DNA of 64,000 bases from Paraliobacillus zengyii (GTDB lineage Bacteria; Bacillota; Bacilli; Bacillales; Amphibacillaceae). The position numbers and the translations under genes are program-made. The stretch is taken from assembly GCF_003268595.1 (NCBI RefSeq), contig NZ_CP029797.1, forward strand, positions 2,873,501 to 2,937,500, written 5' to 3'. Positions 1-64,000 of this stretch are shown in pieces; positions within the stretch are counted from its first letter, which is position 1, and every line of letters starts with the position of its first letter. The notes under the pieces were generated by a model, which had not been told where the DNA came from, ran no database searches, and saw only the letters and a program-made list of their open reading frames with translations.

Positions 1-96
1 ATTTTCTTCAATAAAACCTGGAATACCTTGTGGAAAATCAATTAATTTATTTTCGTCAATCGTTATTTTATTAAAGTATTTCGTTTCTATTTGCAT
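1..96 (-). CDS. fliW: Flagellar assembly factor FliW (N-terminal part)
   Basis: Only the first 32 codons lie in the window; the gene runs off the left edge. The N-terminus [17 protein letters not shown] followed by [11 protein letters not shown] is typical of FliW, which binds flagellin and antagonises the translational repressor CsrA. The ATG has a GAAAAGGTG ribosome binding site 5 bases upstream. It sits directly downstream of yviE, as in Bacillus subtilis (flgL-yviE-fliW-csrA-hag). The identification rests on the N-terminal sequence plus this conserved order. Confidence 0.9.
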
Positions 97-109
97 GTTT
101 TCACCTTTT

Positions 110-703
110 CTATATTAAAATTTCAAAACCACCGATACCTTTATATTTAAGATTATCAAAATCAATATCCAGTTGATTTTTCTGTGCTAGACTAACATCC
201 ACAGCTCCAGGTTGATAATTGGTTGTTGGCTTTTGTGCTTGTGTTTGAATGTTAGCTTTTTGTGCCGTGTATTGAATGTTAACTTTAGCTGGTTGATAAG
301 ACGTTTTTACTGATCCAGCTGATGGAATCCAACCAATATTAAATTGCTTTGGTGGGTCTTGGCTATTATCAACAGCTTGTTTTGAAATTGGATTTCCACC
401 ATTTTCTATCTTCATTAATTCTTCACCTTGTTGAATTCGCCTTGAGATCGCTGCAAAGACTGCTTGTTTTCCTTCTTGTGCTTGTTCTCTTGTCATTCTT
501 TTCACGGATTTAAAGCCTAAATCTGCCCAAGCTTCGGATTGGTCAATACTTAGTCTGGAAGGCGTCGTATTGATTTTTAAATCTCCCTTTGGTTGTTGGA
601 TGGTTTGTTGTGCTTTGGGTTGCCGAATTTGTTGTTGTCCTTCTGTATGTTGAATACTGATTTGAGCGGCTCTTGTTTGTAAACGTATTTGGGGGAAATC
701 CAT
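110..703 (-). CDS. yviE: DUF6470 protein YviE
   Basis: A 197-residue protein between flgL and fliW, the position of yviE in B. subtilis. It is rich in Gln, with repeated short strands of the type hydrophobic-x-I-x-Q/T, such as [18 protein letters not shown] and [19 protein letters not shown], and has no signal peptide or membrane segment. The function is not established; DUF6470 members occur in flagellar operons of Bacilli. The ATG is preceded by a strong AAAGGAGG. A terminator between flgL and this gene suggests separate or read-through transcription together with fliW. Confidence 0.85.
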
Positions 704-730
704 TGGTGGATCCTCCTTTTAAGGTATTTG

Positions 731-766
731 AAAAAAGACTTGTCACAAAAGCGGCGACAAGTCTTT
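731..766 (-). terminator. Rho-independent terminator after flgL
   Basis: An 11-bp stem AAAGACTTGTC/GACAAGTCTTT with an 11-base loop, followed on the minus strand by a run of T. It lies just past the flgL stop codon and before yviE, so part of the flgM-flgL transcription should end here. Confidence 0.8.
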
Positions 767-769
767 TAC

Positions 770-1657
770 TTAACTTAGAAAATCTAATAATGATGGTTGA
801 ATCACACGTGAACCAGCACTTAATGCAGCACGATGAACACTTTCCTGTGTAGTAAGTTGAATAATAACTTCTTCTAAATCTGCATCTTCATTATCAGACA
901 TCATTTTATTAGCCGAAATTGATTGATTCTCTAACCGATTTACGATCAGTTCTACTCGATTCATACGCGCACCAAGATCAGCACGTTCATTTACTGTATT
1001 ATTAATATGTGTGTCCATTGTTGCAATATGGGAATCAAGGTCTTCATCAGTATCAGATTTTAAAGCAGTTGAAAAAGCTTCGATATCCTTAAAAAATTCC
1101 TCGCTGAATACATTTCCTGCTGTAACATTAACTTGCAGTTTTGTTCCATCCGTTACTTCAATTCGGACTGCGTCATCATTTGTTGAAACACCTGTAACAT
1201 TACCATCTTCATCAACAGTTACAGGTGCTTCACCTGTTGTACTCGTTCCATTAAATATATATTTACCATTAACCTCTGTGTTAGCAATGTCAATTAGATG
1301 TTCTTTTAATTGGTCAACTTCTGCTGCAATATTTTCACGTTGTCCATCTTCATACGTACCATTAGAACCTTGAACAGCTAATTCTCGAAGACGCTGTAAT
1401 GCTTGTGTTGTTTCATCTAATTGCGAATCTGAATTATCCATCCAGTTATTTACTTCACTAATATTGCGTTGAAACTGTTCCACATCAGATACTTGGGTAC
1501 GATAATTCATCCCCTTCATTGCAATAACTGGATCATCGGAAGGACGATTAATTTTTTTACCTGTTGATAACTGGTCCATATATTTATCTAAATTACTGTA
1601 ACTACTACTGAGGTTTTTAAGCATATTATTCGTCAACATACTTTGTGTTACACGCAT
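770..1657 (-). CDS. flgL: Flagellar hook-associated protein 3 (FlgL)
   Basis: FlgL is the second hook-filament junction protein, exported by the flagellar type III system and placed between FlgK and the filament. The 295-residue sequence has the flagellin-like N-terminal D0/D1 helices (MRVTQSMLTNNMLKNLSSSY, then QLSTGKKINRPSDDP) and a matching C-terminal coiled-coil helix ending SRVIQPSLLDFLS, with a variable middle domain at about 135-200. Length is normal for the family. It begins 9 bases downstream of flgK, so the two are cotranscribed. The ATG has an AGGAAGGTAGG site upstream. Confidence 0.96.
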   Translation of the reverse strand: MRVTQSMLTNNMLKNLSSSYSNLDKYMDQLSTGKKINRPSDDPVIAMKGMNYRTQVSDVEQFQRNISEVNNWMDNSDSQLDETTQALQRLRELAVQGSNGTYEDGQRENIAAEVDQLKEHLIDIANTEVNGKYIFNGTSTTGEAPVTVDEDGNVTGVSTNDDAVRIEVTDGTKLQVNVTAGNVFSEEFFKDIEAFSTALKSDTDEDLDSHIATMDTHINNTVNERADLGARMNRVELIVNRLENQSISANKMMSDNEDADLEEVIIQLTTQESVHRAALSAGSRVIQPSLLDFLS

Positions 1658-1666
1658 AATCTTAAC

Positions 1667-3208
1667 CTACCTTCCTACTAATCCCATGTTATTTATGATT
1701 CGATCTAGCATTTCATCTACTGCTGTCATACTTCTTGCAGCTGCGTTGTATGCATGTTGAAACTTAATCATATTTGTCATTTCTTCATCTAGAGATACAG
1801 CACTAACAGAAGAACGATTTTCTTCTACTTGTTGTTGCAGTACTCCTGCATTACTAACCATACGATTTGCTTCCTGTGTGACAACACCCATTTGACCGAT
1901 CATTGATTCATAAAAACTTTTTATTGAGGTTTTGTTACCTAAACCTTCAGCTGGAACTTCATAATCGGCTTGTAATTTTGAAAATACATTCGATAGTTCA
2001 ATTGCGTTTTCTCCATCACCACTTGGACCAGATAAACTTGCTGCTATTCTCTTTGGATCATTGATAATATCTTCTGAAACTGCCATCGTAGCCGCTGGTC
2101 TTGTTGCAGCAGGATCGATTGTATAGAAATCACCTGTAGCATCATCGGTTAAATTAGAACCGTTTTGGTGAACACGATTAAATTCGGCTACAAATGCTAC
2201 AGCCATCTGATCAAGATCACTTAACATTTCATTATAATAACCAGCAGCTTCTCCATCTGCGTCAACATAACCGTTCATTTCCATTAAACCTTTCAATTCG
2301 CCTGTTGAAGCATAATCTGCGGCATCTATTGTTACAGGTGTTGCAGTTGTGTCATTTGGATTTGAAAAGGTAAAACTTTCGACGTTATTATTTTCATTAG
2401 AAGTGACTTCCATATGGTTTACTTGATATATATTGCCATCTACTAATGTGACATCTTGTCCAACACCGTTTAACGTTACAGTTGCTTTACCCATTGCAAT
2501 TTCACTTGGTTGGCCACTACTTTTTTCATAGCTTACACTGACATTAGCAATAGCAGAAAGACTATCAAGTAAACGATCACGTTCATCATACAAATCATTT
2601 GGTACATGACCGTGTGGTTCAACTGAGCCAATTTGTTCGTTTAAATTATTGATCTGTGTAAGGATAGAGTTAAACTCTGTTTCCGTTACATCTATTTGAC
2701 TATTCAGATCTCCACGCACTTGTTCAAGTGATGTTGAAAGATAACTAAAGGTATCTGCAACGGCTTGTCCTCGCTGACTTACAACAGATCGTGAACCAGA
2801 GTCTTCTGGATTAGTTGATAAGTCCTGTAAAGCATCGGAGAACTGACTCATGGTATAAGCTAAACCTTCTTCAGATGGTTCGTTCATAATTGTTTCCATT
2901 TGCGCCATTGCTTCCGCACGTTGCTCATAATAGCCTAACTTGCTACTCTCATTGCGGTATTGCACATCTAAAAACCGATCACGAATTCGTTCAATTGAAC
3001 CAGCTTGGACACCACTCCCAATGTCTGATTTCACACCTTCTGTATAACGTGAAACAGATAGTGTAGATACTTGCTCAAAGTTTACACGCTGGCGCGTATA
3101 ACCTTCTGTATTAGCGTTGGCGATGTTGTGCGAAGTTGTATAGAGTGCAGCTTGTTGGGTGCTAAGTGCGCGTTTTGCGACTTCTAATCCGCTAAATGTT
3201 GATACCAT
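1667..3208 (-). CDS. flgK: Flagellar hook-associated protein 1 (FlgK)
   Basis: FlgK caps the hook and forms the first hook-filament junction ring. The 513-residue protein has the N-terminal flagellar rod/hook motif (ALSTQQAALYTTSHNIANAN, then TEGYTRQRV) and the C-terminal hook-type helix SLDEEMTNMIKFQHAYNAAA followed by RSMTAVDEMLDRIINNMGL. Both ends form the buried D0 coiled coil. ATG with AAAAAGGAGG. It lies 15 bases after flgN, its dedicated chaperone, in one operon with flgM and flgL. Confidence 0.96.
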   Translation of the reverse strand: MVSTFSGLEVAKRALSTQQAALYTTSHNIANANTEGYTRQRVNFEQVSTLSVSRYTEGVKSDIGSGVQAGSIERIRDRFLDVQYRNESSKLGYYEQRAEAMAQMETIMNEPSEEGLAYTMSQFSDALQDLSTNPEDSGSRSVVSQRGQAVADTFSYLSTSLEQVRGDLNSQIDVTETEFNSILTQINNLNEQIGSVEPHGHVPNDLYDERDRLLDSLSAIANVSVSYEKSSGQPSEIAMGKATVTLNGVGQDVTLVDGNIYQVNHMEVTSNENNNVESFTFSNPNDTTATPVTIDAADYASTGELKGLMEMNGYVDADGEAAGYYNEMLSDLDQMAVAFVAEFNRVHQNGSNLTDDATGDFYTIDPAATRPAATMAVSEDIINDPKRIAASLSGPSGDGENAIELSNVFSKLQADYEVPAEGLGNKTSIKSFYESMIGQMGVVTQEANRMVSNAGVLQQQVEENRSSVSAVSLDEEMTNMIKFQHAYNAAARSMTAVDEMLDRIINNMGLVGR

Positions 3209-3223
3209 CGAATTACCTCCTTT

Positions 3224-3721
3224 TTATGCCTTAGAGTCAAATACGGATCGCTTCGTTTCTTTATCCGAATTTAATTTATTTTGGTTACCATAATTAAAAC
3301 TTTGAATCGTCGGTGCGATCATATTCATTGATAATTGAACAAATTGCAATGATTGATGTGTTAATTGTTGGTTCAATTGTTCTTGTTGTTTTAAGTTAAC
3401 TAATACTTCAGCTAGTTGTGTTGTTATATCTTCTAACTGTTGCTTTTCTGTCGTATCTTCTACTACTTCTAATAGTGAGGTAACGTTTGGTTCTTCTAAA
3501 TCAAGCTGGTTAGACGTTGCCCATGCAGAAACTTGCTCAAGGCGTCTTTTTTCAATTTGATCCACTGCTTGCACATGCTTTTTCTCTTTTTTTAACAATT
3601 GTTGTAATTCATCCGTATCGCCATCTTTCAAGACGTCTGTTTTGCTTTTAGAGATAGAATACAAGCTTTGATGAAGCTCCAATAATTGTTGTAAAGACGC
3701 ATTAATTTCTTGCATGGACAT
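3224..3721 (-). CDS. flgN: Flagellar export chaperone FlgN
   Basis: FlgN (YvyG) is the cytosolic chaperone that holds FlgK and FlgL soluble and docks them to the export gate. The 165-residue protein is almost entirely helical and Gln/Leu rich, with the FlgN-type N-terminus (LQQLLELHQSLYSISKSKTD) and a long charged coiled coil at about 30-60. Position between flgM and flgK matches Bacillus. The ATG is preceded by GGAGGACAG. Confidence 0.9.
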   Translation of the reverse strand: MSMQEINASLQQLLELHQSLYSISKSKTDVLKDGDTDELQQLLKKEKKHVQAVDQIEKRRLEQVSAWATSNQLDLEEPNVTSLLEVVEDTTEKQQLEDITTQLAEVLVNLKQQEQLNQQLTHQSLQFVQLSMNMIAPTIQSFNYGNQNKLNSDKETKRSVFDSKA

Positions 3722-3789
3722 AAAACTGTCCTCCCTCTGCTTTCAAATAGTACTTTAATCGTTACCTATTTATTATCTGCCAGACAACC

Positions 3790-4050
3790 CTATTTCCAAA
3801 AATTCAAAAGTTTCTCAGCTGTTTGTTTCGGCGCAATATTGTAAGTTCCATTTTCAACTGCTTGTTTGATCTCATTAACACGTGCTTCACGTTGTGGTTG
3901 CACGCTATCATTTCCTTGCATTTTTTTTGCTTGGTCAGAGATTTGCAGTTGATCTGATTTCACTTGTTTGTCAGTTTGCACTTCTGCTTGCTTGTTGATT
4001 TTTTTTTTATATGGGTTGAAATTGGAATGGTTGGGACCTTGTATTTTCAA
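3790..4050 (-). CDS. flgM: Anti-sigma-D factor FlgM
   Basis: FlgM binds and inhibits the flagellar sigma factor SigD until the hook is complete. The start is taken as TTG at 4050, giving MKIQGPNHSNFNPYKKK, because this aligns with B. subtilis FlgM (MKI..NPY) and a GAGGGTGA site lies just upstream; in-frame GTG and ATG codons further upstream overlap that site. The C-terminal half (VNEIKQAVENGTYNIAPKQT then AEKLLNFWK) is the SigD-binding helix pair. 86 residues, usual length. A sigma-D promoter lies directly upstream. Confidence 0.93.
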   Translation of the reverse strand: MKIQGPNHSNFNPYKKKINKQAEVQTDKQVKSDQLQISDQAKKMQGNDSVQPQREARVNEIKQAVENGTYNIAPKQTAEKLLNFWK

Positions 4051-4097
4051 GACCATCACCCTCTTTCTAAATTTGATTCCGTTTACGTATAGTTACT

Positions 4098-4124
4098 ATA
4101 TCGGTATTTAGCTTATAAAGTTTA
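4098..4124 (-). promoter_or_regulatory. Sigma-D promoter for flgM operon
   Basis: On the minus strand TAAA (4121-4124), a 15-base spacer and ACCGATAT (4098-4105) match the SigD consensus TAAA-N15-GCCGATAT in all but one base. It overlaps the stop codon of yvyF and reads into flgM, which gives autoregulation of the anti-sigma factor as known in B. subtilis. Confidence 0.85.
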
Positions 4125-4553
4125 GTTATTTCTTTTATTTTTGTCAACAGCAAAATAAGTAGCTGCTTTTTTATTTTCTTCTGCTTTGTTTCTTGCTTGC
4201 ACGCTATCAATATTATCTTGATATGTCAGCGCAGATGTTAATTCTTTTGAGCAGTTTGAACAAAGTTTACCCTCTTGAATAGGATTTCCACACTTATCAC
4301 ACGGATACGTTAAGTTAGGAAATTGTGATGCTCTTAAACGTTGTTCCTTCACAAATTTTATTATTAACTCTTCTTCTACACCCGTTCCTTCGGTAATCTC
4401 AGGAATGGTTGCTTGACGATTGATACGTTTTTTCATAAATGCATACACAATTTGAAAATTCTTTTCTTCTTCTTTTATACAATCCGGACAAACACTCCGG
4501 TTAACTTTCACATACAAATTCCCACAGTTAGAACAGTTATCTAACTCACCCAT
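4122..4553 (-). CDS. yvyF: YvyF/TIGR03826-type zinc-ribbon flagellar operon protein
   Basis: A 143-residue cytosolic protein. It has an N-terminal zinc finger (CSNCGNLYVKVNRSVCPDC), a winged-helix-like middle (RQATIPEITEGTGVEEELI) and a second zinc ribbon (CDKCGNPIQEGKLCSNC). This layout is that of YvyF, found upstream of flgM in Bacilli and proposed to act in flagellar regulation. The start is ATG at 4553, since AAAGGTGG lies 8 bases upstream; an in-frame GTG further out lies inside that site. The repeat pair at 4.7-5.1 kb separates it from comFC. Confidence 0.88.
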   Translation of the reverse strand: MGELDNCSNCGNLYVKVNRSVCPDCIKEEEKNFQIVYAFMKKRINRQATIPEITEGTGVEEELIIKFVKEQRLRASQFPNLTYPCDKCGNPIQEGKLCSNCSKELTSALTYQDNIDSVQARNKAEENKKAATYFAVDKNKRNN

Positions 4554-4716
4554 GGGTAATCCCACCTTTACTATATTTCATCATTATATCATATATATCG
4601 GAGGTCTGAGTGAAATGTGAATAGGCATATCGCCTTAATTTAAAGCTATTTTCTAAAATGTTTATGTTAAGAAAATTAATAAACTACGATTTAACTGCCA
4701 TGTTGATTTTTGCTTC

Positions 4717-4822
4717 GGGCAGTCGCTTTCCGCGGGCAAGTCTTCAGCTAACTTCGTAAAACAAAAATCGTTTTACGAAGTGGATCTTCAGATCTTGCTT
4801 TTCCCGCAGGAGTCGACTGCCC
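4717..4822 (-). repeat. Long hairpin repeat, locus A left copy (A1)
   Basis: Member of the intergenic hairpin family. Read on the minus strand it runs GACTCCTGCGGGAA ... CTGAAGATCC ... GTTAGCTGAAG ... GCCCGCGGAAAGCG. Outer arms GGGCAGTCG/CGACTGCCC pair perfectly over 9 bp; the apical stem is CTTCGTAAAAC/GTTTTACGAAG. It lacks the inner TGGGAT module. It is paired head-to-head with A2, 105 bases away. Confidence 0.9.
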
Positions 4823-4927
4823 TACGCTACAATCGATGAGCAGAATGTAAATTTATGTTGTAATAATCAGAATTAAACTTTATCACTAGCAGATATCATA
4901 TTACTTTTAACCGCAATCCAGCGAAGA

Positions 4928-5077
4928 CAGCAAAGGGTTGAGACTCCTGTGGGAACAGCAAATGTTTTCGATGGGATGAGTAATCGCAATCCCACAAACC
5001 GAAGATCCTCTATAGAAGCGTTCTTTGCTTCTATAGATAGCTAAGGTTGTGCCCACGGAAAGCGAGACCCTTTGCTG
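4928..5077 (+). repeat. Long hairpin repeat, locus A right copy (A2)
   Basis: Plus-strand copy of the same family with outer arms CAGCAAAGGGT/ACCCTTTGCTG (11 bp, perfect) and apical stem TCTATAGAAGC/GCTTCTATAGA. It contains the extra module AATGTTTTCGATGGGATGAG followed by TAATCGCAATCCCA, itself a small hairpin (TGGGAT/ATCCCA). The conserved 3' flank is GTAGCGGGCAA. With A1 it fills the roughly 600-base gap between yvyF and comFC; no gene is seen there. Confidence 0.9.
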
Positions 5078-5167
5078 ACGTAGCGGGCAATAAGCTCACT
5101 ACCTAATTCCCCATCAACTCTTCACTAATTAGCAACGAATTTTATAAAAATCTACCATCCCTTAGTG

Positions 5168-5857
5168 TCACCTGGCAAGTGTAAAGGCGTATACTTTTGG
5201 GCAGTCATGTTGCTTAAGTAATTTGGCGGCATGTCTTAGTGTGGTTCCTGTTGTGTATATGTCATCAATTAAGATTACGGGTTTAGTAATCGAAGTTTCT
5301 AACAGAAATGGATTGGTGCTAGCTAGCCGTGCTTGGCGTGTCCTTTTTGCATGTTTTTCCCCATGAAGTCGTTTTAATACATTTTTTGTTGGATAAGGAA
5401 GTGATTTAGCTAGTATTTCTGCTTGATTAAACGCCCGTTCGTGCAAACGTTCTTCACTTAATGGTATCGGAACAAGTACAGCATCTGGAACTTCTTTCAC
5501 AAAAATCGTTTCAAAATTGGTAACTAAGTCCTGCCGAAAAGCTTCGTGAATTACATAATCTCCTCGGTATTTCCACTTTGTAATCATCGCTTGTAATTGT
5601 TCATTATACTGATAAACAGAGCGATTGAAAGTTAAAAGGTCTGTATACAATGGATCTTGTTGCCACTTTTCACAATCAGGACAAATTTGATCGTTACTAT
5701 TATTTCTCCCACAGATCTTACAGGTTATTTGTGTGATTCGCTTAAGGCCTGTAAAACAAGTCTGACAGAGGGTTTGCACTTTGGTGGGAACAAAGAAGGT
5801 CTGCCAGTTTACTTCTGGGATAATTAATTTTTGACACCAGACACACCGCATCAACAA
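5168..5857 (-). CDS. comFC: Competence phosphoribosyltransferase-like protein ComFC
   Basis: ComFC is needed for uptake of transforming DNA and works with the ComFA helicase. The 229-residue protein has N-terminal Cys pairs of a zinc site (CVWCQ, CQTCF, CKICGRN, CPDC) and a C-terminal PRTase domain with the PRPP loop VILIDDIYTTGTT. Length is typical. Its start overlaps the end of comFA by 7 bases, so translation is coupled. The first codons are MLMRCVWC. comFB, which lies between comFA and comFC in B. subtilis, is absent. Confidence 0.93.
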   Translation of the reverse strand: MLMRCVWCQKLIIPEVNWQTFFVPTKVQTLCQTCFTGLKRITQITCKICGRNNSNDQICPDCEKWQQDPLYTDLLTFNRSVYQYNEQLQAMITKWKYRGDYVIHEAFRQDLVTNFETIFVKEVPDAVLVPIPLSEERLHERAFNQAEILAKSLPYPTKNVLKRLHGEKHAKRTRQARLASTNPFLLETSITKPVILIDDIYTTGTTLRHAAKLLKQHDCPKVYAFTLAR

Positions 5858-7266
5858 CGCCTGCCTTTCTTGTTCATTTGGTTAATCTCTTGTCCAGCAC
5901 GGAGCATTGCATTTGTTTTACCATCATGAAAAAAGATAACCTCACCAGTTGGATCAATCGGGCTTCTTCCTGCTCTGCCTGCAATTTGAACAAGTGCAGC
6001 TTCGTCAAACACTTCATGACCAGCATCAATTACTGCTACATCTACAGAAGGAAAGGTAACGCCGCGTTCAAGAATTGTAGTTGTAAGTATAATATCAAGC
6101 TCTTGCTGGCGAAAAAGGTTTACCTTCTCTTCTCGGTCAGGATCTGAGGCATGAACAGCGGTTAGCTTTTTATCAGGTAGTTGGGTTGTGAGTGATGGCA
6201 ATAAGTCAGTAGCAAGTTGAATTGTCGGAACAAAAAGCAGTACTTGCCGAGTGGCACGTATACGACGAGCAAACCAGTTCCAAAAAGCACGTGGTAATTG
6301 CTTTGCTGTTAGTGAATTTTTTAGTGTGGTTAACCGTAGTTGGGGTTCTGGAAGAGGATATCCATGGAATCTTATTGGTACGAAAACGGTCGTAAGTTTT
6401 TTTTTATTGGAGCGTTTTTTTAAATCTTGTCGTGGTGTGGCAGTGAGGTAAATGGTTGTTGCATCTGGCTTTGTTGCACGACTTGCCGCATACGGTAAGG
6501 AGGCTTCAGCATGAAATGGAAAGGCATCGACTTCATCAATGATCACCACATCAAATGCATGTGCGAAACGTAAAAGTTGGTGGGTCGTTGCAAGGATTAA
6601 TTGTGCATTTTCTACTTTTACTTCAGCACCACCATATAGCCCAGCTAATGTTGTTTCTGGAAAAGCTTGTTTGAAGCGCGGGATTAGTTCACGAACAACA
6701 TCTGCACGCGGTGTCGCAAGGCAGACCCGCTTTCCTTGTCTAATCACAGTCGCAATTCCTTGAAACAACATCTCTGTTTTTCCTGCGCCGCAAACTGCCC
6801 AAACAAGGAGTTTTTCCTTTCCTTTTTCCATTGCTTGTTCGATTTTGTTTGCTGCATTTTGTTGTGCTGGTGTAAGTTCGCCCATCCATTTGCAAGGTTT
6901 ATTTTGTTGGGTAAAGATAGGTTGGGGACCTGTCCAATAGTAGAGCGGTGTACACATCATCACACGACCCATCTCAATACAATTCCGACAATAAACATGC
7001 GCTTTTTGGCAGCGTGCACAAGGTATGGTCGCAAAATGATAGTTTTGCTTATTGCCACATCGTCTACATTGATAGTGTTTTCCATTAAATGAAGGGGTTA
7101 TTGCACTGATTTTCCGAAGATGATTTTGTTTAAGTAGGCTTGCTAACGCTTCATCTGATAAATCCATTTCTTCTCGAAGTAACAATTTCCCGACGAATGG
7201 TGGGATGTCTGTAGATTTTTCTACGGTGAGAGTTGGGGATGGTAGGAAGCTAAAATCGTTTGCCAA
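5851..7266 (-). CDS. comFA: DEAD-box-type competence ATPase ComFA
   Basis: ComFA is the cytosolic ATPase that powers entry of single-stranded transforming DNA. The 471-residue protein has an N-terminal four-Cys zinc finger (CRRCG ... CARCQ/CRNC, about 67-100), Walker A VWAVCGAGKTE, the DEVD Walker B in VVIIDEVDAFPF, motif III YLTATP, and the C-terminal helicase lobe with TTTILERGVTFPSVDV and QIAGRAGR. Start is TTG at 7266, since AAAGGAGTGATCACTTG gives a strong, well-spaced site and no ATG is nearby. Operon with comFC. Confidence 0.94.
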   Translation of the reverse strand: MANDFSFLPSPTLTVEKSTDIPPFVGKLLLREEMDLSDEALASLLKQNHLRKISAITPSFNGKHYQCRRCGNKQNYHFATIPCARCQKAHVYCRNCIEMGRVMMCTPLYYWTGPQPIFTQQNKPCKWMGELTPAQQNAANKIEQAMEKGKEKLLVWAVCGAGKTEMLFQGIATVIRQGKRVCLATPRADVVRELIPRFKQAFPETTLAGLYGGAEVKVENAQLILATTHQLLRFAHAFDVVIIDEVDAFPFHAEASLPYAASRATKPDATTIYLTATPRQDLKKRSNKKKLTTVFVPIRFHGYPLPEPQLRLTTLKNSLTAKQLPRAFWNWFARRIRATRQVLLFVPTIQLATDLLPSLTTQLPDKKLTAVHASDPDREEKVNLFRQQELDIILTTTILERGVTFPSVDVAVIDAGHEVFDEAALVQIAGRAGRSPIDPTGEVIFFHDGKTNAMLRAGQEINQMNKKGRRC

Positions 7267-7344
7267 GTGATCACTCCTTTTTTATTTTTATCATAGCGTG
7301 CGAAGGCAGAAAAAGCTAGCAATTACAGGTGGATTTTTCTCAAT

Positions 7345-7469
7345 GGCTCATATATTTTCGTGAAAGGAGCATATATTCTTGCTACGGCTCATTTATTCTG
7401 CTGAACGTAGCATATAATTCAGCGAACGTCCCATATAGCCATTTTTCCAGCACTTATGCTCCCTCCGCC
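7345..7469. repeat. Tandem array with alternating 20/21-bp units
   Basis: About six units start at 7345, 7366, 7386, 7407, 7428 and 7449 (lengths 21, 20, 21, 21, 21, 21). The first four are recognisably related: GGCTCATATATTTTCGTGAA, GGAGCATATATTCTTGCTAC, GGCTCATTTATTCTGCTGAA and GTAGCATATAATTCAGCGAA. Types with CTC and AGC alternate. The last two are degenerate. The array fills the gap between comFA and degV and holds no gene or clear terminator. Confidence 0.75.
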
Positions 7470-7523
7470 ATTCCCGTCAAATCCGCCATACAAAAAAAGA
7501 CTCCACCTCAGCGGAATCTTTTC

Positions 7524-8366
7524 TTATTTCATATACCAGCCTAGTCCAAGTGCACCTTCACCGAGGTGTGTGCCGATCACGGCGCCAAAATAGCTTAAGC
7601 TAATTTCTGCATTTGGATAGCGTTGTTCGAGACCTTCTTTTAAAACAAGTGCGTCTTCTTCTCGATTTGCATGGATGACAACTGCGCGTATCGGTTTACC
7701 TGTATCTGCATCTTCTGCAAACAATCCGATAATCCGCTTTAGTGCTTTTTTATGGGTGCGGATTTTTTCAAATGGGACGATCTGCTTATCAACAAAATGT
7801 AGTAAAGGTTTAACTTGAAGCATGCTGCCGACTAATGCTTGAGCACTATTTAATCGTCCACCTCGTTGTAAGTTTGTCAAATCATCAACCAAAAAGTAAG
7901 CACGCATTGATTGTTTCATTTCCTCTAAACGAGCGATAATTGTTTTTGGTGCTGCACCGTGTTTAGCCATTTCTACAGCTTCTAACACATAGAATCCTTG
8001 TGGCATACAGCTAATTTCTGAATCGAATACATGTACATCAATTCCATCAACCATGTCTCCTGCTGCGATCATTGCTTGATACGTACCACTGATTCCGCTT
8101 GAGAGGTGAACGGAAATAACTGCATCATATTCTGTTGCTAGTTTCTCTAATTTCTCTGTCATATATCCGATGGAAGGTTGGGAGGTTTTCGGTAATTCTT
8201 TTGCTTGTCTACTAAGTGGATAAAATTCTTTTGCCTGTAAGTCTATTTCTTCCTGATAGGACTTATCTTCTAAGACTACATTTAATGGAACCATTTCAAT
8301 ACCTAACTGCTCCCGTAATTCAGAAGGTATGTATGCCGTACTATCCGTCATTACTGCTACTTTCAT
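7524..8366 (-). CDS. degV: DegV family fatty-acid-binding protein
   Basis: DegV-family proteins bind a fatty acid in a two-domain EDD fold and can feed it to fatty-acid kinase. The 280-residue protein has the diagnostic start VAVMTDSTAYIPSELREQ, the PKTSQPSIGYM segment and VISVHLSSGISGTYQ, and ends with GTHLGEGALGLGWYMK. The position between degU and comFA is conserved with B. subtilis yviA/degV. Membership in the DegV family is clear; the actual ligand and role are not shown by the sequence. Confidence 0.93.
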   Translation of the reverse strand: MKVAVMTDSTAYIPSELREQLGIEMVPLNVVLEDKSYQEEIDLQAKEFYPLSRQAKELPKTSQPSIGYMTEKLEKLATEYDAVISVHLSSGISGTYQAMIAAGDMVDGIDVHVFDSEISCMPQGFYVLEAVEMAKHGAAPKTIIARLEEMKQSMRAYFLVDDLTNLQRGGRLNSAQALVGSMLQVKPLLHFVDKQIVPFEKIRTHKKALKRIIGLFAEDADTGKPIRAVVIHANREEDALVLKEGLEQRYPNAEISLSYFGAVIGTHLGEGALGLGWYMK

Positions 8367-8560
8367 AATTATTATCTTACCCTTCTAATGCAGTCTTTTT
8401 ATAATAGAAATAAATGCGACATTCCTTCGTGCTAACTAAGTATATACTTTCTACCTAATTCTACCTAATTTTCTTAGTAAATAATAGTCTCGTGTTTTAG
8501 AAAATGAATTGTTTTAAAACGAAGATAGTTTGCTTGTGTTTTAAGGAGAGGAAGGACCAA

Positions 8561-8583
8561 CCGGCAGGTGTCATACCTACCGG
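8561..8583 (-). terminator. Hairpin after degU, weak terminator
   Basis: CCGGCAGGT/ACCTACCGG stem with a 5-base loop (one mismatch) directly after the degU stop codon. No strong T run follows on the minus strand, so termination or 3'-end protection is only inferred. Confidence 0.45.
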
Positions 8584-8590
8584 AAATCAC

Positions 8591-9265
8591 TTACATTACT
8601 TCTACCCAACCGTTGCGAATTGCCAAAACAACAGCTTGCGTTCGATCATTAACATTTAATTTTTGCAATATATTACTAACATGATTTTTAACTGTTTTTT
8701 CACTAATAAATAACATTTCTGCAACGCCACGATTACTCTTTCCATCTGTTAAAAGTTGTAATACTTCGCATTCACGACGTGTTAATAAATGCAGTGGTTT
8801 ACGATATTCAGTAGGATCCATACTACCTACTTGTGACAAACTTAAACGACGGAATTCTTTGACTAAGTTATGTGTAATCTTTGGATGTAAATAAGATCCA
8901 CCTTCTGTTACAATTTTAATGGCATTGATTAATGTCTCCGAATCCATTTCTTTCAATAGATATCCTTGTGCACCTGATTTCAATGCATGTGTTACGTAAT
9001 TTTCATCGTCATGAATTGATAAAATTATGACTTTTGCTTGAGGGTATTTTTCCATTAAATGCTTAGTAGCTTGTACACCATTAATATGTGGCATGTTAAT
9101 ATCCATCAAAATGACATCCGGCTCATATTTATCCATCAAACTAACAACTTCATCACCGTCATTCCCCTCAGCAACTACTTCAAAACTCTCTTCAAATTCA
9201 AGAATTCTTCTAACGCCTTCTCGAAACAAAATATGATCGTCTATCAATACGATTTTTGTCGTCAT
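8591..9265 (-). CDS. degU: Response regulator DegU
   Basis: DegU is the NarL-type response regulator of DegS, controlling exoenzymes, motility, competence and biofilm genes. Receiver domain at residues 4-120 has the acidic pair DD, phospho-acceptor Asp55 in [10 protein letters not shown], and the conserved Lys in LLKEMD. The LuxR-type HTH is at about 155-220 ([37 protein letters not shown]). Start ATG at 9265 is 8 bases after GGAGG. A 160-base gap separates it from degS, leaving room for a separate degU promoter. Confidence 0.96.
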
Positions 9266-9426
9266 TCCCTCTTCCTCCCGTTTCAACTACTTCTATTTTC
9301 ATAATTATGTTTGAGCTATTATGATCGGTGATTATTTAAATTTCCAAAAAATAACCTACTAATATGCTAAAATTAAAGTCACATAAACTATTATACACGA
9401 TTTTTGTCGATTTGTAGTATGACTTT

Positions 9427-10560
9427 TTATTCATTTAATGGAACGTTGATTAGTATCCTTGTACCCTTACCTAATTCAGATTGAATTTTCAATGTCCCAT
9501 CTAAAAGTTCCACTCGTTCATGCATACCAATTAATCCAAATGAATGCTCTTCCTTTAAACCTTGATCGAATCCATTTCCATTATCACTAATCGTCGCGGA
9601 AACTACCTTCGATGTTATTTCTAATTTTACATTAATTTCTTCTGCTTGTGCATGTTTAATTGCATTTTGTACCGCTTCCTGGATTAATCGAAATAACGCA
9701 ACTTCATATTTACTTGCCAGTCGTTCGGTTTTACCTAATGCTGTAAAAACAATTTTAGTTTGATTATACTCTTCTATATTATTTAAATACTTTTTAATCG
9801 TTGGTAAAAGTCCAAGATCATCTAGTGCCATTGGACGAAGGTCATAAATGATTCGACGAACTTCATACAAAGAAGATCTCACTAATGAACGAACACCTTT
9901 CATTTCACTTAGAGCTTCCTCCCGTCCTCGTTCTTTAAACGTCTTGTCCACTATTTCTGATCGAAGAAGGATATTAGCAAGCATCTGCGCTGGTCCATCA
10001 TGCATTTCACGAGATAACCTTTTTCTTTCATCTTCTTGTGCTTGAATGATTTTTAAACCAAATGCCTGTTTTTCATTTGCATCTTGGACCAATTCATTTA
10101 CTTGCTGAAAATCTTCATTTAAATAATTCAACACGATCGATACCTTACTAACAAGTCCATCTGCTCGTTCAATTGTTTGCTCAAGTGTTTTTAGTCTACG
10201 TTCAATTTCATCTCTTTTTTGACGTAAATTCTTTTCACTCGTTTGTTTCAATTTCAAATCACTTTGTAATTGATGGGTCTGCTCATATACTTCTCGTATC
10301 TCTTCTTCCCCATACTTACTAAAGTGATGGCTAACTTCTGCTAGTCTATTTCTGGAAAGCTGTGTTTTCTTTTCAAGACTATCTACCTCGTCAATTACAC
10401 GAATTAATTCTAGTTTAATTTCTTCTAATTGCTCCATTAACAGTTGGTGTTCCGTCCGAGATTCTTCCCCTATTGTATAAATGCCGTCTTTACTGTGTTC
10501 AACAACTTCCACCATTTCTGTAATGATTTCATCTAATGCTTTTCCTTCTGTCTTTTTCAT
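9427..10560 (-). CDS. degS: Sensor histidine kinase DegS
   Basis: A soluble kinase that phosphorylates DegU. The 377-residue protein has an N-terminal sensor region with a long coiled coil (about 35-170) and no membrane segment. The HisKA_3 box has His187 in KRLSREMHDGPAQ, and the ATPase domain has an N box (EAVQNAIKHAQA), a G1 box (ISDNGNGFD) and a G2 box (HSFGLIGMHERVELL). Size and domain order equal B. subtilis DegS. ATG start; transcribed before degU. Confidence 0.96.
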   Translation of the reverse strand: MKKTEGKALDEIITEMVEVVEHSKDGIYTIGEESRTEHQLLMEQLEEIKLELIRVIDEVDSLEKKTQLSRNRLAEVSHHFSKYGEEEIREVYEQTHQLQSDLKLKQTSEKNLRQKRDEIERRLKTLEQTIERADGLVSKVSIVLNYLNEDFQQVNELVQDANEKQAFGLKIIQAQEDERKRLSREMHDGPAQMLANILLRSEIVDKTFKERGREEALSEMKGVRSLVRSSLYEVRRIIYDLRPMALDDLGLLPTIKKYLNNIEEYNQTKIVFTALGKTERLASKYEVALFRLIQEAVQNAIKHAQAEEINVKLEITSKVVSATISDNGNGFDQGLKEEHSFGLIGMHERVELLDGTLKIQSELGKGTRILINVPLNE

Positions 10561-10745
10561 TTATTATTCCACCTAATTGTTTCATTTATATGTATTCGTC
10601 TATTGTCCTCTTTTAAAGGGTGTTCCAAACAATTTAGAGTTTAACTGTTTCGTATTTATGTTGCTAGTTTTATCATAGCATAATCCCTCTTTGATTGCTG
10701 TTTCGATTGTGTCTCTATATAATGTACTTATTGGGAGGGATTACA

Positions 10746-11396
10746 ATGTTAGATCATTATTATACGGTCAATCATACTGGTTCAGATGAAGTTGTTATCC
10801 AAAAGTCTCGTTTTATTGGTCACGTCCGAAGAGTTGAAACCGAAGCAGCAGCGATCGCATTTATTCAAGAGATAAAAAAGCAACATAACAGTGCTACACA
10901 TAATTGTTCGGCCTATTTAATTGGTGAGCAGGATCTTATCCAAAAGGCACATGATGACGGAGAGCCTACTGGTACAGCTGGTGTTCCAATCTTAGAAGTT
11001 TTAAAAAAGAAGGCGTTAAAAGATACCGCAATCGTGGTGACCCGTTATTTCGGTGGGGTTAAACTCGGTGCAGGCGGACTAATTCGTGCGTATTCTAGTA
11101 CAACAGCACAGGCAATTCGGACAACTGGGATTGTCGAACGCCGCCGCATGCAAGTAATAGATATAACAGTTACATACCCACTACTTGGAAAAGTAGAAAA
11201 CGAACTACGAAAAGCAAACTATATAATAGAAAAGATTGATTATCTAGGAGATGTAACGTTCACTGTATTAGTTGCGATTGATCAAGTAGAAACCTTCCAA
11301 ACTTGGATTACCAACTGCACAAGTGATCAAGCAACACAAAAGTTGCAAACCGAAAAATATATAGAGATACCAATTCCAGAGAAAGAAGCTGACTAA
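10746..11396 (+). CDS. yvyE: YigZ/IMPACT family protein YvyE
   Basis: A 216-residue UPF0029/IMPACT-family protein. The N-terminal domain has the family core HNCSAYLIGEQ, DDGEPTGTAGVPILE and VVTRYFGGVKLGAGGLIRAY; the C-terminal DUF1949 ferredoxin-like domain spans about 140-210. The biochemical role in bacteria is unsettled. Start ATG at 10746 lies 6 bases after GGGAGGG; the open frame extends upstream but without a ribosome site. It is divergent from degS, as in B. subtilis. It overlaps the convergent VanZ gene by 4 bases. Confidence 0.92.
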   Translation: MLDHYYTVNHTGSDEVVIQKSRFIGHVRRVETEAAAIAFIQEIKKQHNSATHNCSAYLIGEQDLIQKAHDDGEPTGTAGVPILEVLKKKALKDTAIVVTRYFGGVKLGAGGLIRAYSSTTAQAIRTTGIVERRRMQVIDITVTYPLLGKVENELRKANYIIEKIDYLGDVTFTVLVAIDQVETFQTWITNCTSDQATQKLQTEKYIEIPIPEKEAD

Positions 11397-11896
11397 TACT
11401 GGCCAGCGTTTCTTTTTTTCTTCCATCCTAAAAAAAGCAACACCAAGAAAACACCGATAAGTGCACCAAATGAATCTAGTATCACGTCACCAATATATGG
11501 TGTCCGATTCGGTGTAAAACCTTGGTGCCATTCATCTAAAGCAGCATAAACAACTGTAGCAAAGAATGCTACTAAAATTAGATTGCGGGTCCTGAATCGC
11601 AAAAAAGTATTGCTGCATGCTAGATAAAACAATATAAATAGAACCATAAATACGCCAACATGGGCACCCTTTCGAATAAAAAACTCAACATAACCATAAA
11701 TCCCTAAATTGGCAACACTTACTTCTGACTGGTGATACACAAAAACAATTTCATCAACGAATCGCTCTAGAAATGAAAGATCGATATAACGTGCAAGCAT
11801 TGGTTTGACATCTTGTTCTTGGTATGGCTGTGCGGATGAACGAAAAATCACACCCATCCAAGCAATTGACAAAAGCCAATACACTATTTTTTTCAT
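11393..11896 (-). CDS. VanZ-like integral membrane protein
   Basis: A 167-residue protein with four predicted membrane helices, starting at a signal-anchor-like segment (MKKIVYWLLSIAWMGVIFRS). It has the VanZ-family features: SSAQPYQEQ after helix 1, FIRKGAHVGVFMVLFILFYL, and DEWHQGFTPNRTPYIGDVIL, then a Gly-rich last helix. VanZ is linked to teicoplanin resistance in enterococci, but most homologues have no proven role. Start at 11896 follows AAGGAG; upstream in-frame Met codons lack a site and would overlap the sortase promoter region. Confidence 0.88.
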   Translation of the reverse strand: MKKIVYWLLSIAWMGVIFRSSAQPYQEQDVKPMLARYIDLSFLERFVDEIVFVYHQSEVSVANLGIYGYVEFFIRKGAHVGVFMVLFILFYLACSNTFLRFRTRNLILVAFFATVVYAALDEWHQGFTPNRTPYIGDVILDSFGALIGVFLVLLFLGWKKKRNAGQY

Positions 11897-12023
11897 AAAT
11901 ATAAACTCCTTATCTATTTCATTTCTACAGATTATGTTATTCTTTAACATATAATCAAATATTACCATAAATACGTTATTTTCGAATACTATAGCTATGT
12001 AAATAAAATCAGGAGGCTTTTCT

Positions 12024-12602
12024 ATGAAAAAAATCGCTCTACTGTTCATGTTAGCTGGTATTATCTTTTTATCCATTGGTGGTTATCAATATATAAAGAC
12101 AAAAGCTGCTGAGAAAAACACATTAGATGAAGCACATACACTGCTAGAATCGCGAGAAAATACACCTACAACCATTGACCCTAGTTCTTTCTCAGCTGAG
12201 ATGGGAGAGACTGTTGGTTTATTACAGATTCCTAGTATTGATGCGGAGTTAGCTATAGTAGAAGGTACCGATCCAGATGATTTAGAAAAAGGTGTTGGTC
12301 ATTTTAAAAGTTCTGCTTATCCCGAGCAAAATGATCAAATCGTTTTATCAGGACATCGCGATACGGTTTTTCGTAGCTTAGGCGATGTTAAAATTGGTGA
12401 TACCTTTATCATTCAACTTGAATCTGGAGATTACGAATATGAAATGGTTAGTTCGAAAGTTGTTGATGCTGATGATACAACCATTATCAAATCAACTGCC
12501 CCAGATGAAGAACTTGTGATTACGACATGCTATCCTTTCTCTTATATCGGCGATGCACCAGATCGTTATATTATTTATGCGAAACCAATAGAAACAAATT
12601 AA
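12024..12602 (+). CDS. Class D sortase
   Basis: Membrane-anchored cysteine transpeptidase. One N-terminal membrane helix (about 4-22) is followed by the beta-barrel sortase domain with His111 (VLSGHRDTVF), catalytic Cys169 in LVITTCYPF and Arg181 in DAPDRYIIYA. The order and TTC-YPF signature fit class D (YhcS type), which attaches proteins with LPxTx motifs to peptidoglycan. No LPxTG-type substrate is encoded nearby in this window. ATG with AGGAGG; 12 bases upstream of the PBP gene, so an operon is likely. Confidence 0.9.
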   Translation: MKKIALLFMLAGIIFLSIGGYQYIKTKAAEKNTLDEAHTLLESRENTPTTIDPSSFSAEMGETVGLLQIPSIDAELAIVEGTDPDDLEKGVGHFKSSAYPEQNDQIVLSGHRDTVFRSLGDVKIGDTFIIQLESGDYEYEMVSSKVVDADDTTIIKSTAPDEELVITTCYPFSYIGDAPDRYIIYAKPIETN

Positions 12603-12614
12603 GGAGGTTTTACC

Positions 12615-14621
12615 ATGCGCAATGTTGTAAAAGCGATTAGTATACTGCTTTTATTCTTTATTCTTACCGCTTGTTCGGAAGATGAAGTTCAACCAGAAGA
12701 TCGACTTGCCCAATATATTGATGAATGGAATGAACAAAATTTCACTGAGATGTACAATCTCTTAGCAGATACAAGTAAAGAGACATACCCATCGGAAGAA
12801 TTTATCGATCGTTATGAAAAAATTTACGGTGATATAGAAGTATCCGATTTAGCTATCACCTATACGGTACCTGAAGTAGAAGGTGAAGATACGGTACCAA
12901 CTTCTTTTCCGATCGAAGTCAGTATGAACACAATGGCAGGTGAAGTTAATTTCGAATCGGAAATGACACTTGTCGAGCAAGAAACAGAGGAAGACACTAA
13001 TTGGTACGTGCAGTGGGATCCTGGCTTCATCTTCCCTTCGTTAAAAGATGGTGGAGAAATCGGAATAAACACTGTCGAACCAACTCGTGGACAAATCTTT
13101 GATCGAAACCAAAATGGACTTGCAGTTAATGCAGCAATGTATACAGTCGGTCTTCAACCAGGATTATTTGAAAATGAAACAGAAGAAAAAGAACAAATTG
13201 CAGAACTGTTAGATATGGATGTTGAAGCGATTGACAGTGCATTATCTCCTGATTGGGTAAGCGACGAAACGTTTGTCCCATTAAAAAAAGTTTCAATGGA
13301 CGATCCTGATTATATTGAAGAACTCAGGGCGATTGCACCAGTCGTAACACAAGAAACAACAGGTCGCTCTTATCCATATGGAGAAGCAGCTGCCCACTTA
13401 ACTGGATATATTGGTACAATTACCGCTGAAGAATTAGAAGCGCAAGAAGCCGGTACATACGGACAGTCTGATCTAATTGGAAAACGAGGACTAGAACAAT
13501 TGTATGAATCGCGGTTAAAAGGCACGCGTGGTGTTTCAATTGTCGTTACCTCAGAAAATGGTGGCAGTACACCAATAGTCGAACAAGAAGTACAGAATGG
13601 TGAAGATATTACCGTAACGATTGATGGAGAAGTACAGCAAACAATCTTTGCTAGTTTTCAAGATGATGCTGGAACAGCTACTGCAATTAATCCTAAAACA
13701 GGGGAAACACTTGCACTAGTATCGAGTCCTGCATTTGATCCAAACCAATTAACCTCTGGCATTAGTCAAACATTGTGGGATGAATTAAGTAATGATGAAC
13801 AAAATCCATTATTGAATCGGTTTGCTTCCACTTACGCTCCAGGTTCGACAATTAAGCCGATAACAGCAGCAATTGGTTTAGAGAACGGAACCATTGAAGC
13901 AGAAGAAGGTATTGAAATTGACGGTCTCACATGGTCAAAAGATGGTTGGGGCGATTATCAAGTTCGTCGCGTTTCTGAATCATCTGGTCCAGTTGATTTA
14001 AGTGATGCTTTAATCCGATCCGATAATATCTATTTTGCACAGAAAACGGTTGAACTTGGAAGTGACGCATTTGTTGAAGGTCTAGAACAATTTGGCTTTG
14101 GTGAAGATCTTCCATATTCTTATCCAGTAGCAGCAAGTAGTATTTCTTCAGATGGTAGGCTTGATAGAGAAATTCTTTTAGCTGATACTGCTTATGGTCA
14201 GGGTGAGATGGAAATGAGCGCCTTACACTTAGCAACTGTATTTACTACCTTTTTAAATGATGGTAATATGATTCAACCTGTTTTAGAAGCAGATGAAGAA
14301 TTAAGCCAAGTTTGGCAAGAAGGATTAGTTAGCAGTGAAAATGTGGCAGTAATCAAAGATGCGCTTCGTCAAGTTGTTGCAGCATCAAATGGTACTGCAC
14401 CAGAGGCAAATATAGATGCAGTTGAATTATCAGGAAAAACAGGAACGTCTGAATTAAAAAGTGGTCAAGATGAAGAAGACGGCCAAGAAAACGGCTGGTT
14501 CGTCACCTATCCAAGTGATGAAGACATAATCATTTCTATGATGGTTGAACATGTAGAGAACAAAGGCGGCAGTCACTACACCGTCCAAAAAGTCGCAGAT
14601 ATATTTGAACAACTCAACTAA
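12615..14621 (+). CDS. pbpC: PBP3-type penicillin-binding transpeptidase
   Basis: Class B-like lipoprotein transpeptidase that cross-links peptidoglycan outside the membrane. Order: lipoprotein signal (LLLFFILTACSED), NTF2-like MecA_N domain (about 28-140), PBP dimerisation domain (about 150-310), transpeptidase domain with Ser411 in APGSTIKP, SDN near 469 and KTGTS at 608. At 668 residues it has the length of B. subtilis PBP3. Such MecA_N-bearing enzymes often bind beta-lactams poorly. Strong AAGGAGG; a palindromic terminator follows. Probably cotranscribed with the sortase. Confidence 0.93.
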   Translation: MRNVVKAISILLLFFILTACSEDEVQPEDRLAQYIDEWNEQNFTEMYNLLADTSKETYPSEEFIDRYEKIYGDIEVSDLAITYTVPEVEGEDTVPTSFPIEVSMNTMAGEVNFESEMTLVEQETEEDTNWYVQWDPGFIFPSLKDGGEIGINTVEPTRGQIFDRNQNGLAVNAAMYTVGLQPGLFENETEEKEQIAELLDMDVEAIDSALSPDWVSDETFVPLKKVSMDDPDYIEELRAIAPVVTQETTGRSYPYGEAAAHLTGYIGTITAEELEAQEAGTYGQSDLIGKRGLEQLYESRLKGTRGVSIVVTSENGGSTPIVEQEVQNGEDITVTIDGEVQQTIFASFQDDAGTATAINPKTGETLALVSSPAFDPNQLTSGISQTLWDELSNDEQNPLLNRFASTYAPGSTIKPITAAIGLENGTIEAEEGIEIDGLTWSKDGWGDYQVRRVSESSGPVDLSDALIRSDNIYFAQKTVELGSDAFVEGLEQFGFGEDLPYSYPVAASSISSDGRLDREILLADTAYGQGEMEMSALHLATVFTTFLNDGNMIQPVLEADEELSQVWQEGLVSSENVAVIKDALRQVVAASNGTAPEANIDAVELSGKTGTSELKSGQDEEDGQENGWFVTYPSDEDIIISMMVEHVENKGGSHYTVQKVADIFEQLN

Positions 14622-14623
14622 TA

Positions 14624-14655
14624 AAAAAGCTATCCGCCCGGGCGGATAGCTTTTT
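14624..14655 (+). terminator. Rho-independent terminator after pbpC
   Basis: A perfect palindrome with an 11-bp GC-rich stem GCTATCCGCCC/GGGCGGATAGC, flanked by A and T runs, 3 bases past the stop codon. Its symmetry would let it work from both sides. Confidence 0.9.
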
Positions 14656-14747
14656 ATATTGTACAACTTCCACTCGAATTTCATGTTGATGGAAATTCCG
14701 TCATAAATTATTTATTCTTTAAAAGTAAAGTCATAATCTTCCGCTAC

Positions 14748-14891
14748 GGAAAAACACTCGCTTTCCATGGGGAACGCTTCAGCCTCCTCGCGAGCAAATG
14801 TTTTCGATGGGCTGAGTAATCGCAGGCCCAAAAAACGCTCACTGTGGGGTCTTCAGACTGTTCCTTTCCCATAGGAGTCTCGCATTTTTCC
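14748..14891 (-). repeat. Long hairpin repeat, locus B left copy (B1)
   Basis: Minus-strand copy (GACTCCTATGGGAA ... CTGAAGACC ... CCATGGAAAGCGAG) with outer arms GGAAAAA/TTTTTCC. The TGGGCTGAGTAATCGCAGGCCCA-type module, too long to quote whole, sits at about 14797-14831 in the apical part and points opposite to the core, unlike copies A2, C2 and D2. Its stem is TGGGCT/GGCCCA instead of TGGGAT/ATCCCA. Confidence 0.85.
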
Positions 14892-15026
14892 TCCGCTTGG
14901 TATGGACTTTTCATTCAAGTAAGAGATGTTCTTTTCGTAAGCGTAGTTTATTGTTTCTAACTAGCGCTGTAATTCGTATTTAATCAAACAATTAACATTC
15001 TTCATATTATGCAGTGTACTAAATTA

Positions 15027-15159
15027 GCGTATCAAGTGAAATTGGCGACACTCCTGCAGGAACAGCGCGAGCTGAAGATCCACTCGGAAAGCGTACTGTG
15101 CTTATCCGAGTTAGCTGAAGCCGTGCCTGCGGAAAGGGAGCCGATTTCACTTGATACGC
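15027..15159 (+). repeat. Long hairpin repeat, locus B right copy (B2)
   Basis: Plus-strand copy with the longest outer stem of the family: 20 bp beginning GCGTATCAAGTGAAATTGGC, with one G-T wobble. Core CACTCCTGCAGGAACAGC, CTGAAGATCCACTCGGAAAG, GTTAGCTGAAG and GCCTGCGGAAAG; no inner module. With B1 it occupies the 630-base gap between pbpC and the IDEAL gene. A short open frame inside it is a by-product of the repeat. Confidence 0.9.
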
Positions 15160-15253
15160 GGGCCATAAAATCCTGTTATTTCCAAATATAGAGATTCACC
15201 AAACAACCGAAAAAACAAAAACAGTAGAAACATAATGCTCCCACTGTCTACTT

Positions 15254-15697
15254 TTACATCTCATTTAAAACAGATGTATACTTTATAAAATTAGCACGGT
15301 CATTTGCTTCTAGTGCTTGATCTATTAATCTTTTTACATTTTGTTTTTCTAAAGCAATTATTATATCGTTAACTTCATCTGTTTCTATCACAGTTTTATC
15401 TTTCTTAACATATGGATAGATAATCGATTGCAATCTTGTATGAAAATCATCTAGTTTGAGCAAATCCGCTAAAGAAACACTTGCAAACTTTTTCCCTTTT
15501 TGAAAAACAAAAATATCTTGTTTATTTTCGACGAGACGCGTCTTACGATTCACTCTTATTTCACGCGCTTCCACTGGAACAAACTGATAAATTTGTTCGT
15601 CTAACCATAACGAAAAATATTGAAATGCTAATACTACTCGAATATGTTGCTCTTCTTCTTTCACATAGTACGGTTGAAGCATATTAACAGATAGCAT
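15254..15697 (-). CDS. IDEAL-domain protein
   Basis: A 147-residue cytosolic protein. The C-terminus (about 115-147) is an IDEAL domain (VKRLIDQALEANDRANFIKY), a short helical segment found in Firmicutes proteins such as YpiB and in some ComK-related proteins. The N-terminal part (QHIRVVLAFQYFSLWLDEQI; basic strands REIRVNRKTRLV) has no family I recognise. Function unknown. Start ATG follows AAGGGGAG at a rather long 10-base spacing. It stands alone, convergent with pbpC and divergent from the exporter gene. Confidence 0.75.
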   Translation of the reverse strand: MLSVNMLQPYYVKEEEQHIRVVLAFQYFSLWLDEQIYQFVPVEAREIRVNRKTRLVENKQDIFVFQKGKKFASVSLADLLKLDDFHTRLQSIIYPYVKKDKTVIETDEVNDIIIALEKQNVKRLIDQALEANDRANFIKYTSVLNEM

Positions 15698-16023
15698 GAT
15701 GTGAACACTCCCCTTGTTGAATTAATGTAAAAACGGTTCTTTCTTCCTTTTTTACCATTCACTTAAAGATGTATTTCACTAATATAGTATTGGATTCCGC
15801 TATAAAACGGAACCCGATAAATGCACGTTATCATTTTCTAGTTAAAATATTTTAATGACTTCCCTAATAAAGCAATGAACCTGCTTTTGCTTCAATTAAA
15901 ACTTTTCTTTTTCTACTGATAACGGTTGCAGATAGTATACCATTTATTTTAGTCTTAGCAAACGATCTGCTTTTAACCGATATTTCACACTTTTACTAAT
16001 TATTAATTTTTTGTCAGAATTGA

Positions 16024-16053
16024 TTGTAACATGTGGGTAATGTTCGCTATACT
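16024..16053 (+). promoter_or_regulatory. Sigma-A-type promoter of the ArAE exporter gene
   Basis: TTGTAA (16024-16029), 18-base spacer, TATACT (16048-16053), about 22 bases before the start codon. The rest of the 380-base divergent gap (15698-16023) is AT rich with one small TTCCG/CGGAA hairpin near 15800; no gene is seen in it. Confidence 0.6.
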
Positions 16054-16075
16054 TTAGGGGAAGAGTACATAGAAA

Positions 16076-17137
16076 ATGAAGGTGAAGCGTTTGATAAAGC
16101 AAAGAAGTATAAATTTCATTGGAAGTAGGGTTATTAAAACTGGGGTTGCAGTATTCCTGACTTCTTTGATCTGTCAATGGTTAGAATGGCCAGCAGTTTT
16201 TGCTGTTATTACTGCGATTGTTACGATTGAGCCAACGGTAAATGACTCTATTAAAAAGGGGATTATTCGATTACCAGCTTCAGCTATTGGTTCTGCCTAT
16301 GCTGTTTTTTTTATATCGATATTCGGTAACTCCGCGATTACCTATACAGCTGCAGCAATGTTCACGATCATTACCTGTTTTAAATTAAAACTTCATGCTG
16401 GTTTGTTAGTTGCAACATTAACTTCTGTAGCGATGATTGAAGTTATTCACGATCAATATTTGATTGCTTTTTTTATTCGTTTAGGGACAACCTCTATCGG
16501 TATTATAACTTCTACACTAGTCAACATGTTTGTCTTACCACCAAACTATTCCAAGCGGATTTTAACTAATATTGATGCGGCACTTCAAACGACAGGAGAA
16601 GAATTAAAAGTAATCGCAAAAGATTTATTGTTTGAAACGACCGATTGTATGGATAAAGTACAAACTCAGGAAACCTTTTCTGCATTAAAAATGAAGTTAG
16701 ACACAACGGATCGACTGTTACGTTTTCAACAAGCAGAAGCAAAATTTCACCGATTGACCACTTTAAGAAAAACAGAATTACAAGACGAATTAGATAAACT
16801 AAAGGCACTGCGCCTCATTCACTATCATATTGGTAACCTAATCAATACACCGTTACAAACGGTCTCATGGTCAAAAAACCAACGAGATCAGATGGTGAAA
16901 ACGATCCAATCAGTTGCTGACACGATGATAAACCCAGACCATTTCCGTGAGCTCTATCATCAAAAGCAAGTTAAGACATTAATGAAACAATTTTTAACTT
17001 ATAATAGAGAGACAAGTGCGCTGCAGAATGAAGAACAACCTACTTTTTTTGATCCTGAAATCATTATTCTATATGAGCTTTTATCGATCTATCACTTAGT
17101 AGAAGAAATCTTAGCCACTGAAAAAAAGGAAAACTAA
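16076..17137 (+). CDS. FUSC/aromatic acid exporter family membrane protein
   Basis: A 353-residue protein with an N-terminal block of about six membrane helices (residues 20-150, including VFLTSLICQWLEWPAVFAVI and TAIVTIEPTVNDSIKKGIIR) and a soluble helical C-terminal half. This is the layout of the ArAE_1 (DUF939, B. subtilis YqjA-like) family, linked by homology to export of aromatic acids. The TIEPTV-DS motif after helix 2 is typical. The substrate is not evident. AGGGGAAGAG precedes the ATG. It ends at a terminator shared with the convergent lipoprotein gene. Confidence 0.85.
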   Translation: MKVKRLIKQRSINFIGSRVIKTGVAVFLTSLICQWLEWPAVFAVITAIVTIEPTVNDSIKKGIIRLPASAIGSAYAVFFISIFGNSAITYTAAAMFTIITCFKLKLHAGLLVATLTSVAMIEVIHDQYLIAFFIRLGTTSIGIITSTLVNMFVLPPNYSKRILTNIDAALQTTGEELKVIAKDLLFETTDCMDKVQTQETFSALKMKLDTTDRLLRFQQAEAKFHRLTTLRKTELQDELDKLKALRLIHYHIGNLINTPLQTVSWSKNQRDQMVKTIQSVADTMINPDHFRELYHQKQVKTLMKQFLTYNRETSALQNEEQPTFFDPEIIILYELLSIYHLVEEILATEKKEN

Positions 17138-17140
17138 AAA

Positions 17141-17176
17141 AAGCGAGAAACCTTATTCGTAAAGGGTTTCTCGCTT
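17141..17176. terminator. Bidirectional terminator, ArAE gene/SurA-N lipoprotein gene
   Basis: 12-bp stem AAGCGAGAAACC/GGTTTCTCGCTT with A run before and T run after, between two convergent stop codons 44 bases apart. Confidence 0.9.
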
Positions 17177-17180
17177 TTGC

Positions 17181-17891
17181 TTAAATTGCTTTTTCAATTT
17201 CTGCTTCTTCTTTTAATTGTTCAATTCGTTCCGTTAACTTTTCTTGAAGTTGCGAATTAGCGAGCTGTGCTTCGATTTGTTCACGCACTTGATTTAATTC
17301 AGGTACATCATCCGATTCACTTGCTACCTGCTCGTAATATGCTTCGATGTCTTCGTCAGATATTTCAACATCATCAAATTCCTGTTCTATATATGCTTCT
17401 TGTTGCAACTGGACTCTAGCTTGTTCCCGATACGACTCCATAGTATAGTCTAGGTTTGCTAGAGCTTCATTGAATTGTTCCTCTGAATCAAATTGGTCAA
17501 TTGACTCTTGAATATACGCATCAACTTCTTCATCAGAAACTTCAATCCCTTTTGAGACTGCATCTTGCATGAGAACTTCCTGACTAATTATTGCTTGTAA
17601 CGCTTGTTCTTTCACTAATTCAAGATCTTCGGTGTCGGCACCATTTTCAAATAACTGTGTCTTCACTTGGCTATAAATCATATTATATGTAGCGCCGTTT
17701 ATCTCTTCTCCGTTAACTGTACCAACAACTGTATCGTCTGCAACTTTTTCTTCGTCTGAAACAGTTACTTCTTCTTGTTCAGTCGTATCTGTTGATTCTT
17801 CGTTCGCCTCATCTGAATCTTCATTGTTACAGGCAACTAAGAACATAGAAAACAGAAGAAGCAACAATATAACCGTTAATTTATTCTTCAT
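17181..17891 (-). CDS. SurA N-terminal domain lipoprotein
   Basis: A 236-residue secreted lipoprotein: signal LLLLFSMFLVACNNEDS with lipobox Cys21, an acidic Glu/Asp/Thr linker to about residue 50, then a SurA_N/PrsA-type chaperone domain (GTVNGEEINGATYNMIYSQV; ISQEVLMQDAVSKGIEVSDE; YMESYREQARVQLQQ-like segment). Unlike PrsA it has no parvulin isomerase domain, because the helical C-terminus follows directly. It probably assists folding of exported proteins. The acidic linker would fit an organism adapted to salt. ATG start; convergent with the exporter gene. Confidence 0.85.
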   Translation of the reverse strand: MKNKLTVILLLLLFSMFLVACNNEDSDEANEESTDTTEQEEVTVSDEEKVADDTVVGTVNGEEINGATYNMIYSQVKTQLFENGADTEDLELVKEQALQAIISQEVLMQDAVSKGIEVSDEEVDAYIQESIDQFDSEEQFNEALANLDYTMESYREQARVQLQQEAYIEQEFDDVEISDEDIEAYYEQVASESDDVPELNQVREQIEAQLANSQLQEKLTERIEQLKEEAEIEKAI

Positions 17892-17981
17892 AGATAGATT
17901 TCACTCCATTTTCAATTAATACTTCCCTTCATATTCAACCATGTTTACGAAAGACATGCAAGCGATACGAAAAGTTATTCC

Positions 17982-18515
17982 TCATCCTAAAAATAGCGCT
18001 CCATAGACCAGCGATCCCAAAATCACAAAGGCTGGGTGTACATGTATTCTTTCCATTAAAACATAACTTATAATAGCTATCCCTAACATTTGCAAAAGAC
18101 CTGAATCCATATAAGACGTTTGAAAAAAGCTAAAGGCCATCACGCCTAGTAATATTGCAATCGTAGGCCGAATTAACATTGTCATATTTTTTACTTTTGG
18201 AGAATCTTTATGTTTCATTAAAAGACTTAATAAAGCAATCATTAAAATTAACGAAGGGGCGACTGTTGCAAATAAAGCAATGAACAGACCTAGAAAGCCA
18301 CCTTGTTCAAAACCAATAAAACCAGCCATTTTCGTTGCAATAGGACCAGGTAAAGCATTTGCCATCGCAAGCATTTCACTAAAATCAGTAACCGACATCC
18401 AATTGAAGCGATCAACCACTTCATTTTCTACTAGTGGAATGGAAGCAGGCCCTCCACCATAACCAACAATCCCAGGAATGAAAAAAGCAACAAATATTTC
18501 CCAATATGTTTTCAT
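17982..18515 (-). CDS. Chromate transporter subunit (second half, ChrA family)
   Basis: A 177-residue membrane protein forming one half of a split CHR-family chromate exporter. It has the CHR signature GIVGYGGGPASIPLVENEVV, then LPGPIATKMAGFIGFEQGG and about five membrane helices. Its start overlaps the stop of the first half by 4 bases, giving coupled translation. The pair corresponds to B. subtilis YwrB/YwrA (short-chain CHR3 pair). The substrate chromate is inferred from the family. Confidence 0.9.
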   Translation of the reverse strand: MKTYWEIFVAFFIPGIVGYGGGPASIPLVENEVVDRFNWMSVTDFSEMLAMANALPGPIATKMAGFIGFEQGGFLGLFIALFATVAPSLILMIALLSLLMKHKDSPKVKNMTMLIRPTIAILLGVMAFSFFQTSYMDSGLLQMLGIAIISYVLMERIHVHPAFVILGSLVYGALFLG

Positions 18516-19069
18516 GATTCACCCTCCTGTTGCTTTTTGGCTGTCGGTTTGACTAAAGCAAATACTAATAAACCCGTGATAAGTATACCAGGATGCAAAC
18601 CAATCCATTCAATTAGAATAAGAGAAGCAATTGCTAAAACAATGGTCAACTTCCATCCAAGCCCGTCGCCAGACTTTTTCAAAAAATCATATGTCAAAAC
18701 GGCTAACATCACACCAACAACTGGAACAACTGCTTGTGTCATACCATTAACCCATGCTTGATCACTAGCAGACGATAAAAATGTTAATAAAATAATCAAA
18801 ATTGCAATTGTTGGAACAATCGTCGCAAGTACTGCACTAATCATGCCCACTATGCCCGCTACACGATAACCTATATACCCTGCCATTTTTGTTGCGATAG
18901 GACCAGGTAATGAGTTACCTAATGCCAATACGTTCGCAAACTCTTCCTCATCCATCCATTTATATTTTCCAACTACTTCTTTTTGAACGAGCGGGATAGA
19001 AGAAGGTCCTCCACCATAGCCAAGCATCCCAACACGAAAAAAAGCTAAAATTAATTGCCAATTTTTCAT
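18512..19069 (-). CDS. Chromate transporter subunit (first half, ChrA family)
   Basis: A 185-residue paralogue of the downstream subunit, with RVGMLGYGGGPSSIPLVQ, NSLPGPIATKMAGYIGY and five predicted helices. Two half-size proteins together make the antiparallel CHR transporter. Start ATG at 19069 is chosen because GGAAGG lies 6 bases upstream; the longer frame to 19117 lacks a site. It diverges from the Lrp-type regulator, with 179 bases between the starts, which should contain the operator. Confidence 0.9.
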   Translation of the reverse strand: MKNWQLILAFFRVGMLGYGGGPSSIPLVQKEVVGKYKWMDEEEFANVLALGNSLPGPIATKMAGYIGYRVAGIVGMISAVLATIVPTIAILIILLTFLSSASDQAWVNGMTQAVVPVVGVMLAVLTYDFLKKSGDGLGWKLTIVLAIASLILIEWIGLHPGILITGLLVFALVKPTAKKQQEGES

Positions 19070-19248
19070 TATATACCTTCCCTTTCTTGATCGTAGTGTA
19101 AACAAAAAACAACACAAATAGTGTAAAAGTGTATTATTTGCGTTATAATAATAAGTAAATACAAATTAATTATACATTTGTTAAGCATAATTATCAATAT
19201 GATTAACAAACGTTATTTTAGGATTAATCAAAGATTGGAGCATTACTA

Positions 19249-19698
19249 ATGGAGCTAGATCAAACGGATAAAAAAATAGTCGAATTATTAATAGAAGATG
19301 GTAGATTGTCCTATACAGAAATCGGTAAAGTGTTGCAGTTATCCCGTGTAGCTGTAAGAGCACGTGTTCACCAGCTAATGGATGAAGGTGTTATTGAGAA
19401 GTTCACCTGTGTTGTAAATAGTGAGAAAACAGGTAAGAATGTTTCTGCTTTTTTTGAAGTTGACTGTGCACCAGCAAATTTAGTTGAGGTTGCAGAGAGT
19501 TTGGCAAACAATCCTGTAGTCGCAAGTTGCTATCAAATGACTGGACCTAGCACACTTCATATGCATGTATTAGTTAGTGATTTCACTCAATTGGAGAGCT
19601 TCATTAACGAGGAATTATATGCTTTAGAGGGGATTACACGTGTAGAAAGTCATATTCTGCTTCGTAGATTTAAAAGTAGAACTGGTTTAAAGCTATAG
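19249..19698 (+). CDS. Lrp/AsnC family regulator, probable regulator of the chromate pair
   Basis: A 149-residue feast/famine regulator: winged HTH at 1-60 (LDQTDKKIVELLIEDGRLSY, LQLSRVAVRARVHQLMDEGV) and an AsnC_trans_reg ligand domain. In B. subtilis the chromate genes ywrB-ywrA sit beside an Lrp-type gene, ywrC (chrS), so a role as local regulator is inferred from context. A TTGGAG-like site precedes the ATG. A weak hairpin (AAGAGG.TGG/CCA.CCTCTT) follows at about 19730. Confidence 0.85.
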   Translation: MELDQTDKKIVELLIEDGRLSYTEIGKVLQLSRVAVRARVHQLMDEGVIEKFTCVVNSEKTGKNVSAFFEVDCAPANLVEVAESLANNPVVASCYQMTGPSTLHMHVLVSDFTQLESFINEELYALEGITRVESHILLRRFKSRTGLKL

Positions 19699-19794
19699 GT
19701 ATGAATGGGTTTAAACGGCAAACAAAAAGAGGATGGATTAGATAACCAACCTCTTCATTGTTTGCTATATACTTATAGGTATGGTTGTACATTC

Positions 19795-19977
19795 TTATGA
19801 CAGTTTAGGTAAAACGCGTGTTTCTCTTGTCATCTCAGACTGACAAAGTGGACATTCAGGTTCCTTCTCAAAGGAATAAGCCTCGCGCATCCAACCTGGG
19901 CAATCTTCACTCGTGCAGGTCCAAACTTTTGTTTCTATTTCTTCAACCGGTTCCCTTTTATTATTATAATAAGCCAT
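19795..19977 (-). CDS. YdjO-type small Cys-pair protein
   Basis: A 60-residue protein with two Cys pairs (CTSEDCPGWMREAYSFEKEP, then CPLCQ), ending RETRVLPKLS. This is the pattern of the YdjO family of Bacillus, described as cold-inducible; a zinc ribbon is likely. GGGGATGTCAC precedes the ATG. It is a monocistronic small gene; function unproven. Confidence 0.85.
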   Translation of the reverse strand: MAYYNNKREPVEEIETKVWTCTSEDCPGWMREAYSFEKEPECPLCQSEMTRETRVLPKLS

Positions 19978-20074
19978 TGTGACATCCCCTTTCTTGGGTA
20001 TTACTATTCATTATACGCTTTTTTATTCAAAAAAACAAAAGTACTATTCCATCTTTCTCTAGATCATAAATCAC

Positions 20075-20087
20075 GTTTCCGAACATT
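20075..20087 (+). promoter_or_regulatory. Candidate PurR box upstream of guaD
   Basis: GTTTCCGAACATT matches the PurBox consensus AWWWCCGAACWWT at 12 of 13 positions, about 100 bases before guaD. A clear second, inverted box is not visible, so PurR control is only a suggestion. Confidence 0.4.
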
Positions 20088-20186
20088 ATTAACGTTAAGT
20101 TATGATAATATTCAGATATTGCTTTATTTTTGCTTTAGTTATTGCTAATATAATACTAGAAATATTTTTTAATGGAGGAACATTTT

Positions 20187-20660
20187 ATGGAAAACAATGA
20201 GAATTATATGCAAAAGGCTATTGAATTAGCCGTTAGCAATGTGAATAATAATGGCGGACCTTTCGGAGCGATTATCGTAGATCAAACAGGTACGGTTATC
20301 GGTACTGGTCAAAATCGTGTTACTGAAAATCATGATCCAACTGCACACGCAGAAGTGCAAGCAATCAGACAAGCATGTCAAAAGCTTGATACATTCCAAC
20401 TCGATAATTGTGTACTATATACAAGTTGTGAACCATGTCCGATGTGTCTCGGCGCGATCTATTGGGCTCGCATTAAGAAAGTTTACTATGCTGCGGATCA
20501 GCAACTTGCAGCTGCAGGTGGTTTTGATGATGCCTTCATATATGAGGAAATTGCAAAACCATATGAAAAGCGTAAAATTCCTTTCCAATTACTAGATATC
20601 GACGATAAAAATAAACCATTTGAGACATGGAAAAGCCTAGAAGTTAAAATGGAATATTAA
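20187..20660 (+). CDS. guaD: Guanine deaminase
   Basis: Zinc enzyme of the cytidine-deaminase fold that converts guanine to xanthine for purine salvage or nitrogen use. The 157-residue protein has the catalytic HAEVQAI motif and the second zinc motif SCEPCPMCLGAIYWARI; the C-terminus (FQLLDIDDKNKPFETWKSLE) matches GuaD of B. subtilis, which is domain-swapped. Start ATG at 20187 is 7 bases after GGAGGA; an upstream in-frame ATG overlaps that site. It ends at a terminator facing the VOC gene. Confidence 0.93.
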   Translation: MENNENYMQKAIELAVSNVNNNGGPFGAIIVDQTGTVIGTGQNRVTENHDPTAHAEVQAIRQACQKLDTFQLDNCVLYTSCEPCPMCLGAIYWARIKKVYYAADQQLAAAGGFDDAFIYEEIAKPYEKRKIPFQLLDIDDKNKPFETWKSLEVKMEY

Positions 20661-20668
20661 GAAAGTGA

Positions 20669-20693
20669 TAGACGAGCATTTTTTGCTCGTCTA
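20669..20693. terminator. Bidirectional terminator, guaD/VOC gene
   Basis: 10-bp stem TAGACGAGCA/TGCTCGTCTA with a T-rich loop, between convergent genes. Confidence 0.85.
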
Positions 20694-20704
20694 TTCTTAT
20701 GTTT

Positions 20705-21088
20705 TTATGCTTGATAAATCTCCAATGGCAATCCATCTGGATCACTAAAAAAAGTAAATTTTTTCTTTGTCAATTCATCTATTCGAATGGGCTCTGTTTC
20801 TACTCCTTGATCATTTAGGCGTGTTATCGTTTTTTCGATATCTTCTACTGTGAATGCAAGATGTCGTAGTCCTTGTGCTTCTGGATAACTAGGTCTATTT
20901 GGTGCATTTGGAAATGAGAATAATTCAATCACATAGGTAGAACCGATAGCGAGATCAAGCTTATAAGAATCTCTATCTGCTCTGTATGTTTCTTTGAGAA
21001 CATCCAGGCCTAATTTAGTTGTGTAAAAATCTTTTGAAATCTGATAATCCGAACAGATAATGGCAATATGATGAATGGCACGAAACAT
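20705..21088 (-). CDS. VOC family (glyoxalase-like) metalloprotein
   Basis: A 127-residue single-chain vicinal-oxygen-chelate protein with two beta-alpha-beta-beta-beta halves. Metal ligands are His7 in AIHHIAIICSDY, Glu in YVIELFSF, His75 in GLRHLAFTV and the last Glu in GLPLEIYQA. It resembles the YaeR/YwkD group, annotated as glyoxalase I-like but of unproven substrate. ATG start with GGGGGGATC upstream. Its upstream region holds the perfect cre site discussed at 21.23 kb. Confidence 0.85.
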   Translation of the reverse strand: MFRAIHHIAIICSDYQISKDFYTTKLGLDVLKETYRADRDSYKLDLAIGSTYVIELFSFPNAPNRPSYPEAQGLRHLAFTVEDIEKTITRLNDQGVETEPIRIDELTKKKFTFFSDPDGLPLEIYQA

Positions 21089-21223
21089 TTAAGATCCCCC
21101 CCTATTTTACTAGCTTAGATGATTTCATTAGAAATTCAAGTTCTATTCGGTCATTTTCATCTCAATTACAGTAATCGAATTAAAACAGGACTTTTGTAGG
21201 ATGGAATTCACCCTAAATTATTA

Positions 21224-21242
21224 TATAATGAAAACGGTTACA
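21224..21242 (+). promoter_or_regulatory. Perfect cre (CcpA) site overlapping a -10 element
   Basis: TGAAAACGGTTACA (21229-21242) fits the cre consensus TGWAANCGNTNWCA at all 14 positions. It overlaps TATAAT (21224-21229) on the plus strand. No convincing -35 is seen. On the minus strand TTGTAA followed 17 bases on by TAATTT is a weaker alternative promoter towards the VOC gene, so the direction is not fixed. Confidence 0.6.
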
Positions 21243-21373
21243 AATTAACTTTATATCTTTTATTTATGAAAAAGAATGATCATTTTTCATTCACATAATG
21301 AAGAAGATATATTATTTTTTTCAATTTAGATTGTCCCCCTTTGGCATCCAATTCGTTGGGTGCCTCTTTTTTT
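21236..21373 (+). ncRNA. Candidate small RNA or attenuated leader with C-rich motif
   Basis: The 340-base gap 21089-21427 has no gene but holds a strong plus-strand terminator (9-bp stem GGCATCCAA/TTGGGTGCC, loop TTCG, then TCTTTTTTT; 21343-21373). The VOC gene is on the other strand and guaD ends at its own terminator, so a short plus-strand transcript must stop here. It would carry TTGTCCCCCTTTGG, a C-rich single-stranded motif like those of RsaE/RoxS-type RNAs that pair with Shine-Dalgarno sequences. Alternatively it is an attenuator of the aldo/keto reductase gene 54 bases on. The 5' end is inferred. Confidence 0.45.
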
Positions 21374-21427
21374 ATTTAATTATGTTACGATATTATTAAT
21401 AACAAAATTTAACGATGAGGTGACAAA

Positions 21428-22354
21428 ATGAAATACAGAAGACTTGGTGAAACAGACTTAGACGTTTCCGTAATTGGACTAGGTACTTGGCAATTTGGAG
21501 GTGAATGGGGAAAAGACTTCACCCAAAAAGAAGTCGATGCAATTCTAGATAAGGCAAATGAAAAAGGCATCAACTTACTAGATACTGCGGAGTGCTATGG
21601 CGATCATTTATCTGAGGAATTTATTGGTAATTATCTTCATTCACATAACCGAGAAGATTGGATTCTCGCAACAAAATTTGGCCATCACTTCCACAATAAT
21701 TTTGAACGCACAAGACATTGGCAGGCTGATGACGTATTAAAACAGCTTGATCAATCATTAAAATCGCTCAAAACAGAGTACATTGATCTTTATCAAGCAC
21801 ATTCTTGTACAGATGAGGAATTTAAAAATGATGCTTTATGGACAATGTTAGATAAGCAAAAACAGGCAGGGAAAATACGCCATCTTGGTATTTCACTAAA
21901 ATCAAATAAAAATCCTTATCAAACGCAAGCTGCTCGTGAGGTTGGGGCAACATCTATCCAAGTTGTCTACAATTGCTTAGATCAAGCACCTGAAGAGGAA
22001 ATCTTTCCTATTGCTCAACAGAATAAGCTCGGCGTATTAGCTCGCGTACCACTTGCAAGTGGCTATCTGAGTGGCAAGTACAAACCAGGAGCTACCTTTG
22101 AAACTTCTGATGTTCGCTCACGTCATGATAAAGAAGAGACAGCAAAAAAATTAGCATTAGTAGAGGAAATTGCAAATTCAGAAGTTCCAAAAGATGTTCC
22201 TATGGCTACTTGGGCATTAGGATGGTGTCTCAAGCACACTGCTGTTACCACTGTTATTCCTGGCTGTAAAAACCCAGAACAAGTTACCAAAAATGCTGAA
22301 GCTGCCGATTTAGACATTGTATCGGATACACATCCACAACATCGAAGTAACTAA
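21428..22354 (+). CDS. Aldo/keto reductase
   Basis: NADPH-dependent oxidoreductase with the TIM-barrel AKR fold, 308 residues. Seen: start MKYRRLGETDLDVSVIGLGT, catalytic Asp/Tyr in LLDTAECYGDHLSEEFIG, Lys in WILATKFGHH, His in DLYQAHSCTDEE, and the cofactor-binding C-terminus TVIPGCKNPEQVTKNAEAAD. It is closest in pattern to the YghZ/IolS-like bacterial group; substrate unknown. The ATG follows GATGAGGTGACAAA. A hairpin at 22.6 kb may terminate it after the tandem array. Confidence 0.9.
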   Translation: MKYRRLGETDLDVSVIGLGTWQFGGEWGKDFTQKEVDAILDKANEKGINLLDTAECYGDHLSEEFIGNYLHSHNREDWILATKFGHHFHNNFERTRHWQADDVLKQLDQSLKSLKTEYIDLYQAHSCTDEEFKNDALWTMLDKQKQAGKIRHLGISLKSNKNPYQTQAAREVGATSIQVVYNCLDQAPEEEIFPIAQQNKLGVLARVPLASGYLSGKYKPGATFETSDVRSRHDKEETAKKLALVEEIANSEVPKDVPMATWALGWCLKHTAVTTVIPGCKNPEQVTKNAEAADLDIVSDTHPQHRSN

Positions 22355-22436
22355 TTAATTTTAGATTACGGTTCTTATCGCAATTAATGCATATTTGGGC
22401 ATAGCAGATACTTAGGCGTAATGATGCGAGTTATTA

Positions 22437-22600
22437 TTCCGGCGGTGCGGCGTGCTTTTCCGGCGATACACGCGGTATTCCGGCGGAGCGACCTGTTTTT
22501 CCGGCGGTACAAGCATTATTCCGGCGGAGTGACCTGTTTTTCCGGCGGTACAAGCGTTATTCCAGCGGAGTGACCTGTTTTTCCGGCGGTGCTCACATTA
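22437..22600. repeat. GC-rich tandem array, eight units of 21/20 bp
   Basis: Units start at 22437, 22458, 22478, 22499, 22519, 22540, 22560 and 22581, with lengths alternating 21, 20, 21, 20, 21, 20, 21, 20. All begin TTCCGGCG or TTCCAGCG. From unit 3 two types alternate, TTCCGGCGGAGYGACCTGTT and TTCCGGCGGTACAAGCRTTA, forming 41-bp doublets. The block is much richer in GC than its surroundings and has no open frame. Confidence 0.9.
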
Positions 22601-22607
22601 TTAGAAG

Positions 22608-22637
22608 AAGCAGTGTTCTCACCTGAGAACACTGCTT
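22608..22637 (+). terminator. Terminator hairpin beyond tandem array
   Basis: 13-bp stem AGCAGTGTTCTCA/TGAGAACACTGCT, followed on the plus strand by TTTTGTTTGTTTT. It could end aldo/keto reductase transcripts that pass the array. The minus-strand small gene stops just before it, but that side has no T run. Confidence 0.75.
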
Positions 22638-22646
22638 TTGTTTGTT

Positions 22647-22799
22647 TTAGCGATCATGCTTTGTCAAATCAACGGGGATTGTATTATTCTTGTTCGTATA
22701 CTTCATTAATTCCTCATTACTCGCTATTTCTTTTTCATTAGTTGTTGAGGCATAATGATCTTCATACTCTTCATCTATTTGTTTGTAACGTTTTCGCAT
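22647..22799 (-). CDS. Small hypothetical protein (50 aa)
   Basis: An open frame of 50 codons with an ideal GGAGGGAT site 5 bases before the ATG. Product MRKRYKQIDEEYEDHYASTT, ending TIPVDLTKHDR; it is very hydrophilic, with no Cys and no membrane segment. I recognise no family. The ribosome site and codon pattern favour a real gene over chance. It lies alone between the tandem array and the ppc upstream region. Confidence 0.6.
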   Translation of the reverse strand: MRKRYKQIDEEYEDHYASTTNEKEIASNEELMKYTNKNNTIPVDLTKHDR

Positions 22800-23007
22800 A
22801 ATATCCCTCCTTACACTATAGTGTATGTAGCGGTTGAATAATTCATGCTTTCAGGAACGCACATTCCTATTTAACAGCTTTTTTGCTTCTATCTCTTTTT
22901 ACCAACCACTATATTATATATTACATTTTCCCCAGGACATTTTCGGATTAAACATATTTAAACCGTCATTTAATCTTATTGTGCCAACCTTTTTTATTCA
23001 AATGCAC

Positions 23008-23104
23008 AAAAAAATACCTGCACTATATTATTGTACAAATCAAAATTCGAACAATAATATAGTACAGGCAAATACTTGCGAAGGGATGCAGCTAGCTTGC
23101 TACT
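23008..23104 (-). ncRNA. Candidate CcpA-repressed small RNA divergent from ppc
   Basis: A minus-strand promoter is followed by about 35 unpaired bases, then an intrinsic terminator: 18-base arms (23017-23034 and 23051-23068; one mismatch) with a 16-base loop, and seven T. The predicted RNA is about 95 nt and has no ribosome site or open frame. Its 5' part contains CATCCCTTCG (23079-23088), complementary to GAAGGGATG-like ribosome sites, as in C-rich Gram-positive regulatory RNAs. The rest of the gap 22800-23440 is AT rich; an open frame on the plus strand there lacks a ribosome site. Confidence 0.55.
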
Positions 23105-23109
23105 TCTTT

Positions 23110-23138
23110 ATCATACACAATAATGTAAACGCTATCAA
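23110..23138 (-). promoter_or_regulatory. Promoter with embedded perfect cre site
   Basis: Minus strand TTGATA (23133-23138), exactly 17 bases, TATGAT (23110-23115). TGTAAACGCTATCA (23124-23137, plus strand) matches cre at 14 of 14 positions and covers the -35 and spacer, so CcpA binding should block this promoter. Confidence 0.7.
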
Positions 23139-23322
23139 TAGTTTTTTTAAAAATTTACATATTATTTGAGTGAGTGACTTATAGTTTCAACTCCAATTTA
23201 TTTATAATCTTAATTTAAGATGATTTATTTGATTTTTTTCTTGTTTCATTCTACTATTAAGATAGATATGCTTTATGTAAGATAAAGTTACAAACTTTTC
23301 AGTTATTATATCTAAAAAAACA

Positions 23323-23331
23323 TGTTATGAT
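23323..23331 (+). promoter_or_regulatory. Extended -10 promoter of ppc
   Basis: TGTTATGAT is a TGn-extended -10 element, about 110 bases before ppc; the -35 region (TTATTA) is weak. The ppc leader in between shows no riboswitch that I recognise. Confidence 0.5.
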
Positions 23332-23440
23332 ATATCTATGTACCAATAAGAGAACCGTGTAACTACGAATCACACTATTTCTAAAAACAAATATGTGAAT
23401 ATTCTCAATTTTTATCAAATTTTCGAAAGGAAGTGAACAC

Positions 23441-26197
23441 ATGCAAACAAATACTGATCAGTTAGCTACCGTATCCTTGCATCGAGACGTTGAATATTTG
23501 AATAAAATCCTGGATAAAGTTTTATTCCACGAAGGTGGGGAGGAATTACTTGAAAAAGTCAATAAAATGCGCTCCCTCACTAAATCCTTACGTGATACAA
23601 AAGATTCTAGTGTTTACCTACAAATAAAACAGGAAGTTAGTCAACTTGAACATCCATTACGACAGAATGTTATACGTGCCTTCTCTACAAATCTGCATCT
23701 TTTTAATATTGCAGAGCAAAACTACCGCAGTAGACGCCGTAGAGAGTATCAGGCACAGGATGAGACAATCATCCAACCTGGTTCACTTGAGGAAGGTGTA
23801 AATACGTTATTTGAAAATGATGTTACACCAGAAAAAATTGGCGAACTGTTAGACAAGTTGTCACTAGAACTTGTTATTACTGCACATCCAACAGAAGCTA
23901 CAAGACGAACAATGCTTAGAATTCACCAGCGTATTGCTGACTTATTAAAAGCTTCAGACTATTCAAGTACACGGTATTCTAAAAAAGTAATTGAAGAAAC
24001 AATTGAAAATGAAATTACAATTCTGTGGCAATCATCTGAAATTCGCCAGAAAAAACCTTCTGTAATGAAAGAAGTTTCAAATGGTCTATATTTCTTTGAT
24101 AAAGTTTTATTTGATGTGTTACCACAATTACATCAAGATCTAGAAGATTTATTGTATGAAAAATATAATAAACGCTGGCATGTCCCATCGTTTTTACGTT
24201 TCGGTTCTTGGATAGGCGGAGATCGTGATGGAAACCCTAACGTTAAAGCAGAAACTACATTTAAAACGTTGCAAACACATCGTGAACTTGTACTTAGTAA
24301 ATACAAAGATTCATTAGACAAGTTAAAAGAACTACTTAGTCAGTCTGCTCGAAAAGTAACTATTACCGATGAATTATTCAAATCAATCGAAGAAGATCAA
24401 GAAGAATTAGACTATAATGGTTGGCATAAAGAAGACGAAGTATATCGGATTAAACTTGGTCTTATGCTAAAACGCTTGACTTATACGGAAGAAGATCATG
24501 AACTTGGCTATAAATCAGCTCAAGAATTAGTCGATGATCTATACTTAATGCAGGACAGTTTGAGCCAACATCATCCTACTCAAACACCTGTGAAACTATT
24601 ACGCAAAGTAATTCGCCAAGTTGAAGTATTCGGTTTTCATCTTGCTACACTTGATGTTCGTAATCATAGTGGAGAACACGAAGCAACCCTTACAGAAATT
24701 TTACGTCAAGTAAATATCACTTCATCTTATAAAGATTTAGAAGAGAAAGAGAAAATGAACTTGCTTATTAAAGTACTAGAAGATCCACGTCCACTAATTT
24801 CTGTTTATGATGAATTCTCTGAAGGAACACAAGAGATGATCAATACATTCCGAACAATAAAAGACGCTAAAGATACTTTTGGTGAACGGGCAATTGAAGT
24901 TTACTTAATTAGTATGACAGCTTCTGTAAGTGACTTATTAGAAGTACTTGTTTTAGCAAAAGAAGTAGGTCTATATCGTGTGTATCCTGATGGATCAGTC
25001 ATGAGTCGTTTACATGTCGCACCATTACTCGAAACAATTGATGACTTGAAGGATGGACCAGAGATCATTAAAAACTTATTGGATATTCCGCTTTATCGCA
25101 AACACTTAGAAGTTCGTGGTGACTTGCAAGAGATCATGCTTGGCTATTCCGATAGTAGTAAAGATGGCGGAACACTAACAGCTAACTGGGAGCTTTATAA
25201 AGCACAAGAAGAGATCCACTCTATCGCTGCTTCTTATGGTGTGAAGTTGAAGTATTTCCATGGACGTGGTGGTTCATTGGGTCGTGGCGGTGGTCCACTT
25301 TACTCTAGCCTATTATCACAACCACCAGTTACACTTGGAGACGGTGTGAAAATCACAGAACAAGGTGAAGTGCTTTCTTCACGTTATTTACTAAGTGATA
25401 TTGCATATCGTAGTTTAGAGCAGGCAACAACTACTATGATGACCGCAATTGCAGGCTTTACTGATATACCAGAACAGAAGGAAATGCCAAATACCAAAGC
25501 ATCAAGCGCAATGGGTAAAATTTCTGACTATGCGTTAGAAAAATATCAAGCGTTAATCTTTAAAGATGAAGGTTTCTTAACTTACTTTAACCAAGCGACC
25601 CCTTTAAATGAATTAGGTGCCTTGAATATTGGTTCAAGACCAATGAAACGTAAAGGTAGTAATCGATTCGAAGACTTGCGAGCTATTCCTTGGGTATTTG
25701 CTTGGACACAAAGCAGACAATTACTACCTGCCTGGTACGCTGCAGGAACAGGCATTAATAAATTCATAGAAGAAACTGGAGATCTTGAATTGCTCCAACA
25801 CATGTATCAAACTTGGCCATTCTTCCAAGCAACCGTTAATAACTTACAAATGGCACTTACCAAAGCTGACCTAACTACAGCTAGTGAGTATACAAAAATG
25901 GTGGAAGATCCAATTATTCAAGCTAGAATTTTTGATCAAATTAAAGAAGAATATAATCTAACAAAATCCTTGGTATTAAAAATTTCAAAACAAGACGAGT
26001 TAATGGATCATAAACCAAACATAAAAGAATCTGTTAGGTTACGTAATCCTCTAGTTGATCCACTTAATTTGATACAAGTAAACTTAATCACGAAACTTCG
26101 TGAAGCTGAAGAAGATTCAGACGAAATGAATGAACTATTAACAGAAGTTTTACTTACAATTAATGGTATTGCAGCTGGTTTACGGAACACAGGTTGA
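23441..26197 (+). CDS. ppc: Phosphoenolpyruvate carboxylase
   Basis: Anaplerotic enzyme making oxaloacetate from PEP and bicarbonate. The 918-residue protein has the usual bacterial length. Catalytic motifs: VITAHPTEATRRTML with the active His, GSWIGGDRDGNPNV, VMLGYSDSSKDGG-type segment (EIMLGYSDSSKDGGTLTANW), FHGRGGSLGRGGGP, and the C-terminal NTG that is invariant in the family. AAAGGAAGTG precedes the ATG. It is monocistronic, ending at a strong terminator. B. subtilis has no ppc and uses pyruvate carboxylase, so this is a lineage difference. Confidence 0.97.
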   Translation: MQTNTDQLATVSLHRDVEYLNKILDKVLFHEGGEELLEKVNKMRSLTKSLRDTKDSSVYLQIKQEVSQLEHPLRQNVIRAFSTNLHLFNIAEQNYRSRRRREYQAQDETIIQPGSLEEGVNTLFENDVTPEKIGELLDKLSLELVITAHPTEATRRTMLRIHQRIADLLKASDYSSTRYSKKVIEETIENEITILWQSSEIRQKKPSVMKEVSNGLYFFDKVLFDVLPQLHQDLEDLLYEKYNKRWHVPSFLRFGSWIGGDRDGNPNVKAETTFKTLQTHRELVLSKYKDSLDKLKELLSQSARKVTITDELFKSIEEDQEELDYNGWHKEDEVYRIKLGLMLKRLTYTEEDHELGYKSAQELVDDLYLMQDSLSQHHPTQTPVKLLRKVIRQVEVFGFHLATLDVRNHSGEHEATLTEILRQVNITSSYKDLEEKEKMNLLIKVLEDPRPLISVYDEFSEGTQEMINTFRTIKDAKDTFGERAIEVYLISMTASVSDLLEVLVLAKEVGLYRVYPDGSVMSRLHVAPLLETIDDLKDGPEIIKNLLDIPLYRKHLEVRGDLQEIMLGYSDSSKDGGTLTANWELYKAQEEIHSIAASYGVKLKYFHGRGGSLGRGGGPLYSSLLSQPPVTLGDGVKITEQGEVLSSRYLLSDIAYRSLEQATTTMMTAIAGFTDIPEQKEMPNTKASSAMGKISDYALEKYQALIFKDEGFLTYFNQATPLNELGALNIGSRPMKRKGSNRFEDLRAIPWVFAWTQSRQLLPAWYAAGTGINKFIEETGDLELLQHMYQTWPFFQATVNNLQMALTKADLTTASEYTKMVEDPIIQARIFDQIKEEYNLTKSLVLKISKQDELMDHKPNIKESVRLRNPLVDPLNLIQVNLITKLREAEEDSDEMNELLTEVLLTINGIAAGLRNTG

Positions 26198-26201
26198 TTT
26201 T

Positions 26202-26239
26202 AAAGAAACTATTTCATCTAACGATGAAATAGTTTCTTT
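26202..26239 (+). terminator. Rho-independent terminator after ppc
   Basis: A 17-bp stem AAAGAAACTATTTCATC/GATGAAATAGTTTCTTT, 4-base loop and following T run. Confidence 0.92.
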
Positions 26240-26517
26240 TTTTCACAAAAACTAAATTTGTTGTAAATTGTTAGATCTTTTTATGTTTTTTTAGAAACAT
26301 GTCAATAAAGTCACTAACAACACAAACTTCGACAAAAAAACAAAAATTACCTATGTTTACAATCTATTGAATTCAGTGTAAAATTATAGTAGATTACACA
26401 ATAGTTAGATGTATTACACACCAAAATAATAGTATAAAATCACATGGAAAGGTGGAATGAAAAATTAACGCTACATGCAAGAAAACAGATAAAAATAATG
26501 CGATTGGGGCTGTCATT

Positions 26518-26682
26518 GTGGGGGACACAAAAATAAAAAACGAACAGCTAGAGCAATTAAGACTTCAAATGTACATGAGATATAGTAAAACTAAAGACGA
26601 AAAAGAAATTGTAGAAATTTCACAGGAACTCGATAAGCTAATATATGAATTTATTTCAACTCCAAGTAAAAAAATCATTTAG
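26518..26682 (+). CDS. Spo0E-like sporulation aspartyl phosphatase
   Basis: A 54-residue protein, below usual gene-caller limits. Spo0E-family phosphatases dephosphorylate Spo0A~P and delay sporulation. The pattern is a two-helix hairpin: LEQLRLQMYMRYSKTKDEKE, then the signature helix IVEISQELDKLIYEFI with the SQELD motif. The start is taken as GTG at 26518; the frame is closed upstream near 26460 and contains no ATG. A good site (GGAAAGGTGG) at about 26447 precedes only a three-codon ATG frame, so initiation is uncertain. It is followed by the riboswitch-like element. Confidence 0.75.
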   Translation: MGDTKIKNEQLEQLRLQMYMRYSKTKDEKEIVEISQELDKLIYEFISTPSKKII

Positions 26683-26771
26683 CTTAAGACAATGTTTATT
26701 CATTCACTGCTATGAATATTTCTCCAACTAATACGTCCACACTACTCCTTACATTTAACACATTCTTATTA

Positions 26772-26845
26772 GCAAAGGCACAGCCATTGAAAAATGGTGT
26801 CGCAAAACTATAGGAGCTACGGGAAAACTACGCTTGCCAGTTATC
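26772..26845 (+). promoter_or_regulatory. Cyclic di-GMP-I (GEMM-I) type riboswitch aptamer, probable
   Basis: AAAGGCACAGCC, stem CCATT-GAAA-AATGG, then GTCGCAAAACTATAGG, GCTACGGG and CTTGCCAGTTATC follow the order of GEMM-I elements (GGCAAACC, GAAA-capped P2, ACGCAAAGC, GCC..GTTACC). The P3 helix is weak and P1 is not clear, so this is a call by pattern. A strong terminator lies 65 bases downstream, but no plus-strand gene follows until fruA, more than 500 bases away. Confidence 0.55.
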
Positions 26846-26909
26846 AATATATATGAAAGTAAAAGGAGACAGGAATACGAATTAGGATGTATTCTTACTA
26901 TTTAAAGGT

Positions 26910-26949
26910 AAAGAGACATCTCTACATATTTTAGTAGAGATGTCTCTTT
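26910..26949 (+). terminator. Terminator downstream of the riboswitch-like element
   Basis: A 16-bp perfect stem AAAGAGACATCTCTAC/GTAGAGATGTCTCTTT with an 8-base loop and T-rich tail. It could be the expression platform of the preceding element or the end of the spo0E-like transcript. Confidence 0.88.
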
Positions 26950-26988
26950 ATTTTCACAAAATTGCTATTGCCCCAACAGTTCTTGATT

Positions 26989-27057
26989 CTATTCAACCTG
27001 TAATTCACCTTTGACCCATACAAGCGCAGCATCAATTGCGTTACCTCCCTCCTTCAT
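26989..27057 (-). pseudogene. Remnant of gamma-glutamyltransferase gene, possible
   Basis: A 22-codon frame giving MKEGGNAIDAALVWVKGELQ, of which KEGGNAIDAAL matches the N-terminal conserved segment of gamma-glutamyltranspeptidases (GGNAxDAAVA). Sequence on both sides is interrupted by stops and shows no further match that I can see. Together with the orphan riboswitch this suggests a decayed gene here. It is short, so chance similarity is possible. Confidence 0.3.
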
Positions 27058-27208
27058 CTGTCACACCTACTTCTCGCTGTGATGTTTATGGATGTAAAAA
27101 ATTGTGTTCCATTTTTTTCACACTCCTTTTATGCTTATTTTATCAGATTTTTTAAAAGTTAAAAAAATGATAATTATTGACTGATATTGAGTGAAAATGA
27201 TTGATTTT

Positions 27209-27282
27209 TGAAAGCGCTTAGGTTAAGATGTATTTAAGAGGTTGATAGAATGATATTTAGAAGCATTATGTAAACGCTTTAA
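27209..27282 (+). promoter_or_regulatory. Two cre-like sites upstream of fruA
   Basis: TGAAAGCGCTTAGG (27209-27222; 12 of 14 consensus positions) and TGTAAACGCTTTAA (27269-27282; 13 of 14) lie 186 and 126 bases before the PTS gene. This suggests CcpA repression. The remainder of 27060-27394 is AT rich without a gene. Confidence 0.6.
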
Positions 27283-27394
27283 GGGTTAAAAACATAATGG
27301 AAAAACATTAGAAATTATTTTTGCATTTTAAATTACGTATAAAATTCTATAAAACCTCTCAAAATAAACATACAGCATAACTGGAGGGTAAAAA

Positions 27395-29281
27395 ATGAAA
27401 ATAACAGATTTACTCAAAAAAGACACGATTCAAGTAGATCTAAAAGCTGATTCAAAGGCTGGCGTAATTGATGAATTAATCAATACTTTAGATGATGCTG
27501 GAAAATTAGCAAACAAAGAAACATTTAAGCAAGAAATAGTTAAAAGAGAAGAACATACAACGACAGGAATAGGTGATGGGATTGCTATTCCCCATGCTAA
27601 AACTGCAGCAGTGAAAGAGCCTGCTATCGCTTTTGGACGTAGTAAAGACGGTATAGATTATGATTCTTTAGACGGAAAGCCAAGTCAGCTGTTCTTTATG
27701 ATCGCTGCTTCAGAAGGTGCTAATAATGAGCACTTAGAAACATTAGCACGTCTTTCTAGTATGTTAATGGATGAAAATTTCCGTAAAACATTGTTAGAAG
27801 CAGAAACAAAAGATGCTATTTTCAATGCTATTAATGAAAAAGAACAAGAAAGATTAGAAGAGGAAGAATCAACCTCTTCTACAGATAGCTCTCAGAAGAA
27901 AATTCTAGCAGTTACAGCTTGTCCAACAGGAATTGCACATACATTTATGGCTGCAGATGCTTTAAAGAATAAAGCAAAAGAAATGGGCATTGATATCAAA
28001 GTCGAAACAAGAGGTTCTGGTGGCGCGAAAAATGTTTTAACTGCAGCAGAAATTGAATCTGCTGATGCTATTATTGTAGCTGCTGATACAAAAGTGGATA
28101 TGAATCGCTTCAAAGGAAAGCCAGTTGTAGAAGTTCCTGTAGCAGACGGTATTCGTCGCCCACAAGAATTAATCGATAAAGCATTAAGTGGCAAAGTTCC
28201 CAATTTCAAAGGAACTGATGAAAAAGCTAGTGCTAGTGACGATAACGAAGAATCAACGAAGTCAAATCAAAATTCTTTCTACACACACTTAATGAATGGT
28301 GTTTCTCACATGTTACCGTTTGTTGTTGGTGGTGGAATTCTAATCGCAATTGCTTTCATGTTTGGAATTGAAGCACATGTACAAGGTAATCCTGATTATA
28401 ACCGTTTCGCTGAAGCATTGAATACTATTGGTGGCGGAAATGCCTTTGGATTAATGATTCCAGTATTAGCTGGTTTTATTGCAATGAGTATTGCCGATAG
28501 GCCAGGACTCGCTCCAGGTATGGTCGGCGGTTTCATGGCATCACAAGGTGGATCAGGTTTTCTTGGTGGTTTGATTGCAGGTTTTCTTGCAGGTTACATT
28601 ATTCTTTTATTGAAAAAGTTATTAACAAAATTACCACAGTCACTTGAAGGAATAAAATCAATACTACTTTATCCTGTATTTGGTATCTTTTTCACAGGTA
28701 TGATTATGTTCTTTGTAGTTGATACACCAGTAACTTGGTTTAATGAAGCACTTGGTAGCTGGTTACAAGGAATGGGTACAGCCAATGCAGTAATTCTCGG
28801 CTTGGTATTAGGTGGTATGATGGCAGTTGATATGGGTGGTCCAGTTAATAAAGCTGCATACACATTTGGTATTGCAATGATCGCAGATGGTTTCTTTACA
28901 CCGCATGCTGCAATCATGGCTGGAGGTATGGTACCACCACTTGGTATTGCTTTAGCAACATTTATCTTTAAAAACAAATTTACAAAACAAGAACGTGATA
29001 CAGGTGGAACAAATGTTATTATGGGGCTTTCCTTTATTACAGAAGGGGCAATCCCATTCGCTGCGGCAGATCCCGCACGCGTAATTCCTGCTGCTGTTGC
29101 AGGTTCAGCTGTTGCAGGTGCATTATCAATGGCATTTAACATTGGAATTCAAGCTCCACATGGTGGTATTTTTGTTATCGGGTTAGTTGAAGGAAGTGCA
29201 CTTCTTTACTTACTTGCAATCGCAGTAGGTACTGTTGTTACAGCAATGCTCTTAGGTATTCTGAAGAAAAATAAAGTTTAA
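27395..29281 (+). CDS. fruA: Fructose-type PTS permease, EIIABC fused
   Basis: Phosphotransferase transporter that phosphorylates its sugar on entry. Order: EIIA-Fru at 1-150 with phospho-His67 (IAIPHAKTA), an acidic linker, EIIB at about 170-270 with Cys176 (LAVTACPTGIAHTFMAA), and EIIC at about 295-625 with some nine to ten membrane helices (PFVVGGGILIAIAFMFGIEA; GGPVNKAAYTFG). 628 residues equals B. subtilis FruA. There is no fruR or fruK beside it, so the sugar (fructose, or a mannose derivative) is uncertain. Strong GGAGGG; own terminator. Confidence 0.9.
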   Translation: MKITDLLKKDTIQVDLKADSKAGVIDELINTLDDAGKLANKETFKQEIVKREEHTTTGIGDGIAIPHAKTAAVKEPAIAFGRSKDGIDYDSLDGKPSQLFFMIAASEGANNEHLETLARLSSMLMDENFRKTLLEAETKDAIFNAINEKEQERLEEEESTSSTDSSQKKILAVTACPTGIAHTFMAADALKNKAKEMGIDIKVETRGSGGAKNVLTAAEIESADAIIVAADTKVDMNRFKGKPVVEVPVADGIRRPQELIDKALSGKVPNFKGTDEKASASDDNEESTKSNQNSFYTHLMNGVSHMLPFVVGGGILIAIAFMFGIEAHVQGNPDYNRFAEALNTIGGGNAFGLMIPVLAGFIAMSIADRPGLAPGMVGGFMASQGGSGFLGGLIAGFLAGYIILLLKKLLTKLPQSLEGIKSILLYPVFGIFFTGMIMFFVVDTPVTWFNEALGSWLQGMGTANAVILGLVLGGMMAVDMGGPVNKAAYTFGIAMIADGFFTPHAAIMAGGMVPPLGIALATFIFKNKFTKQERDTGGTNVIMGLSFITEGAIPFAAADPARVIPAAVAGSAVAGALSMAFNIGIQAPHGGIFVIGLVEGSALLYLLAIAVGTVVTAMLLGILKKNKV

Positions 29282-29285
29282 TGCA

Positions 29286-29320
29286 AAAAGCGATGTTCCT
29301 AATGAAGGAGCATCGCTTTT
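29286..29320. terminator. Bidirectional terminator, fruA/LCP gene
   Basis: AAAAGCGATG/CATCGCTTTT arms extended by a partly paired inner region, with T runs on both strands between convergent genes. Confidence 0.88.
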
Positions 29321-29332
29321 TTTATTATTCTA

Positions 29333-30280
29333 TTAATTGGTTTTCTTTATCATGTCATGTACTTTTGCAATCTCTTCATCAGACACACTTAAGTAGTAAA
29401 TACCATCTATTGTAGTACCTTGACCTTGTAACATATAATTACTAACGTTTTGTCTCGTGTTACTATAATTCAAGAATAAATCTTGCATATCACTAAAGTC
29501 CATGTTGGTAGCTACATTGTCACCAAGAACATCAAGAATATCACCAATCTTTGTCACAGATCCAATACTTGCTCCTTGGTTAATTATGCCTTCAATAACT
29601 TTTCGTTGACGCTTCGTTCGGCCAAAATCACCATCTGGATCTTGTTTACGCATACGCACAAATCCCATTGTTTCTGCACCATTAAGGTTTAGCTCACCTT
29701 CAGCATAGTGATAGCCCTCTTTGTAATAGCCAGTATCTACCCAATCGATTTCATTTTGAACAGTAATTCCACCAACAGCATCAACAAGACCTTCTAAACC
29801 TTCCATATTGATCTGTACATAGTAATCCAATTCTACATCAAGAAAATTCTCTACAGTATCAATTGTCATATCTACACCACCAAAGGCATAAGCATGATTA
29901 ATCTTATCTTCTGTACCTCGGCCAATAATCTCTGTTCTTGTATCTCGCGGAATACTAACAATTTGTAAACTGTTATCTGCAGGATTTAAGGAAAGGACCA
30001 TTAGTGCATCCGAACGACCAGGGTCATCTCCACGTTGATCCGTTCCAAGTAATAAGACATTTAATTGTTCTTGATTTTCGATCTTCTCTTTAGCAATATC
30101 CGTATCAATTGTATCTACGGGTTGGTGAATTTGACTATCTACCGTTTGCTGTGCATCCATATAAACGGAAATCACAAAACCAACTATTGCTAGTACTATA
30201 ACTAAAATCACACTTAACATGATTAACAGCCATTTTTTCTTTTTCGACTTTTTTTTGGTTGTACGCTTAACATCCACCAT
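29333..30280 (-). CDS. LytR-CpsA-Psr family protein
   Basis: Membrane-anchored LCP enzyme that transfers anionic polymers such as teichoic acid from lipid carriers to peptidoglycan. The 315-residue protein has a very basic N-terminus (RTTKKKSKKKKW), one membrane helix (about 17-40) and the LCP domain with NVLLLGTDQRGDDPGRSDAL, the arginines of SIPRDTRTEI, KINHAYAFGG and GFVRMRKQDPDGDFGRTKRQ. Close to TagU/LytR. The ATG is 7 bases after AGAGGTG. No other wall polymer genes adjoin it. Confidence 0.92.
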   Translation of the reverse strand: MVDVKRTTKKKSKKKKWLLIMLSVILVIVLAIVGFVISVYMDAQQTVDSQIHQPVDTIDTDIAKEKIENQEQLNVLLLGTDQRGDDPGRSDALMVLSLNPADNSLQIVSIPRDTRTEIIGRGTEDKINHAYAFGGVDMTIDTVENFLDVELDYYVQINMEGLEGLVDAVGGITVQNEIDWVDTGYYKEGYHYAEGELNLNGAETMGFVRMRKQDPDGDFGRTKRQRKVIEGIINQGASIGSVTKIGDILDVLGDNVATNMDFSDMQDLFLNYSNTRQNVSNYMLQGQGTTIDGIYYLSVSDEEIAKVHDMIKKTN

Positions 30281-30540
30281 AAAGTGACACCTCTTTCTAC
30301 GTTTCCATTTTTGAACTATTGGACTATTATACTACAATATTCCAAAAAAACATCCACTATATTTTGTAATGTTTTTATAATTTATTTAAAATACATAAAA
30401 GTCGAACTAATAGTATGTTTTTTTGAAAAGCATTCGTAAATGAGCTTGTCAAATTATGTCTTAGATACTTCCAAATTATCAAAATAATACCTTCTCGAGA
30501 ACCGTTTTCTACTAGCAGGAAATTAAAACAAAAAGTAAAA
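30281..30540. other. Intergenic region upstream of LCP gene
   Basis: AT rich with no open frame. On the minus strand a TATAAT at about 30327 could be the -10 of the LCP promoter, without a good -35. Nothing else is recognised. Confidence 0.4.
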
Positions 30541-30578
30541 AAGCAGGAAAACCACTCTCACTTATGGTTTTCCTGCTT
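30541..30578 (-). terminator. Terminator of the 2-hydroxyacid dehydrogenase gene
   Basis: 14-bp stem AAGCAGGAAAACCA/TGGTTTTCCTGCTT with a 10-base loop and T run on the minus strand. Confidence 0.9.
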
Positions 30579-30603
30579 TTTTATTTGTACGCGAGCAATA
30601 ATT

Positions 30604-31566
30604 TCAATTACTAATCAAATATTCAAGCTGTTCTCCAGCTAAAAAGCGCTGTAAGTTTTCTATTGTTACATTCCCTGTTCGCTCAATTGCTTCAAATGTT
30701 GCGCCTCCAATGTGAGGTGTTGCGATTAAATTCGGTAAATAAGGTAAGCCATTAGTAGGCGGCTCTTCAGCAAAAACATCGAGTGCTGCACCTTTTATTT
30801 GGCTAGTTTTTAAAGCATCTATTAAATCGATTTCTTTCACTAAACCACCGCGTGAAACGTTAATTAAAAAGCCAGTAGGTTTCATTAAACCTAACGTTTC
30901 TTTATTAATCATCTCTCGGTTGTGATCATTTACCGTCGTACAGATGACTACAAAATCAGATACAGCTAATAATTCCTTTAATTCAACAAATGTTACATTT
31001 AACGACTTAGCTGCCTCTTCGTCTTTATGATTGCCAAATGCAACAACATCCATATCAAACCCACTTGCGCGTTTCGCTAAAGTTTTGCCAATCGCTCCAA
31101 AACCAATCACTCCTAATGTTTTTTTCTGTACTTCAAATCCTACAGATAGTTCCCAATGCTTCGCTTTAATCTGTGTATCCTTTACTGGAATCTCTCTAGC
31201 AGCAGCTAACATTAACCCAAAAGCTAAATCTGCTGCTGAAGGTGCATTCTGACCAGGAGCATTCGTTACGGGAATACCCTTTTCTCTTGCGTATGCAACG
31301 TCAATGTTATCGTACCCCGCACCATATTTCATAATGTATTGTAGATTAGTAGCCTGATCAATCACTTCTCGATCAATTTTTACGACTGTCACAATAATTA
31401 TATCCACATCTTTCACATACGAGAGTAATTCACTTTTTTCAATTCCATTATCGGTATGATATAAGGCTTTTACTTCAATTCCTAATTTTTCAACATCTTT
31501 AATGAATTTCGGATTCGCTTCGTAAAACGCATCACGTAATAATAATAGTGCTTTCAGCTTTCTCAT
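30604..31566 (-). CDS. D-isomer specific 2-hydroxyacid dehydrogenase
   Basis: NAD-dependent dehydrogenase of the phosphoglycerate-dehydrogenase-like family, 320 residues. Seen: Rossmann motif TLGVIGFGAIGKTLAKRASG, substrate Arg in LINVSRGGLV, Glu in ALDVFAEEPP and catalytic His in NLIATPHIGGAT. A catalytic role on a 2-hydroxy or keto acid is sure; the substrate is not. It has no ACT domain, so it is not the full serine-pathway SerA. Stands alone with its own terminator. Confidence 0.88.
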   Translation of the reverse strand: MRKLKALLLLRDAFYEANPKFIKDVEKLGIEVKALYHTDNGIEKSELLSYVKDVDIIIVTVVKIDREVIDQATNLQYIMKYGAGYDNIDVAYAREKGIPVTNAPGQNAPSAADLAFGLMLAAAREIPVKDTQIKAKHWELSVGFEVQKKTLGVIGFGAIGKTLAKRASGFDMDVVAFGNHKDEEAAKSLNVTFVELKELLAVSDFVVICTTVNDHNREMINKETLGLMKPTGFLINVSRGGLVKEIDLIDALKTSQIKGAALDVFAEEPPTNGLPYLPNLIATPHIGGATFEAIERTGNVTIENLQRFLAGEQLEYLISN

Positions 31567-31649
31567 CCCCTTTACACAAAAAATATTCTTTTCATATAAA
31601 AACCCAACCTTCTCAATAATTTATTGGAAGATTAGGTTTGTTAAATTCT

Positions 31650-33389
31650 TTATTTAGTTAATGCATGTACACGGGCCATTACTTCTGATTCAACTAATTG
31701 TAGTTTTTCTTTAGTTGTTTCTAGTGTATCTCCTGTTACTGCGAAATAAAATTTTATTTTCGGCTCTGTACCAGAAGGACGTAAACAGAACCATGATCCA
31801 TCTGCTAATTTGTATTTTAATACATTTGATTTTGGTAATTCAATTGTTTCTGTTTGATTAGACGCAACTAGTTTGCGCACACTCGCTTGATAATCTTCAA
31901 TCGTTACAACTTTCTGGTTAGCTATTGTAGCTGGTGGGTTATTTCTGAATTCAGATAATAAACCTTGAATTTGCTCTGCACCGTCTTTTCCTTTTAATGT
32001 TAGAGATTGTAATGATTCATAGTAATAACCATATTCCTCAAAAATAGCTAACAGACCTTGATACAAAGTTTTACCTTGCGCTTTATAATATGCTGCAACC
32101 TCTGCGATTAGCATACAACTTTGTACCGCATCTTTATCACGAACAAAATCACCAATTAAATAACCATAACTTTCTTCGTAACCAAACAAGAAGCTTTTCT
32201 CGCTACTTGCTTCAAATTCTTTTATTTTTTCACCAATAAATTTGAAGCCTGTCAAAGTATCAATCGTTTCTAAACCGTGTTTCGTTGCAATATCTCGGCC
32301 TATTTCTGAAGTTACAATTGTTTTTAATACTGTAGCATTTGATGACAATTTACCTTGACGTTTCTTCTCAGTAATTAAATAATTTAAAAGAAGTGCACCA
32401 ACCTGATTTCCAGACAAAACCTGGTAGTTCCCTGATTCGTCTTTAACCGCAACTCCTACACGATCCGCATCAGGATCTGTCGCTAATAGAATATCTGCAC
32501 CGTTTTTCTTACCTTGTTCAATTGCTAATTCAAATGCTGCATGTTCTTCAGGATTTGGCGATTTAACTGTTGAAAAATTCGGATCAGGAAGTTCTTGGTC
32601 TTTTACTATCTCAATGTTTTTAAAGCCCATACGCTTTAACCCGTCACGTACAGGAATGTTTCCTGTTCCATGTAACGGTGTGTAAATAATCTTAAAATCA
32701 TTTGCTACCTTTTTGACATTCTCTCGATTTACTATAATCGATTCTAATTGTTTTTGGTAAGCTTGATCGACCTTTTCACCAATCATTTGTAATAGACCCG
32801 TATCTTTTAATCCGGCCTCATCTGCAACTTTCACTTCTAATTCATTTTCTACTGCATTTACTTTGGAAATAATGACTTCTGCTGCTTCTGGTGGAATTTG
32901 ACCACCGTCATTGCCATAAACTTTGAAACCATTATATTCAGGTGGATTATGGCTTGCCGTAATGACTATACCACTATAGGCATGGAGATAACGAACAGCA
33001 AATGATAATTCAGGTGTTGCACGTAAACTATCAAATACGTATGTCTGGATACCGTGTTCACCTAATGTTTTTGCAGCTTCCATTGCAAATAACGATGATT
33101 TGTAACGACAATCATAAGCTATGACTACGCCACGTGTTTTCGCTTTTTCACCGTTTTCTTCTATGTAACGAGCTAAACCCTCACAGGCTTTTCTTATTGT
33201 ATATATGTTCATTCGGTTCGTTCCTGGCCCCAATTCACCGCGCATACCACCCGTACCAAATTCCAATTCCTTGTAAAAGCTATCTTCCGATAATTTATCG
33301 TCTGTTGAAATATCAGCTAGCTGTTGCTTTAATTCTGTATCTAACTGCTCATATTGATTCCACTTTTGAAAATTTACTTTCCAATCCAT
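31650..33389 (-). CDS. pgcA: Phosphoglucomutase (alpha-PGM family)
   Basis: Interconverts glucose 1- and 6-phosphate, feeding UDP-glucose for wall glycolipids and teichoic acids. The 579-residue protein matches PgcA length. Active-site Ser in [19 protein letters not shown], metal loop [15 protein letters not shown], sugar-specificity loop [11 protein letters not shown] and phosphate-binding loop [16 protein letters not shown] after AATGGAGGCG. It lies 45 bases downstream of galE in the same direction, so the two likely form a sugar-nucleotide operon. Confidence 0.95.
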
Positions 33390-33434
33390 TTAAATCGCCT
33401 CCATTTTGTTTATTGTTACTACTAGTTTACCGGT

Positions 33435-34421
33435 TTATTTTTTATATCCATCTGGATGAGTCCGATGCCAATCCCATGCATGACAGATCATTGTTTCCAA
33501 GTCACCGTACTGTGGATTCCAATTCAACTCTTCTTTTGCCTTAGTAGAAGAGGCAATAAGTGTTGCTGGGTCACCTGTACGTCTCGGCACAACCGTAGTA
33601 GGAATCTCATGCTCCGTAACTTTTCTGCATGTTTCGATAACTTGTTTCACAGAAAAACCATGGCCATTTCCTAGATTATATATCGCACTCTCATTTTTTT
33701 CGATCATTTTTTTCACAGCTTGATAGTGTGCTTGTGCTAAGTCAATAACATGAATGTAATCACGGACACATGTACCATCTTCGGTAGAATAGTCATCTCC
33801 AAAAATAGAAACCTGATCTCGTTGTCCCAAAGCCACTTGAAGTACAATAGGAATTAAATGTGTCTCAGGATCATGATCTTCTCCAATACGTCCATTTGGA
33901 TCTGCACCCGCCGCATTAAAATAGCGTAAACAAACTGATTTTAAGCCATAAGCTTGATCGCTCCATTTTAGCATTTTTTCAATAGCAAGTTTTGTCTCAC
34001 CGTAAGGATTTGTCGGTATTGTAGAATCAGCCTCTGTTATTGGTACGGAATCTGGCTCCCCGTATGTAGCAGCTGTAGAAGAAAACACAAACCGCTTGAT
34101 ATCATATTCAACCATTTTCTTAAGAAGAGCATGCGTGCCTATTACATTGTTTTCATAATATTGAAGTGGGTCTTTGACACTCTCACCTACGAGAGAATCT
34201 GCTGCAAAATGAATTACTGCGTCGATATCATGTGTTTGGAATATCTCATCAAGTAATCGTTCATCTTTCAATTCTCCTTCATAAAAAGGCGTATCAGCTA
34301 TCGCATCACGATGTCCTTTTTGAAGACTATCTAATATAACTACTTCTTCTCCTTGGTCTTTCAAATACATCGCTGTATGACTGCCTATATAACCAGCACC
34401 GCCTGTAATTAATAAACGCAT
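33435..34421 (-). CDS. galE: UDP-glucose 4-epimerase
   Basis: NAD-bound short-chain epimerase interconverting UDP-glucose and UDP-galactose. The 328-residue protein has the N-terminal Rossmann motif LLITGGAGYIGSHTAMYLKD, the SSTAATYG motif, catalytic YGETKLAIEK (Tyr-x-x-x-Lys), LRYFNAAGADPNGRIGEDHD and VRDYIHVIDLAQAH. Strong AGAGGAGG site before ATG. Upstream partner of pgcA. Confidence 0.96.
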   Translation of the reverse strand: MRLLITGGAGYIGSHTAMYLKDQGEEVVILDSLQKGHRDAIADTPFYEGELKDERLLDEIFQTHDIDAVIHFAADSLVGESVKDPLQYYENNVIGTHALLKKMVEYDIKRFVFSSTAATYGEPDSVPITEADSTIPTNPYGETKLAIEKMLKWSDQAYGLKSVCLRYFNAAGADPNGRIGEDHDPETHLIPIVLQVALGQRDQVSIFGDDYSTEDGTCVRDYIHVIDLAQAHYQAVKKMIEKNESAIYNLGNGHGFSVKQVIETCRKVTEHEIPTTVVPRRTGDPATLIASSTKAKEELNWNPQYGDLETMICHAWDWHRTHPDGYKK

Positions 34422-34698
34422 ATGTTTCCTCCTCTTTTCCCTTATTTCTATGTCAGTATATGTATGTATAGTTACTAAGAACTAATTATATCAAAAATTC
34501 AGGCGTTAGTCTCTATAACTAAAGTAAAAGGTGAAATAATTAATACGCTTACAATTTAATTATTTATAGCGACATCATTAATTTGTAAGTTATAGTCGAA
34601 TTTTTTCTTTTCAACAGTTCAGATATCTAGCATTATCCTTCCGTTTGTTTTACAATGAATGTATATGTAATCGTTATGAAGAAAAGGAGCGATCGTTC

Positions 34699-35655
34699 GT
34701 GTCCATCGAATATCAAAAAGAAGAGATAAAAATTTTCACTCTAAGTTCTAATCCTGCTTTAGCAGAAGAAATTGCAACATTGTCTGGTCTGGAATTAGGT
34801 GACTGTTCTGTTAAAACCTTTAGTGATGGTGAAATACAGATTAATATTGAAGAGAGTGTACGCGGCTGTGATACATATGTAATCCAATCAACTTGTGATC
34901 CAGCAGACCAACACATTATGGAAATGTTAATTATGCTAGATGCATTAAAACGTGCTTCTGCAAAAACAGTTAATGTCGTAATTCCTTACTATGGATATGC
35001 ACGACAAGATCGTAAAACAAAAGCACGTGAACCAATTGTGGCCAAGTTAATTGCTGATTTAATTCAAAAAGCAGGCGCTTCTCGTGTAATTTCACTAGAT
35101 CTTCATGCAACACAAGCACAAGGATTTTTCGACTTGCCTGTTGATCAGTTAGCCGGTATTCCTATTCTAGCTACTTATTTCTTAGGTAAACAATTAGAAA
35201 ACGTCGTTGTTGTTGCGCCTGATCACGGTAGTGTCAAAAGAGCACGTCAATTCGCTGATCGTCTTCATGCCCCAATTGCTATTTTAGATAGACGAGGTCC
35301 ACGAGATGTTGACTCGTCTCAATTAAATGTCGTTGGTGACATCGAAGGAAAAACTGCTATACTCATTGACGATATTGTTGATACGGGAAGACGTATAACA
35401 ATGGGGGCAAAAACACTAATCGAGAATGGCGCCAAAGAAGTTTACGCTACATGTACACATCCTGTACTATCTGGAATTGCAAAGCAAAATATTGATAATT
35501 CACCAATTAAAGAGTTGGTTGTAACAAACAGTATTCATATTCCAAAAGAAAAGTATAGCGAAAAGATAATAGAATTAAGTGTTGCACCATTATTTGCTGA
35601 TGCAATTTCACGTGTTCATAATCAAGAATCTGTTAGTTCACTATTTTTTGATTAA
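34699..35655 (+). CDS. Ribose-phosphate pyrophosphokinase (paralogue)
   Basis: Makes PRPP from ribose 5-phosphate and ATP. The 318-residue protein has the flexible loop [50 protein letters not shown] and the PRPP loop [14 protein letters not shown]. The usual bacterial prs gene lies beside glmU; this one is isolated between galE and lrgB and is probably a second copy. Start is GTG at 34699, 9 bases after AAGGAG; the frame extends upstream without a site. Ends at a strong bidirectional terminator. Confidence 0.9.
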
Positions 35656-35662
35656 TCAACTA

Positions 35663-35709
35663 AAAAAGGAGGAGCAGCACCCTAAACTGGGTATGCTGCT
35701 CCTCTTTTT
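35663..35709. terminator. Bidirectional terminator, prs paralogue/lrgB
   Basis: Long hairpin with arms AAAAGGAGGAGCAGCA and TGCTGCTCCTCTTTT (one bulge) plus an inner CCC/GGG pair, with A and T runs outside, between convergent genes. Confidence 0.9.
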
Positions 35710-35729
35710 TAAAATTGTTAAACGTAGTA

Positions 35730-36419
35730 TTAATAAATAAACCCTACTAAACTCGGGATTAGAAATTTACCCCAAATAATTGTAATACTTGCAGCTAATA
35801 TCATTGCAAGTGTTGAAAAAGTTGTAGCTTCTTCTCCGTATTCTATTGCTTTATTCGTCCCAACTCCATGCGCACTCATACCAAGTGCTAATCCTTTTGC
35901 AATTGGCGATTTGATTGCTAGACCTTTGATTACACTCGGTCCAATAATTCCTCCTACAATACCTGTGATAATTACAAATACAGTCGTTAAGGTTGGTAGT
36001 CCACCAATATCCTTAGAAACTTCAATAGCAATTGGAGTTGTAATCGAACGAGGTAGAACACTTACTAAAAAATTTTTATCTAAATGTAATAGTAGAGACA
36101 TTCCAAAAGATGTAAACACAGCAATTAATGACCCGACTGTCACACTTACCATAATCATTCCAATATGTTTTTTTAACAGTTCTAAATGTTTATATATTGG
36201 GATGGCAAATGCGATTGTTGCAGGTCCAAGCATATGTGTTAAGAATGTTGCACCACTTATATAGTTATTTGCAGGAATTTTCAATAAAAAAATAATTCCT
36301 ATTATCAAAATAGGAGTTAATAATAACGGATGAAATAATGGAAATGTCACTTTTTTATTTAATGCTTTGGTAAGTCGGTATAAACCGAACGTTAGTATCG
36401 TCACAATAATAATATTCAC
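35730..36419 (-). CDS. lrgB: LrgB/CidB family membrane protein
   Basis: A 229-residue multispanning protein of the LrgB family (MNIIIVTILTFGLYRLTKAL; SVLPRSITTPIAIEVSKDIG; GLALGMSAHGVGTNKAIEYG). In Bacilli the lrgAB/cidAB products control murein hydrolase activity, export of pyruvate or related acids, and programmed lysis. The start is GTG, sharing one base with the lrgA stop (TAGTG), so the pair is translationally coupled. Corresponds to YwbG. Confidence 0.92.
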   Translation of the reverse strand: MNIIIVTILTFGLYRLTKALNKKVTFPLFHPLLLTPILIIGIIFLLKIPANNYISGATFLTHMLGPATIAFAIPIYKHLELLKKHIGMIMVSVTVGSLIAVFTSFGMSLLLHLDKNFLVSVLPRSITTPIAIEVSKDIGGLPTLTTVFVIITGIVGGIIGPSVIKGLAIKSPIAKGLALGMSAHGVGTNKAIEYGEEATTFSTLAMILAASITIIWGKFLIPSLVGFIY

Positions 36420-36793
36420 TAAGCATCCGTCCTTTTGGGTTTCTCAAACCAGTCAGCAATAAAAGCAGTCAAGGCCATCACAATAAATGTACTAAGACCA
36501 ATAATTAAGACAATTTCAACACCTTGCCAGCTAGCAATTTCATCATAATTAACAATACCAACAGCTGATGGAATAAAAAATAATAATAATTCTGCCATTA
36601 ACCAATTGGCTCCTTGTTCTACCCATTCTAGTTTTATGATTTTGAAAAATAACGCCAAGAATAATAGTACTAAACCAATCATGGAGGCCGGTATAGGGAT
36701 GGAAAGAAGATGCTTCAAACCAATAGCCAATAGCAAAAAAACATGAATAAATATAATCTGTATTAAAATTTTTCCGATTCTCATCCTGAACAC
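36419..36793 (-). CDS. lrgA: LrgA/CidA holin-like protein
   Basis: A 124-residue holin-like protein with four membrane helices and the family core IPIPASMIGLVLLFLALFFK and LLFFIPSAVGIVNYDE, with a charged C-terminus. It is the first gene of the lrgAB pair and corresponds to B. subtilis YwbH (CidA). Transcribed just downstream of the LysR gene in the same direction; a 110-base gap would hold its promoter. Confidence 0.92.
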   Translation of the reverse strand: MFRMRIGKILIQIIFIHVFLLLAIGLKHLLSIPIPASMIGLVLLFLALFFKIIKLEWVEQGANWLMAELLLFFIPSAVGIVNYDEIASWQGVEIVLIIGLSTFIVMALTAFIADWFEKPKRTDA

Positions 36794-36902
36794 TCCTACT
36801 TTTTCCGATACTGATTACTTGTTATCTTCAGCATACTACTGCTAGGAGTATTCGTAAAATACATAGTTATTATAATATGTATAACTTATAGTTATACACT
36901 GA

Positions 36903-37769
36903 TCATTTTATAAATTGAATAAATGTCCGTCCTGCAAAGGAAAGATATTTATCTTTTTTCTGAATTACTGCTAAATTCCAAGGGATGACTGGTGTCAGAT
37001 CTAACACATGAACCCTATCACTCTTTACTCGTTCACAAATCGACTTAGGTAAAATCGTAATACCTAGATTAGCAACAACCATCTCAGACATTAGGTCCCA
37101 TTGTGAACTTTTAAATAAAATTTTAGGTTCATACCCTGCCTGCAAAAATTTCTCCCACATTAGATCATGCAATGCAAAATCTTCGTGGTAAAAAATAAAT
37201 TCTTCTTCCCCTAATTCACTCAAATCGACAATATCCCGATTAGCAAGTGGGTGATCACGATGCACAATCACTTTCATATCTTCTTTGACAATAGGATAGC
37301 TATCAAACAAATTCTCATCAACTGGCAAAACCGTGACAGCTAAGTCCAACTCCCCTTCTTGGACGCTTTTCACTACTTTTGCTCCCCCATATTCAGTAAT
37401 TGTTATTTTAATATTTGGATACAACTTATGAAACTTCGCTAATAAATCCGGGAAAAACAAGCTCCCGATAATAGGCGGTAAACCAAAATGAATTTCTCCC
37501 CGTTTCAATTCTGTCAGATCATTTAAAACTGTAGTCATATCTTTTAAATCATTATTTATTTTTTTTGCATATTCATAAACGACCATACCAGCATCTGTTA
37601 ATTCACTTGTTTTATTTGTACGAATCAGCAAGGTCATACCTAATTCTTCTTCCATATTCTTCAGCATTTTACTTAATGCTGGTTGCGATACATGTAGGAC
37701 TAATGCAGCTTTTGAGATACTTTTCTGTTTTGCTACTTCAAAAAAGTAGTGTAATTGGCGTAACTCCAT
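36903..37769 (-). CDS. cidR: LysR family regulator, CidR-like
   Basis: A 288-residue LysR-type activator: HTH at 1-60 (MELRQLHYFFEVAKQKSISK; LHVSQPALSKMLKNMEEELG) and a periplasmic-binding-like effector domain (about 90-285). Directly upstream of lrgA-lrgB, as ywbI (cidR) is to ywbH-ywbG, so it probably activates the pair, with acetate as known effector in relatives. Start ATG at 37769 is 7 bases after AAGGAG; a longer frame to 37802 would include this site. Confidence 0.88.
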   Translation of the reverse strand: MELRQLHYFFEVAKQKSISKAALVLHVSQPALSKMLKNMEEELGMTLLIRTNKTSELTDAGMVVYEYAKKINNDLKDMTTVLNDLTELKRGEIHFGLPPIIGSLFFPDLLAKFHKLYPNIKITITEYGGAKVVKSVQEGELDLAVTVLPVDENLFDSYPIVKEDMKVIVHRDHPLANRDIVDLSELGEEEFIFYHEDFALHDLMWEKFLQAGYEPKILFKSSQWDLMSEMVVANLGITILPKSICERVKSDRVHVLDLTPVIPWNLAVIQKKDKYLSFAGRTFIQFIK

Positions 37770-37882
37770 GAGACAAGCTCCTTTTTTTAAAAAATTCCCC
37801 AATCTATTTATATTATTATCATAATCGACCCGCTTCTGTCGATATAATAGTTATATATTAGACAAGTAGGAGCGATAAAATA

Positions 37883-38344
37883 ATGACAAAAGCAATATTT
37901 TTAGACCAATTAAACGCAATTCAAAAACAAAACACTTGGTTTTTTTCATTAAAAAGTGCATTACATGGTTTAAATGAAGAAGATGCAAAGCGTAAGGAAA
38001 TTATAAATTCAATTGAGGGGATTGTTCAGCATTTAATTTTTTATAATGATCTAGAGCTTAGAAAATTCAAAGGCGAAACATTGGAACAAAGTTTCAAGTC
38101 TGATCATATAACCTATCGGAATAAAGAACAAACAAGCTGGATTGCAACAACAGTGACATTACATGCTATTTTACACGATTGGGAGCAATCAATTAAACAC
38201 GCTGATCAAGAGAAAATAAGTGCCTGGGAAGAAACATTATCATATCTACTTTTACACAATGCCTATCACATTGGACAAATTGTTTATATAAGGAAACTAG
38301 TAGGAGATTGGAAAAATAAAAACGGTGTTGATTATAACTTTTAA
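37883..38344 (+). CDS. DinB/YfiT-type putative metalloenzyme
   Basis: A 153-residue four-helix DinB-like protein. Metal-binding His residues of the family can be placed at IEGIVQHLIFYND, TLHAILHDWE and LLLHNAYHIGQIVYIRKL. Many such proteins act as thiol-dependent S-transferases (bacillithiol), but this one is not assigned. Divergent from cidR, with its promoter in the 110-base gap; ATG after TAGGAGCG. A terminator shared with abrB follows. Confidence 0.82.
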   Translation: MTKAIFLDQLNAIQKQNTWFFSLKSALHGLNEEDAKRKEIINSIEGIVQHLIFYNDLELRKFKGETLEQSFKSDHITYRNKEQTSWIATTVTLHAILHDWEQSIKHADQEKISAWEETLSYLLLHNAYHIGQIVYIRKLVGDWKNKNGVDYNF

Positions 38345-38378
38345 TTGAATAGATTGTTAGATTTTACTATACATTTTA

Positions 38379-38418
38379 AAAGGCAAGCATGTACTCCTTT
38401 GAGTACATGTTTGCCTTT
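38379..38418. terminator. Bidirectional terminator, DinB gene/abrB
   Basis: 18-bp stem (AAAGGCAAGCATGTACTC and its near complement, one G-T) with a 4-base loop, between convergent genes. Confidence 0.9.
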
Positions 38419-38426
38419 ATTCGTAA

Positions 38427-38696
38427 TTATTTTGATTGTAATTCTTTTAATAGTAATGCAATACCTTCTTGACTTAATACAACTTTACCATCAAAAAATG
38501 ATTGGTTATCATCACTAACTTCACCTGTTATAGCACAAGCCTTTTCTGCTTTAAACTTACGTAACACAATCTTTTCACTATCTGTAAAAATCTCTAAAGG
38601 GTCTTTAGGATCGATCCCAAGAGAGCTTCGTAATTCTTTTGGTAAAACAATTCTTCCTAGATGATCCGTTTTTCTAACAATTCCTGTGCTTTTCAT
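38427..38696 (-). CDS. abrB: AbrB family transition-state regulator
   Basis: An 89-residue DNA-binding dimer: N-terminal swapped-hairpin beta-barrel (MKSTGIVRKTDHLGRIVLPK; LGIDPKDPLEIFTDSEKIVL) and C-terminal multimerisation part with the TGEVSDDN motif and GKVVLSQEGIALLLKEL. It represses stationary-phase genes during growth. It could be AbrB or the paralogue Abh; the TGEVSDDN segment fits both. Its ATG is preceded by AGGGAGAAATAC. Confidence 0.92.
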   Translation of the reverse strand: MKSTGIVRKTDHLGRIVLPKELRSSLGIDPKDPLEIFTDSEKIVLRKFKAEKACAITGEVSDDNQSFFDGKVVLSQEGIALLLKELQSK

Positions 38697-38832
38697 TATA
38701 TGTATTTCTCCCTAGTAATTATAGTATTTATTAATAGAATAACACATTTCAATCGTTTTGTAATTTTTATATACCAAAACTTGTTAGTTAAACTAAGAAA
38801 CTAGTACGCTTCTAGTTTCCTAGTTTACCAAC

Positions 38833-40527
38833 TTACTTAAAGTTATATTCCGTTACAATTGGTTTCCGGTTTTTAGATTGATCATTAAAATATTCATATA
38901 AAGAAATCCCTAAAAATGAACCCGAAACATTATAAATATTGCTATAGCCTAAATTATTTAACGTTGTTACTGCATTATAACTACGTTGACCAGAACGACA
39001 ATGTATATATACCGGCTGATCTTTCGGTATCTCATCCAAACGATTTCTGAATTCGCTTAAAGGAATATTTTTTGCATGTAATAAATGTCCTGCTTCAAAT
39101 TCGTTCCTTTCACGCACATCAATAATAAAGGCATTATTCTCTATTAAATCTCTCATATCTGAAACTTTCACTTGTTTGACATTACCATTTAGTATATTTA
39201 AACCTACCAATGCTGCAAAATTAACCACATCTTTCGCTGTACCATAAACTGGTGAATATACAAGTTCTAACTCTTTTAAATCCTCCAAGTTACCATTCAT
39301 CATAATCATCGTTGCGATTACATCTATTCGCTTATCGACATTTCCTTTACCAATTGCTTGTGCACCTAAAATTCTTCCAGTCGGTACTTCAAATAATAAT
39401 TTAAAATGCATTACATTACTTTTGGGCATAATACCTACTTTATCTGATGGAATCACATAAACAAAATCATAATCTACGTTCGCTGCTTGCGCCATTTTTT
39501 CATTAATACCCGTTGATACAGCATTAAAATCAAATATTTTAATTACTGAAGAACCTATTACACCTGTATTGCGATGTGGAATTCCATACATATGATCCGC
39601 AGCCGCACGTGCTTGACGTTGTGCAGGTCCAGCTAATGCTAAGCGTGTTTTTTTATGTGTAATCTTATGATGCACTTCAATTGCATCCCCTACTGCATAA
39701 ATATCATTGTCTGTAGTCACATAATTATGATTAACTTTTATACCACCCGTAACACCAATTGCAAGGTCTGCTTTTTTTGCCAACGTGGTTTCTGGACGTA
39801 CACCTATCGCCATTATAACTGCCTGTGCATTAATTTTCTTTCCTGATTGTAAATAAATTACTTTTTCTCTCACTTTTTCAATTCCATCATTCAAAACAAG
39901 ATTGATCCCTTTCTCTAACATTTCTTTGTGTAAGATTTGGACCATATCATAATCAAAAGATGTCATCACTTGCTCTTGTGCCTCTATTAGTGAAACTTTT
40001 TTACCAGCACGTACTAAGTTTTCTGCTACTTCTATACCAATAAATCCGCCTCCAATGACGACAACATCTTCTATTCCTTTTTGTTTCACATAATTATTTA
40101 ATTTTTCAATATCCACAACATTTCGAACTGTAAAAACGTGGTTACTCGCTATGCCATCTAGTGTTGGTATAATTGGATTTGCACCTGGAGAAAGCACCAG
40201 CTTATCATAAGCTTCTTCATATATTTTACCCGTTTGAATATTTTTTATTGTTATTGTTTTTTTTGTTCGGTTTATTTTTATTACTTTACTATTTGTTCTC
40301 GCTTCAATTTTATATTGTGCATCAAACTTGCCTGGATTCATTAATATCAAACGTTGACTATCTTCAATTTCACCACTCAAATGATATGGTAAGGAACAGT
40401 TTGAAAACGAAACATGCGGGCCTTTTTCAAACATTACAATTTCAGCTTCTTCATCTAAACGTCGAATGCGGGCTGCTACAGATGCACCACCTGCAACGCC
40501 ACCTATAATTAATATACGTTTGCCCAT
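38833..40527 (-). CDS. cdr: CoA-disulfide reductase with rhodanese domain
   Basis: FAD/NAD(P)H disulfide reductase of 564 residues. FAD motif ILIIGGVAGGASVAARIRRL, single active-site Cys44 in SFSNCSLPYHLSGEI, NAD motif VVIGGGFIGIEVAENL, dimerisation domain to about 440, then a C-terminal rhodanese domain (about 455-550) with CRSGQRSY. Such fusions reduce CoA disulfide or persulfide and move sulfane sulfur. AGGAGGAATAAG precedes the ATG. No other sulfur genes adjoin it. Confidence 0.92.
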   Translation of the reverse strand: MGKRILIIGGVAGGASVAARIRRLDEEAEIVMFEKGPHVSFSNCSLPYHLSGEIEDSQRLILMNPGKFDAQYKIEARTNSKVIKINRTKKTITIKNIQTGKIYEEAYDKLVLSPGANPIIPTLDGIASNHVFTVRNVVDIEKLNNYVKQKGIEDVVVIGGGFIGIEVAENLVRAGKKVSLIEAQEQVMTSFDYDMVQILHKEMLEKGINLVLNDGIEKVREKVIYLQSGKKINAQAVIMAIGVRPETTLAKKADLAIGVTGGIKVNHNYVTTDNDIYAVGDAIEVHHKITHKKTRLALAGPAQRQARAAADHMYGIPHRNTGVIGSSVIKIFDFNAVSTGINEKMAQAANVDYDFVYVIPSDKVGIMPKSNVMHFKLLFEVPTGRILGAQAIGKGNVDKRIDVIATMIMMNGNLEDLKELELVYSPVYGTAKDVVNFAALVGLNILNGNVKQVKVSDMRDLIENNAFIIDVRERNEFEAGHLLHAKNIPLSEFRNRLDEIPKDQPVYIHCRSGQRSYNAVTTLNNLGYSNIYNVSGSFLGISLYEYFNDQSKNRKPIVTEYNFK

Positions 40528-40823
40528 CTCTTATTCCTCCTATATTCACAATAGCTATTACATATTTCTTATTATACATATAGGGGTATGTGTATTCAAT
40601 GAAAAAGTTCAGTATTCACAAAAAATACACATCTCCATTTTCCTAAATATGCGTAATAAAATAATAGGTACGTTTTATAACAACTAGCTATATACAAATG
40701 AATTACATTATTCGCATTCAATAAATAGTTGAATGGAATTTTTCACTTAACAGCTATGCGTCTATTGAGGAACGAAGTAAACAGTTAGGAAAGAAAGTAT
40801 AAATCAAATGAAAGTGGCATTAA
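40528..40823. other. Intergenic region upstream of cdr
   Basis: AT rich; TATAAT-like sequence on the minus strand near 40573 (ATTATACATA on the plus strand) could belong to the cdr promoter. No gene or repeat is seen before the terminator at 40.82 kb. Confidence 0.35.
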
Positions 40824-40875
40824 AAAATCTTAATAAAGATAAGAGGTTCGATCCCCTTATCTTTATTAAGATTTT
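40824..40875 (-). terminator. Long-stem terminator of FMN reductase gene
   Basis: Perfect 20-bp stem (AAAATCTTAATAAAGATAAG and its complement) with a 12-base loop AGGTTCGATCCC, and T run on the minus strand. The stem is unusually long for a terminator. Confidence 0.85.
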
Positions 40876-40900
40876 CAATTTGATTGTAGTAATTGACGAA

Positions 40901-41443
40901 TTACTTTTTATCATGCAATCCTTTTTGTAAATTTATCATTTCTTCTGCAAGCTTTTGAATTCTATCAGATACATTAGGATCTATAATTTCATTTACTTCA
41001 TTAAAAGAGTCATCATGACTAAAGACATTTATTGTTGGGACTAATCCCTTAAAGTAAGAAAGAATTGGCTTTAACTGATATTCGGAAACCAGAAAATGAC
41101 TAGCCGATCCAGCTGTGGTTACCATTCCCGTTACTTTTCCTTTGAAAGCATCTATAGGTAGATGGTCTAGTAGATTTTTTAATGCTCCGGATATTGATGC
41201 TTGATATATTGGTGAACCTATTACGAGAAAGTCTGCCGATATAATCTTGTTTACCACTTTAAATGTATCTGCATTATAATATGCCAAGGGCGATCCATCG
41301 ACAAATTCAATATCATAATCTCTTAAATCTATTAATTCTGTTTCTATCTTTTCATCAAATTCCTTTGCTGCCGATAAGACTTCATGAACGAGAACATTTG
41401 TCTTCCACCCAGCTAGCGAACCTGATATTCCTACGAGTTTCAT
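40901..41443 (-). CDS. NADPH-dependent FMN reductase family protein
   Basis: A 180-residue flavodoxin-fold reductase: phosphate-binding start KLVGISGSLAGWKTNVLVHE, SPLAYYNADTFKVV, FLVIGSPIYQASISGALKNL and GMVTTAGSASHFLV. The family includes FMN, azo-dye, chromate and quinone reductases; NADPH and FMN use are inferred. It corresponds roughly to YieF/SsuE-like proteins. ATG with GGAAGGAAT upstream; single gene. Confidence 0.85.
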   Translation of the reverse strand: MKLVGISGSLAGWKTNVLVHEVLSAAKEFDEKIETELIDLRDYDIEFVDGSPLAYYNADTFKVVNKIISADFLVIGSPIYQASISGALKNLLDHLPIDAFKGKVTGMVTTAGSASHFLVSEYQLKPILSYFKGLVPTINVFSHDDSFNEVNEIIDPNVSDRIQKLAEEMINLQKGLHDKK

Positions 41444-41580
41444 AAGTATTCCTTCCTTTCCTTACATGTACAGTCAAACATTTATTTGAAATGGTTTTGG
41501 ACTTATTATAACACGTAGATTTTTTAGTTAAAAAAGTTTCACCTCAATACAAGATGAAACTTTGCAAAACTATTTTCAGA

Positions 41581-42564
41581 TTACTCAAATGGGTATCTTA
41601 ATTCCCACTGATCCCGTATTCTATCCATCAGTTTCATGATCTCATGTGATTGATCTAGCGAGATTACATCACTTTCCAATCGTCCATTTTCCAGCAAACG
41701 ACCGACTTCTTCTGCTTCAAATTTATAACCAGAGGACGTACGGTCATCAACAAATGACTCAACCTCTTCTTTATCTACATGTAAATGTGCTTCGTGCGCA
41801 TTCAAAAATGATGGGATTCGGATATAACCTTTTGTTCCATGAATAGTAGCTTCATTTGTTAAACTTAGACGAATTGCTCCGTTTAAGCTAGCCGTTTTCC
41901 CATTCTGATACTTTAATAGCATAGAAAATCTTTCATCGACACCTGTTTCGCCAATTTCAACTGTACTCATTATTTTTTCAGGATTAGCTCCAAAAACCAT
42001 GGATGCAAATGATACGGGATAGATTCCAGCATCAAGTAATGCTCCCCCGCCAAGTTTTGGATTTAACAAACGCCATTCTGGATCCCATGGTGCACGAAAA
42101 CCAAAGTCAGCTTTGACTAATTGAACCTCTCCAATTTTATCATCATCCAACCATTCCCTTACTTTTTGAATTGCTGGTAAGAATCGTGTCCACATTGCTT
42201 CCATTAGAAAAAGTTGCTTCTCGCGAGCGAATATGATTAACTCTTCTAATTCTGCTGTGTTTACAGTAAATGGTTTTTCACATAATACCGCCTTTCCTGC
42301 ACGTAAACATGTTAGAACATTTTCTTTATGATAGGGATGTGGTGTTGCAACATAGATAACATCAACATCAGGGTCTTCTGCTAATTCCTGATAAGATCCA
42401 TAGGCAATTGATGCGCCATGTTCATCTGCAAATTTTTTCGCGTGTTCCAGATTCCTTGATCCAACTGCATAGCATTCCCCGTTATCTACATAAGCTAAAT
42501 CTTTGGCAAATGTCGCTGCAATTCCACCCGTTGCTAAGATACCCCACTTCAATTTATTAGTCAT
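41581..42564 (-). CDS. Gfo/Idh/MocA family oxidoreductase
   Basis: A 327-residue NAD(P)-dependent dehydrogenase: Rossmann part LKWGILATGGIAATFAKDLA, the EKP motif in AVLCEKPFTVN, EAMWTRFLPAIQKV and substrate-site GGGALLDAGIYPVSFASMVF (Asp, Tyr). The substrate, probably a sugar or dihydrodiol, is unknown. Start ATG at 42564 follows GAGGGGAG; a longer frame to 42633 lacks a site. The hairpin repeat pair C lies upstream of it. Confidence 0.88.
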   Translation of the reverse strand: MTNKLKWGILATGGIAATFAKDLAYVDNGECYAVGSRNLEHAKKFADEHGASIAYGSYQELAEDPDVDVIYVATPHPYHKENVLTCLRAGKAVLCEKPFTVNTAELEELIIFAREKQLFLMEAMWTRFLPAIQKVREWLDDDKIGEVQLVKADFGFRAPWDPEWRLLNPKLGGGALLDAGIYPVSFASMVFGANPEKIMSTVEIGETGVDERFSMLLKYQNGKTASLNGAIRLSLTNEATIHGTKGYIRIPSFLNAHEAHLHVDKEEVESFVDDRTSSGYKFEAEEVGRLLENGRLESDVISLDQSHEIMKLMDRIRDQWELRYPFE

Positions 42565-42751
42565 ACCATTACTCCCCTCAATATGATTTCGCTTACATAA
42601 TACCTTATCTACTACTTTACCACAAATATACAAAAACTGTTTTATGAAATATAGTTACAATTAGAAAAAATACATAATCACCATATAACATTTCCTTACA
42701 TCGGAATTACCATCAACTGCGACGTAACGTTTTGGTCTTACTCGCTACGTC

Positions 42752-42867
42752 AGCAAATGCTTTCCCTTTCCACGGGCACGGCCTCAGCTAACTTAGTAAA
42801 GCATAGAACGCTTTACTAAGTGGATCTTCGGCTCGCGCTGTTCCCGTAGGAGTGTCAAGCATTTGCT
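42752..42867 (-). repeat. Long hairpin repeat, locus C left copy (C1)
   Basis: Minus-strand copy with outer arms AGCAAATGCTT/AAGCATTTGCT (11 bp, perfect) and apical stem CTTAGTAAAGC/GCTTTACTAAG. No inner module. The core GACACTCCTACGGGAACAGC is shared with the other copies. Confidence 0.9.
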
Positions 42868-42991
42868 TCCTTCGCTAGTGGAACTATTTTTAAGCGTAAG
42901 ACAGAATTAATCGAAACATTTTCAAGAGACTAATGATTAATGTGTTTATTTGTAGTTCATAAAATATTTAAAGCAAAACTAGCGGAGCAAT

Positions 42992-43093
42992 TGAAATGGG
43001 TGAGACTCCTGTGGGAACAGCGAATGTTTTTGATGGGATGAGTAATCGCAATCCCACGGGCTGAAGATCCACTCGGAAAGCGAGCCCATTTCA
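42992..43093 (+). repeat. Long hairpin repeat, locus C right copy (C2), shortened
   Basis: Plus-strand copy with outer arms TGAAATGGG/CCCATTTCA and the TGGGAT module. The segment between the two GGAAAGCG repeats seen in D2 is missing, as expected from deletion between these 8-base direct repeats. Even so, the outer arms still match each other. The 3' flank is GGAGCGGGTAAGA. C1 and C2 fill the gap between the Gfo/Idh gene and the helicase gene. Confidence 0.9.
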
Positions 43094-43186
43094 CTGTGGA
43101 GCGGGTAAGATCTTCTGTTATGTAACAATTTCTCTCTGTTGTAACTGGTAAACAGAGAAACAATTCATAAAAAGAGCATATAAAAA

Positions 43187-43224
43187 AACAGATGAAGGTC
43201 TCTGTAGGAGTAGCTTCATCTGTT
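43187..43224 (-). terminator. Terminator of DinG-like helicase gene
   Basis: 11-bp stem AACAGATGAAG/CTTCATCTGTT with a 16-base loop and seven T on the minus strand. Confidence 0.88.
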
Positions 43225-43230
43225 TGCTTT

Positions 43231-45165
43231 TTAAATCCACTGTATAGTAACTGGTAATAATTTTTCAATTGCTTGAAGGTCTGTCAGTTTTTGTTCTTCT
43301 GTCATTAGTATTCGGATAATCCCTTCATCATCACTCGTTCTAATTAAACGGCCAATTCCTTGTCTAATACGCAACATCATATAAGGATAATCTACTTCAT
43401 TTAATGAATCTGAAGCATGATTTCGTTTCGCTTGAAAGACAGGATCCTGTGGTGGAAATGGTAAAGAAGCAATAATAACTTGGTTTAAAGCTTCTCCAGG
43501 AACATCTAAACCTTCCCAAAGGTTGTAAGAACATAAAACAGAAGCAATGTCTGTTTGAAAATACTTAACTGATTCACTTATTTCTCGATCACCTTCATAA
43601 ATAATTGGAAAGTCAAATGACTTTTCTTCTGCCCATTCACGAAATTGATTCATTTCAAAGAGAGAAGAGAAAAGCACTAACGATTGTCCATTGTTTTTAA
43701 TTAGGCCTTCACCTAGTGTTGTCCACTTTTCTTCCAAGTTTATTTCTGAGACAATGTGACCCTTAATCTCCATTTTCTTTTCATAATCAAATGGTGAGTC
43801 AACCGTAAAGGATTCAAATGCTTTAATTCCTAAACTCTTAGCGATATAAGAAAAATCACCTGCTTGCGCTAACGTCGCTGATGAGAACACAAATGGTATC
43901 TTTTGCGAGAATACATCCTCACCTAAAATGTCTTCGACTAATCGTGGCATGATAACAAATGAAGTATCAGAATCACTTTCTTCTAACCAAAATATCCCTT
44001 GATCATCCTTTAATAAAATCGATAAACCATAAGAATAAAACTCCAAATATTCTTCAATGATCTTTACGTGATACGGATCAATTGTAAATAACTCGGAATC
44101 AAATACTAGTTGCTCAAGTAATTGTGCTACTTTATCATCTAAAGTTTTGATTAGTTTTAACATTTCAGTTGATAATGGTACTTCTTTTCGATTCGATCCT
44201 TTTACCATTTTTGCTGATGCACTAAGAGATTGGAACCATTCGTCATTTAACGTGATAATGTCCTCTACTAAATAAAGTGATTCTTCCCGAACATCTTGAC
44301 TCATATAGCCTGTCAATATTGACTGTAATGTCTCCGCGTGGAAACGATACGTCAAACCTTTTTGTGCGGCGAATTCCAGTAAATGTCCTTCGTCAAAGAC
44401 AACACAACTAGCCTCTGGAAGTAATGGCATCTGCTCTTCTCGTTTACGAGATTCTTTCGTCCAAATGTGTTCCATATAAAAGTCATGGGAACAGATAATT
44501 AAGTCTGTTGCGTGTCGATAATAATCCCGATTTAAAGTTTGTCCACTACGATGACGCCATTCACATGTAGAACATTGTTGAATTGGATCCCATGCAATTT
44601 CTTTCCATTTCTCGTTTGACACCCACGGATACTCTTTACGATCTCCATACCTTTCAAAGGACTGCATAGAAGAGCCTTGCTCAAATACAAAATCCGGAAT
44701 ATCCTCATGCACTTTTAAGATATCTTCATCATCGGTTTCATTCGCTAAAGGATCTAACTTTCTCATACAGACATATTGTTCACGTGCTTTAGCCAAACGA
44801 ACATCAACAGTTAAATCTAAAGCCTTTTCAAGTTTTTCAATATCGCCATTTTTTTTCACTAATTGCTCAATTAATGTTTCATCTGCACAAGAAATAATTG
44901 CTGGCTTTCTCATATATCTTGCGTAACAAATTGCATATAGTAAATAAACAAATGTTTTACCTGTCCCTACACCTGCTTCAGCAAAAACCGTGCTTTTATT
45001 TTTAAATGTATTTTCAATTTGATAAGCCATATAAATTTGTTCGTCACGAAGTTCATATCCTTGCTCAGGTAATATATCATAAAATACATCCCCGATATAA
45101 TCGCCTAATCGATCAAAGAAGTTTTCTTCTTTAGAAATTGTGAATGGAAGTGATTGCTGTTTCAA
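43231..45165 (-). CDS. DinG/Rad3-type ATP-dependent helicase (YpvA-like)
   Basis: A 644-residue XPD-family superfamily-2 helicase without an exonuclease domain. Walker A in FAEAGVGTGKTFVYLLYAIC, Walker B CVVFDEGHLLEFAA, motif III SSATLAQAG, motif VI RIRQGIGRLIRTSDDEG. Four Cys (VCMRK, CSTCEW and others, about 105-210) fit the Fe-S cluster of the family. It probably unwinds damaged or structured DNA. Single gene with its own terminator; the B. subtilis counterpart would be YpvA. Confidence 0.88.
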   Translation of the reverse strand: MKQQSLPFTISKEENFFDRLGDYIGDVFYDILPEQGYELRDEQIYMAYQIENTFKNKSTVFAEAGVGTGKTFVYLLYAICYARYMRKPAIISCADETLIEQLVKKNGDIEKLEKALDLTVDVRLAKAREQYVCMRKLDPLANETDDEDILKVHEDIPDFVFEQGSSMQSFERYGDRKEYPWVSNEKWKEIAWDPIQQCSTCEWRHRSGQTLNRDYYRHATDLIICSHDFYMEHIWTKESRKREEQMPLLPEASCVVFDEGHLLEFAAQKGLTYRFHAETLQSILTGYMSQDVREESLYLVEDIITLNDEWFQSLSASAKMVKGSNRKEVPLSTEMLKLIKTLDDKVAQLLEQLVFDSELFTIDPYHVKIIEEYLEFYSYGLSILLKDDQGIFWLEESDSDTSFVIMPRLVEDILGEDVFSQKIPFVFSSATLAQAGDFSYIAKSLGIKAFESFTVDSPFDYEKKMEIKGHIVSEINLEEKWTTLGEGLIKNNGQSLVLFSSLFEMNQFREWAEEKSFDFPIIYEGDREISESVKYFQTDIASVLCSYNLWEGLDVPGEALNQVIIASLPFPPQDPVFQAKRNHASDSLNEVDYPYMMLRIRQGIGRLIRTSDDEGIIRILMTEEQKLTDLQAIEKLLPVTIQWI

Positions 45166-45275
45166 TTATATTTCTCCTTTATACATAATACATACTATAG
45201 TTTGCACAGTATTCTTAATAATAACAGATAATGCACAGACTTGCGCTCCTTTTTAACTAATTGCAGTTAAAAATT

Positions 45276-45326
45276 AAAAAAGCTACCCTAAAGAGTCGAA
45301 ATTCAACCTTTCAGGGTAGCTTTTTT
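45276..45326 (-). terminator. Terminator of dbpA
   Basis: 14-bp stem AAAAAAGCTACCCT/AGGGTAGCTTTTTT with a 23-base loop, T run on both strands. Confidence 0.88.
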
Positions 45327-45384
45327 AATTACCACTATTCATTTTATTACTGTCTTTCGAAATTAAAATTTTTTTATTATATTA

Positions 45385-46827
45385 CTATTTATTTGCTTCG
45401 TGTACTTTTAATTGCTTTCCTTTTATAGTAGTATGCCTCATTTCTTTTAACACAAGAGGTCCTTTACCATTTAAGATTTCTACGTAAGATAATGTTTGTT
45501 CAATCGTTATGATCCCAATGTCATCAGCAGTTACACCGTCAATCTTAGCTATCGTCCCTACAAAATCTACTGCCCTTATTTTCTTTTTCTTTCCACCATT
45601 AAAATAAAGCTTCATGATATGTTTATTAAGTTTTTCGCTTTTATCTGTTTTTAACTTCGGTTTTGTTTCAATTTTACGCTTAAAAGCAGTTCTTAACTTA
45701 TCAACCTCTGCTGTCAAAGGTGCTTCAACTCTTGTAATCGGAGTATGAGTATATGCTTCGATTTCGATTAAAAACTTCTCTTCATACAACGTCATAAATG
45801 TGATGGCTTTGCCCGTTTTACCAGCTCGTCCTGTCCGTCCAATCCGATGAACATAACTTTCTTTTTCTAAAGGCATATCATAATTAACAACGAGAGAAAC
45901 GTTCTCAACATCAATCCCTCTAGCAGCTACATCAGTAGCCACTAAATAACGAAACTCGCCTCGCTTAAATGCCTTCATTACAGCAAAACGGTCATCCTGA
46001 TCAAGTCCACCATGAAGTTTATCACATGGATAATCAAGATTTTGAAGTTGTTTCGTTACAAATTCAACTTGCTCTTGTGTTCGACAAAATACAAGACAAC
46101 TGTCTGGATTTTCAACAATTGTGATATCCTGTAAGCGTGCTAGTTTTTCTTCATTCGTTACTTCTATTACCTGTTGTGTAATTCGATCAGCTACATTACC
46201 CTTTGCTTTAATTTCAATTTGTGTTGGTTCATTCATGTATTTATAACAAAGTCTTTCTACATCTTCTGGCAATGTTGCTGAGAATACACTCGTCACTCGT
46301 TTTTTAGGAAGTGTTTCAATAATCGCAGCTACTTGTTCGATAAAACCCATATTTAACATTTCATCCGCTTCATCAATGATTAAATAGTTTACTTGGTCAA
46401 CTATCATGGTTCCTTTATCAATATGATCCAGGACACGTCCAGGTGTACCAACTACCACATGCGATTTTTGCTTCAATTCCGTTTTTTGCTTATCAAAAGG
46501 CTGCTTACCATAAACGGCTGTTGCTTTAATTCGTTTGAATCGCCCTATATTTGTGATGTCCTCTTTCACTTGTTGAGCAAGTTCACGAGTAGGTGTCAAA
46601 ACCAATGCTTGTGGTTTATTCTCAAGCCAGTCAACTTTCTCACAAAGCGGAATTGCAAATGACGCCGTTTTTCCACTACCTGTTTGAGACTTAACAACAA
46701 GATCCTTATTTTCTAGCGCAGTTGGAATAACTTTTTGTTGTACTTCTGTTGGTGTATCGTAATGTAAATCTGTAAGTGCACGAAGAATTTCATCACTTAA
46801 ATTATAGTCATTAAAAGATATAGTCAT
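45385..46827 (-). CDS. dbpA: DEAD-box RNA helicase DbpA
   Basis: A 480-residue helicase acting on 23S rRNA in 50S subunit assembly. Q motif and motif I ([28 protein letters not shown]), [38 protein letters not shown], and a C-terminal DbpA RNA-binding domain (about 405-478, [20 protein letters not shown]) that binds hairpin 92. This C-terminal domain marks DbpA/YxiN rather than CshA. ATG start; the leader gap upstream is shared with the divergent nuclease gene. Confidence 0.95.
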
Positions 46828-47184
46828 CGGGTTACTCCAATCATTTTTTGCTTTCTTCTCTCACTCTATTGTGAAAAGATTCTATTTACAAGCTTTTTCT
46901 CTACTTTACCCAAAACAACTACGAGAATCCACTCCATTATTGTCTATAGCATATAATTTCAGTCACAAAAACGACTAGACATTTTAATCCGAATTTTTTT
47001 GTTAAATTTATAATATCTCAATAATTATCGATTCTCTATCCACGTTTAACAACAGTACTTTCCATTTTTTCATTATATTTTAATCTATAAACTTCCATTT
47101 TGACAAGTTGTTTTTGTGATTAAATTATCTGATAATAATGGAAAGTTAGATGAAATATATTATAATATAGAGGAGTAAACTACA
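46828..47184. other. Divergent regulatory gap, dbpA/Rpn nuclease gene
   Basis: About 360 AT-rich bases with no open frame. On the plus strand TTGACA (47100-47105), a 17-base spacer and AATTAT (47123-47128) could drive the nuclease gene. Another TATAAT at 47161 is too close to the start to serve a usual leader. No hairpin or riboswitch is recognised. Confidence 0.4.
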
Positions 47185-48192
47185 TTGGATTCTCGTAAAA
47201 ATCAACATGATGTAGGCTATAAATACTTACTATCAACTAAACGATTTTTTTTGCAATTAATTGCATCATTTGTCAGTCGTGATTGGGTAACTGATATGAA
47301 GGAAGTTGACATCGAACGTATTGACAAATCTTATATTTCACAAGATTTCCAACAAAAAGAAGCCGATATTGTCTACAAATTAAAACACAGGAAAAATCAA
47401 GATGTTATTTTTTACGTATTACTTGAATTACAATCAACCCTTGATCAACAGATGCCGTATCGTCTCTTAGTTTATATGAATGAAATTTGGCGAGATATCC
47501 TGAAGAATGAACACCAATCTAAATTAAAAAAGGCTTTTAAACTACCAGTTATTATTCCAATTGTCTTATATAATGGTAAGAATAACTGGACTGCACCAAC
47601 AGAATTTAAAGAAAAATTGGATCAGGCTCATTTATTTCAAGATGAAGTGTTAAACTTTAAATATATTTTACTTGATATTAATCGTTACCAAAAAAAGGAT
47701 TTACTACAACTCTCCAATTTGATCAGTACTATTTTTATTTTCGATCAGCATATAACGAATAATGAAGAGATCTATACACGGTTAAGGGAAACCATGCATA
47801 TTTTAAAAAAACTAGATGTAGAAGAATTTAATCATTTTAAAAATTGGTTAGAAAAGATCTTTATTAATAGGTTACCCCTTAGCTATCATACTCAAATTCA
47901 TACGATTATTTCAAAAGCAAACCATCAGGAGGTGGATAAAATGATATCAAATTTTGAGGAAGGTTTAAAACGTTTTATTGAAGAGTCTCAACAAAAAGCG
48001 ATAGCAAAGGGACTACAAGAAGGATTGGAAAAAGGGCTGGAACAAGGACTGGAACAAGGGCTAGGCAGGGGACAAAAACAAAAAGCAATTGAAATTGCAA
48101 AAGCATTAGTAAACAAGAAAATGGCCACGCATGATATAGCTGATGTGACTGGGTTGTCTATCAAAGAAGTGGAGAAACTAGATAGAGAATAA
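47185..48192 (+). CDS. Rpn family nuclease / PD-(D/E)XK transposase-like protein
   Basis: A 335-residue protein of the transposase_31/Rpn group. The nuclease core is in the N-terminal third: Asp in KEADIVYKLKHRKN and the LLELQS motif (E-x-Q in place of E-x-K), then MPYRLLVYMNEIW. Relatives (RpnA-E) promote RecA-independent recombination and can act in phage defence. The C-terminus has a low-complexity run GLEKGLEQGLEQGLGRG and a small helical domain. Start TTG with AGAGGAG. No associated genes or inverted repeats, so mobility is not shown. Confidence 0.85.
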   Translation: MDSRKNQHDVGYKYLLSTKRFFLQLIASFVSRDWVTDMKEVDIERIDKSYISQDFQQKEADIVYKLKHRKNQDVIFYVLLELQSTLDQQMPYRLLVYMNEIWRDILKNEHQSKLKKAFKLPVIIPIVLYNGKNNWTAPTEFKEKLDQAHLFQDEVLNFKYILLDINRYQKKDLLQLSNLISTIFIFDQHITNNEEIYTRLRETMHILKKLDVEEFNHFKNWLEKIFINRLPLSYHTQIHTIISKANHQEVDKMISNFEEGLKRFIEESQQKAIAKGLQEGLEKGLEQGLEQGLGRGQKQKAIEIAKALVNKKMATHDIADVTGLSIKEVEKLDRE

Positions 48193-48230
48193 GGTTGTTT
48201 ACTACTAAAAGTTCCATTTTATTCTCTAGT

Positions 48231-49646
48231 CTAGTGCATAAAATACCACATTACTTGTATATATCCCTGTACTAAAATGTAAAATGCTATAGCATAACTC
48301 CAATTAAATATAATTCCATTCTTAACAATACTTAATTTATTGGTTGAACTCAAAATAATAACGGGTAATACGACAGGTGACAATATAACCGAGATGACAC
48401 TACCAGATGTCATTGCTAAGACAACTAATTCAGCAGGATAAACCAAGTTAACATTTTCTAATATCCCAGCAACTAAAACAATGACTGTTAATGGGCCTAG
48501 TCCTAAAAAGCCTAGTATGATTGCCATGAATGGGACTATCGTTAAAAAATTAACAAATGGTATTGTTTCTTCTACATAAAACAATCCATCAATCAAGTAA
48601 TTACCAACCCCAGAATTATTCACCGCATAAATTAACATTCCAGCAGCTAACAGTAAACTAAATTGTTGTGATTTCTGACCAACATCTTTTTTAATGTACG
48701 TCTTCATTTCAGCGAAAAATCTTTTGGGGCGTTTTTTTAAGATGAAATAGCCAAATGTCCAAACAACAATAATTGGTGGAATAATTGCTAGTAATCCCCA
48801 TCCCATTATGATATGAATAATAAAAATTGTGCTAAACAACGAAAGAAACAAAACTGCAAATTCTATCACTAAACGCTTTGCATATTTTGCATCCAGTGCA
48901 TGTGCCAAACGGCCTGTCATTTCTTCTTGTATTCCTAAAGTGAAATCCACCTGATAGCTTTTCTCTTTAAATGAAAGAAAAAGAACAGATAAAAAAATCC
49001 CTCCAAGAGATATAAGAAATCCCTGAATAATTGTCCATCCTAGTGACGCATCTAAATGATCCACTGCAAACGCAAAACTCGGTATGCTGATGACCCAAAG
49101 TGTTGTTAATGCAAACGAACGTAACAATGCAGTACCTTTAAAATATTCCCATGCTTCACTCGTCTTATCTTTTAGAAAATCATTGATAAATTGATACATC
49201 ATTGGAATAGCACCAAATAACAAAAAATAAGAAATAACTTGATTAACGATCATTATACCAAAGTAGAATTTTTTGCTTGTGTTAAGTGAGCGCTGTGCAA
49301 CTTGCATAATCGCATCAATATAACGTTCCTCACGTAATATCCAACTTATAATCGGAACAATTAAAAGAAGTGTAATTAAATTAGACATTTCACTAACACC
49401 ATAAAGTAATAGGGAAGCAAACGAATTCATCGTAAACAACTGAATACTTAAAGCAATAAAAAAAAGAAAAAGTGGTACAGCAAGCGCTCTAATTGACAAG
49501 ATTGCTAGAGAAAAAATTAGAATTACAACTCCTGTAATCCCTAAAATAATACTGCCTATTTCAGTTGCATTTATATATGTAACGTAATGCATCACCGCAT
49601 AAATAATAATAGCTATTGTAAAACCGATTGAAGCAAATTGGCGCAT
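48231..49646 (-). CDS. Multispanning membrane protein, possible transporter
   Basis: A 471-residue protein with about 12 hydrophobic helices and short loops, interrupted by a soluble loop near 225-255 (SFKEKSYQVDFTLGIQEEMT). The end contains GFLGLGPLTVIVLVAGILEN and AMTSGSVISVILSPVVLPVI, which recall the pore segments of ion-transporter superfamily members such as DctM or CitM types, but I recognise no specific family. Short of genes beside it, no substrate can be proposed. ATG preceded by GGGAGTTTTTGAG. Confidence 0.6.
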   Translation of the reverse strand: MRQFASIGFTIAIIIYAVMHYVTYINATEIGSIILGITGVVILIFSLAILSIRALAVPLFLFFIALSIQLFTMNSFASLLLYGVSEMSNLITLLLIVPIISWILREERYIDAIMQVAQRSLNTSKKFYFGIMIVNQVISYFLLFGAIPMMYQFINDFLKDKTSEAWEYFKGTALLRSFALTTLWVISIPSFAFAVDHLDASLGWTIIQGFLISLGGIFLSVLFLSFKEKSYQVDFTLGIQEEMTGRLAHALDAKYAKRLVIEFAVLFLSLFSTIFIIHIIMGWGLLAIIPPIIVVWTFGYFILKKRPKRFFAEMKTYIKKDVGQKSQQFSLLLAAGMLIYAVNNSGVGNYLIDGLFYVEETIPFVNFLTIVPFMAIILGFLGLGPLTVIVLVAGILENVNLVYPAELVVLAMTSGSVISVILSPVVLPVIILSSTNKLSIVKNGIIFNWSYAIAFYILVQGYIQVMWYFMH

Positions 49647-50234
49647 CTCAAAAACTCCCTGTTTCTTATATGTAAATATACATAATCGCTTCTAATTACA
49701 TAATACTTATTAAACATTATATTTCTATGTGCAGTTTTCAATCTGAACTTATTGATTGAATATTTTATATCTCATCTTGTTTAACTCTATCTATGTTACA
49801 TTTTTCAATTACACCTTCTAATTTCTATTCGTTATTTTAACATAATTCTTTCTACATTCCCTAAATATATTTTGTAATCTTTTTTATATGCTACTTCATA
49901 TTGATTCGCAACATACATGGTATCATGACGTCATCAACTTTACTGTGATTGGTAAGTTATGAAGGGCTTACACTTCTTTTGTGACTGATTTTAATACTTT
50001 ATATAATCTGATCTAGTTGCATTTGTTATTTTAATATGTAATAAAGTTACTGAGAAGTATAGTGTTAAGTAGAAATTGAATATATCTTTTATACTTGCTA
50101 GATAAATATAACTTCTACCACTAAAACCATCCGCCAGTAGGTATTTGTTTAGATTTACTTATATGGATGTTTCACATATATATAATTTGTATTGCAACTA
50201 TTATACTCCTTTCGACAATTTATTGGGAATTGTC
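49647..50234. other. Long AT-rich intergenic region
   Basis: About 590 bases without an open frame, repeat or recognised RNA. A small hairpin GACAATT/AATTGTC at 50214-50234 lies just before the next promoter. Confidence 0.5.
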
Positions 50235-50263
50235 TTGTGTTATTCTATCAAGAAAAATATAAT
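50235..50263 (+). promoter_or_regulatory. Sigma-A promoter of small membrane protein gene
   Basis: TTGTGT (50235-50240), 17-base spacer, TATAAT (50258-50263), 57 bases before the start codon. The hairpin GACAATT/AATTGTC ending at 50234 abuts the -35. Confidence 0.75.
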
Positions 50264-50319
50264 AAATGTAATGTAATCTTATGTTTGCATATACATAATA
50301 AATTTCGGGGGTGAATATA

Positions 50320-50547
50320 TTGAAAAATGCAGGTTTAGCAGCGGTTTTATCCTTTTTTGTAGCTGGATTAGGCCAAATCTATAATGGGCAAATTGGAAAA
50401 GGTGTCGGTTTTATTGTTGCGTACTTTATTTCTGGTTTACTTATGTTTGTCATTATAGGATTTATAACAACTCCTATACTTTGGATATGGGGAATGGTAG
50501 ATGCCTATAAAGTTGCAACACGTAAAAATGAACAACATAGTAGATAA
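50320..50547 (+). CDS. Small TM2-like membrane protein (75 aa)
   Basis: Two membrane helices with a short loop: AAVLSFFVAGLGQIYNGQIG, KGVGFIVAYFISGLLMFVII, then PILWIWGMVDAYKVATRKNE. The GLGQIYNGQIGKG and MVDAYK features are those of TM2/YozV-type small proteins. Function unknown. Start is taken as TTG at 50320, because GGGGGTGA sits 6 bases upstream; the in-frame GTG at 50311 is inside that site. Confidence 0.8.
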   Translation: MKNAGLAAVLSFFVAGLGQIYNGQIGKGVGFIVAYFISGLLMFVIIGFITTPILWIWGMVDAYKVATRKNEQHSR

Positions 50548-50595
50548 CAAAATTTATATTGAGCACTTATAAGCATATATTTAAAGTAATACAAC

Positions 50596-50629
50596 AAAAA
50601 ATGAGTAGATCCTTGGATCCACTCATTTT
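50596..50629. terminator. Bidirectional terminator, TM2-like gene/epimerase gene
   Basis: Hairpin AAATGAGTAGATCC/GGATCCACTCATTT (one mismatch) with A and T runs outside, between convergent genes. Confidence 0.85.
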
Positions 50630-50630
50630 T

Positions 50631-51488
50631 TTATATCACTTGGAACGATACCCACGTATCCAACGACTTAGTTGGTTCTATCATAATAAGTTCCTTTTTA
50701 CGATTGAGTTCTCCTGTTTTAGCTGTCCAAGGCTCAATACAAATGAAGTCTTTATCTTTTTCAGTCCATAGAACCGTATATCGAAATTCAGTTGCCGTTT
50801 CCATATGTAAAGCTGTTTCTTCTATTTGAGCATCTAATTGGTGATGCTTATTCTCTAGGACAATAGCTTCTTTTAGACCTTCCATATCAATTTTCTCAGA
50901 GAATTTTTTTGTTATATCATCATTATAATCATAATAAGTCGTTGCATCTGTTTTCAATGATAGCTTCTTTGACTTCGTTTTAAAGTAAGGATGCAATCCG
51001 GGGTAAATAGGCATATCCTTTTTACCTAAGTTACGGTAAGTCTGGTGAATAAATAATTGATCTTGCTTTAATGTATATGTGAAAATCACTTCGAAATCGA
51101 AAGGAAAAACATCTTTCGTTCCAATACTACTTTCAAATAAAATAGAAATCGAAGCCTGTTCTTCATCATAGGTTGTTTCGATTACTTCCCATGGATGAAT
51201 TCGTGCAAGACCATGGTTTGGCATCTCATATGATGTACCTTGCCAATCATACTTTCCTGATTCAAGTTGACCAGAAATTGGAAATAAGATTGGAATACCA
51301 CCTCTTATATTTTGCTTTCTATCATACAATGTCTCTTTATTTAGATATAAATTTTCTTTACCATCAACACCATAACCTATAATAATACCGCCACGCTCTG
51401 GACAAACCGTTATCCAAGATGTATCATCTACATTGCTTATTCGGTACATTGTAAATGATTGTTCTTCATATGTTTCAATTTTATACAT
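50631..51488 (-). CDS. Aldose 1-epimerase family protein
   Basis: A 285-residue galactose-mutarotase-fold enzyme. Catalytic His residues can be placed in YEMPNHGLARIHPWEVIE and IYPGLHPYFKTKSKKLSLK, with a Glu in the C-terminal WTAKTGELNRK-like segment. It is nearer to the YeaD/glucose-6-phosphate epimerase-like group than to classical GalM; the substrate is unproven. Start ATG at 51488 after AAGGGG; the longer frame to 51509 overlaps that site. Confidence 0.83.
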   Translation of the reverse strand: MYKIETYEEQSFTMYRISNVDDTSWITVCPERGGIIIGYGVDGKENLYLNKETLYDRKQNIRGGIPILFPISGQLESGKYDWQGTSYEMPNHGLARIHPWEVIETTYDEEQASISILFESSIGTKDVFPFDFEVIFTYTLKQDQLFIHQTYRNLGKKDMPIYPGLHPYFKTKSKKLSLKTDATTYYDYNDDITKKFSEKIDMEGLKEAIVLENKHHQLDAQIEETALHMETATEFRYTVLWTEKDKDFICIEPWTAKTGELNRKKELIMIEPTKSLDTWVSFQVI

Positions 51489-51619
51489 ATTAGATAGCCC
51501 CTTAACCATTCAGAATGATTGATATATTTCTCTATATTAAACAACTCTATTATTATACTAAATATTGATACAGAATCCTATGATTTATTTAACACTATTC
51601 AGACTTTTTTTACTAGAAA

Positions 51620-51656
51620 AAAGTGCCAGCCATTTGAAATGACAAGCACTTTCTTT
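51620..51656 (-). terminator. Terminator of CNNM gene
   Basis: Imperfect hairpin with outer AAAGTGC/GCACTTT and inner CATTT/AAATG pairs, followed by T run on the minus strand. Confidence 0.7.
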
Positions 51657-51691
51657 TCCAATATACGATTCATCAACACTTGCGGATAAAC

Positions 51692-53059
51692 TTATTTCTC
51701 TTTTTCAATCATCACATGTACTTGTTCAATTCTTTTTTCTGAAACTTTTTCCACAGTAAATACTACTTTCTTATACTTAACACTAGCCTTTTGTTCTGGA
51801 TCTGGAATATATCCGATTTCTCCAACTAGAAATCCATTTAACGTTTCATAATCATCTACTGGTAATTCAAGACTTAATTGATATTCAATATCGTAGAGAT
51901 GTGTATTGCCTTCTATTATATATTCATGTGAAGAAATCTTTTGGATTTCTGTATTTTCATGATCTGATTCGCCATTTTCACTAGAAATATTACCAACAAT
52001 CTCTTCAATTATATCTTCAATTGTAATCAATCCATCCGTCCCACCGTATTCATCCACAATTATTGCAGCATGAACATTATTTAGTTGCATATCTCTAAAT
52101 ATCGCATCAATTCGTTGTGTTTCCATAACAAAATACGGTTTACGTAAAATGTCTTTCAATCGAAATGATCCATTATCTTTCTCTATAAATTGAATCAAGT
52201 CCTTTGTATGCAGGATACCAATTACATCATCCATATTCTCTTTATAAATAGGAAAGCGCGTATACCTATGTGTATTAACAATTTCAACAATTTCCTTTAA
52301 TGGTGTATCGATAGCTATCGCAATGATTTCTGTTCGATGTGTCATGATGTCAGAAACTTCTTTGTCATTGAATTCAAATATGTTATTAATCATTAATTTC
52401 TCATCTGAGTGAATGGTTCCTCTTTCTCCACCAATATCTACCATCATTCGGATTTCTTCTTCCGTTGCTTCTTCACTCACTGCATTTGGATCAATTCCAA
52501 ATAGTCGTACGATTGTATTGGTAGAGAAGTTTAAAAATTTCACAACAGGTATACTAATTTTAAATAAAAGAGTTAATGGTTTTACCGCCATATAGGAAAC
52601 TGCCTCTGTTTTTTGTAGTGCCAGTTGTTTTGGAACAAGCTCTCCAATAACTAAAGTAAAATAAGAAAGTAAAATGGTAATGAACACGACAGAAATTGTA
52701 TTTAATAATCCCAATGTAATTGGGACACCTAATTCATATAACATTTCTGCAAGTGGCGTTGCAAATGTATCCGCAGCAAATGCACTTGCTAAAAATCCAG
52801 CTAATGTTATCCCAATTTGAATTGTAGCTAGAAATCGGCCTGGTTCAGCCAACAATTTATCGAGTAAAATTGCTTTTTTGTCTCCACGCTCCGCCAATCT
52901 TCTTATTTTATTATCATTTAAAGAAACTAATGCTATTTCCGAGGCTGCAAAAAATGCATTCACCACTATTAATACTGCCAAAATCAACAATGCAATTATC
53001 AACACTAACAACTCCCATGTATGTATATCTAACTTATCTATTCCCTTTATCCTAAACAA
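51692..53059 (-). CDS. CNNM/CorC-HlyC family transporter
   Basis: A 455-residue membrane protein: DUF21/CNNM domain with about four helices (LAVLIVVNAFFAASEIALVS; GRFLATIQIGITLAGFLASA), tandem CBS domains at about 215-345 (DIMTHRTEIIAIAIDTPLKE; EYGGTDGLITIEDIIEEIVG) and a CorC_HlyC C-terminal domain. Relatives export magnesium or sodium. Start placed at TTG (53059), with only a weak site, so the exact start is uncertain. Downstream of metI with a terminator between. Confidence 0.88.
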   Translation of the reverse strand: MFRIKGIDKLDIHTWELLVLIIALLILAVLIVVNAFFAASEIALVSLNDNKIRRLAERGDKKAILLDKLLAEPGRFLATIQIGITLAGFLASAFAADTFATPLAEMLYELGVPITLGLLNTISVVFITILLSYFTLVIGELVPKQLALQKTEAVSYMAVKPLTLLFKISIPVVKFLNFSTNTIVRLFGIDPNAVSEEATEEEIRMMVDIGGERGTIHSDEKLMINNIFEFNDKEVSDIMTHRTEIIAIAIDTPLKEIVEIVNTHRYTRFPIYKENMDDVIGILHTKDLIQFIEKDNGSFRLKDILRKPYFVMETQRIDAIFRDMQLNNVHAAIIVDEYGGTDGLITIEDIIEEIVGNISSENGESDHENTEIQKISSHEYIIEGNTHLYDIEYQLSLELPVDDYETLNGFLVGEIGYIPDPEQKASVKYKKVVFTVEKVSEKRIEQVHVMIEKEK

Positions 53060-53093
53060 TTACTACATCTAAACAACAATTTCTCAAAAAAAA

Positions 53094-53113
53094 GAGTGGT
53101 ATTATTACCACCC
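53094..53113 (-). terminator. Terminator of metI
   Basis: GTGGTA/TACCAC stem with loop TTAT, extended by further pairs, and a run of eight T on the minus strand (53085-53093). Confidence 0.75.
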
Positions 53114-53229
53114 TTTACGTTTACATATATTATACATTATCTTTGGTCTAGCCCAAAACTTCATTTACGATGGATAAATTTAAGACTCTCAAATCGAGCC
53201 TCGCCTAATTTAACGAAAATAACATTCAC

Positions 53230-54333
53230 TTAATTTAATTGATCTAAACTATAAGTTAAATCATTAATTAAATCTTCACTATCTTCAATACCTACTGAAA
53301 AGCGTAATAAACGATTGTCTATTCCACGTCTTACACGTTCATCTTCAGGAATATCTGCATGAGTTTGCGTAGTTGGGTATGTAATAAAACTCTCTACACC
53401 CCCAAGACTTTCTGCAAAGGTGATAAGTTGTAAATTCTCTAGAAACGGTTCCACCCATGCACTTTCTCGAAGTCGAAAGGAGAGCATTCCACCTTTTCCA
53501 CAATACAATACATCTTCAATTCGAGCATCAGTTTCTAAAAAGTTTGCAATTTTTTTGCCGTTCATTTGATGTTGTTTCATACGTAATCCTAAAGTTTTTA
53601 ACCCTCTGATTAACAACCAAGCATCAAAAGAAGATAATACCGCACCTGCCGCATTATGAAGTGTAGCAATTCTTTCGCATAACGCTTCACCTTTTGCTAC
53701 AATAAGACCCGCTAATACATCATTATGACCACCTATATATTTCGTTGCACTATGAATGACAATGTCTGCTCCAAGCTTTATCGGTTGCTGTAATACAGGT
53801 GTTAAAAATGTATTATCAACAATAAGTAATAGATTAAACTCTTTTGCTAAAGCCGCATAGTCTACAATATCAATCTCCTGCATCAATGGATTTGTTGGTG
53901 TTTCGATTAATATTGCCTTCGTATGCGGCGTAATACAACTTCTTACTTCTTCAACATCAGAAAAAGTCGCATACGTTGTTTTGATTTCATAAGCTTCTTG
54001 ATACTGTTTAAGAATGCGATAAGTACCACCATATACATCTTCAGGAACTATCAATTCATCTCCTGTTCTGAATAATGATAAGACAAGTTGGATAGCTGCC
54101 ATTCCAGAACTACAAGCAAATCCTTGATCGCCTTCTTCTAAATCAGCGATTCCTTCTTCTAATATCGAGCGTGTTGGATTCTTTGTTCTCGTATAATCAT
54201 ATCCTGTTGACTTTCCTAGTCCTTCATGTTGATAAGCTGTTGATAAATAAATCGGTGGACTTACAGCTCCTGTTAAAGGATCACTCTTATTACCAAGTTG
54301 CGCTAATTTTGTCTGCAGTTTTTTATCAGTCAT
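53230..54333 (-). CDS. metI: Cystathionine gamma-synthase / O-acetylhomoserine thiolyase
   Basis: PLP enzyme of methionine synthesis, 367 residues. YDYTRTKNPTRSILEEGIAD, FACSSGMAAIQLVLS, EDVYGGTYRI, DNTFLTPVLQQP, PLP lysine in IHSATKYIGGHND, and RFSVGIEDSEDLINDL. It matches MetI of B. subtilis. metC, normally next to it, is absent. The ATG at 54333 follows AAGGAGGCG; a longer frame runs back into the riboswitch. Regulation by SAM through the S-box upstream is clear. It could also use cysteine or sulfide as nucleophile. Confidence 0.92.
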   Translation of the reverse strand: MTDKKLQTKLAQLGNKSDPLTGAVSPPIYLSTAYQHEGLGKSTGYDYTRTKNPTRSILEEGIADLEEGDQGFACSSGMAAIQLVLSLFRTGDELIVPEDVYGGTYRILKQYQEAYEIKTTYATFSDVEEVRSCITPHTKAILIETPTNPLMQEIDIVDYAALAKEFNLLLIVDNTFLTPVLQQPIKLGADIVIHSATKYIGGHNDVLAGLIVAKGEALCERIATLHNAAGAVLSSFDAWLLIRGLKTLGLRMKQHQMNGKKIANFLETDARIEDVLYCGKGGMLSFRLRESAWVEPFLENLQLITFAESLGGVESFITYPTTQTHADIPEDERVRRGIDNRLLRFSVGIEDSEDLINDLTYSLDQLN

Positions 54334-54363
54334 GACCACGCCTCCTTTGCTTGATTTGAATAT

Positions 54364-54523
54364 AAAAAAAGACCTTCTAAGAAGAAGGTCTTTTAAGATT
54401 TTAAAAGTCAGTCTTCTCATCTTCTAGACTATTTTCTAGTCTGTCTGGAATTAGCACCGGGCCATACGATATGGCTGGTTGCTGAGACATCAAAGGGCCA
54501 ATCCCTCCGTCTCTCTTGATAAG
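54364..54523 (-). promoter_or_regulatory. SAM-I riboswitch (S-box) with terminator
   Basis: Read on the minus strand: CTTATCAAGAGAGACGGAGG, GATTGGCCCTTTGATGTCTC, AGCAACC, GGTGCTAATTCCAGACAG. These are the P1, K-turn, and core sequences of the S-box. The intrinsic terminator GACCTTCT/AGAAGGTC with a run of T ends 30 bases before metI, so high SAM stops transcription. Confidence 0.97.
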
Positions 54524-54624
54524 AAATAAAATATAAAATTTTCCGAAAAATTTAACTTGTTGTCAGTTTAATGCATCCTTTGAAATAATGCAACACCTTT
54601 TTCCAACTATTCAAAAATTGTACA

Positions 54625-55395
54625 CTATTTATGCGAACTGATTTTCTTCACTTTAATATTCGCTGTCGCTAATGCATCATGAATATGTATTACTAACGAT
54701 AATGCTAAAGCACCATCCCCATGTATACAGATGGTTTCAGGATTAATGGGAAAGTCTATTTGTTGAATTGTCTTCACTTTATGTTTCTGTATCATTTGAA
54801 TTACTTGCTTACTAGCAATGGCATGATCCGTGATCAAACTATTTGCCTCTTCCCTCGAAGTTAACGTACCATCTTGTTGATAGGTTCGATCCGCAAAAAC
54901 CTCACTAGCAACCTGAAGTCCTATTTCCTCTCCAGCTTTAATTAATTCACTTCCAGCTAATCCAAACAAAATTAATTCTGGGCTAACATCGTATACTGCC
55001 TTAGCAATTGCATCTGCGAGTTCCCTATTTTTAGCAGCCATGTTGTAAAGGGCTCCATGTGGTTTTACGTGTTGAAGTAATCCGCCTTCTGCTGTTACAA
55101 ATCCATTGAGAGCACCAATTTGATAAACAATTAGCTCGTATGCTTCTTCGGGGGAGATGACCATATTTCTTCTACCAAATCCAACTAAATCTCGTAAGCC
55201 TGGATGCGCTCCTATACCTACCTGATGTTCCAGTGCCAATTTAACCGTTTTACGCATAACAGCTGGATCTCCAGCATGAAAACCACAAGCAATGTTAGCC
55301 GACGTAATATATGGAAACAATGCTTCGTCCATCCCTTTTGTGTACGTTCCAAAACTTTCTCCCATATCACAATTTAAATCAACAACATCCATCAT
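54625..55395 (-). CDS. pxpA: 5-oxoprolinase subunit PxpA (LamB/YcsF family)
   Basis: A 256-residue subunit of the ATP-dependent 5-oxoprolinase that converts pyroglutamate to glutamate. Family markers: [61 protein letters not shown] and [11 protein letters not shown]. The tandem ATG ATG start has AGGAGGTG upstream and overlaps the pxpC stop by 4 bases, indicating coupled translation in pxpB-pxpC-pxpA order. Confidence 0.95.
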
Positions 55396-56405
55396 CTACA
55401 CCTCCTAAGGTGTAATGCAATACCTATTTCCAATTGATTCATTAACTGTTCTCTTTCCATATATAGCTTTTGGGCCTTTGCCAATGTAATCCATTCGAAT
55501 TTAACTTTATCCCCAGGTTTTGCTTGACTTAACAGTGGGATATCTATTGAAATAACTTCTCCAATTTTCGGATACCCTCCCGTTGTTTGACCGTCTGCGA
55601 GGAGCACAATTGGATTTCCATCTGAAGGAACCTGTATAGTACCCATTGTAACAGCTTCCGAAATTAATTCACTTGTATTATTTCTTTTTATTATTTCTCC
55701 TTTTAAACGGTAGCCCATTCGGTCAGAGTCAGCTAGTATCTTAAATGTTTTGTTAACAAAAGCTTGTTGACTTTCTTGCGAGAACCAATCATATTGCCTA
55801 CCTTTTATAGCACGTATTCTGTTAGTTGAATTATTTTGGTCGAATAATAGTGGATCAAATGACCATTTTGCCTCTTCATAATCTGTCAACCTATGGGAAA
55901 AACGAGCTAATTCAGTTTCGAGCTTATTGTTATCAACCGTTTTACTCCCGATTAGCAATTGATCTCCCTTTCGTAATGCGCGACCTTGATGGCCACCAAT
56001 ACCCGCACGAAGATAAGTTGACTTACTTTTCATAATAGGATCTACCTGTATACCACCAGCAATAGCTAAATAGGCTCTACACCCCTGTTTAGCAGAACCA
56101 AAACGTAGAATACTTCCTGCTTTGACCAAAATTGGCCGATTATTATGTATTGGATTCCCGAATATAGTAGGTGATAAGTTCGCTCCACAAATTGAAATTA
56201 GCGTATCTTGTTGAAACTCAATAATCGGTCCTAATAAAGTGATTTCCAATGTTGCATGATTGACTTCATTTCCAACCAATAAATTTGCTACTCTGTGCGC
56301 GTATAAATCCATTGCTCCACTCGATATTACACCATATCTTTGAAAACCAAATCTACCCAAATCTTGTACACTTGTTAATAGACCAGGTTTGATAATATGG
56401 ATCAT
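55392..56405 (-). CDS. pxpC: 5-oxoprolinase subunit PxpC (biotin-dependent carboxyltransferase-like)
   Basis: A 337-residue subunit of the KipA/AHS2 type: [61 protein letters not shown], and [20 protein letters not shown] [19 protein letters not shown]. In B. subtilis the kipA name reflects an effect on sporulation kinase, but the enzymatic role with PxpA and PxpB is established. Overlaps both neighbours by 4 bases. Confidence 0.94.
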
Positions 56406-57121
56406 AACCTCCCCTCCAAACGGTCATATTCGTCTTTGTTAATTGCTTTAAACCGCACTTTATCACCAGCTCGAAGTAGACTTGGTTTACTATTTTTCGG
56501 CTGAAATAATGCGAGTGGCGTTTTCCCAATAAGTTGCCATCCTCCAGGTGTTTCTAGTGGATAAATCCCCGTCTGTTGTCCAGCAATTCCAACCGTCCCA
56601 GCTGGTAAATTGAAACGAGGAGATTTCTTTCGAGGGGTAGCAATCTCACTTGACATGCCACCTATATAAGGAAATCCAGGAGCAAATCCGATCATATAGA
56701 CCAAATAATTTCCCTTTGTATGGATATCTATAACGTCTTGCTCGTTGATGCAATGATGCTTTGCAACAAACCCTAAATCAGGACCAAATGTTCCACCGTA
56801 ACAAACTGGTATTTCTATCTCTCTTTGGATCCCTTTATTTTCACTGGTCACGCTTGTAATAGCTTGTTCTATTTCTTGCTGAACAAATTGATAAGGTATC
56901 TTACTCCTATCGTTTATACCGTAATGTTTCATGACCTTAACTGGATCATACAAAACAGTAAGCGTTGTAAATGTAGGGATATATTCAACTAGCCAATTAA
57001 AAGAATTGCGTTCTAAATAATCCATTGCAGCCATTACCCTTACATGAATTTCTTCATCTATATGTTGGCCGAACTCTATTACAATTGTCTGATCTCCCAA
57101 AGGGGTAAAGGAAATATTCAT
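56402..57121 (-). CDS. pxpB: 5-oxoprolinase subunit PxpB (KipI family)
   Basis: A 239-residue AHS1-domain protein, partner of PxpC; homologue of KipI, the KinA inhibitor of B. subtilis. Seen: FTPLGDQTIVIEFGQHIDEE, VCYGGTFGPDLGFVAKHH, YMIGFAPGFPYIGGMSSEIA, PAGTVGIAGQQTGIYPLETP, GGWQLIGKTPLALF. First gene of the operon. Start ATG at 57121, 6 bases after AGAGGTG; an in-frame GTG at 57130 lies inside that site. No operator is recognised in the 180-base gap upstream. Confidence 0.94.
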   Translation of the reverse strand: MNISFTPLGDQTIVIEFGQHIDEEIHVRVMAAMDYLERNSFNWLVEYIPTFTTLTVLYDPVKVMKHYGINDRSKIPYQFVQQEIEQAITSVTSENKGIQREIEIPVCYGGTFGPDLGFVAKHHCINEQDVIDIHTKGNYLVYMIGFAPGFPYIGGMSSEIATPRKKSPRFNLPAGTVGIAGQQTGIYPLETPGGWQLIGKTPLALFQPKNSKPSLLRAGDKVRFKAINKDEYDRLEGRL

Positions 57122-57307
57122 ATCGCACACCTCTGCTTACTAAAGTTACTTTTTTATTATTTTATCATTTCTTCCTCTTTCGCGCTTATCTATTTTTCCA
57201 GAAGTCCTATTTTGTTTGATCTATATAAGCATACTTTTTGCTTTTAATAGTAGGGTTTACTATACTATTCCATACTAAAGAAATACCAATAAAAGGAGCG
57301 TCTACTT

Positions 57308-58243
57308 ATGAAAGCTATTGTAATAAATGAATATGGTGATAAGCGTGTTTTACAAGAAGAAGAAATTAGTAAGCCAGTAATTAAAGAGAACCAAGTATTA
57401 GTAGAAGTCCACGCAACTTCGATAAATCCAATTGATTGGAAGATGCGAGCAGGCTACCTGAAAGAAATGCTTGATTTTTCTTTTCCAATTATATTAGGTT
57501 GGGATGTTGCTGGTACAATAGTTGAAGTTGGAAGTCAGGTACAAAACTTTAAAATTGGTGACGAAGTATTTGCACGTCCAGACACAACAAATGAAGGAAC
57601 TTATGCAGAATTTACGACAGTAGATGAAAATCTGTTAGCAAAAAAACCAAAAAACATCACATTTGAAGAAGCTGCTTCGGTTCCATTAGCGGGCCTAACA
57701 GCATGGCAGTGTCTTGTCGATTTCACGAAAGTACAAAAAGACGACAAGGTATTAATTCATGCAGGAGCTGGTGGTGTAGGTAGCCTTGCAATTCAAATTG
57801 CCAAGCATTTAGGTGCTTACGTTGCCACAACAGCTAGCGAGAAGAATGCAGCTTATATGAAAGAACTTGGGGCAGATCAAATTATCAACTATCAAACACA
57901 AGATTTTGCAGAGGAATTAAATAATTTTGATGTTGTTCTTGATACGATGGGTGGAGAAATCCTAAACAAAAGTTTCACAGTCTTGAAACCTAAAGGAAGA
58001 CTTGTCACGATTGCAGGACAACCAGATCAAACATTGGCAGAAAAATATCAAATAGAAGCCTCTGGTTATTGGTTAAATCCTGATGGTAAGCAACTTAGTG
58101 AACTAGGCAAACTATTGGACAATGGCATTGTCAAGCCACAAGTTGGACATGTATTTGGATTTTCAGAAGAAGAAATGAAAGAAGCGCATGCACTAAGTGA
58201 AACGCATCACGCTAAAGGTAAAATTGTCATAAAAGTCAAATAA
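57308..58243 (+). CDS. MDR family NADP-dependent quinone oxidoreductase
   Basis: A 311-residue zinc-free medium-chain dehydrogenase: IDWKMRAGYLKEMLDFSFPI, LGWDVAGTIVEVGSQVQNFK, EAASVPLAGLTAWQCLVD and the nucleotide motif VLIHAGAGGVGSLAIQIAKH. It lacks the catalytic zinc ligands, so a quinone or enone reductase is likelier than an alcohol dehydrogenase. AAAGGAGCG before the ATG. Single gene convergent with the ROK kinase gene. Confidence 0.88.
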   Translation: MKAIVINEYGDKRVLQEEEISKPVIKENQVLVEVHATSINPIDWKMRAGYLKEMLDFSFPIILGWDVAGTIVEVGSQVQNFKIGDEVFARPDTTNEGTYAEFTTVDENLLAKKPKNITFEEAASVPLAGLTAWQCLVDFTKVQKDDKVLIHAGAGGVGSLAIQIAKHLGAYVATTASEKNAAYMKELGADQIINYQTQDFAEELNNFDVVLDTMGGEILNKSFTVLKPKGRLVTIAGQPDQTLAEKYQIEASGYWLNPDGKQLSELGKLLDNGIVKPQVGHVFGFSEEEMKEAHALSETHHAKGKIVIKVK

Positions 58244-58249
58244 ACCATT

Positions 58250-58281
58250 CGAGCCTCCGACAGTTTATCTTTGGAGGCTCG
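58250..58281. terminator. Hairpin between convergent MDR and ROK genes
   Basis: 9-bp GC-rich stem CGAGCCTCC/GGAGGCTCG with a 14-base loop; T-rich only in part on each side. Confidence 0.65.
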
Positions 58282-58295
58282 ATTATATTTCCTAT

Positions 58296-59156
58296 TTAAA
58301 CTGCTTTTTCCGCTGCTAGTAATAAACTCCCCGTAATACCCGCATCATCTACTAATCCAGGCGAAACAATATACGTCTCTAAATCTGGTGTCACTACATA
58401 ATCATTGATAATGCTCTTGAATGCTTCCCGAATGAGTGGGAAAAGCTGTGCTTGCTTCATAACACCACCACCTAAAATTAATACTTCTGGTCTTAAAATC
58501 ATCGTATAATTTGCTAGCGCTTGTGCTATGTAATATGCTTCAATTTCCCAGTATTCATCTGTTGGATCTAGATCTTGTGACTTTTTCTCTAAGCGTTTTT
58601 CAATTGCCGGGCCTGCTGCGAGACCTTCTAAACAATTACTATGATAAGGACAGACACCTTCAAAATCATCATTGGGATGGTTTGGAACTGTAATATGCCC
58701 CATTTCCGGATGACCAAAACCTTCAATAGTTTCTCCATTTATTACAGCACCACCGCCGATTCCTGTACCAATTGTTAAATATAAACAAGATTTCGATTGT
58801 TGTCCGTTACCTTTCCGATATTCTCCATATGCTGCAGCGTTTACATCTGTTGTCCATGCAACTGGCACAGCATAGCGACTTTTTATCGCTCCGACAAAGT
58901 TATAATTTGTCCAACCTTTTTTCGGTGTAGAAGTAACGTAACCATATGTAGCGGATTCCGTATTGACATCAATTGGTCCAAAAGAGCCAATCCCTATTGC
59001 CTTTAACTGATATTGATCAAAAAACGAAAATACTTGTTTCAATGTTTCTTCAGGGGTAGTAGTTGGAATACTTACTCTATCAATAATTTCAAATGATTGA
59101 TCACTAACTGCACAGATAAACTTTGTACCACCAGCTTCAATTCCACCATAATACAT
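58296..59156 (-). CDS. ROK family fructokinase
   Basis: A 286-residue sugar kinase: ATP motif YYGGIEAGGTKFICAVSDQS, AIGIGSFGPIDVN, LTIGTGIGGGAVINGETIEG, zinc-binding GHPEMGHITV and CPYHSNCLEGLAAGPAIEKR with His and three Cys, and VLILGGGVM. This pattern fits ScrK/GmuE-type fructokinases. No sucrose or mannan genes are beside it. Start ATG at 59156 after GAGGAGG; the frame extends to 59198 without a site. The hairpin repeat pair D lies upstream. Confidence 0.9.
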   Translation of the reverse strand: MYYGGIEAGGTKFICAVSDQSFEIIDRVSIPTTTPEETLKQVFSFFDQYQLKAIGIGSFGPIDVNTESATYGYVTSTPKKGWTNYNFVGAIKSRYAVPVAWTTDVNAAAYGEYRKGNGQQSKSCLYLTIGTGIGGGAVINGETIEGFGHPEMGHITVPNHPNDDFEGVCPYHSNCLEGLAAGPAIEKRLEKKSQDLDPTDEYWEIEAYYIAQALANYTMILRPEVLILGGGVMKQAQLFPLIREAFKSIINDYVVTPDLETYIVSPGLVDDAGITGSLLLAAEKAV

Positions 59157-59386
59157 AAGCTTTCCTCCTCCTCTAATTCTACATATATACTTTATCATCT
59201 AATCGCCAAATAATCATTATTTTTTAGATTCTGATTAACTCAACTTTCTCAATTGAAAAATAAGCGCTAAACGTTGGCTGTTATGAGTTTGGCGTGTGTT
59301 CATTATAAATATTGACACTATTTAAATAAGTTGTTTATTACTGCATAACCATAGACTAAGTCTTAATCTGCTTGTACATCGCGCTC

Positions 59387-59504
59387 TGAAAATCCACTAC
59401 GCTTTCCGCGGGCACGTCTTCAGCTAACTTCATAAAGCAAAAAACGCTTTATGAAGTGGATCTTCAGACCGTGCTGTTCCCGCAGGAGTCGCAGTGGATT
59501 TTCA
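59387..59504 (-). repeat. Long hairpin repeat, locus D left copy (D1)
   Basis: Minus-strand copy with outer arms TGAAAATCCACT/AGTGGATTTTCA (12 bp, perfect) and apical stem CTTCATAAAGC/GCTTTATGAAG. No inner module. Internal arms GCGACTCCTGCGGGAACAGC and GCCCGCGGAAAGCG also pair in large part. Confidence 0.92.
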
Positions 59505-59676
59505 TCGCTAGTTGCGTAATGTTTATTGTTGAAACTGATAGTGATTTATTAACGATAACAGACCTTTTCAGATATTATTCCATATAGCTTAACACTGTAA
59601 TAAGCTTAATATGAATATAGAAGTCAATAGATAGCGTAGTTTATGTTACTTTTAAGTTCAATTCAGTGAAGGAAGC

Positions 59677-59820
59677 AAATGGATGACACTCCTGTGGGAA
59701 CAGCAAATGTTTTAGGGTGGGATGAGTAATCGCAATCCCACAAGTTGAAGATCCACTCGGAAAGCGACTTTTGCTTATCCAAGTTAGCTGAGACTGTGCC
59801 CACGGAAAGCGAATCCATTT
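59677..59820 (+). repeat. Long hairpin repeat, locus D right copy (D2)
   Basis: Plus-strand copy with outer arms AAATGGAT/ATCCATTT, the TGGGAT module, and an apical stem ACTCGGAAAGC/TGCTTATCCAAGT with mismatches. The 3' flank is GTAACGGGTAAGAG. D1 and D2 occupy most of the 890-base gap between the kinase gene and trxB; the remaining parts (59160-59386, 59505-59676, 59821-60000) are AT rich with no gene. Confidence 0.9.
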
Positions 59821-60000
59821 ACTGATGTAACGGGTAAGAGTCTTCTCTTACCGCGGAGTTTCTCTCAAGTGCGTCAGATCAAACGGACAGATTACCAAAG
59901 AAGCGTGAAGTCAATTTCTATTTTGAATTGTTCGACTTTCTTGTTATACCAAAACTTAAGTGCCTGTTTTATAGTGCGAAAGTTGACTGATTAAAAACAA

Positions 60001-60045
60001 AAAATCGTCTGATCCTCTTTCATTGAAAAAGGATCAGACGATTTT
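60001..60045 (-). terminator. Terminator of trxB
   Basis: 16-bp perfect stem AAAATCGTCTGATCCT/AGGATCAGACGATTTT with a 13-base loop and T run, 2 bases past the stop codon. Confidence 0.93.
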
Positions 60046-60047
60046 GT

Positions 60048-60995
60048 TTAAAGCGTTTGACTCCAATCTTGAACGCTGCTTCCTTCTAAATATCTTTCTA
60101 CATCTAGTGCAGCCATGCAGCCAGTTCCAGCTGCAGTAATGGCTTGACGATACTTTTTATCCTGCACATCGCCACAAGCATAGACTCCAGGGATATTTGT
60201 TTCAGTTGTTCCAGGCACAACTTGAATATAGCCTGTTTCATCCGTATCGATTTTTCCGTCTAAAAACTCTGTGTTCGGATTATGCCCAATTGCTATAAAT
60301 ATACCGTCTGTTTTAACCGTTTCTTCTTCACCAGTATTGCTATCTTTAACAACTAAAGCCGATACTTTATTGCCTTCACTAATAACTTCTACTGGTGTTT
60401 TATTTAAATTCCAACTTATTTTCTCGTTTTCACTTGCTCGATTTTGCATTATTTTAGATGCACGCAATTCATCTCTACGGTGGACTATTTCAACTTCATC
60501 AGCAAATTTACTTAAAAAATTCGCTTCTTCCATAGCAGAATCTCCACCACCAATAATAACAACTTTTTTACCTCTAAAGAAAAAGCCATCACAAGTTGCA
60601 CATGTGCTTACACCACGTCCCACATTTTCTTTCTCACCAGGAATATTTAACATTTTAGCTGTTGCACCTGTTGAAATAATTAATGCTTCTGTCTCTATGT
60701 CTTCTGCTCCATTCATTTTCAACTTATAAGGCTTCTCTGAGAAATCTACACCCGTTACCCAACCATTTCGAAATACAGCACCAAACTTTGCAGCTTGTTT
60801 CTTCATATTCTCAATTAATTCAGGACCCATTACACCATCAATGAAACCAGGAAAGTTCTCTACTTCAGTGGTTAAACTTAACTGTCCGCCCGGCTCTGTA
60901 CCTTCAATAATAATTGGATTCATGTTCGCTCTTGCTAAATAGATAGCGGCAGTTAAGCCAGCTGGGCCTGTTCCTAGTATTACTACTTTTTCCAT
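60048..60995 (-). CDS. trxB: Thioredoxin reductase
   Basis: FAD/NADPH enzyme that reduces thioredoxin, 315 residues. FAD motif VVILGTGPAGLTAAIYLARA, redox pair in STCATCDGFFFRGK, NADPH motif VVIIGGGDSAMEEANFLSKF, and FAD site YACGDVQDKKYRQAITAAG. Close to B. subtilis TrxB. The usual neighbours (yvcJ, whiA) are absent. It lies downstream of the ars remnant, but AAGAGGTGAAGAA gives its own strong site. It could also supply reduced thioredoxin to the arsenate reductase. Confidence 0.94.
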   Translation of the reverse strand: MEKVVILGTGPAGLTAAIYLARANMNPIIIEGTEPGGQLSLTTEVENFPGFIDGVMGPELIENMKKQAAKFGAVFRNGWVTGVDFSEKPYKLKMNGAEDIETEALIISTGATAKMLNIPGEKENVGRGVSTCATCDGFFFRGKKVVIIGGGDSAMEEANFLSKFADEVEIVHRRDELRASKIMQNRASENEKISWNLNKTPVEVISEGNKVSALVVKDSNTGEEETVKTDGIFIAIGHNPNTEFLDGKIDTDETGYIQVVPGTTETNIPGVYACGDVQDKKYRQAITAAGTGCMAALDVERYLEGSSVQDWSQTL

Positions 60996-61025
60996 TCTTC
61001 TTCACCTCTTTAGGTTTTCATTTCA

Positions 61026-61575
61026 TTAATTTAACACAAAATCTTTTACATTCTGATAACCGCTTGTTTCCTCACGAATCCAAGGAACAATTTCACTATT
61101 TCGCGTTAACGTCTTTTGTACTTTTGCAATCCATCGGTATTCAGCATTCGCTCTGCCAACTAAGATAGGGTTAGTAGTTTCTGTTTGCGTTAAACTTTAA
61201 TTAATAACCCACCAGTTCGGTATAATATTTGCTCTAATTAAATCATTCTGTAACCGTTCTACCTCTAATACTGGTGGTGCCTCTGCTAGCGTTAAATTCA
61301 CTACAGCAGTTTGTTTTGGATCACGAAGTTTTGGCAGTAACCTTTCGACACTTTCTGGAATTACCCCAGTAGATCTACTTATCTCTTTATGGTATTCCTG
61401 TGCAGCGTCTAATATAATAAAGTATGCCCAGTTGGAGCTGTATCAATTACAATAAGGTCATATGTTTCTACTATTGTATGATCTGCTAAAAGATTTGTAA
61501 ACTGATCAAAGGTGGCTATTCCTCTGGTACATGCACCGGATCGGTAAACCCACTTCGCCTTTTTCTTGCAAGATA
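61026..61575 (-). pseudogene. arsA: Decayed arsA (arsenite efflux ATPase), C-terminal remnant
   Basis: Fragments of ArsA can be read on the minus strand: SGACTRGIATFDQFTNLLAD, LIVIDTAPTGHTLLY, then after a frameshift LDAAQEYHKEISRSTGVIPE, SVERLLPKLRDPKQT and NWWVIN, then an in-frame TAA (61197-61199) in place of the usual Gln codon, then SLTQTETTNPILVGRA up to a final stop at 61026. About two thirds of a full arsA, including the first P-loop, is missing. So ArsB must work here without its ATPase. It follows arsC directly in the ars operon. Confidence 0.85.
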
Positions 61576-61601
61576 CAGTTAACCAACTACTGGCTTTATT
61601 T

Positions 61602-62021
61602 TTACTTCCCTGTTTCAGCAAAAAGTTTAATACGGTCGCCAATTTGATCTCTAACAAGTTGGAAAACTTGCCATTTTTCTTCATCTGTACCTGTTGCTTT
61701 TGCTGGATCATCAAAACCCCAATGTTCTCGAATAACATGAGGCGGTGTCATCGGACACTTATCCGCTGCATCACCACATAATGTAATAGCCATCGTTGCG
61801 TTATTTAAATACGTAGCATCAATAATCTCTGACTGTTGATTTGTAATATCAATTTCGACTTCCTTCATTGCTTTAACTGCATTTGGATTAAGTCCATGTG
61901 CTTCAATTCCAGCACTCTTCACTTCCCACTCTTCTCCAAGATAGTGTTTTGCCCAACCTTCAGCCATTTGACTCCGACAAGAATTACCTGTACATAAGAA
62001 ATATATTGTTTTTTTAGACAT
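61602..62021 (-). CDS. arsC: Thioredoxin-dependent arsenate reductase
   Basis: A 139-residue low-molecular-weight-phosphatase-fold ArsC that reduces arsenate to arsenite. The three redox cysteines Cys10 ([16 protein letters not shown]), Cys82 and Cys89 ([11 protein letters not shown]) are at the same numbers as in B. subtilis ArsC; Asp in FDDPA is the general acid. Start ATG at 62021, 9 bases after AAAGGGG; an upstream TTG lies nearer that site but is less likely. 16 bases after arsB in the same operon. Confidence 0.95.
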
Positions 62022-62037
62022 AATAATCAATCCCCTT

Positions 62038-63336
62038 TTAAAATAGTAGTAGTGTTAGATATAAACCAATTAAGGTAATAAACAGTATTGGCACAGTAAG
62101 AATAATTCCTGTTTTAAAATACGTGCCCCAAGATATTTTCACGCCTTTTTGTGCTAATACGTGTAACCATAAAAGTGTAGCTAGTGAACCAATTGGTGTA
62201 ATCTTTGGACCTAAATCAGAACCAATAACGTTTGCATAGATTAGCGCTTCTCTGAGGACACCAGAAGTATCTGTTTCTGCAATTGCCAAAGCATCTATCA
62301 ATACTGTCGGCATGTTATTCATAACAGATGACAGGATCGCGGCAATAAAACCCATAGCTATAGTTGCTACAAACAAACCTTCTTCTGCACTTGCTTGAAT
62401 AAGCTGGGCTAACACATCTGTTAAACCTGCGTTCCGTAATCCGTATACGACAACATACATACCTATTGAGAAAAACACAACAGCCCATGGAGCTCCTTTT
62501 ACAACTGCCATCGTATCTACTGCCTTACTATTTCTAGCCATAAATAAGAAGAAGATTGCAATAATCCCAGCTATTATTGAAACGGGAACCGCTATAAATT
62601 CACTAATAAAATAACCAACCAATAGAACCGCTAGTACATACCAAGACAAACGAAACATCTTGTAATCTTTAATTGCTTCAACTGGTTCTTTTAAATCAGC
62701 CAAATCATATGTACGCGGAATACTCTTTCTAAAGTAAATTAATAACACTACAATTGTCGTTACTAATGAAAAAATATTTGGAATAATCATTCGCGAAGCA
62801 TATTCAACAAAACCAATGTTGAAAAAATCTGCAGAAACGATATTAACGAGATTACTTACAATCAATGGTAATGAAGTTGTGTCAGCAATAAATCCACTTG
62901 CCATAATAAAAGGAAATACCATTTTTTCACTGAATTTAAGATTACGAACCATCGCTAATACAATCGGAGTCAAAATGAGTGCTGCACCATCATTCGCAAA
63001 AAAGGCAGCTACTATTGCACCTAAAATACTGACATAAATGAACATTCTAATTCCACTACCACCAGCAGCACGCGCCATGTGGAGTGATGCCCATTCAAAG
63101 AAACCAATTTCATCTAATATCAATGAGATAAGTATAATTGCTACAAAAGCTAGTGTTGCATTCCAAACAATCTCTGTTACTTCTATAACATCACTAAACC
63201 CTACCACACCAACAAGTAATGCAATAACTGCTCCGCCACAAGCAGACCAACCAATTGATAAACCCTTTGGTTGCCATATAACAAAGACGAGCGTTACAAT
63301 AAAAATTAATATAGCTAAAATAACTGATAATGACAC
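62038..63336 (-). CDS. arsB: Arsenite efflux permease ArsB
   Basis: A 432-residue antiporter with about 12 membrane helices that expels arsenite and antimonite. Seen: [60 protein letters not shown], and [16 protein letters not shown] near the second re-entrant loop. It belongs to the ArsB rather than the Acr3 type. Start is GTG at 63336, after GGGGGAT. Between arsR and arsC. Confidence 0.94.
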
Positions 63337-63348
63337 TGTATCATCCCC

Positions 63349-63693
63349 CTAACAACACGTAATTCTTGTTCCATTTTTTTCTAAATCAATCAGTTTTTCA
63401 TCTTGACTTGGAAGTTGTTTTAGAATTTGTTCAACAAAAGGATAAAATATATTTTCTTTATTAATAGAATAAAAAATCCATTGTCCGCGTCGTTCTTCTT
63501 TTACGACCCCCACATCACGCAGTTTACGAAGATGTTGACTGATTGCTGGTTGGCTCGCTTGAAAAATTTCAACAAATTCACATACACAACAGTCATTATT
63601 TTCTAGCAGTTTTATCATGGTTAAACGGGTTTTATCTCCCAGTAACTTCATAATCATTGCTGCTTTATCCATCTCTATTGCTGTTTGTAGCAT
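63349..63693 (-). CDS. arsR: ArsR family arsenic-responsive repressor
   Basis: A 114-residue winged-HTH repressor that leaves DNA on binding arsenite. HTH core IFQASQPAISQHLRKLRDVG and wing VKEERRGQWIFYSIN. Cysteines for arsenic sit at the start of the recognition region (NNDCCVCEFVEI) and a CC pair ends the protein. Start ATG at 63693, 7 bases after GGAGGTG. First gene of arsR-arsB-arsC. Confidence 0.94.
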   Translation of the reverse strand: MLQTAIEMDKAAMIMKLLGDKTRLTMIKLLENNDCCVCEFVEIFQASQPAISQHLRKLRDVGVVKEERRGQWIFYSINKENIFYPFVEQILKQLPSQDEKLIDLEKNGTRITCC

Positions 63694-63724
63694 TATAAAA
63701 CACCTCCATATCCATCTGCATATT

Positions 63725-63753
63725 ATCATATAATGATTTGCTTATATGTTCAA
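63725..63753 (-). promoter_or_regulatory. ars promoter with ArsR operator dyad
   Basis: Minus strand TTGAAC (63748-63753), 17-base spacer, TATGAT (63725-63730), 32 bases before arsR. The dyad CATATAA (63727-63733)/TTATATG (63742-63748) with an 8-base centre spans the spacer and -10, a suitable ArsR operator. Confidence 0.78.
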
Positions 63754-63881
63754 CCTCATAATTGTAAAGATTCATTTACAATTCCTTTAAAATTAAATTT
63801 TGATATGACAAATGTACCTTGTTTTCCCCTAAAAAAAGTTCATAATAAGCAATAGATTATATGTAGAAGGAGATCATTTTC

Positions 63882-64000
63882 ATGGCATTAACACACAAAT
63901 TTTCAAAAGGTGAAGAAATTGCAAATGCAATAACACATGGCATTGGGGTGCTTTTAAGCATTGCTGCTCTTGTCGTATTGATTGTTTTTTCTTCATTAGA
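63882..64000 (+). CDS. Hemolysin III family protein (N-terminal part)
   Basis: The window ends after 39 complete codons. The start MALTHKFSKGEEIANAITHG, then IGVLLSIAALVVLIVF, is typical of the TrhA/YplQ (HlyIII, PAQR-like) membrane proteins, whose conserved N-terminal EEIANxITHGIG motif is complete. AGAAGGAGATC gives a good site 7 bases upstream. Divergent from arsR. Haemolytic activity should not be assumed from the name. Confidence 0.9.
   Translation, partial: MALTHKFSKGEEIANAITHGIGVLLSIAALVVLIVFSSL

Follow-up and report, generated by a model that had tools for sequence, protein, structure and literature searches.

The eight hairpin repeats of the window (the whole 64,000-nucleotide stretch of Paraliobacillus zengyii DNA analyzed here) lie in facing pairs, and these pairs appear, as shown by better-preserved relatives, to be the body of a non-autonomous transposon (MITE) of 0.3-0.8 kb with terminal inverted repeats of ~24 bp and 8-bp target duplications. 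For the whole, we lean toward the explanation that this MITE is moved by IS1595 and contains a separate folded RNA module, the sense hairpin of which is read by a host factor.

Facing hairpins in the window and in the genome

A preliminary description of this DNA had placed the pairs at 4717-5077, 14748-15159, 42752-43093, and 59387-59820, and all of them were present, with GACTCC or ACTCC ends facing each other. The MITE ends are of two kinds, alpha (GGCTGTTTTCTAAAAGATTGTTGT) and beta (GGCTCTTTTCGTAAGTATTGTTGT-like), and the insertions are in AT-rich DNA. Decay has affected these ends in the window, where locus C alone shows a near target duplication (Table 1); the ends of A, C, and D were positioned by eye. 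Random 8-mers taken from the same flanks of locus C reached at least 7/8 at a frequency of 0.00065, its ends having been placed by eye beforehand. No clear target duplication was found at the edges of locus A. The covariance model described below recovered seven of the eight window hairpins, C2 being the one missed.

Table 1. Elements and hairpins in the window
Feature	Position	Strand	Remarks
Locus A, decayed MITE with facing hairpin pair	4644..5152	.	Left end similar to the alpha repeat, 13/15; right end approximate
Hairpin A1	4708..4831	-	Folding strand is minus, outward to the left; model match 2878208-2878331, 101.2 bits
Hairpin A2, inner module present	4925..5080	+	Model match 2878425-2878580, 57.3 bits
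Hairpin B1, inner module inverted within the 3' arm	14744..14896	-	Model match 2888244-2888396, 81.2 bits
Hairpin B2	15032..15154	+	Model match 2888532-2888654, 95.2 bits
Locus C, decayed MITE	42635..43178	.	Flanks TATACAAA / TATAAAAA, 7/8; left end agrees with alpha at 16/24, right end with beta at only 13/24
Hairpin C1	42748..42871	-	Model match 2916248-2916371, 104.3 bits
Hairpin C2, 5' half and inner module, 3' half mostly gone	~42997..43090	+	Core at 43005; unmatched by the covariance model
Locus D, MITE	59314..59830	.	Left end approximate (by eye); likeness to other copies continues past 59830 on the right
Hairpin D1	59384..59507	-	Model match 2932884-2933007, 114.2 bits
Hairpin D2, inner module present	59670..59827	+	Model match 2933170-2933327, 69.9 bits

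The loci sit between open reading frames of at least 100 aa, as had been claimed, except that a 103-aa frame (42957-43268), probably spurious, overlaps C2. The earlier statement that the window has no transposase is consistent with our scan of nine flanking-gene proteins, which are part of the window's genes and include no transposase. Empty orthologous sites, the search for which had been proposed, were found for A and C in a genome of the same genus (G109), where positions 4632-5180 of the window are represented by ~20 bases. At the site of locus D, this genome lacks the core and has an apparent short remnant of an alpha end (by eye). Its site orthologous to locus B (L203, 18319-19360) also has a facing pair, in which the right hairpin is alike and the left one is of a different subtype; this difference from 14744-15154 of the window may reflect either a hairpin exchange or an independent insertion.

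A covariance model built from 47 hairpins was run against the 3.73-Mb genome at E<=0.01, with 150 of 607 candidates scored. At least 146 hairpins were found in 89 clusters, comprising 56 facing pairs ('-+'), one tandem pair ('++'), no tail-to-tail pair ('+-'), and 32 singles, and the gap inside the facing pairs is 73-425 nt. Searching the genome for the core pattern ACTCCTRYRGGAA gave 124 exact matches (61 on the plus and 63 on the minus strand), and none when the pattern was read backwards. Mostly single or randomly oriented copies, which would have spoken against a composite family, were not what we observed: 56 of the 57 two-hairpin clusters face each other, and the earlier view that facing pairs multiply as units is right or at least consistent with these pairs. 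The alternative of one segmental duplication fails, as a spacer stretch is common to a median of 7-8 of about 115 copies. Some of the singles have decayed partners, as at locus C. Because many copies in other genera look single by the core pattern, pairing seems not to be essential.

Among 49 flanking gene pairs (our own calls of frames of at least 100 codons), 33 are co-directional, 12 convergent, and 4 divergent, and the difference between the latter two (p=0.08) is a weak hint at avoidance of promoter regions. Divergent promoters were looked for in the spacers, and promoter-like sites were not in excess there in either direction. In two genomes, hairpin matches lie within ~160 bases of contig starts (contigs C10, C15, and C19 of G008; C6, C20, C29, C34, and C43 of G520), which suggests that the repeats probably break short-read assemblies.

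Terminal repeats and the likely mobilizer

Within the genome, the likeness between copies spans the spacer and, for fewer copies, runs 100-200 bp or more outward from the core and hairpin. The outward ends resemble AACAACAATCTTTTAGAAAACAGC or AGCAACAATGTTTGCGAAAAGAGCC, and we take them for the inverted repeats that terminate a longer element. The end pattern GGCTSTTTTCNNAAASATTGTTG (at most two mismatches) was matched in 82 of 159 genomes of the bacterial family and in 33 of 46 genera, including seven matches in the window's own genome, and the reversed controls gave one match in total. Among the loci fetched from relatives were 27 two-ended elements of 78-794 bp, whose 8-bp flanks agree at 8/8 positions in seven and at 7/8 in nine (together 16/27). 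When left flanks were compared with right flanks of different elements, these levels were reached in 0.43% and 2.1% of comparisons, respectively, or 2.6% for both. Twelve of the 27 elements contain a facing pair, one has three hairpins, six have a single hairpin, and eight have no match to the core pattern. Short forms of ~80-190 bp that lack a hairpin core, barely more than two MITE ends, were also seen (L220, near 2331127 of its genome; L341; L293). Terminal repeats, a target duplication, the lack of a transposase gene, and many copies, by which a MITE is recognized, were all found in the family.

On a plasmid of Priestia flexa, ends of the alpha and beta kind lie 1,303 bp apart around a broken gene, with flanks TTAACATA/TTAGCATA (7/8). 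One piece of this gene matches NF033547 (3.5e-28) and PF12762 (1.3e-10), both of IS1595, and the other matches the IS1/IS1595 zinc-binding model NF050000 (2.4e-11). PF12762 matches occur in 15 of the 159 family genomes, 13 being above the cut-off. In two relatives, such elements (L347, 1,880 bp, and L348, 1,466 bp) have an alpha end (23/24), a beta-like end (20/24), and 8-bp duplications without a mismatch (ATAATTAA and TTAATGAA). Their open frames start 57-60 bp inside the beta end and, counted from stop to stop, have 342 and 344 codons; here the MITE ends are common to an IS1595 element. L347 (in G100) also has passenger genes at its alpha end, an apparent helix-turn-helix frame (by eye) and, after it, one of 134 codons. 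A second IS1595 group (L355, L357, and L363) has ends GGCTCTGTTAAAG...TGTTGA or near and perfect duplications. The GGCTCTGTTAAAG start also begins a 190-bp single-hairpin MITE in a record named Paenibacillus bovis DE0126, where five copies (by eye) gave four perfect 8-bp duplications and one of 7/8 with the end moved by one base, the duplications being positioned by eye. Altogether, 17 PF12762 loci were inspected; such ends were found in the five just named and not in the other 12, and shuffled loci gave nine weak pairs altogether.

Since relatives contain IS1595 elements that have both of these ends and are flanked by perfect 8-bp duplications, IS1595 is the likely mobilizer of these MITEs, and their movement in trans by an IS1595 transposase is what the shared ends suggest. 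Terminal ends far outnumber transposase genes across the family, the hairpin core was found in none of six IS1595 elements examined, and the element and the transposase were never seen together in a MITE-rich genome. No PF12762 match was found in the window's genome, so its copies look like relics; nor was one found in the genomes G063, G069, G076, and G009, which are rich in MITE ends, and many copies thus now look stranded.

The preliminary description had likened the arrangement to enterobacterial BIMEs, in which hairpins also face each other. BIME-like REP composites moved by a Y1/RAYT transposase would account for facing imperfect palindromes in intergenic DNA, but units of ~120-155 nt, terminal inverted repeats, 8-bp target duplications, and an IS1595-family DDE transposase in elements sharing those ends leave the kinship unsupported, and we find it barely credible.

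Several other candidates were set aside. ISL3 was suggested as a partner by GGCTCTTT-like ends together with 8-bp duplications, and the ISL3 ends that we found differ: the sole clear ones among 30 loci (L258 and L261) are GGTTCTAAGTCAAATGTTGGG-like, and the ISL3 model PF01610 was unmatched in G063, G076, G149, G059, and G009, several of which are MITE-rich, with one match containing a stop in G069. Autonomous copies were sought at 40 loci with partnerless ends, and the long frames at 17 of them, judged by their first 60 residues, look like ordinary cellular genes. Locus A was unmatched in phage records and had one weak match among plasmids, in Radiobacillus. The terminal repeat matched one viral contig, inside which are frames of ~105 aa only.

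The hairpin as a separate folded module

Hairpins for the fold analysis were picked by the core motif, and the 3' half with the best P3 pairing was chosen; pairing of P3, and of helices 2 and 3, is therefore partly selected, and that of P2, helix 1, and helices 4-6 is unselected. For the alignment, a hairpin had to have its five P3 pairs complete and its motifs 60-85 nt apart, and 47 of 212 qualifying hairpins were used. Stem cells in these 47 sequences are paired at 93.0%, versus 71.1% in shuffles. The covariation score of 0.564 (0.171 when shuffled) fell to 0.06-0.13 when partners were slid by 1-3 columns and was reached by none of 500 shuffles, a count which is not a probability as the sequences share ancestry. 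Double changes are present in 18 of 23 pairs. For the outer stem P2, 292 of 305 hairpins were kept (13 dropped), and the pairing excess is 0.31 at register 0 as compared to -0.02 to 0.02 at shifts 1-4. In the same 292 hairpins, G.U mismatches outnumber A.C mismatches by 162 to 46, and this excess, which for reasons of shared ancestry is likewise not a probability, points to the ACTCC strand as the strand kept foldable. P3 types usually differ between the members of a pair; in 23 of the 49 pairs, for example, TGCAGG is combined with TGTGGG.

Fixed internal bulges (ACTCC-T-NNNGG / CCNNN-GG-AAAG, with flanking AGCG loops) lie between the long covarying stems. One might regard the repeats as functionless long palindromes that hitch-hike, with pairing restored by arm-to-arm template switching during replication. 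The inner module, by which the hairpins had been divided into two classes, is in line with this idea, since copying from one arm to the other would place it as it is found: at a fixed site of the 5' arm, or in inverted form in the apex or the 3' arm. It was present in A2, C2, D2, and B1 as described; its position proved to be variable. Our survey of the fetched stretches (60 of 89 places and 105 of 146 hairpins) gave 47 sites of this ~35-nt mini-hairpin (ATGTTTTCGATGGGATGAGTAATCGCAATCCCAC) inside hairpins; in 31 of them it has the orientation of the core and lies at +32/+33 from it, and in the other 16 it is inverted, at +67 to +103. It may be a nested module or an arm-to-arm copy. Template switching would, however, tend to erase bulges, and across genera the T bulge and the ACT/AAAG loop hardly change, in contrast to the paired bases, which vary. 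Such near-fixed unpaired positions amid variable stems argue against mere palindrome repair; the module is moreover present in differently ended shells (below), and we judge the functionless palindrome decidedly unlikely.

The fixed bulges, the covarying stems, and the preferred strand would suit single-stranded DNA and RNA equally. G.T is the milder mismatch in DNA too, and integron attC hairpins and IS200/IS605 ends are examples of protein-bound single-stranded DNA. The hairpin might thus act as protein-bound single-stranded DNA during replication or transposition and aid transposition or target choice. However, L347 and L348 have perfect duplications yet no hairpin core, eight of the 27 two-ended MITEs have no core match, and to our knowledge DDE elements do not require such hairpins; a role as single-stranded DNA is in our view rather unlikely.

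The hairpin is not confined to one kind of element. It occurs in four or five terminal-repeat types, conservatively two IS1595 groups and two or three others. A blind search for inverted repeats around hairpins gave at least 15/18 matching positions in 51 of 185 cases, not much above the 32 of 183 null pairings, and recurrent sequences spotted by eye in its list and in the loci were then checked as candidate shells. The inverted-repeat shell GAGGCTGGGACA encloses hairpins at L087 (a pair), L094, L113, L121, L143, L156, L369, and L373, and more weakly at L130; shell GGCCACTGAAAAAGT is found at L224 and L372, and shell GGGGCTGTCTAAAAAGTCC at L124, with a similar left end in L118 and L086 (by eye). 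For the three types GAGGCTGGGACA, GGCCACTGAAAAAGT, and GGGGCTGTC/GGGGCTGTCTAAAAAGTCC, no target duplication was established. The GGGGCTGTCTAAAAAGTCC shell resembles the ISApl4 end GGGGCTGTACTAGA, as given in the part of PMC12561309 describing that element, and may be another IS1595 subgroup. Six genomes (G028, G030, G031, G036, G077, and G078) have 55-91 core matches each, with the first terminal repeat absent. The model is matched at E<=1e-6 in 123 of 398 Bacilli genomes from 21 families and is without a match in 275, and many relatives have at least nine hairpins (at most nine were scored per genome). Two core loci, in Brachybacterium and Microbacterium, lie in GC-rich coding DNA and appear to match by chance. 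The presence of one hairpin in differently ended shells across a large bacterial group suggests that it has a job.

Rfam 15 at curated cut-offs marked two riboswitches alone in the window (SAM, 54414-54525, minus strand; c-di-GMP-I, 26767-26848, plus strand; each above its cut-off) and left the hairpin unmarked. At permissive thresholds, RF02577 (tsr24 of S. aureus) matched 12 of 19 loci (4/6 and 8/13), always on the hairpin and on its ACTCC strand, with 26-35 bits; the best score of 34.7 is below the gathering score of 50 bits, so the hairpin falls short of membership. No match was obtained at seven of the 19 loci, including all four scanned loci of the present MITE type (A, at E<=10, L231, L314, and L320). 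The hairpin is probably homologous to tsr24, below the membership line.

In all 56 facing pairs the folding strands of both hairpins run outward, and a transcript crossing from either side therefore carries one correctly oriented hairpin. We infer a role for the hairpin as RNA, its reading by a host factor, and, for the facing pair, that it secures one sense hairpin per transcript from either side. In the explanation that we favor, an IS1595-family transposase from elsewhere in the cell, or from a past host, would move the MITE by its ends. The hairpins would not be the sites of the transposase, being a separate folded module that elements with other terminal repeats share. Whichever side it came from, a read-through transcript would contain one antisense hairpin and then one sense hairpin just before the exit from the element. 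The latter would be recognized as RNA by a host factor that is conserved, such as an RNA-binding protein or an RNase, and this factor would trim or insulate the transcript. Insertions would thereby be tolerable in either orientation, which would account for the presence of the module in MITEs with different ends. We also offer, as a tentative proposal, that a conserved, structured RNA module of the Bacilli was acquired independently by several differently ended MITE families, the outward pair working in both orientations and the host factor recognizing one hairpin.

If this is true, bacterial transposons carry a standard "host-tolerance" RNA cassette, and tsr24 would be its domesticated or low-copy relative. 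In the intergenic DNA of many Bacilli the hairpin family is very common, and it connects IS1595 transposons with hairpin repeats spread over whole genomes and with an S. aureus sRNA. That transposons with different ends have one folded module in common is also a testable sign that a host factor sees it.

Comparison with known systems

The hairpin shares with tsr24 a core on the same strand, GAGACUCC..GGGA.CAG..GAAGA..GGCUGAG..C.GCACCC..GGAAAGCGA. The Rfam entry is an S. aureus sRNA, whereas the hairpins described here are many intergenic copies, often within MITEs.

In the accessible portions of the open-access literature, no paper naming this hairpin family was found. The stem-loop families bcr1 (B. 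cereus), EFAR (Enterococci), Efa-1, Sta-1, and Bhal-1 are described in sections of PMC2267715 and PMC3733652. Like the present hairpins, they are stem-loop or MITE repeats of low-GC Firmicutes, with lengths of 74-167 bp in the table of PMC2267715. Sta-1 and Bhal-1 were compared by description, and either may be identical with our hairpin.

REPs, as introduced in PMC3733652, are 20-40 bp long, most have a GTAG or CGTC tag, and their transposases are RAYTs. REP and BIME elements resemble the present ones in that hairpins face each other between genes, and differ in that the hairpins here are far outside the 20-40 bp range and come with terminal repeats, target duplications, and IS1595.

The published IS1595 element ISApl4 produces A/T-rich 8-bp repeats, according to the passages of PMC12561309 that deal with it. 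IS1595 insertion sequences and MITEs of this kind have in common with our elements the IS1595-type DDE transposase (in the Priestia flexa copy), A/T-rich 8-bp duplications, and ends starting with GG; the difference is that here one or two long structured hairpins take the place of the interior.
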